From an uncultured Chlorobiaceae bacterium (GTDB lineage: Bacteria; Bacteroidota; Chlorobiia; Chlorobiales; Chlorobiaceae): a stretch of DNA of 32,893 bases. The stretch lies in assembly GCA_903822595.1 (NCBI GenBank), contig CAIJPS010000038.1, forward strand, positions 1 to 32,893, in the 5' to 3' direction. The translations under genes were made by a program, and so were the position numbers. Under the pieces are notes generated by a model. It did not search any database and was not told the origin of the DNA. It saw only the letters and a list, made by a program, of their open reading frames with translations. The stretch's first letter is position 1. Each line of letters starts with the position of its first letter. This document shows, piece after piece, positions 1 to 32,893 of the stretch.

Positions 1-2052
1 AGTGATGCCGTCGGTTCAATTCGCGATCCCCAGGAGCTTTTCCGTACGGTTATCGACAAGCTTCGTCTTGTTTTTGAGTTTGATTCCGCCGTTATTATTA
101 CTTTTGACAAACAGGGGAGGTTCAGTAATGTTTTTTTTGAAATGCTGCGCTTTCAGCTTCCTGATACGTTTGATCGCAGAAAGAGGCTGATTGCAGGCTC
201 GTGGATTGAACCCCATCTTGGCGATCAGGCGGTTTCGGTTATCACGATCGAAGAGGCTCTTGAGCGTTACACTACGGACGTTCCGCTCCTGCAGATACTC
301 AGCGACCTCGGTATGCGGCAGGTGGTGCTTTCTCCGTTGCGTACTGGCGGCAAGGTGATCGGCTTTCTCTGTTTTGTTTCAAAGGATAAAAAGATCTGGT
401 CGGAGAGCGAAAAAGAGCTTCTGGCAACGCTTTCGTCACCTGTTGCCGTTGGCGTCAGCAACGCCCTTGCCTACGAGGAGTTGCGACAGCGTGAAGCGCA
501 AACGGCCATGCAGCTTGCCGTCAACAACGCCCTGCTCACCATAAAAGATCGAAGCCGAATGCTGCTGGCGGTCTGCGAGCAGATCGACAAGCTGGTACCT
601 TGCACCTTCCTTGGTATTCGCGTCATGGGTGAGGACGGAAGCTATCGCATTTTTGACAGTTTCATGCGTGAGGGTGGCGGCGGCTTTGTGCCGGTCTCTC
701 CAGGTGACATGCTTGCTGTTGATGATATTGAGGAGATCACCCGGGAGAGTTTTGCCCTGATTTCCAATCCGGGTTGCTTTTGTGGCGAAGCCTTTCTTTC
801 GCTTTGCGAGGAGTACCGTATACTTGCGCTGGTCAAAGAACGATTCGGTGTCTGCTCCCTGCTTACGGTTCCGCTTTGGGATACACCGGGCAGCCGTGCG
901 GGACTGATTATCTCTGATACCTCTCGCTCGTTCGAAGAGCATGACCAGGCGACCGTGAGCCTGATTGTTCCCCAGCTCTCGCTTGCCTTGCAGAATTACC
1001 TCGCTTTTGAGGAGATTGATGAGCTGCGCCGCAAGCTCGAGGGGGAGCGCACCTGCCTTATCGAAGAGATCAAGGCGGCGCATAATTTTGAGGAGATTAT
1101 TGGTCGTAGCGACTCCCTTTCTGTGGTATTGCGCCGCGTCAGCCAGGTTGCTCCGACTGACGCTACGGTGTTGATTCAGGGTGAAACCGGGACAGGAAAG
1201 GAGCTGTTTGCCCGTGCGCTGCACAACCTTTCAGCCCGAAGCAAGCGTGCGTTGATCAAGATTAATTGTGCGACCCTGCCAGGGCCGCTTATTGAGTCGG
1301 AGCTGTTTGGCCACGAAAAGGGGAGTTTTACCGGTGCTACGGAACGCCGCATCGGCAAGTTTGAGCTGGCTGAGGGAGGAACCATTTTTCTGGATGAAAT
1401 TGGTGAACTGCCTTTGGAGTTGCAGGCCAAGCTGCTGCGAGTGCTTCAGGAGCGCGAACTTGAGCGGCTTGGCGGTCGGCAGGTGATCAAGGTTGACGCG
1501 CGTGTTATTGCCGCCACCAACCGTGATCTCGAAAGGGAGGTTGCCGAAGGGCGCTTCCGTGAAGATCTCTTTTTCCGGCTCAACGTCTTTCCTCTTTTCA
1601 TTCCGCCACTCTCTGAACGGAGGGAGGATATTGCCATGCTTGCCGCTCATTTTGCCGCCAAATTTTCAAGGGAGTTTTCGAGGCCGCTCCGCACCTTCAG
1701 GGAGAGCGATATGCAGCGTCTTGTCAGTCGTGAATGGAAGGGCAATATCCGTGAACTTGCCCATTTTGTTGAGCAGGCAGTTATTGTTTCTGAAGGGGCG
1801 TCACTTGATTTTTCAACACTGCTTTCATCGTTGCCTTCCGTTACTGATGCGCAGCACTCCCGGCAACAGAAAACCATGCATGATTTTGAACTTGATATGG
1901 CAGTGATGGAGCGGGAGCTGATACTTGATGCACTTGACCGTTCAAAAGGCCGGGTGAGCGGTGATGGCGGCGCTGCAGAACGGCTTGCCATGCACCCGAA
2001 AACGCTCTACTCCCGTATCGAAAAGCTCGCTATCCGCAAGCGCTATCAGTAA
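1..2052 (+). CDS. Sigma-54-dependent transcriptional activator with GAF domains (5' partial)
   Basis: An enhancer-binding protein that should remodel sigma-54 RNA polymerase using ATP. The frame is open from base 1, so the N-terminus lies outside the window and the internal ATG at 142 is not the true start. Counting from base 1, residues about 1-155 and 170-340 look like two GAF sensor domains. The AAA+ domain has Walker A GETGTGKE at 394-401, the sigma-54 contact loop GSFTGA at 441-446 (Ser in place of the usual Ala of GAFTGA) and a Walker B FLDEIGEL just after. A Fis-type helix-turn-helix occupies the last ~45 residues. The order resembles FhlA/NifA-like activators. The ligand is unknown. 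It converges with the chagasin gene, and no clear terminator is visible in the 84-bp gap. Confidence 0.9.
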   Translation, partial: SDAVGSIRDPQELFRTVIDKLRLVFEFDSAVIITFDKQGRFSNVFFEMLRFQLPDTFDRRKRLIAGSWIEPHLGDQAVSVITIEEALERYTTDVPLLQILSDLGMRQVVLSPLRTGGKVIGFLCFVSKDKKIWSESEKELLATLSSPVAVGVSNALAYEELRQREAQTAMQLAVNNALLTIKDRSRMLLAVCEQIDKLVPCTFLGIRVMGEDGSYRIFDSFMREGGGGFVPVSPGDMLAVDDIEEITRESFALISNPGCFCGEAFLSLCEEYRILALVKERFGVCSLLTVPLWDTPGSRAGLIISDTSRSFEEHDQATVSLIVPQLSLALQNYLAFEEIDELRRKLEGERTCLIEEIKAAHNFEEIIGRSDSLSVVLRRVSQVAPTDATVLIQGETGTGKELFARALHNLSARSKRALIKINCATLPGPLIESELFGHEKGSFTGATERRIGKFELAEGGTIFLDEIGELPLELQAKLLRVLQERELERLGGRQVIKVDARVIAATNRDLEREVAEGRFREDLFFRLNVFPLFIPPLSERREDIAMLAAHFAAKFSREFSRPLRTFRESDMQRLVSREWKGNIRELAHFVEQAVIVSEGASLDFSTLLSSLPSVTDAQHSRQQKTMHDFELDMAVMERELILDALDRSKGRVSGDGGAAERLAMHPKTLYSRIEKLAIRKRYQ

Positions 2053-2136
2053 ACTCAGGATAACTTGCAAGCGTTCATTGCCCACCCTCAACTTGTGAAA
2101 AGCCTCCCCTGATGAATAAGTTTATGGATAAAAGTG

Positions 2137-2586
2137 CTATGGAAGAACATTGACGAGAACTCGAAAACGGGCAATGACTGAAGCATCCCCCTCCCATGAG
2201 CGCCATTGCTTGAGCAATATTTCTCCTCTACCACTCTTTTTCCCCTGAAAGATGAAAACAACATTACCACCGGAACCAACAACAGCAGTCTTTGGATAAT
2301 GTGATTCGGTGGCCAGCTCGTTCAAGAACGTCCCGTCATAACGTTCAACTACCCAACGGTACCCTGTGGTAGCGTTCTCCGGCAGTGTTATCCTCACCGT
2401 TTCATGCAAACAGATATCCGCCGTACGCTCATTATCCGTTTCAACGAGTTCATGCACCATTTTTTTGCCATTTTGACTCTTAGGACAGGAAACTGCACCG
2501 GGGGAAAAGATAAACCATATACCCACCAGCGCAGTCATTCGCGCAAGGGAGAGAAAATTGGACTTTTGTCTCACAGGCCCTGTCAC
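2137..2586 (-). CDS. Chagasin-family (I42) cysteine protease inhibitor, probable lipoprotein
   Basis: A 149-residue protein. The conserved chagasin loop LPENATTGYRW (about residues 68-78) matches the NPTTGY loop that plugs papain-like active sites in this family. A second conserved segment, FIFQGKKSGRG, fits the later inhibitor loop region. The N-terminus has basic residues, a hydrophobic stretch and AVSC at about 31-34, consistent with a lipoprotein signal, although -3 Ala is not the commonest lipobox residue. Met17 is an alternative start that keeps the hydrophobic stretch. It lies 11 bp downstream of a papain-like protease gene on the same strand, so the two are probably cotranscribed, protease first. 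Family assignment is firm; the partner protease is inferred from adjacency. Confidence 0.85.
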   Translation of the reverse strand: MTGPVRQKSNFLSLARMTALVGIWFIFSPGAVSCPKSQNGKKMVHELVETDNERTADICLHETVRITLPENATTGYRWVVERYDGTFLNELATESHYPKTAVVGSGGNVVFIFQGKKSGRGEILLKQWRSWEGDASVIARFRVLVNVLP

Positions 2587-2597
2587 AGGAATCTGCT

Positions 2598-3416
2598 TCA
2601 GATTGTTATGCCGTAGTTGTCGTTCTGGAATCCGGCATTGATGTAAGCTTCGCTGGCGTAGGCATAACCGTTTTCTCCCCAGTCAGTCCCCCAGCTATTG
2701 CGAACGATAAAGCGCTTGTCGGCAGTATAGCCTACAATGGCGATGCAGTGTCCACCGCGAACCGTGGCGGGCTTAAAAACATCAAGTTTGCCATGAGTTG
2801 CTTTTGCGTTATCCCAGGTTTCATCCACATTAACACCAGCCACGATGGGGCCATGGGCAGCAAGCCAGAGGCGCCAATTAACAAGATTTTTTCCGAGATT
2901 GAAATATCCTGCGATACGTCGCGTTGCGGCTGTGGCATAGAACGTGCTCTCCTCTCCAGTATACATAACGGTAGAAATATGGAATGGCAGCACCGCATCG
3001 GTTACAGCACCGTATTTTTTCAGGATAGTGAGCGCTGCGTTGGCAAAGGTGCCAGATGACTCAATGACGGTTGTCGGATGAGCCGTATACACGTCACTCT
3101 CTTTTGCTCCCATCCAGGAGTGACGAACCGACAGAAGCTCATTTGGGCCAAGTCTTCCAGCTTTCACAAAATGGTAACGGGCAACACCGTCGGTGGTTCC
3201 CCAGCCGACACAGGAACCAGTATTTTCCTGGTCACCAATCTTCCACCAGCTATCGTCGCGCAGATCAACGCTTGCAGGCAAGGTTGCAGGTAAAGAGGCA
3301 ATGGCTTTGGCTTCGAGAGCAGTTTCTATCTGCCAATCCCTTGTGGTATCGTGACGGGCAGGCAACAGATTGCATATACGACCTGCTTCAGCTCTTTTCG
3401 TCTGTTTTACAGTCAT
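2598..3416 (-). CDS. Papain-like C1 family cysteine peptidase
   Basis: A 272-residue protein with the full papain catalytic set: oxyanion Gln63 and nucleophile Cys69 in DQENTGSCVGW, His223 in GGHCIAIVGY and Asn240 in RNSWGTDWGENGYAY. The segment before Cys69 includes the PASVDLRD element typical of the mature C1 start, so residues 1-45 would be a very short propeptide-like leader. I see no hydrophobic signal peptide, so it is either cytoplasmic or exported another way. The start is supported by AGGAGA about 8 nt upstream of the ATG. It is first in a two-gene unit with the chagasin inhibitor, which suggests the cell guards against its own protease. Bacterial C1 peptidases are scattered, and the substrate is unknown. 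Confidence 0.88.
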   Translation of the reverse strand: MTVKQTKRAEAGRICNLLPARHDTTRDWQIETALEAKAIASLPATLPASVDLRDDSWWKIGDQENTGSCVGWGTTDGVARYHFVKAGRLGPNELLSVRHSWMGAKESDVYTAHPTTVIESSGTFANAALTILKKYGAVTDAVLPFHISTVMYTGEESTFYATAATRRIAGYFNLGKNLVNWRLWLAAHGPIVAGVNVDETWDNAKATHGKLDVFKPATVRGGHCIAIVGYTADKRFIVRNSWGTDWGENGYAYASEAYINAGFQNDNYGITI

Positions 3417-3695
3417 AACTTGTTCTCCTTTTTTTTATGAGAGCACCAGGGATATCATTCTACATAAGCCACTTGTAATGCAGCAATATAAAGCATCTCC
3501 CCTGCTTTTCTGAAGTGTTTTTGTGAATTTTAACGTATACAGAGAGTTAATATGCGGATATTTTTCTGTATAACAATTGCTAATTTTTCAACCGGAGAAT
3601 TGCGCGCCAACCCCGTAGCGATATTGTCTCGAATGCAGAACAATCCGTGTGTTTTCAGCGGGAAAGCTGTGACTCTACTGCTGTATGGCGTTGGT

Positions 3696-4889
3696 TTACC
3701 CGCACTGCTTCCGTATGGCGGCGGCCACAATCGGAATGCCCTCGGCGATCTGTTCCGGGGTGTTGTTGCAGTAGGAGAGGCGCAGAGAGTTGTTGCGCTT
3801 CCCTTCCGGGTCAAATGTTTTTCCGGCCACAAAGACGGCACCACCTTCGACGGCCAGCATCATGATCTGGGTTGCATCGGCCTCTTCCGGCAGCGTGAGC
3901 CAGATGTAGAACCCGCCCCGGGGTTCGTTCCACTGCACATAGCCCGGCATGTACTCCATGAGGGCGGCAACCATAGCCTCAGCCCTTCGCTTATACTCTT
4001 GCCGCACCCCCGCGATATAGGTGTAGATCTGGCCGGAACGAATGAAGGCATCGGCCAGCACCTGGGTGAAACTCGGCGAACAGGCATCGGCCGACTGCTT
4101 GATGAGCTCACATTTCTGATAAATCTTTTCAGGAACCAGCATCCAGCCAAGCCGCAAACCCGGGCCAAGAATTTTCGAGAATGAGCCCGTATAGCAGACA
4201 TTGATCCCCTCTGGATTGATCGCCTTGATCGGCTGGAGGCGCGGGCGATCCTCTTCATAAAAATAGAGGTCACCGTAGGCATCATCTTCAATGAGGGGAA
4301 TATTCTCTCCCTGAAGCGCATTGATGAGCTGCGCTTTACGTTCGGTGGTGTAGAGCAGCCCCGCCGGATTGTGGAAATAGGGAGTGATATAGAGAAATTT
4401 GGCCCTCTCTTTCCGATCGAGCTCTTGCTGGAGCGCCTCTATCGAAATACCGTCACTGTCAACCGGCACTCCTCTCAGTTCCGCTTCACTGGCGCGGAAT
4501 GCCGAGAGCGCCCCGATAAAGCAGGGGTTTTCGACAAGGACGGGCTCCCCAGGATCAATAAAGGCTTTGGCAAACAGGTTGAGCCCCTGCTGGGAGCCTG
4601 TGGTGATAAGCAGCCGGTTCTCCTGAACCGGTAACCCCTTTGTTTCAAGGAATCCTGCAAGCGACTCAAGAAGTGAGGGAAGGCCGGGTGTAGGGCCATA
4701 CTGAAATGCCGCCTGCTTCCTTTTCAGATCGAGCCCGCGGAAGAGCTCCTCAACCTCCTCAACAGGAAAAAGCTCATTACCGGGCATTCCCCCCGCAAAA
4801 GAGATGATGTCCGGCCGTGACGCAAGGGTCATAAGATCCCTGATTTCCGAGGAACGAAGTGACGATACCGCTTTTGAAAACCTTGGCAT
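3696..4889 (-). CDS. PLP-dependent class I/II aminotransferase (2-aminoadipate/LysN-like)
   Basis: A 397-residue fold-type I aminotransferase. FAGGMPG (31-37), QYGPTPG (63-69), YFHNPAG (171-177), DDAYGD around 202-207 and the PLP-binding Lys239 in TGSFSKILGPGLRLGW are all present and in family order. The best resemblance is to the MocR-like or LysN type of aminotransferase without the DNA-binding domain, which uses aromatic, branched or 2-aminoadipate substrates. The exact substrate cannot be read from sequence. It sits 9 bp downstream of a tandem-ACT protein on the same strand and is probably its operon partner, which points to amino-acid-responsive control. The length is normal for the family. 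Confidence 0.88.
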   Translation of the reverse strand: MPRFSKAVSSLRSSEIRDLMTLASRPDIISFAGGMPGNELFPVEEVEELFRGLDLKRKQAAFQYGPTPGLPSLLESLAGFLETKGLPVQENRLLITTGSQQGLNLFAKAFIDPGEPVLVENPCFIGALSAFRASEAELRGVPVDSDGISIEALQQELDRKERAKFLYITPYFHNPAGLLYTTERKAQLINALQGENIPLIEDDAYGDLYFYEEDRPRLQPIKAINPEGINVCYTGSFSKILGPGLRLGWMLVPEKIYQKCELIKQSADACSPSFTQVLADAFIRSGQIYTYIAGVRQEYKRRAEAMVAALMEYMPGYVQWNEPRGGFYIWLTLPEEADATQIMMLAVEGGAVFVAGKTFDPEGKRNNSLRLSYCNNTPEQIAEGIPIVAAAIRKQCG

Positions 4890-4898
4890 TTTTTCCCT

Positions 4899-5327
4899 TT
4901 AAACCTGATAGACATCCCCTTCCTGCAGCAGCTCCATTTTATGCTCCTGCAAAACAGCGATAATTTTTTCCATTGATTCCGCCCTGATGATCACCGTTGC
5001 CTTACAATCCCCGGAAGCGAAAGCGTACATATAGTCAATCGCAACGTTGTTATCAGAAATGATCTGCAGCGCCTTGTGCAGACCGCCAGGCCTGTGGGGA
5101 ATAATCATCCCTACAACCTCGGTGACTTTGACGGCAAACCCCGCCTTGCGCAATATCTCAGCCGCAGGCTCCGGCCGTCCGACAATCATGCGCAGAATGC
5201 CGTAGTCGGCGGTATCGGCAATACTGAACGCCGAAATGTTGATGTCGTTTGCGGCAAGGATGCCGGTCAGCTCGGTAAGCCGTCCCGTCCTGTTTTCAAG
5301 AAACACCGACAACTGTTTGATAATCAT
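4899..5327 (-). CDS. Tandem ACT-domain amino acid-binding protein
   Basis: A 142-residue protein made of two ACT repeats (about 1-68 and 70-142). The first has the typical VFLENRTGRLTELTGILA start with a Gly turn. The second carries a matching PHRPGGLHKALQIISDNN segment. ACT domains bind amino acids as allosteric sensors, and free-standing tandem-ACT proteins often sit beside amino-acid enzymes. Here the gene precedes an aminotransferase with a 9-bp gap. The Shine-Dalgarno is weak (GGTA about 7 nt upstream). No enzymatic residues are seen, so the role is probably regulatory. Confidence 0.85.
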   Translation of the reverse strand: MIIKQLSVFLENRTGRLTELTGILAANDINISAFSIADTADYGILRMIVGRPEPAAEILRKAGFAVKVTEVVGMIIPHRPGGLHKALQIISDNNVAIDYMYAFASGDCKATVIIRAESMEKIIAVLQEHKMELLQEGDVYQV

Positions 5328-5811
5328 AGCAGTACCCTGTTTTATAATAAGTTATGGCTTTATATACCACAAAATTTACAAGATGAAAGCATCAACCACC
5401 TGTTTGCCCATCATGGACAAGAACCCGTCAAGACAAGTTAAAAACATGAATCAAAAAAGAATGCAGGAACATACAAAAAAGCCCGCACTCAGTCATAACA
5501 AAGCCGGGAATTAACCTGCGCTTTTTCATCCCGGACCGAAAGCGAAGGAAGCATGGCCAACCAGATGCATAAAATTCTTTTCCTCAATAAAGTGAAAGCG
5601 ACAGGATGTGAAGCCTGGAAGGAAAGCTGATTGGTTATGACAGGGTATCAACTTCGGGCCAGAAACTGAACCATGCAGCTTGATGCACTCCAGCGAGCTG
5701 GCTGTAAAAAACAGCAAATTTGCTGTAACTGTTTTTGATATATTTGCCAGTACACAAGTGCCCCCGTCAGGCGGGCTCACCTTCACATGAAACATGAATC
5801 AAGGGAGTGGT
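5328..5811. other. Intergenic region between divergent ACT and RNB genes
   Basis: About 480 bp with no convincing gene. Short frames here lack a good ribosome site or family-like sequence. It must hold the promoters for the leftward ACT/aminotransferase unit and the rightward ribonuclease. The only structured signal I see is the palindrome at 5701-5726, listed separately. Confidence 0.5.
5701..5726. promoter_or_regulatory. Operator-like palindrome upstream of RNB gene
   Basis: ACAGCAAATTTGCTGT (5711-5726) is a perfect 16-bp palindrome. An extra half-site GCTGT at 5701-5705, spaced by five A, can pair with the ACAGC at 5711-5715. It lies ~85 bp upstream of the ribonuclease start. It could be a dimeric repressor site or an RNA hairpin; no cognate regulator is identified. 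Confidence 0.4.
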
Positions 5812-7275
5812 ATGCATAGAAAGTTTGGCAAGTCCGATATTGTTAAAATCGCTTTTGATGCTATGCTGCAGAATGGATTGGAGCCGGATTTTTCACTCCA
5901 GGCAGAGAAACAGATAGCATCACTTATCGTACCAAGTAATGAGAGCGGCCAGGATATTCTTGATCTTACTTCATTGCTCTGGTGCTCAATTGACAACGAT
6001 GACTCTCTTGACCTTGATCAGTTAACCGCATGTGACGTGCAGGCGGACTTTTCGGTCATTATTTATGTCGCCGTTGCTGATGTTGATGCTCTTGTAAAAA
6101 AAGGATCACCAGTAGATGATCATGCGCGGAACAATACCACCTCTGTCTATACATCGGCACACGTTTTCCCTATGTTACCGCTGCCCCTTTCCACAGATCT
6201 CACCTCTCTTAATCCCGATCAAAACCGGCTTGCACTGGTCACCATCATGAAGCTTGACGCTCATGGAAAGGTGATCAACTCAACAGTTGAACGTGCATTG
6301 GTAAGGAACAAGGCGAAACTCGCGTATGATGCCGTTTCAGCCTGGATTGAAGGCGAAAGCGATCTGCCCCTGGCCGCATCGGATGTGCCGGGAATGGAGC
6401 AGCAGTTGCGCTGTCAGGATGGGGTGGCGCAAAAACTGCGCTTGCGCAGGCATAGAAAAGGTTCTCTTGAATTTCAGACGTTTCAGCCACATGCAGTTTT
6501 TGAAGGCGAACGCGTGGTTGCAATCAAACAGCAGGAACAGAACCGGGGACGGCAGTTAATCGAAGAGTTCATGATTGCCACCAATGCCTGTACCGCAAAT
6601 TTTTTAGCTGATAAAGGTGTCGCGTCGTTTCGCAGGGTTGTACGTTCCCCTGAACGATGGAGGCGAATTGCAGAAGTCGCAAGTGAATATGGTTATGCAT
6701 TGCCCGATGAACCTGACGCAGAGGCGCTCGAAGGTTTCCTCGCGGCAAGGCATAAGGCGGACCCGTTACGTTTCCCTGACCTCTCGCTGGTTATTATCAA
6801 GCTGATGGGTTCAGGGGAATATGTGGTAGAGGTCCCTGGGCAGGAGGCTATTGGACATTTTGGACTGGCTGAGCGTGACTATACTCATTCGACCGCACCT
6901 AACAGACGCTATCCTGATTTAATAACCTTGAGAATGATGAAGGCCATTCTCACCAATAGTCTCGCCCCGTATGGCGTTGATGAGCTTGAATATTTAGCTG
7001 CACATTGCACCCGCCAGGAGGATGCGGCCCGAAAAGTTGAACGCCGGGTGAGCAAGTCTGAAGCTGCTTTACTGCTGGGCCCGATGATTGGTTCTCATTT
7101 TGATGCCATCGTTACCGGCCATTCCGATAAGGGTACCTGGGTGAGATTGTTGACCCTGCCAGCAGAAGGCCGGCTGATCAGGAACATAGGGAAAATCAAG
7201 GTTGGTCAACAGATTAAGGTAAAACTTGTTCTGGCCGATGTCGAACGCGGGTTTATCGATTTCGAGAGGATGTAA
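5812..7275 (+). CDS. RNB-domain (RNase II/R-type) ribonuclease
   Basis: A 3'-5' exoribonuclease-like protein of 487 residues. The RNB active-site segment SIDNDDSLDLDQL (residues about 59-71 from this start) carries the cluster of acidic metal ligands, with Gln where many RNase II/R proteins have a last Asp; I recall the same variant in short RNB proteins related to the Deinococcus enzyme. A second conserved block, YTHSTAPNRRYPDLI, is the RNB substrate-binding segment. The C-terminal ~70 residues resemble an S1 RNA-binding domain. The long N-terminal cold-shock domains of RNase R are missing, so this is a short subtype. I chose the ATG at 5812 because AAGGGAG precedes it by about 5 nt; the upstream in-frame ATG at 5794 has no ribosome site. 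Confidence 0.88.
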   Translation: MHRKFGKSDIVKIAFDAMLQNGLEPDFSLQAEKQIASLIVPSNESGQDILDLTSLLWCSIDNDDSLDLDQLTACDVQADFSVIIYVAVADVDALVKKGSPVDDHARNNTTSVYTSAHVFPMLPLPLSTDLTSLNPDQNRLALVTIMKLDAHGKVINSTVERALVRNKAKLAYDAVSAWIEGESDLPLAASDVPGMEQQLRCQDGVAQKLRLRRHRKGSLEFQTFQPHAVFEGERVVAIKQQEQNRGRQLIEEFMIATNACTANFLADKGVASFRRVVRSPERWRRIAEVASEYGYALPDEPDAEALEGFLAARHKADPLRFPDLSLVIIKLMGSGEYVVEVPGQEAIGHFGLAERDYTHSTAPNRRYPDLITLRMMKAILTNSLAPYGVDELEYLAAHCTRQEDAARKVERRVSKSEAALLLGPMIGSHFDAIVTGHSDKGTWVRLLTLPAEGRLIRNIGKIKVGQQIKVKLVLADVERGFIDFERM

Positions 7276-7343
7276 AATCCTGTGATTTTCACCAATAAAA
7301 TTTTTGACCAATATCTCTTTCTGAGTTACTTTAAATAACAAAG

Positions 7344-7478
7344 GTATTCGGATCGAACTCCCAGCTCCGGGCACTCGCGGAAGTCTATGCATGAAGCGAT
7401 TCAGAGCAGGCGTTTGTATTTGACTTCGCGGCGGTATGGAATAAGGTGATGAACCTCGATCGCTTCGACCTTGCGTGA
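7344..7478 (+). pseudogene. katG: Catalase-peroxidase (katG) C-terminal remnant
   Basis: Read in one frame from 7344, this 135-bp stretch encodes VFGSNSQLRALAEVYA, a TGA stop (7392-7394), then a tail ending VWNKVMNLDRFDLA before the TGA at 7476. These match my memory of the extreme C-terminus of bacterial KatG (E. coli ends in a closely similar VMNLDRFDL). The rest of the ~730-residue enzyme is absent, since the RNB gene ends only 68 bp upstream and a TAA at 7332 closes the frame. It is a dead fragment, also split by an internal stop, next to another peroxidase gene. Confidence 0.8.
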
Positions 7479-7545
7479 TTTCATAGGTATACTGTGCAGT
7501 TTTACCCTGATGATAATTCAGCAATTATGATAACTATTCCGGAAT

Positions 7546-8619
7546 ATGAAAATGAAAATTCACATCGTTATTGCCGGCCTTTTAGCGGTAGGGGTCATCT
7601 CCTCCTGTTCAAAAAAACCGCAATCAGACACGCAAAATCAGTAAGCCCCTGTTTTTGCTCCGTCGGCAGTTCAAGGACTACAGCCAAAAACTGGTGAACC
7701 GGTCAGCCCTCTGGCAGCACCTAAAGTGGCTGACCAGGCCATGGTGGAGCTTGGAAAAAAACTCTTCTTTGATCCGCGATTGTCAAAATCAGGATTCATT
7801 TCATGCAACTCCTGTCACAATCTCAGCATGGGCGGAAGTGACAATCTGGTAAGTTCTGTCGGCCACAAATGGCATCAGGGACCCATCAACTCACCAACTG
7901 TGCTCAATTCAAGCATGAATCTGGCTCAGTTCTGGGATGGTCGGGCTAAAGACCTCAAGGAGCAGGCCGGTGGTCCAATTGGCAATCCCGGCGAAATGTC
8001 ATTTACCCATGATCTTGCTGTCGCGGTGCTGCAATCCATTCCTGCCTACGTGGAAGAGTTCAACAAAATATTCAAGGTCGACAAGATTGATATCGACAAG
8101 GTGACCACTGCCATATCAGCTTTTGAAGAGACGCTTGTCACCCCCAATGCCCGTTTTGATAAATGGCTTAAGGGTGATGACAAGGCGATCACCAAAGAGG
8201 AGCTTGCCGGCTATGAGCTGTTCAAAAGCAGTGGATGCACAAACTGCCATAACGGTCCTGCTGTCGGGGGTAATTCGTTCCAGAAAATGGGTGTGATAAC
8301 CCCTTATACAACAAAAAGTGCCGTTTTAGGGCGCAGTGCGGTAACCAAAGACAATGCAGATCGTTTCAAATTCAAGGTACCGACACTGAGGAACGTTGAG
8401 CTTACCTACCCCTATTTCCATGATGGCGGGGCAGCAACACTCTCGAAAGCTGTTGAGGTTATGGGCCAGATTCAGTTGGGCAAAAAGTTTACCGCAGAGG
8501 AAAATGCCAGCATTGTTGCCTTCCTGAAGAGCTTGACCGGCGATCAACCAAAATTTGGGCTACCTCAGCTTCCGCCATCATCCGATACAACCCCGCCTCC
8601 GCAGCCATTTGGTAAATAG
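7546..8619 (+). pseudogene. Di-haem cytochrome c peroxidase (MauG/CCP family) interrupted by an in-frame stop after the signal peptide
   Basis: The mature enzyme (Met at 7726 to 8619, 297 residues) has two c-type haem motifs, CNSCH and CTNCH, and FFDPRLS and FHDGGAATL segments typical of bacterial cytochrome c peroxidases that reduce H2O2 in the periplasm. Its export signal is in the same frame just upstream. The ATG at 7546 starts MKMKIHIVIAGLL with a VISSC lipobox (Cys21), runs to residue 32, and hits TAA at 7642-7644; the frame is then open through 7726 to the true stop. One CAA-to-TAA change would explain this. Without readthrough the enzyme starting at 7726 has no signal, cannot reach the haem-attachment machinery and should be inactive. 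Alternatives are a sequencing error or natural readthrough. A terminator follows. Confidence 0.85.
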
Positions 8620-8633
8620 GCGTCTGCCAATTC

Positions 8634-8668
8634 AAAGAGGGAAAACGTGTCAAAAGTTTTCCCTCTTT
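8634..8668 (+). terminator. Intrinsic terminator-like hairpin after cytochrome c peroxidase
   Basis: A perfect 13-bp stem (AAAGAGGGAAAAC at 8634-8646, complement at 8656-8668) with a 9-nt loop, 15 bp after the peroxidase stop. The 3' arm is T-rich but there is no long U-run. It could also serve the convergent FMN reductase. Confidence 0.7.
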
Positions 8669-8767
8669 CCATATCAGTTGCGATGTGCGTTTTCTATGTA
8701 CCCGTGCATTCGTTGCTGCCGGTTTCTTTTCAGTATTTCCGGATAATACTCAAACCTCCGGTTATCG

Positions 8768-9319
8768 TTATACCGCAAAATTGTTTACCCATGAGACATA
8801 TTTGTTCATCCAGTTTTGGAGGAATGTTTTGCTCTCGGCACCAATATTGCCAGCATCATCAAACAACCCGTCCTTGAGCTGGATAAACGCTTCAGGTTGA
8901 GCCAGAGTCGGCACATCAAGACTTGCGAGAATGTTACGCAAATGCTGCTGTGCCAAAGCGGTGCCCATGGTGCCGACCGAAACACCTAAAATACCAGCAG
9001 GTTTACCTTCCCAGGAGTTCTGGCCATGTGGACGAGAACCGTGGTCGATTGCGTTTTTGAGAACACCCGGTATTGAGCGGTTATATTCTGGCGTAACAAA
9101 CAAAAGGCCATGGGCCGACTTTATTTCAAATTTTAACCGCTTGACGGATTCGGTCTGATTGTCATCATCATCCTGATTATACAACGGCAGGTCGCCGATT
9201 TGTAACTGCTTGAATGACAATTCCGGATGTTCCAGCATTCCAAGGGCAGTTGCCAACTTACGGTTTAATGAATCCTTGCGAAGACTGCCAACGATGACAG
9301 CTATTTGGTATTTGCTCAT
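8768..9319 (-). CDS. NADPH-dependent FMN reductase family protein, copy 1
   Basis: A 183-residue flavodoxin-fold reductase. GSLRKDSLNRKLA (11-23) is the phosphate-binding loop for FMN and PEYNRSIPGVLKNAID (77-92) is the family signature. Relatives reduce FMN, quinones, chromate or azo dyes with NAD(P)H as soluble cytoplasmic dimers; the substrate here is unknown. It is nearly identical (about 90%, roughly 19 differences) to the gene at 12309-12860, and similarity continues ~15 bp past the stop codon, so it is a recent duplication. It is convergent with the peroxidase gene. Confidence 0.9.
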   Translation of the reverse strand: MSKYQIAVIVGSLRKDSLNRKLATALGMLEHPELSFKQLQIGDLPLYNQDDDDNQTESVKRLKFEIKSAHGLLFVTPEYNRSIPGVLKNAIDHGSRPHGQNSWEGKPAGILGVSVGTMGTALAQQHLRNILASLDVPTLAQPEAFIQLKDGLFDDAGNIGAESKTFLQNWMNKYVSWVNNFAV

Positions 9320-9342
9320 GGTTCTTTAATGGAATAGTTAAA

Positions 9343-9430
9343 AATATAATCCGCTGATTCCGGTCATCTTCATACATCCGCTCTTCAGTTCGCTATTGGG
9401 GACAATCTGCCTCAGGATCAGCGGAAAACT
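9343..9430. repeat. ~85-bp dispersed element with inverted ends, copy 1
   Basis: Begins CCGCTGATTCCGGTCAT and ends GGATCAGCGG, so CCGCTGAT and ATCAGCGG form an inverted terminal match. A second copy with only scattered changes is at 13847-13933. It lies just upstream of FMN reductase copy 1. The GATTCCGGTCAT core resembles repeats I recall at ends of IS21-type elements, so it may be an IS-end scar or a small non-autonomous element. No transposase is present. Confidence 0.6.
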
Positions 9431-9972
9431 GATGCTTTAATAAACAAAGCGATAGTGCTATAAATTCAAGATCAAGTCGTCGGTGATCAACTCAACTGGC
9501 ATCGTCGGGAAGTTCCTGTCCGAACTCTTGGCTTTCATTGAGAATCACTCCACATTCTGTTCACGAGGCTCTCGCAGCCGGGTGTTTCAGGAGCCAACGG
9601 CTCCTGCAGGGGTTGCTCACCACCGCTCATTCCGAACTTGTCGAACAATAGATTGATCCGGCTAAACCGCGGATTTTTGAATTGTAACCCATAAGACATT
9701 ACATACTAACGATCCAACATACTGCTAATTTTTTACATGGTAAGTGGTTATCCGATTTAATGGATTTGATTGCTGAACGGGTTGGTTTGGCCTTCCGGTA
9801 TTGTCTGATTCTGATAAAGGCAAAAGCAATGTATTGATTGAAACTGCTCTTGAACTTTGAACTTTTTATTATAGCCCTTTGTTTATTAAAGTGCATATAA
9901 AAGAGTGAGTGTAAAAGGGCGAAAAGTTTGTTGCAGCTAAAAAAACACTTTTCATTTAAACGGAGATGCATC
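9431..9972. other. Gene-poor region with a tight hairpin and two tiny overlapping ORFs
   Basis: No recognisable gene. A perfect 8-bp stem with a 3-nt loop (CAGGAGCC at 9588-9595, GGCTCCTG at 9599-9606) stands out. On the minus strand an ATG-initiated 54-residue frame (9535-9699) ends in an ATGA overlap with a 26-residue frame (9458-9538); the second has GGAG upstream. I do not recognise either product. They may be gene remnants or chance frames. Confidence 0.35.
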
Positions 9973-10131
9973 ATGCTCGAAACCATTGCAGTCATCCTTA
10001 TAGTTCTCTGGCTTCTTGGTCTTGTCACTTCATATACGATGGGAGGACTTATTCATGGTCTTCTGGTCATAGCTATTATAGTTATTGTTATTCGTGTCAT
10101 AAGCGCTCAACAAGAATTACTTCCGAAGTAA
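9973..10131 (+). CDS. Lmo0937-family small membrane protein
   Basis: A 52-residue protein, almost entirely two hydrophobic segments (LETIAVILIVLWLLGLV and a Val/Ile-rich helix after GGLIHG). The length and the MLETIAVILIVLWLLG start match the Lmo0937/DUF5670 family, stress-associated membrane peptides of unknown function. The ATG at 9973 has CGGAG about 8 nt upstream. An upstream in-frame ATG at 9928 would add a basic leader without a ribosome site. It sits in a group of small stress genes with CsbD. Confidence 0.8.
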   Translation: MLETIAVILIVLWLLGLVTSYTMGGLIHGLLVIAIIVIVIRVISAQQELLPK

Positions 10132-10456
10132 AGACAAGGCCGAACAACAAGAAATCAGGTCAAACCGACCCGTCATTACGGAAAAACTTGTAGTTAAAAG
10201 CTTACAAGGCCGTCGCATATAAAGAAAAACAGCCATCCGATGCCGGAAACAGAGAACAGCTTGCTTTTATGCAGCTTAAGACAGTATTCAGGAGCAGAGA
10301 GGAGAGACAGCAGAACATCAGGCTGTTTTTAAACCCGGATAATCCGGAACAAACGGTGTCGTATGCCGGAAAGGTCAGGTGAGCCTTTAAAGTCTGTAAT
10401 ATGATGAGGATTGAAGAACAGAAGATGAGTTTTATGAACCAAAAGCGGAGATACTA
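10132..10456. other. Intergenic region upstream of csbD-like gene
   Basis: About 325 bp. One frame is open from a TAG near 10191 to the TGA at ~10380 and reads as plausible, charged protein (YKAVAYKEKQPSDAGN and onward), but it has no good start codon or ribosome site. It may be the tail of a lost gene. Nothing else is recognised. Confidence 0.3.
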
Positions 10457-10672
10457 ATGTGGGATCAGATTGAAGGTAACTGGAAACAACTCAAGGGCAG
10501 AGTGCAGGTGCAGTGGGGAAAGCTCACTGATGATGATGTTGATGTTGTCGCAGGGAAACGAGAAGAATTTCTCGGCAAAATCCAGGAACGGTATGGAGTT
10601 GCTAAAGACGATGCTGAAAAAATGGTTGACAAGTGGGAGAAATCTGCAGACGACTCATGGTTCTCCAAATGA
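10457..10672 (+). CDS. CsbD-family stress protein
   Basis: A 71-residue soluble protein with the CsbD hallmarks: WDQIEGNWKQLKGRVQVQWGKLTDDD at the start, then a G-K-R/L-G-K-I-Q-E-R-Y-G segment and an acidic amphipathic end. CsbD proteins are induced by general stress in many bacteria; their molecular function is unknown. GGAG lies 8 nt before the ATG. A strong intrinsic terminator follows, so it is probably a single-gene transcript or the last gene of a unit with the Lmo0937-like gene. Confidence 0.9.
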   Translation: MWDQIEGNWKQLKGRVQVQWGKLTDDDVDVVAGKREEFLGKIQERYGVAKDDAEKMVDKWEKSADDSWFSK

Positions 10673-10712
10673 CGCATTAAGAGGCTGGCTTTTTAGAAGC
10701 AACATGATTTAG

Positions 10713-10756
10713 GGTGCAGGTGAGTTGTGCAGACAATTTCCTGCACCTCATTTTTT
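10713..10756 (+). terminator. Rho-independent terminator after csbD-like gene
   Basis: An 8-bp perfect stem, GGTGCAGG (10713-10720) with CCTGCACC (10740-10747), followed by TCA and six T (10751-10756). It lies 40 bp past the CsbD stop. Confidence 0.8.
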
Positions 10757-10991
10757 ATTAGACGCTTTCGATCAGAACCAGGGAAAAACCTCGAATGTTC
10801 ATCCTGTTTATCTCATTGGCGCTCTTATCCTCAGTGTAACTGTACGGATCTGAAAATTCCCCTGAAAAGCACAATCCTCCTGCCTCATTGAAATCAGTTT
10901 TTTATTCAGAGTGTAAGAGCTTCTTTTAAATGGAGTTAATGCTCGAAATCCGCCATCTTTTATTCTTGGTTTTTTGTCACTAAATGAAATA

Positions 10992-12281
10992 ATGTTTCAG
11001 CATATGCATCTTTTTCAATTTGTTTGGAGTCGTTTGAAAGAGCACCCACTTGCCCGGGTTGGGCCAGGGCTTATAACGGGAGTAGCTGACGATGATCCAA
11101 GCGGGATAGCAACCTACTCTCAGGCTGGCGCTCAATTCGGTCTGAATATGCTCTGGACGATGCCTCTGGCATTCCCGTTGATGGCTGCAATTCAATCCAT
11201 GTGTGCCCGTATCGGCAGAGTTACCGGGAAAGGGCTCGCTGCGAATATCAAAATTACGTTTCCGCCTTTTGTTCTCTATAGTGTGGTGGTGCTGTTGCTG
11301 ATTGCCAATATCCTGAACATAGCAGCTGATGTTGCTGCTATGGGAGAAGTTGCAGAGCTTATTACGGGGATCAATCGTCACTGGATGACAGCTTTCTTTG
11401 TTTTCGGAACAGTTCTCCTGCAAGTGTTCATCCCATACCATCAATACGTAAAGTTCTTGAAGTGGCTTACCATTTCCTTGCTCGCCTATGCAGCGGTGCT
11501 CTTTACTGTCCATGTGCCCTGGGGAGAGGTTATTAAACAGACATTTCAACCAACATTTATTTTTAATGCTGATTCAGCAGCAGTCATCGTCGGTGTTTTT
11601 GGAACTACAATCAGTCCATATCTTTTTTTCTGGCAGGCCTCCGAAGAAGTTGAGGATATGCATACGAAAAAAGACGCCCCACCACTTTTGAAAAATAAAC
11701 GTGTTGCGGGTAAAGAACTGCGTCGTATACGATGGGATACCTGGAGTGGTATGTTCTATTCGAATATCACTGCCTATTTCATTATTCTGGCAACTGCCGT
11801 GACACTTCATGTATCCGGAATTACCGATATCAATACTGCGGCACAGGCTGCGAGTGCTCTGAGACCTCTTGCAGGAGACTTTGCGTTCCTGCTCTTTGCT
11901 ATTGGTATTCTCGGGGTTGGGTTGATCGGTGTTCCTGTTCTTGCAGGTTCTGGCGCCTATGCACTTTCCGAGGTTCTGAACTGGAATACAGGACTGGAAC
12001 GCAAGTTTTCTGATGCGCAAGGGTTTTACAGTATTATTGCGGTCAGTGTTTTTCTCGGGCTTGCTATCCAGTATACCCCGATTAGTCCAATGAAGGCATT
12101 ATTCTGGAGTGCTGTTATCAATGGCATTATCGCCGTCCCTCTGATGGTTGTGGTGATCTTACTGGTATCCAAAAAATCTGTCATGGGAAAATTTACGGCC
12201 AGTCGGCCGATAATTATTCTTGGCTGGGTAGCGGTTGCGGTTATGGGATTGGCTGCCATAGGCATGTTCATCCCCAGGTAG
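10992..12281 (+). CDS. Nramp-family metal transporter, atypical binding motifs
   Basis: A polytopic membrane protein of ~429 residues with about 11 hydrophobic segments in Nramp order. The TM1 metal site, usually DPGN, reads DPSG (35-38 from this start). The TM6 site, usually MPH, reads TISP (206-209) in GTTISPYLFFWQASEEVE. The lack of the transition-metal-selecting Met suggests the divergent Nramp-related branch, in which different substrates such as Mg2+ have been shown; the ion cannot be assigned here. The start is uncertain. ATG 10992 is preferred over a TTG at 10974, ATG 11004 is also possible, and none has a strong ribosome site. Confidence 0.87.
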   Translation: MFQHMHLFQFVWSRLKEHPLARVGPGLITGVADDDPSGIATYSQAGAQFGLNMLWTMPLAFPLMAAIQSMCARIGRVTGKGLAANIKITFPPFVLYSVVVLLLIANILNIAADVAAMGEVAELITGINRHWMTAFFVFGTVLLQVFIPYHQYVKFLKWLTISLLAYAAVLFTVHVPWGEVIKQTFQPTFIFNADSAAVIVGVFGTTISPYLFFWQASEEVEDMHTKKDAPPLLKNKRVAGKELRRIRWDTWSGMFYSNITAYFIILATAVTLHVSGITDINTAAQAASALRPLAGDFAFLLFAIGILGVGLIGVPVLAGSGAYALSEVLNWNTGLERKFSDAQGFYSIIAVSVFLGLAIQYTPISPMKALFWSAVINGIIAVPLMVVVILLVSKKSVMGKFTASRPIIILGWVAVAVMGLAAIGMFIPR

Positions 12282-12292
12282 TTTTATTTTTA

Positions 12293-12860
12293 GAACCTCC
12301 GGTTATTGTTATACCGCAAACTTTTTCACCCATGTGACAAACTTGTTCATCCAGTTTTGGAGGAGTGGTTTGCACTCGGCACCGATATTGTCAGCATCAT
12401 CAAACAACCCGTCCTTGAGCTGTATAAATGCTTCAGGTTGAGCCAGAGTTGGCATATCAAGACTTGCGAGAATGTTACGCAAATGCTGTTGTGCCAAAGC
12501 GGTGCCGATGGTGCCGACCGAAACACCTACAATACCAGCCGGTTTACCTTCCCAGGAGCTCTGGCCATGTGGACGAGAGCCATGGTCGATTGCGTTTTTG
12601 AGAACACCCGGTATTGAGCGATTATATTCTGGTGTAACAAACAAAATGCCCTGGGCCGACTGGATTTCAAATTTAAACCGCTTGACGGATTCGGTCTGAT
12701 TGTTATCGTCATCCTGATTATAGAGCGGCAGGTCGCCGATTTGTAACTGCTTGAATGACAATTCCGGATGTTCCAGCCTTTCAAGTGCAGTTGCAAGCTT
12801 GCGGTTTAATGAATCTTTGCGCAGGCTGCCAACGATAACAGCTATCTGGTATTTGCTCAT
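12293..12860. repeat. Duplicated segment matching 8752-9319
   Basis: The FMN reductase coding sequence plus ~15 bp beyond its stop (AACCTCCGGTTAT) is shared with 8752-9319 in the same orientation. The two direct copies are ~3.5 kb apart and bracket the Lmo0937, CsbD and Nramp genes. Recombination between them could delete that block. Confidence 0.8.
12309..12860 (-). CDS. NADPH-dependent FMN reductase family protein, copy 2
   Basis: A 183-residue paralogue of the gene at 8768-9319, with the same FMN loop GSLRKDSLNRKLA and signature PEYNRSIPGVLKNAID. The roughly 19 substitutions cluster in surface-like positions and near the C-terminus (for example NNFAV becomes KKFAV), while both motifs are untouched, so both copies look functional. 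It converges with the Nramp gene, with a 27-bp gap. The substrate is unknown. Confidence 0.9.
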   Translation of the reverse strand: MSKYQIAVIVGSLRKDSLNRKLATALERLEHPELSFKQLQIGDLPLYNQDDDNNQTESVKRFKFEIQSAQGILFVTPEYNRSIPGVLKNAIDHGSRPHGQSSWEGKPAGIVGVSVGTIGTALAQQHLRNILASLDMPTLAQPEAFIQLKDGLFDDADNIGAECKPLLQNWMNKFVTWVKKFAV

Positions 12861-13032
12861 GATGTTCTCTTTACAATGTTTACAACTTTCGGCTATTGCT
12901 CATTTTGTTTGTCTATGACCCACTCACTGCTTATGATCATTCAAAAAACAGGCTCACTCCATGCGTTCAAAATATCGCCGGCTTTAAAAACAGGATTATT
13001 AAACAGAACGTCTATGACAAGAGAAGTTCCCG

Positions 13033-13476
13033 TCATTTTATTCCGGCACTTCTGTTACCGTTATTGATACTATTACTGTTATGGTTTCGGACTAATTGCC
13101 GGCGTTCATCAACGCGTAAATCAGGCTTTCTATATTCAGCCTCACGAATCTTTTTTATGTCCACACTGCCAAGTCTTCTTATCATAGCGGGAAGATGGTG
13201 ATACGATATATCAAACCAGGGCCAATCACAATCTGATGAACGATACCAGGCGTTATTGATGCAAATGTAGTACAGTTTTCCATATGAGATTATATCATAT
13301 GGGCTTCCGACGGATACAGAAACCCCCCATCCATGCAGTTTGATAAAAGTCGGCCGTGTATTAAGAGTAATAGGCGGGTTCTGCTTTGCATTTTTAATGA
13401 TTGCGGAAATTGCATTTGACGAAGGAATACCCAAAACAATTCCCAGGATAATGATAACCAACCAGCTTTTTTTCAT
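13033..13476 (-). CDS. Predicted secreted protein of unknown function
   Basis: A 147-residue protein. It starts MKKSWLVIIILGIVLGIPSSNA, a clear signal peptide. The mature part has Tyr/Trp-rich segments (SYGKLYYICINNAWYRS, DWPWFDISYHHLPAMI) and a basic end (IREAEYRKPDLR). This layout of an aromatic exported domain followed by an LP..I..R..EY segment resembles small uncharacterised exported proteins I have seen in environmental bacteria; no function is known. It precedes a small membrane-protein gene on the same strand (13550 side), and expression is probably from its own promoter. Confidence 0.65.
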   Translation of the reverse strand: MKKSWLVIIILGIVLGIPSSNAISAIIKNAKQNPPITLNTRPTFIKLHGWGVSVSVGSPYDIISYGKLYYICINNAWYRSSDCDWPWFDISYHHLPAMIRRLGSVDIKKIREAEYRKPDLRVDERRQLVRNHNSNSINNGNRSAGIK

Positions 13477-13549
13477 TGTATCTTTTTCTGTCGATATGCC
13501 TGGTCAAGGAAAAAAGTGCGGACGAAATATATGTTCACTGACGAAAGCA

Positions 13550-13771
13550 TCAACTTTTCCTGTTGCCATAAACCAGCAGCACTCCACCGGCAACAATCGC
13601 CCCGACTCCTGCCCAAATCGGAATATTGACTGTCTTTTTTTCCTTTACAGACAGTTCGATCGGACCCAACTTTACTTCTTCGGTCTCTTTTGTATAACTG
13701 AAACTGCCATAGACCAGTCCCAGTATCCCGGATGCCATCAATACGATAGCTGCAATCTTTATCGCGTTCAT
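13550..13771 (-). CDS. Small two-helix membrane protein of unknown function
   Basis: A 73-residue protein. One hydrophobic helix at about 5-25 (IAAIVLMASGILGLVYG) and another at 52-68 (WAGVGAIVAGGVLLVYG) flank a conserved-looking hydrophilic loop (YTKETEEVKLGPIELSVKEK). I recognise this type as a widespread, unnamed small membrane protein often found near CsbD-like stress genes. The function is unknown. Confidence 0.7.
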   Translation of the reverse strand: MNAIKIAAIVLMASGILGLVYGSFSYTKETEEVKLGPIELSVKEKKTVNIPIWAGVGAIVAGGVLLVYGNRKS

Positions 13772-13846
13772 TTCACTTATCTGTTAATCTTGTTTCCGTC
13801 ACGAATACGAATACTCTCAACATTCTTGTAAACTCCCTTTTTTGAT

Positions 13847-13933
13847 AAATATTCCGCTGATTCCGGTCATTTTCATGCATCCACTCATCAGTTCGCTATC
13901 GGGGACAATCTGCCTCCGGATCAGCGGAAAACT
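13847..13933. repeat. ~85-bp dispersed element with inverted ends, copy 2
   Basis: Same element as 9343-9430. Here the ends pair better: CCGCTGATTCCGG at the left and CCGGATCAGCGG at the right form a 12-bp inverted match with one extra T. It lies downstream of the sigma-like gene. Confidence 0.6.
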
Positions 13934-13983
13934 CTAACCCAGTTGAAGAGCAAAGGAACTTATCCGGGCAATCCGAACTCTTT

Positions 13984-14445
13984 TCATAACGCACTACCCT
14001 TGTCGATGGAAACGCCATGCACATGTAAGGCATCAAGCGCGAGAATTTTCTCTGCAAGCGATTTTCGCCCCGCCGACAACCATACTCTGATGGTGTCAAG
14101 GGGTTTGCCGATTATTTTCGATATCGTCCGGTGTTTTAATCCAGAAACCGCTGAAAGCAGTACCGAAAGTTTTATATCGGCATCGCGCCGCAGCAATACC
14201 ATCCCCAGCTTTTCCATAGGGTTACATGAAGGTTTCGGAATACAGGATTCCTGGTCGTCACCGAACGTGTCGAAATAACACTCTCTGAATGTTTTGAATA
14301 CCTCACTTTCAGGCGTATCAAGAGTAACATTCAGATAGGTTATGTTGACCAGCTCAGTGGCTGACGTCTCAGACCCGGCCATCCAATAGGCAAGGCTGTA
14401 AATATCATCCATCAAATCTATTGGCGTTCTTTTTTCCCTGGTCAT
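13984..14445 (-). CDS. Divergent ECF sigma factor-like protein
   Basis: A 153-residue protein. Residues about 10-40 (MDDIYSLAYWMAGSETSATELVNITYLNV in outline) resemble sigma region 2.1-2.2, where ECF factors read out A.rL.g....AeDlvq.tfl. Residues about 95-135 (LSAVSGLKHRTISKIIGK through RVWLSAGRKSLAEKI) match sigma region 4.2, with an LSxVsGL..xxIA..lg.....V...l..gR..L pattern. The -10 recognition part of region 2 is poorly conserved, so it may be a diverged sigma factor, a sigma-like regulator or a decaying gene. GGGGTGAAG precedes the ATG. No anti-sigma gene is adjacent. Confidence 0.6.
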   Translation of the reverse strand: MTREKRTPIDLMDDIYSLAYWMAGSETSATELVNITYLNVTLDTPESEVFKTFRECYFDTFGDDQESCIPKPSCNPMEKLGMVLLRRDADIKLSVLLSAVSGLKHRTISKIIGKPLDTIRVWLSAGRKSLAEKILALDALHVHGVSIDKGSAL

Positions 14446-15013
14446 GGCTTCACCCCTGTAATGACTCTAAAAACAGTTGTCAAGAATGGTAATCACCCAT
14501 TTCACATCAAATGCATGTTACCCCGGGCTTAAAATGTCATCTCCATAAAAAAGCAAAAAAAATACCTGTCAGGTCAGTCTGCGATTATTACTCGTTACCC
14601 GTCTACAGTTCCTTTTTACTGAAAAAGTCCCATTCTTTCATGTTTTTGATTGATACTTTAAGAAACAAAGTCAAAAGACTAAAAGTTCAAGACCAGAACG
14701 ATTATCGTTAAGCTATCGACTCGACATTCCTGGCTATTATAGCTGCGTTTGATCGCAACGAATTCACGCAGAACCCGTTAGCGCTGGCGATGATGCACGT
14801 TTCTTTTCCATATTATAGTCTGCATGGGGATTTGGCAGTTTGAGCAACGTACCTGTGATATTGTTACTGCTGGGCGATCGGATGCATCTGCATAGACAGT
14901 ATCTTTTTCTGTTTGCCGTAGATAAACAGATGCTACACCCAGGCTCGTTAAGTCGGCAGAAATAGCGAAAAATAGGTATATTTATTCTTCATATCGTCAC
15001 ATATTGCGGTTTA
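14446..15013. other. Gene-free region left of the defence island
   Basis: About 570 bp. Frames here are short and resemble no family I know. It must contain the promoter for hipBA; an AT-rich imperfect palindrome around 14966-14986 (GAAAAATAGGTATATTTATTC) could be a binding site, since HipB-type antitoxins repress their own operons, but the match is loose. Confidence 0.4.
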
Positions 15014-15388
15014 ATGCTTAAAGATAAATATGAGTTTTTGATGAAGATTGAAGGATTATTGACGGATGAAGCGATTCTGGGAGAGTTGGGCAAGCGATTT
15101 GCGCAGCGACGACTTGAGCTTCAGCTTAGCCAGGAGATGCTCGCGGAGCAGGCGGGCGTTTCGAAGCGGAGCGTGGAGCGGGTCGAGGCCGGGGCCGCGA
15201 CGCAAATATCGACCATGATCCGGATGCTGCGGGTATTGGAGCTGCTGGATAGGTTGGAAACATTGGTGCCCGAGGCTGGAGTGCGTCCGATGGATCTGCT
15301 CAAGCTGAAGGGCAAGGCGCGAAAGCGTGCCAGTAGCAAGAAGAAATCAACGGATGAAGTGCCATGGACGTGGGGTGACGAAGCATGA
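15014..15388 (+). CDS. HipB-like XRE-family antitoxin
   Basis: A 124-residue protein with a helix-turn-helix at about 25-80 (LGKRFAQRRLELQLSQEMLAE then VSKRSVERVEAG), the XRE fold of HipB antitoxins. The tail is basic (KGKARKRASSKKK). It overlaps hipA by ATGA, giving the standard antitoxin-toxin coupling, and probably represses the operon. The start is not settled: Met at 15041 is an alternative and neither has a strong ribosome site. Confidence 0.85.
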   Translation: MLKDKYEFLMKIEGLLTDEAILGELGKRFAQRRLELQLSQEMLAEQAGVSKRSVERVEAGAATQISTMIRMLRVLELLDRLETLVPEAGVRPMDLLKLKGKARKRASSKKKSTDEVPWTWGDEA

Positions 15389-16692
15389 GCACGACGGCAA
15401 TGGTAAACTTGTGGGGACGTACGATCGGTGCAGTGTCTCTGAATGACGATGCAACGACCGCGACCTTTGAATATGATCCGGCGTTCACCAGTAGCGGTAT
15501 CGAGGTGGCCCCGCTGATGATGCCGCTATCCAGTCGGCTCTACTCCTTCCCATCGCTGCAGTCAGAAACCTTCCATGGTCTTCCGGGGCTTTTGGCGGAT
15601 TCACTGCCGGATCGGTTTGGTAATGCGTTGATTGATGCCTGGCTCGCCCGTTCCGGACGCATGCCGGAATCTTTCAATGCGGTGGAGCGCCTCTGTTATA
15701 CGGGTTCGCGCGGCATGGGTGCGCTGGAGTATGCACCTGCAACCCGATTGGAGGCACCCGGATCATCCCGTATTGAAGTTGACAAGCTGGTAGCGTTGGC
15801 TTCGGAGGTTTTGAGCCATCAGAACAACCTGCAGGGCTGGTTCCATGAGGAGGGAAAGAAAACGGCACTACAAGATATTTTACAGGTTGGCACTTCTGCT
15901 GGCGGCGCGCGGGCCAAGGTGGTGATCGCCTGGAATCCGAAAACGAATGAAGTTCGTTCAGGGCAGGTGACGCCTGGCAGAGGATTTGAATACTGGCTGA
16001 TGAAGTTTGACGGTGTCAGCGGCAACAAGGATAAAGAGCTGGAAGACCCAAAAGGATACGGCGCGATCGAACATGCTTATTACAGGATGGCGGTAGACGC
16101 GGGAATCGCTATGACTCCGTGCCGCCTGTTCGAGGAGAACGGGCGCCGCCATTTCATGACGAAGCGCTTCGATCGGCTGGAAGGTGGAGGCAAGCTGCAC
16201 ATGCAGTCGCTTTGCGGCATGGCGCATTATGATTTCAATCAGGCAGGAGCATACGGCTACGAACAGGCATTGCAGGTAATCCGCCGACTGGGGTTGCAAA
16301 TGGCAGCTATTGAGGAGCAGTTCCGACGGATGGTTTTCAATATCGTGGCCCGTAACCAGGATGACCACGTCAAGAACATTGCCTTCCTTATGGACAAGTC
16401 GGGAAACTGGTCACTTTCCCCCGCGTTCGACATGACCTACAGCTATCAACCAGACGGAAAATGGACTTCGAGCCATCAAATGACGATGAATGGCAAGCAG
16501 AAGGGATTTACTCTGGAGGATTTCAAAGCCTGTGCAAAGAGCGCATCCATGAAGCGCGGGCGTGCGGAAACGATTATTGATGAAGTGAGGAGCGTTGTGG
16601 CGCAATGGCGGAACTATGCAGACGAGTCTCACGTCAAGCCGGAGCAACGGGACAAAATAGAGTCAGCCCTGAGACTGGAGCCCCTTGCATGA
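15385..16692 (+). CDS. hipA: HipA-family Ser/Thr kinase toxin
   Basis: A 435-residue kinase of the HipA toxin family, whose studied members phosphorylate tRNA synthetases or other translation targets and cause growth arrest. The Gly-rich loop TSAGGARAK is at 170-178. The catalytic segment RNQDDHVKN is at 323-331 (Asp326 as the likely base) and the metal-binding LSPAFDM at 344-350. The N-terminal HipA_N-like region (LPGLLADSLPDRFGNAL) is intact and the length is normal. It is coupled to the HTH antitoxin by ATGA. G+C looks higher than in the surrounding DNA, consistent with acquisition. An hsdR-start relic begins right at its stop codon. Confidence 0.92.
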   Translation: MSTTAMVNLWGRTIGAVSLNDDATTATFEYDPAFTSSGIEVAPLMMPLSSRLYSFPSLQSETFHGLPGLLADSLPDRFGNALIDAWLARSGRMPESFNAVERLCYTGSRGMGALEYAPATRLEAPGSSRIEVDKLVALASEVLSHQNNLQGWFHEEGKKTALQDILQVGTSAGGARAKVVIAWNPKTNEVRSGQVTPGRGFEYWLMKFDGVSGNKDKELEDPKGYGAIEHAYYRMAVDAGIAMTPCRLFEENGRRHFMTKRFDRLEGGGKLHMQSLCGMAHYDFNQAGAYGYEQALQVIRRLGLQMAAIEEQFRRMVFNIVARNQDDHVKNIAFLMDKSGNWSLSPAFDMTYSYQPDGKWTSSHQMTMNGKQKGFTLEDFKACAKSASMKRGRAETIIDEVRSVVAQWRNYADESHVKPEQRDKIESALRLEPLA

Positions 16693-16735
16693 AACCGGAG
16701 AACGCAAAACCGTCCAGATCCTGATTCTTGCCATT
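16690..16735 (+). pseudogene. Short relic of an hsdR 5' end
   Basis: Immediately after hipA, one frame reads ETGERKTVQILILA, against PTPSEHKTVQVRILA at the start of the hsdR copies at 25105 and 27149. At DNA level AAAACCGTCCAG and ATTCTTGCC are identical and equally spaced; over the 33-bp core about 28 positions match the 25105 copy. It is too short to be functional. Confidence 0.55.
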
Positions 16736-16856
16736 CCTGCATCGGCTTATTACTGTTTTTGTTGAAGTTGCTGCCACGGGAATCATGTTGGTTCGCTATG
16801 CGTTTCATTTCCTATTGTGAATAGCTTCTTATGATTCAAACCAAAAGGAAATAATC

Positions 16857-17188
16857 ATGACTCTGCCTGAAAAATATTCGAAATGGAACGGCATACCCCG
16901 TGAAGAGATCGATTGGCATCCAACCATTGATGTAAACAAATGTACAGGATGTGGAATGTGTGTGGTAAGTTGCGGGAGAGAGGTTTTTGCTTTTAATACA
17001 GAAATGAAAAAAGCGAGGTGTCAAGACCATTGCAATGCATGATTGGGTGTACCTCCTGCAAGGCGTGGTGTGTATTTGACGCGATAAGTTTTCCGGATGA
17101 TCAAAGAGTAAAAGATTTTATCAAAAGGAAGAACATTCTTCCTCATGTAAGGACGCTGCTCGAACAGAAACTGCAAAACCTTACATAA
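16857..17188 (+). pseudogene. 4Fe-4S ferredoxin-like protein, frameshifted at an A-tract
   Basis: The frame from the ATG at 16857 (AAAGGAAA upstream) encodes a first cluster motif CTGCGMCVVSCGREVF, then runs out at a TGA (17040-17042). Reading in the -1 frame from the A-tract at 17007-17012 gives PLQCMIGCTSCKAWCVFDAI and continues to TAA at 17186-17188, which is the expected second half of this ~110-residue ferredoxin family. Adding one A to the six restores a continuous protein. So a 7-to-6 A deletion, slippage or a sequencing error splits the gene. It precedes thioredoxin and CcdA and may have supplied electrons to that redox set. Confidence 0.8.
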
Positions 17189-17301
17189 CTTTCGGGAGCT
17201 GCAAAAAAATGCGGCAGCAGATTCCATCGCACCATGACCCGTATTGTGTATCGTGCGGGCCATTATTTTTATATCATTTTTAAATCAGTTGAGCTTACAG
17301 G

Positions 17302-17709
17302 ATGAAAAATATCAAAGGATTGTTTTTGATGACCGTGGGATGTGTGTTTATGTTTTTTACCTCTGCATTGGCTCAAGACCCTCAGGTTAAATCCTTTACA
17401 CCCATAATAAAGCCTCAAGTGACCTTTGTTGAGCTTGGCTCTACAAGCTGCATTCCATGTCGGTTGATGCAGCCGGTTATGCGCTCTGTTGAAAGCAGAT
17501 TCGGGTCGCAAGTAAAGGTGATTTTTTATGACGTATCAAGTTCTGAACAACGTCGTTACGCTGCTGTGTACTCCATCAGGCTTATTCCAACGCAGGTTTT
17601 TTTGAATAGTGCGGGGAAGGAATTCTTCCGTCATGAGGGATTCTTCCCTGAAGCGGAGATCACCAAACTTCTGAAAAGTCAAGGGCTGAAACCGCTGAAT
17701 AACAATTAA
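17302..17709 (+). CDS. Periplasmic thioredoxin-like protein
   Basis: A 135-residue protein. The signal peptide (MKNIKGLFLMTVGCVFMFF, likely cut after ALA at 24) is followed by a thioredoxin fold with active site CIPC (Cys50, Cys53) and the cis-Pro loop IRLIPTQVFL. Acting outside the membrane, it would receive electrons from the CcdA protein encoded 3 bp downstream and pass them to haem-assembly or disulfide targets. CIPC is a less common variant of CGPC. The start has only weak ribosome-site support. Confidence 0.88.
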   Translation: MKNIKGLFLMTVGCVFMFFTSALAQDPQVKSFTPIIKPQVTFVELGSTSCIPCRLMQPVMRSVESRFGSQVKVIFYDVSSSEQRRYAAVYSIRLIPTQVFLNSAGKEFFRHEGFFPEAEITKLLKSQGLKPLNNN

Positions 17710-17712
17710 GCC

Positions 17713-18414
17713 ATGCTTGACACTCTTTTTTCAGAACTGACCCTGGCGTTAGGGCAAAATTTCTGGCTTGCCATGGCGGCCTCATTCTCCTGGGGAATAT
17801 TGAGCGTTCTTCTCAGTCCCTGCCATCTTTCAGGTATTCCTCTGGTTATCGGCTATATCAGCAGTCATGGCCGTGTAAAAGTAAAACAAACAGTCGCCCT
17901 CTCTCTTTTATTTGCGTCCGGCAGTTTATTCACTATAGCCGTAATCGGAGTGATAACAGCCTCAATGGGGAGGATGCTGGGGGATACGGGTGTGTGGGGC
18001 AGCTATGTCATTGCTGGAGTGTTTATCCTGATGGGGTTTTATCTGCTGGACATCATCAAGTTACCGTGGAACGGGATTGCCTTTGCCGATGATCAGCGGG
18101 GTGGGCTGTGGGGAGCTTTTCTGTTGGGTCTTCTTTTTGGTATAGGGCTTGGGCCATGTACCTTCGCATTTCTTGCGCCGGTGCTTGGAGCCGTATTCAG
18201 CATAGCCGCCAACAGTTGGCTTAAAGCGGTCATGCTTATTACAGCTTTTGGTATAGGTCATGCAGCAGTCATCGCTGTAGCCGGTTCTATGACGAACCTG
18301 ATTCAATATTACCTTACCTGGTCAGGCAAGTCAGGAGCCATGGTTTACCTTAAAAGGTTCTTTGGAATTATATTAACTGCTACAGGCTTGTATTTCATGT
18401 ATACCACTCTTTGA
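17713..18414 (+). CDS. ccdA: CcdA/DsbD-type thiol-disulfide electron carrier
   Basis: A 233-residue membrane protein with six hydrophobic segments. The two redox cysteines sit where the family has them, Cys37 in LSPCHLSGIPLVIGY and Cys149 in GLGPCTFAFLAPVLG. CcdA carries reducing equivalents from cytoplasmic thioredoxin across the membrane. It starts 3 bp after the thioredoxin stop, so the two are one operon. It fits cytochrome c maturation, which the nearby di-haem peroxidase would have needed. Confidence 0.9.
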   Translation: MLDTLFSELTLALGQNFWLAMAASFSWGILSVLLSPCHLSGIPLVIGYISSHGRVKVKQTVALSLLFASGSLFTIAVIGVITASMGRMLGDTGVWGSYVIAGVFILMGFYLLDIIKLPWNGIAFADDQRGGLWGAFLLGLLFGIGLGPCTFAFLAPVLGAVFSIAANSWLKAVMLITAFGIGHAAVIAVAGSMTNLIQYYLTWSGKSGAMVYLKRFFGIILTATGLYFMYTTL

Positions 18415-18464
18415 ACCGTAACTACAATATTTCATATACACACAGCTACTCAAGTTTTCAGGCC

Positions 18465-18494
18465 TTGATTGCTTTCCTGGCGTAATCTTATGAG
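18465..18494 (+). promoter_or_regulatory. Possible promoter of the hsdM operon
   Basis: TTGATT (18465-18470) and TATGAG (18489-18494) with an 18-bp spacer lie ~80 bp upstream of hsdM. Both boxes deviate from consensus, so this is a weak call. Confidence 0.25.
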
Positions 18495-18573
18495 CATAAA
18501 TGCTGAAAAATCTATGCGATTAACTACATTGAAAAACGGTTCATACGCATAAAAAACAAAGGATCTGACGCTG

Positions 18574-20139
18574 ATGGCAAACAACAACGGTAATGGAAAA
18601 TCCCTCGAATCCTGGATCTGGGATGCGGCATGTTCCATCCGTGGCGCCAAGGATGCTCCGAAGTACAAGGATTTCATCCTGCCCCTGATCTTTACCAAGC
18701 GGCTGTGCGATGTCTTCGATGATGAGGTCAACCGAATCGCAGGGGAGGTCGGTTCGCGCATGAAGGCTTTCCAGCTCGTCAGGGCCGATCACAAGCTGGT
18801 GCGCTTCTATCTACCCCTCGTGCCCGAAGACCCGGATGAACCGGTCTGGTCGATCATCCGCAAACTCTCCTTCAGGATCGGCGAAGGCGTCACCACTCAC
18901 ATGCGCTCCATCGCCAGGGAAAATCCGCTGCTGCAGGGTATTATCGACCGCGTCGACTTCAACGCCACCACGCATGGCCAGCGGGATATCGACGACGACC
19001 GTCTCTCCAATCTTATCGAAGCCATCAGCACCAAGCGTCTCGGGCTTAGGGACGTCGAGGCCGACATCATCGGCAAGAGTTACGAATACCTCATCCGCAA
19101 GTTCGCCGAAGGCGGCGGTCAGAGCGCGGGCGAGTTCTACACACCACCCGAAGTCGGCACCATCATGTCGCGCGTGCTTGCGCCCGAATCGGGCATGGAG
19201 ATCTATGATCCCTGTTGCGGTTCCGGCGGCCTTCTTGTTAAATGCGAGATTGCCATGGAAGAGCTGGCCAAAGGCAGGGCGCGCACCGTCGCCCCGCTCA
19301 AACTCTACGGCCAGGAGTACACCGCCGACACCTGGGCCATGGCCAACATGAACATGATCATCCACGATATGGAGGGTCAGATCGAGATCGGCGACACCTT
19401 CAAGAATCCCAAATTCCGAAACAAACAGGGCCGGCTCCGCACCTTCGACCGAGTCGTCGCCAATCCCATGTGGAACCAGGACTGGTTCACCGAGGCCGAC
19501 TACGATAACGACGAATTTGACCGTTTCCCCGCAGGGGCTGGATTCCCCGGCAAATCCTCCGCCGACTGGGGCTGGGTACAGCACATGCACGCCAGCCTTA
19601 ACGAAACCGGCCGTGCCGCCGTTGTTCTCGACACCGGAGCCGCCTCCCGAGGCTCGGGTAATGCCGGAACCAACAAGGAAAAGAGCGTCCGCCAGTGGTT
19701 CGTCGACCACGACATCATCGAAAGCGTTCTCTACCTGCCCGAAAACCTCTTCTACAACACCACCGCTCCGGGTATTGTGCTGTTCCTGAACAAGGCGAAG
19801 GCAAAAGAGCGAGAGCGCCGCGTGCTGCTCGTCAACGCCAGCAAGATTTTCGAAAAGGGCGACCCCAAGAACTTCATTCCGGACGAAGGCATCCGGCGCA
19901 TTGCCGAAACCCTGACGGGCTGGAAGGAGGAGGAGAAGCTCAGCCGCATTGTCGATCACGCCGAGCTGAAGAAAAACGACTTCAACATCTCTCCCAGCCG
20001 CTACATCCACACCAGCGACGCCGAAACCTACCGGCCGATTGCCGAGATTGTCGAAGAGTTGAACGCCATTGAGCTGGAGGCCAAAGAGACCGACGAAGCC
20101 CTGCGGATAATTCTCAGGCAACTGGGAGTCGGAGCATGA
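18574..20139 (+). CDS. hsdM: Type I restriction-modification DNA methyltransferase subunit HsdM
   Basis: A 521-residue N6-adenine methyltransferase that should form the M2S core with HsdS. The N-terminal HsdM helical domain (about 10-150) is followed by GEFYTPPEV (187-195), the AdoMet motif DPCCGSGG (212-219) and the catalytic motif IV as NPMW (297-300) rather than the usual NPPY/F. NPMW recurs, as far as I recall, in one HsdM subfamily, so activity is likely kept. It is the first gene of a run with overlapping junctions (ATGA with the next gene). High G+C and a long antisense open frame mark it off from the lower-G+C neighbours on both sides. Confidence 0.95.
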   Translation: MANNNGNGKSLESWIWDAACSIRGAKDAPKYKDFILPLIFTKRLCDVFDDEVNRIAGEVGSRMKAFQLVRADHKLVRFYLPLVPEDPDEPVWSIIRKLSFRIGEGVTTHMRSIARENPLLQGIIDRVDFNATTHGQRDIDDDRLSNLIEAISTKRLGLRDVEADIIGKSYEYLIRKFAEGGGQSAGEFYTPPEVGTIMSRVLAPESGMEIYDPCCGSGGLLVKCEIAMEELAKGRARTVAPLKLYGQEYTADTWAMANMNMIIHDMEGQIEIGDTFKNPKFRNKQGRLRTFDRVVANPMWNQDWFTEADYDNDEFDRFPAGAGFPGKSSADWGWVQHMHASLNETGRAAVVLDTGAASRGSGNAGTNKEKSVRQWFVDHDIIESVLYLPENLFYNTTAPGIVLFLNKAKAKERERRVLLVNASKIFEKGDPKNFIPDEGIRRIAETLTGWKEEEKLSRIVDHAELKKNDFNISPSRYIHTSDAETYRPIAEIVEELNAIELEAKETDEALRIILRQLGVGA

Positions 20140-20498
20140 TTTATAACAATGCAACAAGATTAAATAGGGCCCAGTCAGGGGCCCAGTTGGCACCAGGTTG
20201 GCACCAAGCTACCGGAAAAGTCACGTCACCAGTCACGGCACCAGTGGGGGAATATGTCACTCGACACCTTGTTTTACTGGCAGATCGTGCCGCCCTTTCC
20301 AATGCCAATATTCTCGAAGCCTTCGGCCTCAAAAGTCGCCGACGGCTCCGTGACACGTACATCGATCCATCCCTTGCTGAGGGACTGGTTGAGCCGACCA
20401 TCCCGGAAAAACCTACCAGTCGCCTCCAGAAATACCGGCTCACAGAAAAAGGCCGCAGATTGCTGGAGCAGTTGGGCAAAGATGGAGGCCGGTCATGA
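20136..20498 (+). CDS. Winged-helix protein resembling the Fic C-terminal domain
   Basis: A 120-residue protein. Residues about 40-115 (LADRAALSNANILEAFGL through SRLQKYRLTEKGRRLLEQ) match the winged helix seen at the C-terminus of many Fic and AAA/DUF proteins, with a YIDPSLAEGLVEPTIPEKP core. There is no Fic catalytic motif. It overlaps hsdM and hsdS by ATGA at both ends, so it is made with the methyltransferase subunits. It may be a regulator or accessory of the system; the function is not known. Confidence 0.75.
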   Translation: MIYNNATRLNRAQSGAQLAPGWHQATGKVTSPVTAPVGEYVTRHLVLLADRAALSNANILEAFGLKSRRRLRDTYIDPSLAEGLVEPTIPEKPTSRLQKYRLTEKGRRLLEQLGKDGGRS

Positions 20499-21898
20499 AC
20501 GTTATCGAGTATACCGGACAGGTAGAGGCCCATGAGCCCCAAGTCACCCATTCAGTCACCATGCCATGCGGGTTGGAAAACACGCTCTCAGTTGAAAGAG
20601 ATTCTGGAGGTGGGGGAGGTATAAAGTTTGAAGAAATTCGATTTCCGTCCGACTGGAGACTCAGTCCTATTGCAGAGTCGTTCGACTTTACAAAGAAGCC
20701 TCGTTCTCTCGACCTTTCGAAGAATGGAGATGAAATCCCATTCTTTCCAATGAATCAAATCCCGTTGGGGCGCATTCACGTTTCTGAGTTTACGTCTAAG
20801 CCACTGGTAGAACTCGGAAGCAGCACCTACGTCGAAAATGGCGATCTAATGGTCGCAAAGATCACACCATCGTTCGAGAATGGTAAGCAGGCTATTGTAG
20901 ATATTGAGACGGACTTCGCTTATGCTACGACCGAGGTGATTCCGATGCACGGCAGGAAAGGGGAATCGGATACGCTCTTCTTGTTTTTCTATCTTTTGCA
21001 TCCTGAAGTGAGGGCTGACCTCGCGGGCAAAATGGAGGGCAGCACGGGGCGGCAGCGTTTGAGTAAAACAGTTCTTGGCGACCGATTGATTCCACTCCCT
21101 CCACTTCCCGAGCAGAAGAAGATCGCGCACATTCTTTCAACGGTGCGGCGGGCGATCGAAGCGCAGGAGCGGATCATTCAGACCACCACCGAGCTGAAAA
21201 AGGCTCTCATGCACAAGCTCTTCACCGAAGGTATCCGCAACGAACCCCAAAAAAAAACCGAGATTGGACTCGTGCCGGAGAGTTGGGATGTGGCGGAATT
21301 GGGTGCGCTGGCCAAGGTTGGAAATGGCTCAACACCCAAACGGTCGAATCAAGCCTATTGGGAAGGGGGAAACATTCCGTGGCTGAACAGCACCAAGATA
21401 CACGACAGATTCATCACCGAAGCTGACCAATTCGTGACACCACATGCCATCAAGGAGTGCCACCTTCCAAAAGTAGCCTCGAACAGTCTGTTGATTGCGA
21501 TCACCGGTCAAGGAAAAACACTCGGCAATTCAGCGATCACCCGGATTGAGACCTGTATCAATCAGCACCTTGCCTATGCCCAGTTTTACTCAGCGAAGAT
21601 TGTTCCGGATTTCGTGTTGTGGTTCATGCAGACACGTTATGACTACCTCCGCTCTATTGCTCACGGAGGAGGAAGCACGAAAGGCGCTCTGACTTGCAGT
21701 TTTTTGAAGACACTCCCGATACCAATTCCATCGACGGACGAGCAAGAGGAGATAGTTACAACGTTTCATGCACTTGATGAAAAGCAGGGCTTGGCTGTCG
21801 CCAAACAGATAGTTCTCCAAGACCTTTTTCGTACTCTCCTTCACGAACTGATGACCGCGAATGTTAGAGTGGTCTCAACAATCGAATCAACCGAATGA
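20495..21898 (+). CDS. hsdS: Type I restriction-modification specificity subunit HsdS
   Basis: A 467-residue protein with two target-recognition domains (about 45-200 and 275-425), each followed by a helical conserved region. The first conserved region has LPPLPEQKKIAHILSTVRRAI then a coiled helix; the second has IPIPSTDEQEEIVTTFHALDE. The first ~45 residues are a low-complexity leader rich in Gly near 39-43. It determines which bipartite DNA site HsdM methylates and HsdR cuts. GGAG lies upstream of the ATG that overlaps the previous stop. Its own stop overlaps the SIR2-APAZ start (ATGA at 21895-21898). Confidence 0.93.
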   Translation: MNVIEYTGQVEAHEPQVTHSVTMPCGLENTLSVERDSGGGGGIKFEEIRFPSDWRLSPIAESFDFTKKPRSLDLSKNGDEIPFFPMNQIPLGRIHVSEFTSKPLVELGSSTYVENGDLMVAKITPSFENGKQAIVDIETDFAYATTEVIPMHGRKGESDTLFLFFYLLHPEVRADLAGKMEGSTGRQRLSKTVLGDRLIPLPPLPEQKKIAHILSTVRRAIEAQERIIQTTTELKKALMHKLFTEGIRNEPQKKTEIGLVPESWDVAELGALAKVGNGSTPKRSNQAYWEGGNIPWLNSTKIHDRFITEADQFVTPHAIKECHLPKVASNSLLIAITGQGKTLGNSAITRIETCINQHLAYAQFYSAKIVPDFVLWFMQTRYDYLRSIAHGGGSTKGALTCSFLKTLPIPIPSTDEQEEIVTTFHALDEKQGLAVAKQIVLQDLFRTLLHELMTANVRVVSTIESTE

Positions 21899-23673
21899 CG
21901 AGTTCCGATCAAGATCAGGCAAAGAGCGAGTTCATTTCGCATTACGTGCAGAATGCCCCTCAAATGATTTGGTTTCTGGGAGCTGGAACGTCGCGGACTG
22001 CTGGAATGCCAACGGCCAGCGATATTACGTGGGATATGAAGCGTCGTTATTATTGCCTTCAGGAAAATCAGGATATCAGGTCTCATGACCTGAATTACAA
22101 AGCCGTTAAACAACGGATTCAGACGTATTTTGACAGCCAAGGATTCCCAGCACTGTGGAGTGCCGAAGAGTATTCGTTCTATTTCGAACTAACATTTGGG
22201 AAAGATTACGCTGCGCAGCAGAAATATCTGGCAGCGAAGTTGTCGCACCAAAACGTTTCCTTGAACATCGGTCACCGTGCACTCGCCGCGTTGATCGATT
22301 TGGGGTTAACAAGGATGGTATTTACGACCAACTTTGATGAAGTGCTTGAAGCAGCATTTTCAATTGTAGCGGAGAAAAACCTGACAGCTTTCCATCTGGA
22401 AGGTTCATACGCAGCACTTGAAGCTTTGAACGCGGAACACTATCCAATCTACTGCAAGCTTCATGGTGACTTTCGGTATCGGAGCGTCAAAAATCTATCG
22501 GATGACTTGCGCGATAATGATAAACAGATTGAAAAGTGCTTTTTAGCAGCGAGCAATCGCTTCGGAATGGTCGTCAGTGGATACAGCGGACGTGACACTA
22601 ATGTGATGGCAATGTTTCGCTCCGCACTTGAACAATCGAATCCCTTTCCTCAAGGCCTTTTTTGGACTACGACCTCTCTTTCTCTTGTTTCCGATCAGGT
22701 GCGTGATTTGGTAGCCTATGCGCAGGACAAGAATGTGAGAGCTGAGATAATTGAAACAGGAACGTTTGATATCATGTTATCGAAAATCTGGAGGCAAGTG
22801 TCGTCCCGAAGCGATAAGCTGGATGCGAAAGTCCGAACAGCCGCTGCAAAACCAGTATGCATTCCGCGTTCTCAAGAAGGAGTGAAATACCCGATTTTAC
22901 GGATGAATGCTCTGCAGATTTGTGATCTTCCGGAAACCTGTGGATCGATTGAATGCCAACCAGTATTAGGCTTTAGCGAGTTGAATAAAACTGTTCTAAG
23001 CTTTCGACCAGACGCAATCATCACAGTTATCGAAAAAATTTTGTTTTGGGGCAGTTCTGAATCGGTCAGAAAATTTCTCGATGCTGATCGCGTCAAATCA
23101 GTCTCATCTTACCCTTTGTCTGAGACCATCCGATCGAACCCTGATTCGACAGTTTTGCACTCGTTTATTGAAAATGCATTATCTGAAGCCTTGTGCCACG
23201 ACAAGCCATTGATGCTTCGCAAAAAAGGCCGAAGGTATTTTGCAGTTGTAGCTCACGAAGAGATTGGCGACCCGCGACTTGACGCTCTGAAGGAAGCCGT
23301 TGGATTCAGAAACTCACTCGGCACTATTGTTGGCAACATTCCGGGGAATGCGAATATATTTTGGGCTGAAGCACTTGAAATGAAGGTTGATCACCGGGAC
23401 GGAAAATGGTGGCTTTTGGTCGAACCTGATATTTGGGTATCGCCTCTTTCCGAAAGAGAGAAGGTTTTAGATTTTCTAAGGGACAAGAAGTCGAAACGCT
23501 ACAACGGGCAGGCCTTCAACATGTTGAACGCTTGGATTCAACTGCTTTGTGGCTTTGTTGGACATAGTGAAAAAACCATTTTTGCAACATGTTATGGAAA
23601 GACGGACTATCCAGCCCAATTTGGGGTAAACACGAGGACTGCGTACAGTCGAAGAGGGGGGAGAAATGGATAG
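21895..23673 (+). CDS. SIR2-APAZ NAD-hydrolase effector of a short-Argonaute (SPARSA) system
   Basis: A 592-residue protein. The N-terminal SIR2 domain has all NAD-site motifs: [11 protein letters not shown] (29-39), TTNFDE (144-149, Asn146/Asp148), LHGD (189-192, His190) and GYSGRD (229-234). From about residue 330 to the end the protein has no SIR2 features and fits the APAZ domain, the N/PAZ-like partner of short Argonautes; this part is assigned by context and length. In studied SPARSA systems the SIR2-APAZ/Ago pair, loaded with guide RNA, senses invader DNA and depletes NAD(P), killing or arresting the cell. It overlaps hsdS by ATGA and pAgo by 8 nt. Fusion and residues look intact. Confidence 0.9.
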
Positions 23674-25090
23674 TTTTTCTGCCCAACTTTCTGGACATTT
23701 CGCCTTGCCGGAGCCACCGCTCCTGTTTGCAAAAGGTCACAGGGGTTTGCATCCTCTTCGTGGATTGCTCGAAGCAGGCCCTTATGGCGTTGACCTCGGC
23801 TTCCCTATTAAACTGCGACTTGCATATTTAGCCCCAAGTGATTTGCTGCTCCGCCTTGATTCGTTTGTTTTGGAACTGTCGAGGCCAGCTCAGCCGAAAG
23901 AAGCATTGAACTATTACCCAGAATATCCAGGGTTTGAACCGCTTTTCCAGATACCTTTGGTTAAGCCACCGGAGGGCCTTCGATGTTCGACAAATCCTGA
24001 ATGTTTGGGGTTGGCGCAACGCCAAAGCGGTCCCGACTTGGTTAATTCGATTCTCCATTCGATGGTTAGCCTCATACGTCAAAAGCAATCATTCGATGTG
24101 GTTGTCTTGTATTTGCCAAGTTCTTGGTCAACATGCTTTGAGTATGATGGCTTTAACTTGCACGACTGTTTGAAAGCGAGATTGGCACCTCTGAATATTC
24201 CTGTTCAAATCGTGAACGATACTACGTTTGAGCGCCGTTGTCGGGCAAATGTGATGTGGGGAATTAGCGTTGCCCTTTACGCAAAGGCTGGAGGAATACC
24301 TTGGAAGCTTGCCGACTGTGACAAGGACGAAGCATATATTGGTCTTAGCTATGCAATTAAGAAACATTCAGACGGTAATGAGTATTCGACATGTTGCAGT
24401 CAAGTTTTTGATCCTGACGGAACCGGTTTCGAATTCATGGCTTACGATACTCGCGAGTTCACCCTTGATCGGAAAGGGAACCCATATCTGTCTTATCAGG
24501 AGATGCAGTCTGTTTTATCCCGAAGTTTGCTCTTGTATCAGAACAGTCATAGTGGGCGCGTTCCGAAGAAGCTCTTCGTACACAAGACTTCGCAGTTCAC
24601 AGAGGAAGAGATTCAAGGGGCCTATGATGCGATTGGATCTGCGACTGAAATTGAACTGATTCAGGTTATTCAGAGAAGTAGATGGTTTGGGTTGAAAATC
24701 GATGGGCCAAAGTTCCAGCAGAACAAGCCGGAACCAGCTTTGTATCCGATTGAGCGAGGTGTTTACCAACCAATCAGCGAAAACGAGTGTTTACTTTGGA
24801 CCCAAGGTAGTGTTGCTGGAATCAATCAACAAAAGGAGTCTCAGCCAGTTTTTAAGGAAGCTGCGTTGAAGCCTCTTCCAAGGCCTATAGTGCTTCGTAG
24901 GTTTTCAGGGGATGGTGGTTGGCACAGCACCTGTTCGAGTGTGCTCGGCCTTACTAAAGTAGATTGGAACAACAATACCCTATATAAAACTCTTCCCGCT
25001 ACATTGGTTTATTCAAAGGTATTCGCCGATGTCGTGAAGTTTTCTCCTACAATCGCGAACGATACTTATGATTATCGATTCTTCATGTAG
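23666..25090 (+). CDS. Short prokaryotic Argonaute (MID-PIWI), catalytically inactive
   Basis: A 474-residue MID-PIWI protein with no N or PAZ domain. The MID guide 5'-phosphate pocket fits the His-x3-Lys type: His166, Lys170, Gln181 and Lys207 in [12 protein letters not shown], by analogy with AfPiwi Tyr/Lys/Gln/Lys. The PIWI part starts at IGLSYAIKK (225-233), where catalytic Argonautes have Asp, so the DEDX slicer set is broken as in other short pAgos. [13 protein letters not shown] (304-316) and the C-terminal [12 protein letters not shown] (429-440) are PIWI landmarks. It overlaps the SIR2-APAZ gene by 8 nt, with a GGGGGAG ribosome site inside that gene. It should bind guide RNA and target DNA, and trigger the SIR2 partner. 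Confidence 0.93.
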
Positions 25091-25104
25091 ACAAAAGATT
25101 CACC

Positions 25105-25341
25105 ATGCCCACACCCTCCGAACATAAAACCGTCCAGGTCCGCATTCTTGCCCACGCGCAAGAGATTAGCTGGACTGTTTTGCTCCGCGAAGAGGCCGAA
25201 GGATGGCGAGGGTTTGATCCAGAGATGCCGCATCGACGATGGCCGTTTTCCAATTTGAAACTCACGAACAAACGAAATGATCATCATGAACATCTTCATC
25301 ACGAACGACATCTTGATTATCACTTTCATCGACAACTCTGA
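25105..25341 (+). pseudogene. Truncated duplicate of the hsdR 5' end
   Basis: Starts MPTPSEHKTVQVRILAHAQ, nearly the same as the intact hsdR at 27149. DNA similarity runs from 25105 to about 25230, then stops; the remaining frame (His-rich, HHEHLHHERHLDYHFHRQ) is not HsdR-like and ends at 25341. No nuclease or helicase motif remains. It lies 14 bp after the pAgo stop, so it marks the right edge of the SPARSA insertion. Confidence 0.8.
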
Positions 25342-25371
25342 CTTTCAATCGAATCAAGCGATCACCTAAAC

Positions 25372-26859
25372 ATGGCAGCTAAACCGAAATTTAATTCTCG
25401 CGAGCTGATGGAGAATGCCATCGCAGCAATGAAGCAATCGATCAGTGAGCCGCGCGTGGACGGAGATGTGACACCTAAAGTGGGCGCGGCTCTTTGGAAG
25501 CCGGACGGAACCATCGAGACTGCTTTCCGTGGCGAACTGCGATATGGAGATCATGCGGAATTCACGTTGCTGGAGCGGAAGAATCGGTCAAATGCCCTTG
25601 ATAGTTGCATTCTGTTTGCTACTCTTGAACCCTGCGCTCCCGGAGCTCGGAACCATCCGAAGCTGAGTTGTGCTGAGCGTATCGTGAATGCCCGAATCAA
25701 GGAAGTCTGGGTCGGTTGTCAGGATCCACATCCAAAGGTGGCTGGAAAAGGATTTCGGTTTCTTAAAGACAAAGGTGTCATTGTTCATTTCTTTGACCGT
25801 GACCTGCAGGAGGTGATTGAAAAGGAGAACGATGAGTTTTTCAGGCAAGCCCAAGCCGCAGCCGAAAAACAGAAGCACGAATGGACGCCAGCCATAGCAG
25901 AGTATGACAAGGTCATGCAGGACGTTGATGTTAATGATTTGTGGTCGGATGCTCTTAACAGCTATGAACTTATGCTTATGGGCAAAGGGCGCCACAAGGA
26001 GGATGAGTTTTATCGGAGGCTTTGCCATCAAGGGTTGCTCGAAAAGGTAAAAGACAAGATTCGCCCGACGGGTTTTGGCCTGCTCTTGTTCGCCCGGCAT
26101 CCTCGTGACATGATGGCCCAGGCAGGAATTCTTGGCTCTATCTTCAAAGATGGTAAGGACGAACTGAAAGATTTTGATGGACCGATGGTTCTCGCACCGC
26201 AACAGACGATTCAATGGCTCCGGGACAAATTGCCAAATCCGATTTTACGGACGGAGGCGCAACGTAAAGAGCAGAACGAAATTTATTATGAGCTTATTCG
26301 AGAAGGGGTGGTGAATGCCCTCGTTCATCGTGATTATGGAATCAAGCAAGCTAAGATTCAGCTTGTGGTGACAGAGGAGAAAACGGTGATCCGTAGTCCT
26401 GGAACGCCTATGGAACCGGTCACCTTAAAGCAGTTGCAGGAATTTAACGCTCCAATGTTCAGCCGAAATCCGAGGCTTCATGCGGTTTTCAATACTATGG
26501 AGTTGGCCGAGGAACGAGGGTTTGGGCTGCGCTCAATGAGGGATCGTGCTCAGCAAGCCGGACTGCCTCTTCCAAGTTATGCATGGAATGAGCCCTATCT
26601 TGATTTGACGATATATCGGACGGCTGAAAGTGCGACGAAAACATTAGATGAAGTCATTCTCACAGAACTGAATGACGCAGAGAAAAAGGGTTGGTCGTTT
26701 ATAGTGAGCTCAGGAACTACAACTCAAAGTGAATATGCTCGGGAAATGGAGGTTACGCCACGCACGGCGCAACGGCATTTGTCCCATTTCGTAGATCTGG
26801 GATTGCTTCAGCGAATAGGGAGTGGGCCAGCTACAACATATCAGGTAATTCAGTCATAA
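25372..26859 (+). CDS. RibD-like zinc deaminase fused to a COG2865-type ATPase and winged helix
   Basis: A 495-residue three-part protein. Residues 1-150 are a cytidine-deaminase fold of RibD type: PKVGAAL (35-41), HAE (61-63, His zinc ligand and Glu proton shuttle), PCAPGARNHPKLSC (Cys88 and Cys100 zinc ligands) and QDPHPKVAGKGF (117-128). Residues about 225-420 match the GHKL-type ATPase region of AlbA/Schlafen-linked COG2865 proteins, with NALVHRDY (315-322), SPGTP (342-346) and ERGFGLRSM (381-389). Residues 445-490 are a winged helix. The usual AlbA domain is replaced by the deaminase. No riboflavin genes are nearby and it sits between defence genes, so a nucleotide- or nucleic-acid-editing effector is possible but unproven. 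No clear ribosome site is seen. Confidence 0.82.
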   Translation: MAAKPKFNSRELMENAIAAMKQSISEPRVDGDVTPKVGAALWKPDGTIETAFRGELRYGDHAEFTLLERKNRSNALDSCILFATLEPCAPGARNHPKLSCAERIVNARIKEVWVGCQDPHPKVAGKGFRFLKDKGVIVHFFDRDLQEVIEKENDEFFRQAQAAAEKQKHEWTPAIAEYDKVMQDVDVNDLWSDALNSYELMLMGKGRHKEDEFYRRLCHQGLLEKVKDKIRPTGFGLLLFARHPRDMMAQAGILGSIFKDGKDELKDFDGPMVLAPQQTIQWLRDKLPNPILRTEAQRKEQNEIYYELIREGVVNALVHRDYGIKQAKIQLVVTEEKTVIRSPGTPMEPVTLKQLQEFNAPMFSRNPRLHAVFNTMELAEERGFGLRSMRDRAQQAGLPLPSYAWNEPYLDLTIYRTAESATKTLDEVILTELNDAEKKGWSFIVSSGTTTQSEYAREMEVTPRTAQRHLSHFVDLGLLQRIGSGPATTYQVIQS

Positions 26860-26862
26860 AAG

Positions 26863-27092
26863 TGACATAAATCATGATGTTGTGTTTCGATGTAATGGTA
26901 AAAACGTATAAGTGGTAGTTATCGCGACATGAATCACGACGCTATGTCGCGATGTAATGGTAAAAACGTATGAGTGGTAGTTATCGCGACATGAATCACG
27001 ACATTATGTCGCGATGTAACGGCAAAAGTGAATAAGTAATAGCAATCGCGACAGTAAATAGTGATTTGTTGACGAAAGTAAAAGCAATGCGG
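26863..27092. repeat. 62-bp tandem palindromic repeat array before hsdR
   Basis: Units at 26863-26925 (diverged, 63 bp), 26926-26987 and 26988-27049 (62 bp each), then a decayed partial unit. Each junction holds a perfect 10-bp inverted repeat ATCGCGACAT-N13-ATGTCGCGAT (26921-26953 and 26983-27015), with a conserved AAAACGTAT or related spacer between. It fills the gap between the deaminase and hsdR. Confidence 0.85.
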
Positions 27093-27099
27093 GTTTCTG

Positions 27100-27105
27100 T
27101 ATAAT
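27100..27105 (+). promoter_or_regulatory. Possible -10 box for hsdR
   Basis: TATAAT, 43 bp upstream of the hsdR start, immediately after the repeat array. The only good TTGAC box (27069-27074) is 25 bp away, too far for a standard promoter, so only the -10 is proposed. Confidence 0.3.
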
Positions 27106-27148
27106 TGCTGCAAAGTATAATTTCAATAAGAGCCTATACGAGAACACG

Positions 27149-30070
27149 ATGCCCACACCCTCCGAACACAAAACCGTCCAGGCCCGCATTCTTGCCTATG
27201 CGCAAGAGATCGGCTGGGCCTTTGTTCCCCTCGTGGAGGCGGAGAGGCGGCGCGGGTTTGATCCGGAGGTGCCTATTGCTGACCGCGCGAGAGGTCGTTC
27301 GCTCTTCTTCGACGAACTGCTCGACGCGAAGGTGCGGGAGTTCAACCCGCGCTATACCGAAGTCGAGGGCTCTTTGCTCGGGCAGTTCCGCCATCTTCAT
27401 GCCGATATTTACGGCAACCGGGAATTTGTGGAGCATCTGCGCAACCGGGGCAAATTCTTCGACCATGAGGAAAACCGCGAGCGCGATCTGATCCTGATCG
27501 ATTATGATAATCCGGAGCGGAACTTGTACGAGGTTACGGAGGAGTGGGCCTTTCACAACGGCCACTATGGCACGCGGGAGGATATCGTTTTTCTCATCAA
27601 CGGCATTCCCGTGCTGGTGATCGAGTGCAAGAATGCCGGCAAGGAGGAGGCGATTGCCCTGGGGGTGGATCAGATCCGGCGCTACCACCGCGAGACGCCC
27701 GAGCTCTTCGTGTCGCAGCAGCTCTTCACTGCCACAGACGCTATCGGGTTTTCCTACGGGGTGAGCTGGAACTCGGTGCGGCGGAACATTTTCAACTGGA
27801 AGGACGGGGAGGTCGGCAAGCTGGAGGCCAAGGTCAAGAGCTTCTGCTCCATCCCGCAGGTGCTGGCCTTCCTGAAGGAGTACATCCTTTTTGCCGAGAA
27901 GGACGAAGAGCTGAACAAATATATCCTGCGCCAGCACCAGACCGGCGCGGTGGAGCAGGTGGTCAGGCGCGCCCTTGATCCCGCTCGCAGGCGCGGTCTC
28001 GTCTGGCATACCCAGGGGAGCGGCAAGACCTTCACCATGATCAAGGCGGCGGAGCTGCTTTTTCGCGCACCGAAGGCGGACAAGCCGACCATCCTCCTGA
28101 TGATCGACCGAAACGAACTGGAAGATCAGATGCTCAAAAATCTTGCTGCACTGGGGCTGGATAATCTGGAACATGCCACCAGCATTGCACGGCTCAACAA
28201 GCTTTTGCGTGACGACTACCGGGGCATCATTGTCACCATGATCCACAAGTTCCGCGACATGCCGCCCGATATCAATACCCGGTCGAACATCTATGTCATG
28301 ATGGATGAGGCGCACCGTACCACGGGTGGTGACTTGGGTAACTTCCTCATGGCCGGTCTGCCGAACGCCAGTTACATCGGCTTTACCGGCACCCCGGTGG
28401 ACAAGACCGTCTATGGCAAGGGGACCTTCAAGACCTTCGGCTGCGAGGATGACAAAGGCTATCTGCACAAGTATTCCATTGCAGAGAGCATTGGTGACGG
28501 CACGACGCTGCCGCTCTACTACGCTCTTGCCCCGAACGAGATGCTGGTGCCGCACGATATCCTCGACAAGGAGTTTCTCTCCCTGGCTGGAGCCGAGGGT
28601 GTGGCTGATATCGAGGAGCTGAACAAGATTCTTGAACGGGCGGTGAACCTGAAGAACTTTCTCAAGGGCAAAGATCGAATAGAGAAAGTGGCCCGATTTG
28701 TTGCAGAACACTACCGTGAGAATGTTGAGCCGCTGGGGTACAAGGCCTTTCTGGTCGGCGTCGACCGCGAGGCCTGCGCACTCTATAAACATGCGCTTGA
28801 TCAGTTCCTGCCAGCCGAATATTCCGAGGTTGTCTACACCGGCAACAACAATGACTCTGCGCTGCTCAAGGAGTTCCATCTCGATCCCAAAAAGGAGCGG
28901 CAGATTCGCAAGAGTTTCGGCAAGCTTGGCCAGCAGCCGAAGATCCTGATTGTCACAGAGAAGCTGCTCACCGGGTTCGACGCGCCCGTGCTCTATGCGA
29001 TGTATCTCGATAAGCCGATGCGCGACCATATCCTGCTGCAGGCCATCGCAAGGGTGAACCGTCCATACGAAAACGAGATGCTGGAGATGGTGAAGCCGCA
29101 CGGTTTTGTGCTCGATTTTGTGGGTATTTTCGACAAGCTGGAGAAGGCGCTCTGTTTCGACAGCGAAGAGATTAATGCCATCGTGAAGGATATCAAGCTC
29201 CTGAAAGTGCTGTTCCGGAACAAGATGGAGCAGCAGGCCCCTGAGTATCTCGGGCTGATTGAACGGAACTTTGACGACAAGGATGTCGATACCCTGATTG
29301 AGCGCTTCCGCGATCCGGAACGGCGCAAGGCGTTTTTCAAGGAGTACAAGGAGATCGAGATGCTCTACGAAATCATCTCACCTGATGCCTTCCTACGCCC
29401 CTTCATCGATGATTACAGCACACTTTCGGCGATGTATGCTGTTGTGAGAAATGCCTATACGAGGCGCGTTATGGTCGATCGCGTATTTCAGAGAAAGACC
29501 AGTAAGCTGGTACAGAAGTATGTCGGAACCAGTTCCATTCATCCTGTCAGCGAAATTCTGGAAATCAACGAGGAGACCATCAAGTATATTGCCGAGCGCA
29601 AAGGCGGAGATGGGAAAAAGGTCATTAACCTGGTCAAGAGTATTGAAAAAATAGCGGAAGATGAGAGCGATGACCCGTATCTGATCGCCATGGCCGAGCG
29701 GGCTCAGGCGGTACAGCAGAGTTTTGAGGATCGCCAGACCAGCACGGCTGATGCGCTGGAGAAGTTATTGAGGGAAGTTGAGGCGAACGAGGCGCGAAAA
29801 AAGGAGCAGGCTGAGAAGGGCTTTGACGGGCTGACCTACTTTGTCTATCGTACGCTCCTTGATGCGAAGATCGAAAACCCGGAAGAGGTGAGCCGCAGGA
29901 TCAAACATGCTTTCATCGAGTTTCCCAACTGGAAGAAGAGTGAAAATTCTCTGCGCGAATTGCGCAAGAAGGTGACCTTCGCCGTTCTGGCCCATAGTGA
30001 TGACATGGAACAGGTGACGGCTCTGGTGAAGCAGCTTTTCAGGCTGCTTGAAAAGGCAAACAGGATATAA
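27149..30070 (+). CDS. hsdR: Type I restriction endonuclease subunit HsdR
   Basis: A 973-residue restriction/translocase subunit. The N-terminal PD-(D/E)xK nuclease has Asp145 (EDIVF) and VIECKNAG (ECK at 159-161). The helicase has Walker A TQGSGKT (288-294), DEAHRT (386-391) and GFTGTPVD (411-418), and motif VI-like AIARVNRPY further on. The C-terminal third is the helical HsdR region that binds the M2S complex. It should cut DNA distant from unmethylated HsdS sites. It is separated from hsdMS by ~5.2 kb of SPARSA, relic and deaminase genes, an unusual split. GAGAA is upstream of the ATG. High G+C, like hsdM. Confidence 0.96.
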   Translation: MPTPSEHKTVQARILAYAQEIGWAFVPLVEAERRRGFDPEVPIADRARGRSLFFDELLDAKVREFNPRYTEVEGSLLGQFRHLHADIYGNREFVEHLRNRGKFFDHEENRERDLILIDYDNPERNLYEVTEEWAFHNGHYGTREDIVFLINGIPVLVIECKNAGKEEAIALGVDQIRRYHRETPELFVSQQLFTATDAIGFSYGVSWNSVRRNIFNWKDGEVGKLEAKVKSFCSIPQVLAFLKEYILFAEKDEELNKYILRQHQTGAVEQVVRRALDPARRRGLVWHTQGSGKTFTMIKAAELLFRAPKADKPTILLMIDRNELEDQMLKNLAALGLDNLEHATSIARLNKLLRDDYRGIIVTMIHKFRDMPPDINTRSNIYVMMDEAHRTTGGDLGNFLMAGLPNASYIGFTGTPVDKTVYGKGTFKTFGCEDDKGYLHKYSIAESIGDGTTLPLYYALAPNEMLVPHDILDKEFLSLAGAEGVADIEELNKILERAVNLKNFLKGKDRIEKVARFVAEHYRENVEPLGYKAFLVGVDREACALYKHALDQFLPAEYSEVVYTGNNNDSALLKEFHLDPKKERQIRKSFGKLGQQPKILIVTEKLLTGFDAPVLYAMYLDKPMRDHILLQAIARVNRPYENEMLEMVKPHGFVLDFVGIFDKLEKALCFDSEEINAIVKDIKLLKVLFRNKMEQQAPEYLGLIERNFDDKDVDTLIERFRDPERRKAFFKEYKEIEMLYEIISPDAFLRPFIDDYSTLSAMYAVVRNAYTRRVMVDRVFQRKTSKLVQKYVGTSSIHPVSEILEINEETIKYIAERKGGDGKKVINLVKSIEKIAEDESDDPYLIAMAERAQAVQQSFEDRQTSTADALEKLLREVEANEARKKEQAEKGFDGLTYFVYRTLLDAKIENPEEVSRRIKHAFIEFPNWKKSENSLRELRKKVTFAVLAHSDDMEQVTALVKQLFRLLEKANRI

Positions 30071-30074
30071 TGTG

Positions 30075-30410
30075 ATGGCAGTACTGGATCAAAAACGAGC
30101 GTTTAAAAAACGAACCTGGCACTGGGCAGAAAAACTCGACGTCAAGGTGGCATGGCTTGGTGTGCGCATGATGCGGAATAAATGGGCATCCTGTTCCACC
30201 AATGGCCACATGAACTTTAATGTCGAATTGTTATTGCTCGATCCTGAGCTCTGGGACTATGTCATCGTCCACGAACTGCTCCATTTCTTCGTTCCCAACC
30301 ACGGCAAGCTCTGGAAGAGCCTTATGCGGCTCCATCTGGGGGAGTATGAGCTGTATGAAGCAGCGTTAAAGAAGCTGGCGCGTATCAAGCCGCCGCCGCG
30401 GACTCGTTGA
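30075..30410 (+). CDS. YgjP-like (DUF45) metallopeptidase-domain protein
   Basis: A 111-residue protein with a zincin motif [15 protein letters not shown] (HExxH plus a third His) and the family landmark [15 protein letters not shown] upstream. YgjP/DUF45 proteins are SprT/WrbA-like metalloprotease folds of poorly known function that very often follow hsdR in type I loci. The ATG at 30075, 4 bp after the hsdR stop, is preferred; an in-frame ATG at 30048 would start inside hsdR. AGGAT lies upstream. Likely the last gene of the hsdR unit. Confidence 0.85.
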
Positions 30411-30473
30411 CGTGCTTTCGTATCACAAACACGAAATCGTTCTGAAGTTTATTGAAATCCCGTTTTGTCATTT

Positions 30474-30642
30474 TGTCTCCTCCCACCCGCTCAATTTCGC
30501 GTTGCTGAAGAACGCGCAGGAGTCGAACCTGTGCCTGGGGAGGTAGTTCGCCGATCTCTTCAAGAAAGATGGTTCCGCCGCTTGCGCGCTCGAAGCGCCC
30601 GTGCTTCCGGGAAACGGCTCCGGTAAAGGCACCTTTTTCCTG
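30474..30642 (-). pseudogene. Fragment of a sigma-54 activator AAA+ domain
   Basis: One minus-strand frame reads [17 protein letters not shown], then [14 protein letters not shown] and [16 protein letters not shown], the sigma-54 contact loop and Walker B region of an enhancer-binding protein. The match begins abruptly near 30642 and ends after the GGDK near 30474; no Walker A or HTH part remains. Leu-Glu-Glu replaces the usual LDE. It is a relic unrelated by position to the activator at the window start. Confidence 0.8.
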
Positions 30643-30728
30643 GCACGGATGTTGTTGTTGTATAAGAAGGTATCAGCCATTGGATGTTTGCGTGCAAGCG
30701 CCTCAATTTGTGAAGAACAGGAGAAATC

Positions 30729-31643
30729 ATGACTACCACCATGAACAACGTTGTCGAAATTATAGAGTTTACCGATCCGGTCTGCACCTGGTGCTGGGGC
30801 AGCGAACCAGTATTGCGCAAGCTGGAATCCAGATTTGGCGAACAGGTGAAAATCAGTTTTATCATGGCCGGATTGGTGAAGGACATCACTTCATTTTATG
30901 ATAGCTACAATGACATTGGAGGTGACCCGGTTCGCTCCAACAGAAATATTGCCAAACATTGGCTGGATGCCTCTGAACGCCATGGTATGCCGGTACAAAG
31001 CGAGGGATTCAGGCTGTTTTCTAAAGAATTCCCGTCAACCTATCCGCAAAACATTGCCTATAAAGCCGCACAGATACAGGATCAAGTGCTGGCAAACAGG
31101 TTTCTCCGGCGCATCCGTGAAGCGTCGGCTGCCGAGGCGAAGTTGACGAATACAACCGAAGTGCTTGTGGAATTGGTAGCAGAAGTCGGTCTGGATGTTG
31201 CCCGTTTCCTGGAAGACTTTACGAGCGGCACCGCCCGAAAGGCATTCGAAGCGGATCTTGCTTTGACGGCTCGTTACAAGGCCCATGGTTATCCAACTTT
31301 TCTTGTACGGTTTGGCGAGAAGGAGACGCTTCTTCGCGGGTACAAGAGATATGAAGAGTTCAAGGCTGTCATTGATTATTTGTCAAACGGGACAATCAAC
31401 GAACGCCTTGTTCCGCCCGGTGAAGAGTCAATCATTCAGTTTATAAGAACGTATGGCTCGGTTGCGCCAATAGAGATCAAAATGGCTTTCGATCTTAGTG
31501 ATGCTGAATTGAATTCGACAGTGGACTCTCTACTGAAGCAAAAGTTGATTACGCGACGTGCAGCGGGAAACGGATATTTTATTTCACCAGCAATCAGTTC
31601 AATGGCCTGTGATAACGCAACAGGCATTTGCACAACAGTTTAA
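30729..31643 (+). CDS. Cytoplasmic DsbA-family oxidoreductase with C-terminal winged helix
   Basis: A 304-residue protein. The thioredoxin-fold/DsbA region spans about 8-218, with redox motif CTWC (19-22) in FTDPVCTWCWGSEP and cis-Pro189 in HGYPTFLV. The start resembles FrnE/SpxH-like cytosolic DsbA proteins, and there is no signal peptide. Residues about 232-285 (IRTYGSVAPIEIKMAFDL, then a recognition-like helix and GNGYFIS) look like a winged helix. Two more cysteines close the protein (Cys294 and Cys301 in CDNATGIC). This could be a redox-linked regulator or adaptor. GGAG lies 8 nt before the ATG. It stands alone, after a pseudogene stretch. Confidence 0.85.
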   Translation: MTTTMNNVVEIIEFTDPVCTWCWGSEPVLRKLESRFGEQVKISFIMAGLVKDITSFYDSYNDIGGDPVRSNRNIAKHWLDASERHGMPVQSEGFRLFSKEFPSTYPQNIAYKAAQIQDQVLANRFLRRIREASAAEAKLTNTTEVLVELVAEVGLDVARFLEDFTSGTARKAFEADLALTARYKAHGYPTFLVRFGEKETLLRGYKRYEEFKAVIDYLSNGTINERLVPPGEESIIQFIRTYGSVAPIEIKMAFDLSDAELNSTVDSLLKQKLITRRAAGNGYFISPAISSMACDNATGICTTV

Positions 31644-31775
31644 CGGCAAGTCACAAATTACGGCGCCTAAAAAAAGAACCGGAGAGGTTCTCGGGAAAAT
31701 GGGCGTAGCCTTGCGGTCCGCGGCTTCATCAAGAAACTCAAGCAGTTTCTTTTCGTCCGGATCATGTTTGAACAT
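31599..31775 (-). pseudogene. Possible 5' fragment of a lost gene
   Basis: A 58-residue frame starts MFKHDPDEKKLLEFLDEAAD, which looks like real protein, but after about residue 28 it turns Cys-rich and unlike a normal protein, and its end overlaps the DsbA-like gene on the other strand. Likely a gene start cut by rearrangement. Family not recognised. Confidence 0.4.
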
Positions 31776-31883
31776 GGTATTTTTTCACTTTTAGATTGAA
31801 ATGCCTTGTATTCCTATATAGTAAAGCTATAAATTGCCTTGTAAATTAAAATATTCGCTGTTTTGTCACCTTAATCATGGTAC

Positions 31884-32789
31884 ATGCTTCGATTTATTGA
31901 TAACGATCTTCGGCGCTGGCAGGAAAGTTCACGCCGCAAACCTCTTATTCTGAGGGGCGCTCGTCAGGTTGGCAAAACCTGGTCACTCAAAGAGTTTGGA
32001 AAAAACCGGTTTGAATCTCTTGCTCTCGTCGATCTTGAGCGAAATCAGCCCCTTCGCAAGCTCTTCGATGGCGACCTGAAGGTAACGCGCATCTGCTCCG
32101 ATCTTGAAGTTATTCTTCAGCAAAAGATAACTCCGGGAAAAACGCTGCTCTTTTTTGATGAGATACAGGCCTGTCCCCGTGCCATAACCGCCCTGCGCTA
32201 TTTTTATGAGGAGATGCCGGAACTTCATGTTGTCGCCGCGGGTTCGCTCCTTGAATTTGCGCTTGAAGAGAGTTCTTTCCCTGTGGGCAGGGTTCAGTTT
32301 CTCAATCTCTATCCGCTTTGTTTTGCTGAATATCTGGAGGCAATCGGCAACGGCGCTGCGGCAACGGCTGTTCTGGGCAATCCGGCTGAAATATCACCCG
32401 CAGTGCATGAGCTTCTGCGCGAGGAGCTGAAACGTTATTTCTTTATCGGGGGCATGCCTGCGGCTGTCAAGGCATACCTTGAAAATCAATCATTGCGTGA
32501 TGCCTTTGAGGTACAACAAGAGATTGCTGAGTCATACAGGATGGACTTTGCCAAATATACTCCGAGGGTTGACCGCTTCTGTCTCGATTCGGTCTTTACC
32601 TCCCTGTCGCAGCATATCGGACAACAGATCAAATATGCACGCCTCGGTGAAGGGTACAGCAACCCGACACTGAAAAAAGCATTCGATGCCTTGTGTCTGG
32701 CTCAGGTAGCCCGAAGAATCCCCTCGGTCGATCCATCGGGGCTTCCTTTAGGCCGAAGTTCCCCGGCTAAAAATCGTATAACCAATTGA
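31884..32789 (+). CDS. DUF4143/AAA ATPase, 3'-truncated
   Basis: Residues 20-130 carry the AAA fold: GARQVGKTW (25-33, Walker A), LLFFDEIQACPRA (88-100, Walker B) and VVAAGSLLEFAL. Then come FFIGGMPAAVKAYLE and the DUF4143 start (QQEIAESYRMDFAKY). Family members are usually ~400-450 residues and include a C-terminal nuclease-like part; this one changes after SVDPSGLPLG to an unrelated RSSPAKNRITN and stops at 301. It is therefore probably cut by a rearrangement, and a working product is doubtful. The ribosome site is poor. Confidence 0.82.
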   Translation: MLRFIDNDLRRWQESSRRKPLILRGARQVGKTWSLKEFGKNRFESLALVDLERNQPLRKLFDGDLKVTRICSDLEVILQQKITPGKTLLFFDEIQACPRAITALRYFYEEMPELHVVAAGSLLEFALEESSFPVGRVQFLNLYPLCFAEYLEAIGNGAAATAVLGNPAEISPAVHELLREELKRYFFIGGMPAAVKAYLENQSLRDAFEVQQEIAESYRMDFAKYTPRVDRFCLDSVFTSLSQHIGQQIKYARLGEGYSNPTLKKAFDALCLAQVARRIPSVDPSGLPLGRSSPAKNRITN

Positions 32790-32841
32790 TTTTTGATAAA
32801 TTGCAGGGTTTTTGCGTGTTTTGTACCCATGTAAATTACTT

Positions 32842-32857
32842 CAAAACAGTTGTTTTG
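32842..32857. promoter_or_regulatory. Palindrome near the right edge
   Basis: CAAAACAGTTGTTTTG, a 7-bp inverted repeat with a 2-bp centre, in the otherwise gene-free last ~100 bp. It could be an operator or IS end; there is no further evidence. Confidence 0.3.
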
Positions 32858-32893
32858 TATGGAATTAATCGATATATTGATTCCATGCACATC

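What the first reader, a model, noticed from the sequence alone, without database searches (positions are those of the whole stretch)
2137..3416. Papain-like protease paired with its likely chagasin inhibitor
An 11-bp gap and shared strand suggest a protease-inhibitor unit. The protease has a full catalytic set but no visible signal peptide, while the inhibitor looks like a lipoprotein. That mismatch of compartments is odd if they are true partners. It could be a self-immunity arrangement or a weapon and shield pair.
Basis: partly seen in the sequence, partly recalled or inferred. Interest (0 to 1): 0.55.

Follow-up and report, generated by a model that had tools for sequence, protein, structure and literature searches.

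The report
Papain-like protease with its chagasin shield
A green sulfur bacterium carries, side by side, a papain-like protein-cutting enzyme without an export signal and a membrane-anchored inhibitor of such enzymes; relatives keep the two together and sometimes lose the enzyme while keeping the inhibitor, as expected if the inhibitor is a shield.

Summary
Window 2598-3416(-) encodes a 272-aa papain-family (C1A) protease with the full catalytic set and no signal peptide. Window 2137-2586(-), 11 bp downstream, encodes a chagasin-family (I42) inhibitor with all three inhibitory loops, preceded by a signal peptide and lipobox-like cysteine. The genome is a Chlorobiaceae.

The pairing is conserved. 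In 86 Chlorobiaceae genomes all 16 intact homologues of this protease have the inhibitor next door on the same strand. A second, lectin-fused C1A subfamily is paired with a chagasin in 5 of 5 cases; the other 34 C1A genes in 0 of 34. The pair also lies in a Methylococcaceae contig. Five genomes lack an intact protease (three lack the gene, one has a remnant, one lacks the catalytic cysteine) yet keep the inhibitor; none has the protease without it.

Best reading: a cognate protease-inhibitor unit in which the lipoprotein shields the cell envelope. How the protease leaves the cell is unknown; type VI VipB was not found in any of the 86 genomes. A second cytosolic inhibitor form from a conserved internal Met has no Shine-Dalgarno support.

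Protease-inhibitor operons are known (staphopain-staphostatin, SpeB-Spi, Bacteroides C10-Bti). This is a new variant.

The parts
2598..3416 (-). C1A (papain-family) protease gene, 272 aa, no signal peptide
3425..3430 (-). Shine-Dalgarno AAGGAG of the protease
   Evidence: duplex energy -9.3 kcal/mol
3210..3212 (-). codon of catalytic Cys69
   Evidence: invariant in 20 of 20
2748..2750 (-). codon of catalytic His223
   Evidence: invariant in 20 of 20
2697..2699 (-). codon of catalytic Asn240
   Evidence: invariant in 20 of 20
2137..2586 (-). chagasin-family (I42) inhibitor gene, 149 aa; start may be the second GTG at 2574
2488..2586 (-). signal peptide region of the inhibitor (residues 1-33)
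   Evidence: hydrophobic segment
2485..2487 (-). lipobox-like cysteine (residue 34)
   Evidence: Cys after small residues in 21 of 22 orthologues
2458..2460 (-). conserved internal Met43 at the start of the chagasin domain
   Evidence: 22 of 22 orthologues; aligns with residue 1 of T. cruzi chagasin; no Shine-Dalgarno
2359..2376 (-). inhibitory loop NATTGY
   Evidence: N, A, T, T, G invariant in 19 of 19
2266..2277 (-). inhibitory loop GSGG
   Evidence: invariant in 19 of 19
2194..2202 (-). inhibitory loop RSW
   Evidence: R and W invariant in 19 of 19

Best explanation
A two-gene unit, probably one operon, for a cognate protease and its inhibitor. The protease is made in the cytosol without a Sec signal, probably held back by its conserved N-terminal ~45 residues (inferred from full-length similarity to xylellain and cathepsin zymogens), and does its work outside the cytosol after leaving by an unknown route or by cell lysis (inferred). 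The chagasin domain sits on the envelope as a lipoprotein and plugs the active site of protease molecules, its own or a neighbour's, that reach the periplasm or cell surface (binding inferred from family, loops and linkage). It is therefore a shield: dispensable only once the protease is gone, and possibly useful alone against protease-bearing neighbours. Shown: genes, predicted folds, residues, linkage, lipoprotein-type signal, order of loss. Not shown: co-transcription, binding, activity, location, release, target.
For: All 16 intact homologues in 86 Chlorobiaceae genomes have the inhibitor immediately downstream on the same strand; 0 are without it. In the same genomes the other C1A genes separate cleanly: lectin-fused type 5 of 5 with a chagasin, the remaining 34 genes 0 of 34. 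The inhibitor is kept where the protease is absent (G044, G261, G267), a remnant (G071) or lacks residues 1-112 including Cys69 (G177); on the inhibitor tree these are five separate changes. G177 (99% complete) has no intact C1A gene at PF00112 E<=0.001. Pairwise dN/dS of the inhibitor domain stays low for G261 vs G048 (0.09) and G267 vs G271 (0.21). Lipobox-like Cys in 21 of 22. The pair also lies in a Methylococcaceae contig whose neighbours (NadM-Nudix-like, NarL-type two-component; labels by eye) look gammaproteobacterial. Protease and inhibitor tree distances correlate, r 0.79, 0 of 5000 permutations as high.
Against: The protease has no export signal and no exporter was found: VipB of type VI secretion in 0 of 86 genomes; contractile sheath matches in 35 of 86 genomes but in only 8 of the 17 genomes with a close protease homologue (compared by hand). 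Loss of the protease first is expected of any cognate pair and does not by itself show intercellular immunity. In G044 the deletion also took the usual GTG start of the inhibitor, and its dN/dS to the window is 0.62 on few changes; in G071 the lipobox Cys is gone: these two inhibitors may be decaying. Four of the five inhibitor-only genomes hold another C1A gene that could be a target. Protease data reject the inhibitor's grouping (p-AU 5e-5), so partners have been reshuffled. Close homologues of the protease outside Chlorobiaceae live without a chagasin neighbour. Flanking genes in the window are regulatory or metabolic.
Confidence: 0.5

Rival explanations
1. Housekeeping control pair: the protease serves protein turnover or processing at the envelope of its own cell and the inhibitor sets its level, as with cruzipain and chagasin or Bacteroides C10 proteases and Bti. 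No competition with other cells is involved.
For: Protease-inhibitor co-transcription is described as the norm for Bacteroides C10 proteases, some inhibitors being predicted lipoproteins (PMC3462683, passages). Flanking genes are regulatory or metabolic. Protease under purifying selection, pairwise dN/dS 0.04-0.20.
Against: Patchy presence (17 of 86 genomes), at least five separate losses and presence in a Methylococcaceae contig do not look like housekeeping; no signal peptide on the protease.
Confidence: 0.2
2. The inhibitor mainly blocks foreign cysteine proteases (grazers, other bacteria), as Cip1 of Pseudomonas syringae blocks plant proteases; the neighbouring protease is only co-regulated.
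For: Inhibitor kept in five genomes without an intact partner, one of which (G177) has no intact C1A gene; envelope location; bacterial chagasins against outside proteases are known (PMC5014320, passages).
Against: 0 of 17 close protease homologues in the family are without the inhibitor, and two C1A subfamilies but not the others are linked to chagasins.
Confidence: 0.15
3. Two-compartment antidote: besides the lipoprotein, a cytosolic inhibitor starting at the conserved internal Met43 keeps the signal-less protease silent inside the producer, as described for the Tli immunity protein.
For: A Met lies 7-8 residues before the conserved domain start in 22 of 22 orthologues although the linker before it varies and the spacing shifts by one in four of them; it aligns with residue 1 of T. 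cruzi chagasin. Precedent: PMC10294624, passages. In the lectin-fused pair type the inhibitor has no clear signal.
Against: No Shine-Dalgarno before it: mean duplex energy -2.2 kcal/mol against -2.8 for 1406 ordinary internal ATGs and -8.2 for 16 protease starts. The Met may simply be kept for structure.
Confidence: 0.1

Closest known systems
Bacteroides C10 proteases (Bfp, Btp) with staphostatin-like inhibitors (Bfi, Bti) (PMC3462683, passages)
   Same: Papain-fold protease gene with a small inhibitor gene a few bases away, co-transcribed; btiA 5 bp downstream of btpA; inhibitors exported, some predicted lipoproteins; authors note that one inhibitor may be decaying beside an inactive protease.
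   Different: Protease family C10 with leader and propeptide; inhibitor of another family. Here C1A plus chagasin, and the protease has no leader.
Staphopain-staphostatin and SpeB-Spi operons (as described in PMC3462683, passages)
   Same: Contiguous protease and inhibitor genes; the inhibitor is thought to protect the producer.
   Different: There the inhibitor is cytosolic (that those proteases are secreted is recalled). Here the inhibitor is the one with the export signal.
Chagasin / ICP of protozoa and Cip1 of Pseudomonas syringae (family I42)
   Same: Fold (2nnr Z 14.4) and three inhibitory loops; Cip1 and Pseudomonas homologues carry a signal peptide (PMC5014320, passages).
   Different: No linked protease gene is described in the passages seen; Cip1 acts on a host plant's proteases.
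Xylellain of Xylella fastidiosa (PDB 3ois)
   Same: Best solved relative of the protease by sequence profile (E 3e-16) and by fold (Z 25.8, rmsd 3.2, 247 aligned, 22% identity).
   Different: The genes of the Chlorobiaceae that look xylellain-like (label by eye, frames of 308-388 codons) have no chagasin neighbour, 0 of 33.
Type VI effector with lipoprotein immunity protein, such as Tle-Tli (PMC10294624, passages)
   Same: An enzyme gene paired with a lipoprotein antidote gene; in Tli also a cytosolic form.
   Different: No type VI VipB in 86 of 86 genomes; the enzyme is a protease.

Membership tests
Peptidase family C1A (papain) | Profile match over curated cut-off | tested here: met
   PF00112 65.6 bits against 20.7
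Peptidase family C1A (papain) | Gln, Cys, His, Asn catalytic set | tested here: met
   Q63, C69, H223, N240 invariant in 20 of 20
Peptidase family C1A (papain) | Papain fold | tested here: met
   AF2 model: 3ois Z 25.8; chagasin-bound cathepsin B 3cbk Z 20.0
Peptidase family C1A (papain) | Proteolytic activity | not testable with these tools
   needs purified protein
Inhibitor family I42 (chagasin) | Profile match and immunoglobulin-like fold | tested here: met
   PF09394 71.9 bits against 27.2; 2nnr Z 14.4, 3m86 Z 15.6
Inhibitor family I42 (chagasin) | Loops NPTTG, GxGG, RPW | tested here: met
   N-A-T-T-G, G-S-G-G, R-x-W invariant in 19 of 19; the Pro of the first is Ala here, that of the third Ser
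Inhibitor family I42 (chagasin) | Inhibits C1 proteases | not testable with these tools
   needs an inhibition assay
Staphopain-staphostatin type operon | Inhibitor gene contiguous with protease gene, same strand | tested here: met
Staphopain-staphostatin type operon | Co-transcription | not testable with these tools
   needs RNA
Staphopain-staphostatin type operon | Inhibitor cytosolic | tested here: not met
   signal peptide and lipobox-like Cys
Staphopain-staphostatin type operon | Protease carries a Sec signal (recalled feature) | tested here: not met
   no N-terminal signal-like segment in the 14 protease N-termini examined
Bacteroides C10-Bti pair | Protease of family C10 with a leader peptide | tested here: not met
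   PF00112 match, no leader
Type VI effector-immunity pair | Type VI apparatus in the genome | tested here: not met
   VipB PF05943 in 0 of 86 genomes; control E. coli rings
Known anti-phage defence system | Match to PADLOC models | tested here: not met
   0 families for protease and inhibitor at E<=0.001

The most novel reading that the evidence does not exclude
A signal-less papain-like protease is released by green sulfur bacteria as a weapon against competitors or grazers, and a chagasin lipoprotein is the immunity protein, made in two forms from one gene (envelope form from the upstream start, cytosolic form from the conserved internal Met). Strains that lost the weapon keep the shield as an orphan immunity gene: a polymorphic attack-and-immunity system built on an inhibitor fold best known from protozoan parasites.
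Probability: 0.1. Interest if true: 0.7.

Novelty: new variant of a known kind. Interest (0 to 1): 0.45.

Why it matters
Bacterial chagasins are usually found without an obvious target (recalled), and the one studied in the papers seen here acts on a host plant's proteases. Here the genome itself names the likely target: C1A subfamilies that carry a chagasin neighbour and subfamilies that do not sit in the same genomes, which makes inhibitor specificity directly testable. The reversed compartments (inhibitor with an export signal, protease without) make a simple prediction about where the protease acts, and would point to an unrecognised way out of the cell in green sulfur bacteria.

Tried and rejected
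Internal-start idea: supported by conservation (22 of 22) but not by Shine-Dalgarno strength; kept only as a rival.

Type VI delivery: VipB absent in 86 of 86. Contractile (eCIS-like) delivery: sheath matches in 35 of 86 genomes and in 8 of the 17 protease genomes (G000, G048, G098, G121, G225, G248, G252, G271; of these G048, G121 and G252 are below the family cut-off), so no clear link (comparison by hand).

Anti-phage defence: no PADLOC match. NCBIfam: no match for either protein. Mobile elements: closest plasmid relative of the protease 46% identical, with no annotated inhibitor beside it; the inhibitor domain finds one weak plasmid match; one distant phage record; 279 viral contigs encode related C1A proteins, 80 were fetched, and none of these loci has a chagasin; the inhibitor profile found no viral relative.

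Alternative partner: in G232 the protease gene overlaps a DUF3574 lipoprotein gene by 4 bp, but of 5 DUF3574 genes in 247 genomes only that one is next to a listed C1A gene, so I do not build on it.

Literature: searches gave nothing useful. I found no paper on a bacterial C1A-chagasin operon in searches; of their hits I opened only four (PMC3482391, PMC5014320, PMC10294624, PMC3462683; passages by search term), and most subscription journals are missing from that library.

Promoter and terminator scans were at chance level. The dN/dS values are pairwise, not lineage-specific, and Bio.codonalign is flagged experimental. The paralogue in G094 was left out of the 22 inhibitor orthologues; G177's truncated protease was counted apart from the 16 intact ones; the two pieces of the G032 C1A gene were merged. 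Only one of the five AlphaFold2 protease models was good (mean pLDDT 81, 70, 70, 54, 45).

Full report
Observation. On the minus strand the protease (2598-3416, 272 aa) comes first and the inhibitor (2137-2586, 149 aa) follows after 11 bp. Pfam gives Peptidase_C1 (E 9.1e-18) and Inhibitor_I42 (E 5.3e-20), both over the curated cut-offs. The window is contig 38 of a 3.0-Mb genome. Its family is Chlorobiaceae: the contig of its relative G165 has the length of, and carries the same 85% match as, a record titled uncultured Chlorobiaceae bacterium.

Anatomy. The protease has a Shine-Dalgarno AAGGAG before its ATG and only six codons of open frame upstream, so no signal peptide has been missed. In 14 protease N-termini the most hydrophobic stretch of the first 45 residues begins at residues 25-32 and is weak. 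Q63, C69, H223 and N240 are invariant in 20 rows. The best AlphaFold2 model (mean pLDDT 81; the other four 45 to 70) matches xylellain at Z 25.8 from residue 3 to 272, and cathepsin zymogens at Z 20-23. The conserved N-terminus (I14, N16, D27, W28 invariant) may therefore be a built-in pro-segment; this is inference. The inhibitor has a hydrophobic segment followed by a Cys after small residues in 21 of 22 orthologues. Its domain has the loops N-A-T-T-G, G-S-G-G and R-x-W, invariant in 19 of 19, and is predicted to fold as chagasin (best Z 15.6 and 14.4 to solved amoebiasin-2 and chagasin).

Linkage. Of 86 family genomes, 18 match the protease at E<=1e-8. One, G117, matches only by its distant lectin-fused type. 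The other 17 are close homologues; 16 are intact and G177 lacks residues 1-112. All 17 have a chagasin domain 210-309 bases downstream of the C1A domain on the same strand. Over all C1A and chagasin genes listed for the 86 genomes, 22 of 29 chagasins lie within 2 kb of a same-strand C1A gene, against about 0.03 expected. The 56 C1A genes split into 17 of this type, all with a chagasin; 5 of a ~671-aa type with a C-terminal stretch like the CV39L/BP39L beta-propeller lectins (below those models' cut-offs), all with a chagasin; and 34 others, none with a chagasin. This is a control inside the same genomes. In a wider draw of 247 genomes of the phylum, G231 (another family) has a cathepsin-like C1A gene with a chagasin next to it, and a Deltaproteobacteria contig has a chagasin upstream of a cathepsin-like gene (L063). 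So the adjacency is seen with several C1A architectures.

Outside the family, close protease homologues without a chagasin exist: G146, G232, a Planctomycetales contig and Deltaproteobacteria contigs, and a Microvirga plasmid. The rule that the protease is never without the inhibitor therefore holds for Chlorobiaceae and for the one Methylococcaceae contig (L031), not for the protease at large.

Compartments. The pair types differ. Lectin-fused: neither partner has a clear signal (the inhibitor of three of them has a moderately hydrophobic start that I read as the first strand). L063: both have a signal. G231: the protease has one; the inhibitor frame from its first start codon has none, but further in it holds a lipoprotein-like segment, read by eye. 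The window's type: only the inhibitor has one.

Loss order. Next to the sigma-54 regulator, where the window has both genes, G044, G261 and G267 carry the inhibitor alone; in G071 a stretch matching protease residues 197-269 remains upstream of the inhibitor; in G177 the half with C69 is missing. On the inhibitor tree these five are five separate changes. There is no case of the reverse. If either gene were equally likely to be lost first, five of five has probability 1/32. This says that the inhibitor is needed while the protease is there. That it is kept afterwards for its own sake is supported in G261 and G267 (low pairwise dN/dS) and in G177, which has no intact C1A gene left; it is doubtful in G044 (usual start codon lost, dN/dS 0.62) and G071 (no lipobox Cys). 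The inhibitor domain changes faster than the protease in five of six matched genome pairs (dN 0.077-0.114 against 0.018-0.044; in the sixth, G048-G265, 0.057 and 0.063). Three of these pairs share genomes.

Co-descent. Distances on the two trees correlate (r 0.79, 0 of 5000 permutations as high), but the protease data reject the inhibitor's main group (p-AU 5e-5), while the inhibitor data do not clearly reject the protease's (p-AU 0.09). Both groups were named after the trees were seen. Partners seem to have been exchanged within Chlorobiaceae, so specificity is probably broad.

Internal Met. A Met sits 8 residues (18 sequences) or 7 (4 sequences) before the conserved position that opens the domain (Asp, in G114 His) in all 22 orthologues, though the linker before it varies. 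It aligns with residue 1 of T. cruzi chagasin. A second, cytosolic product would solve the compartment puzzle, as reported for Tli (PMC10294624, passages). But the Shine-Dalgarno test fails: -2.2 kcal/mol on average against -2.8 for 1406 ordinary internal ATGs and -8.2 for 16 protease starts.

Export. Type VI VipB is absent from 86 of 86 genomes; contractile sheath genes do not track the pair. The route of the protease is open.

Known systems. Protease-inhibitor operons of other families are established: staphopain-staphostatin, SpeB-Spi, and Bacteroides C10 proteases with staphostatin-like inhibitors, some of them predicted lipoproteins, which the authors call the norm for Bacteroides (PMC3462683, passages). 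In the survey of polymorphic toxins the papain-like Tox-PL1 has a dedicated immunity family, Imm35, and 'chagasin' does not occur in the text held (PMC3482391, passages). Cip1 of Pseudomonas syringae is a chagasin with a signal peptide that acts on plant proteases (PMC5014320, passages). The present pair joins two known families in a known arrangement with an unusual division of compartments: a new variant of a known kind.

Noticed in passing
window 18574-30070: Type I restriction-modification genes (HsdM, HsdS, HsdR) with a SIR2-type protein (21895-23673), a short prokaryotic Argonaute (23666-25090) and a further ORF (25372-26859) lying between HsdS and HsdR (PADLOC matches).
   Followed up: no
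L101, L102, L103, L104, L105 (G024, G117 twice, G262, G225): A ~671-aa protein of C1A protease plus a beta-propeller-lectin-like stretch, directly followed by a chagasin without a clear signal: a second protease-inhibitor pair type in Chlorobiaceae.
   Followed up: partly
L123:6126-7435 (G232): A homologue of the window protease overlaps by 4 bp a lipoprotein gene of DUF3574: possibly a different inhibitor fold for the same protease type.
   Followed up: partly
G225:C117, G213:C218, G071:C51: C1A genes that look xylellain-like lie 2.7-5.3 kb from contractile-sheath (PF04984) genes on the same strand.
   Followed up: no
L034:1659-3480: A Deltaproteobacteria homologue of the window protease lies 73 bp downstream of a caspase-fold (Peptidase_C14) gene.
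   Followed up: no
window 8768-9319 and 12309-12860: Two similar genes (one cluster), which look like NADPH-dependent FMN reductases (label by eye), flank about 3 kb that include an NRAMP-like transporter ORF (label by eye).
   Followed up: no
Viral contigs, L148-L227: 279 viral contigs encode C1A proteases related to this one; in L148 (41% identical) there is no chagasin beside the gene.
   Followed up: partly
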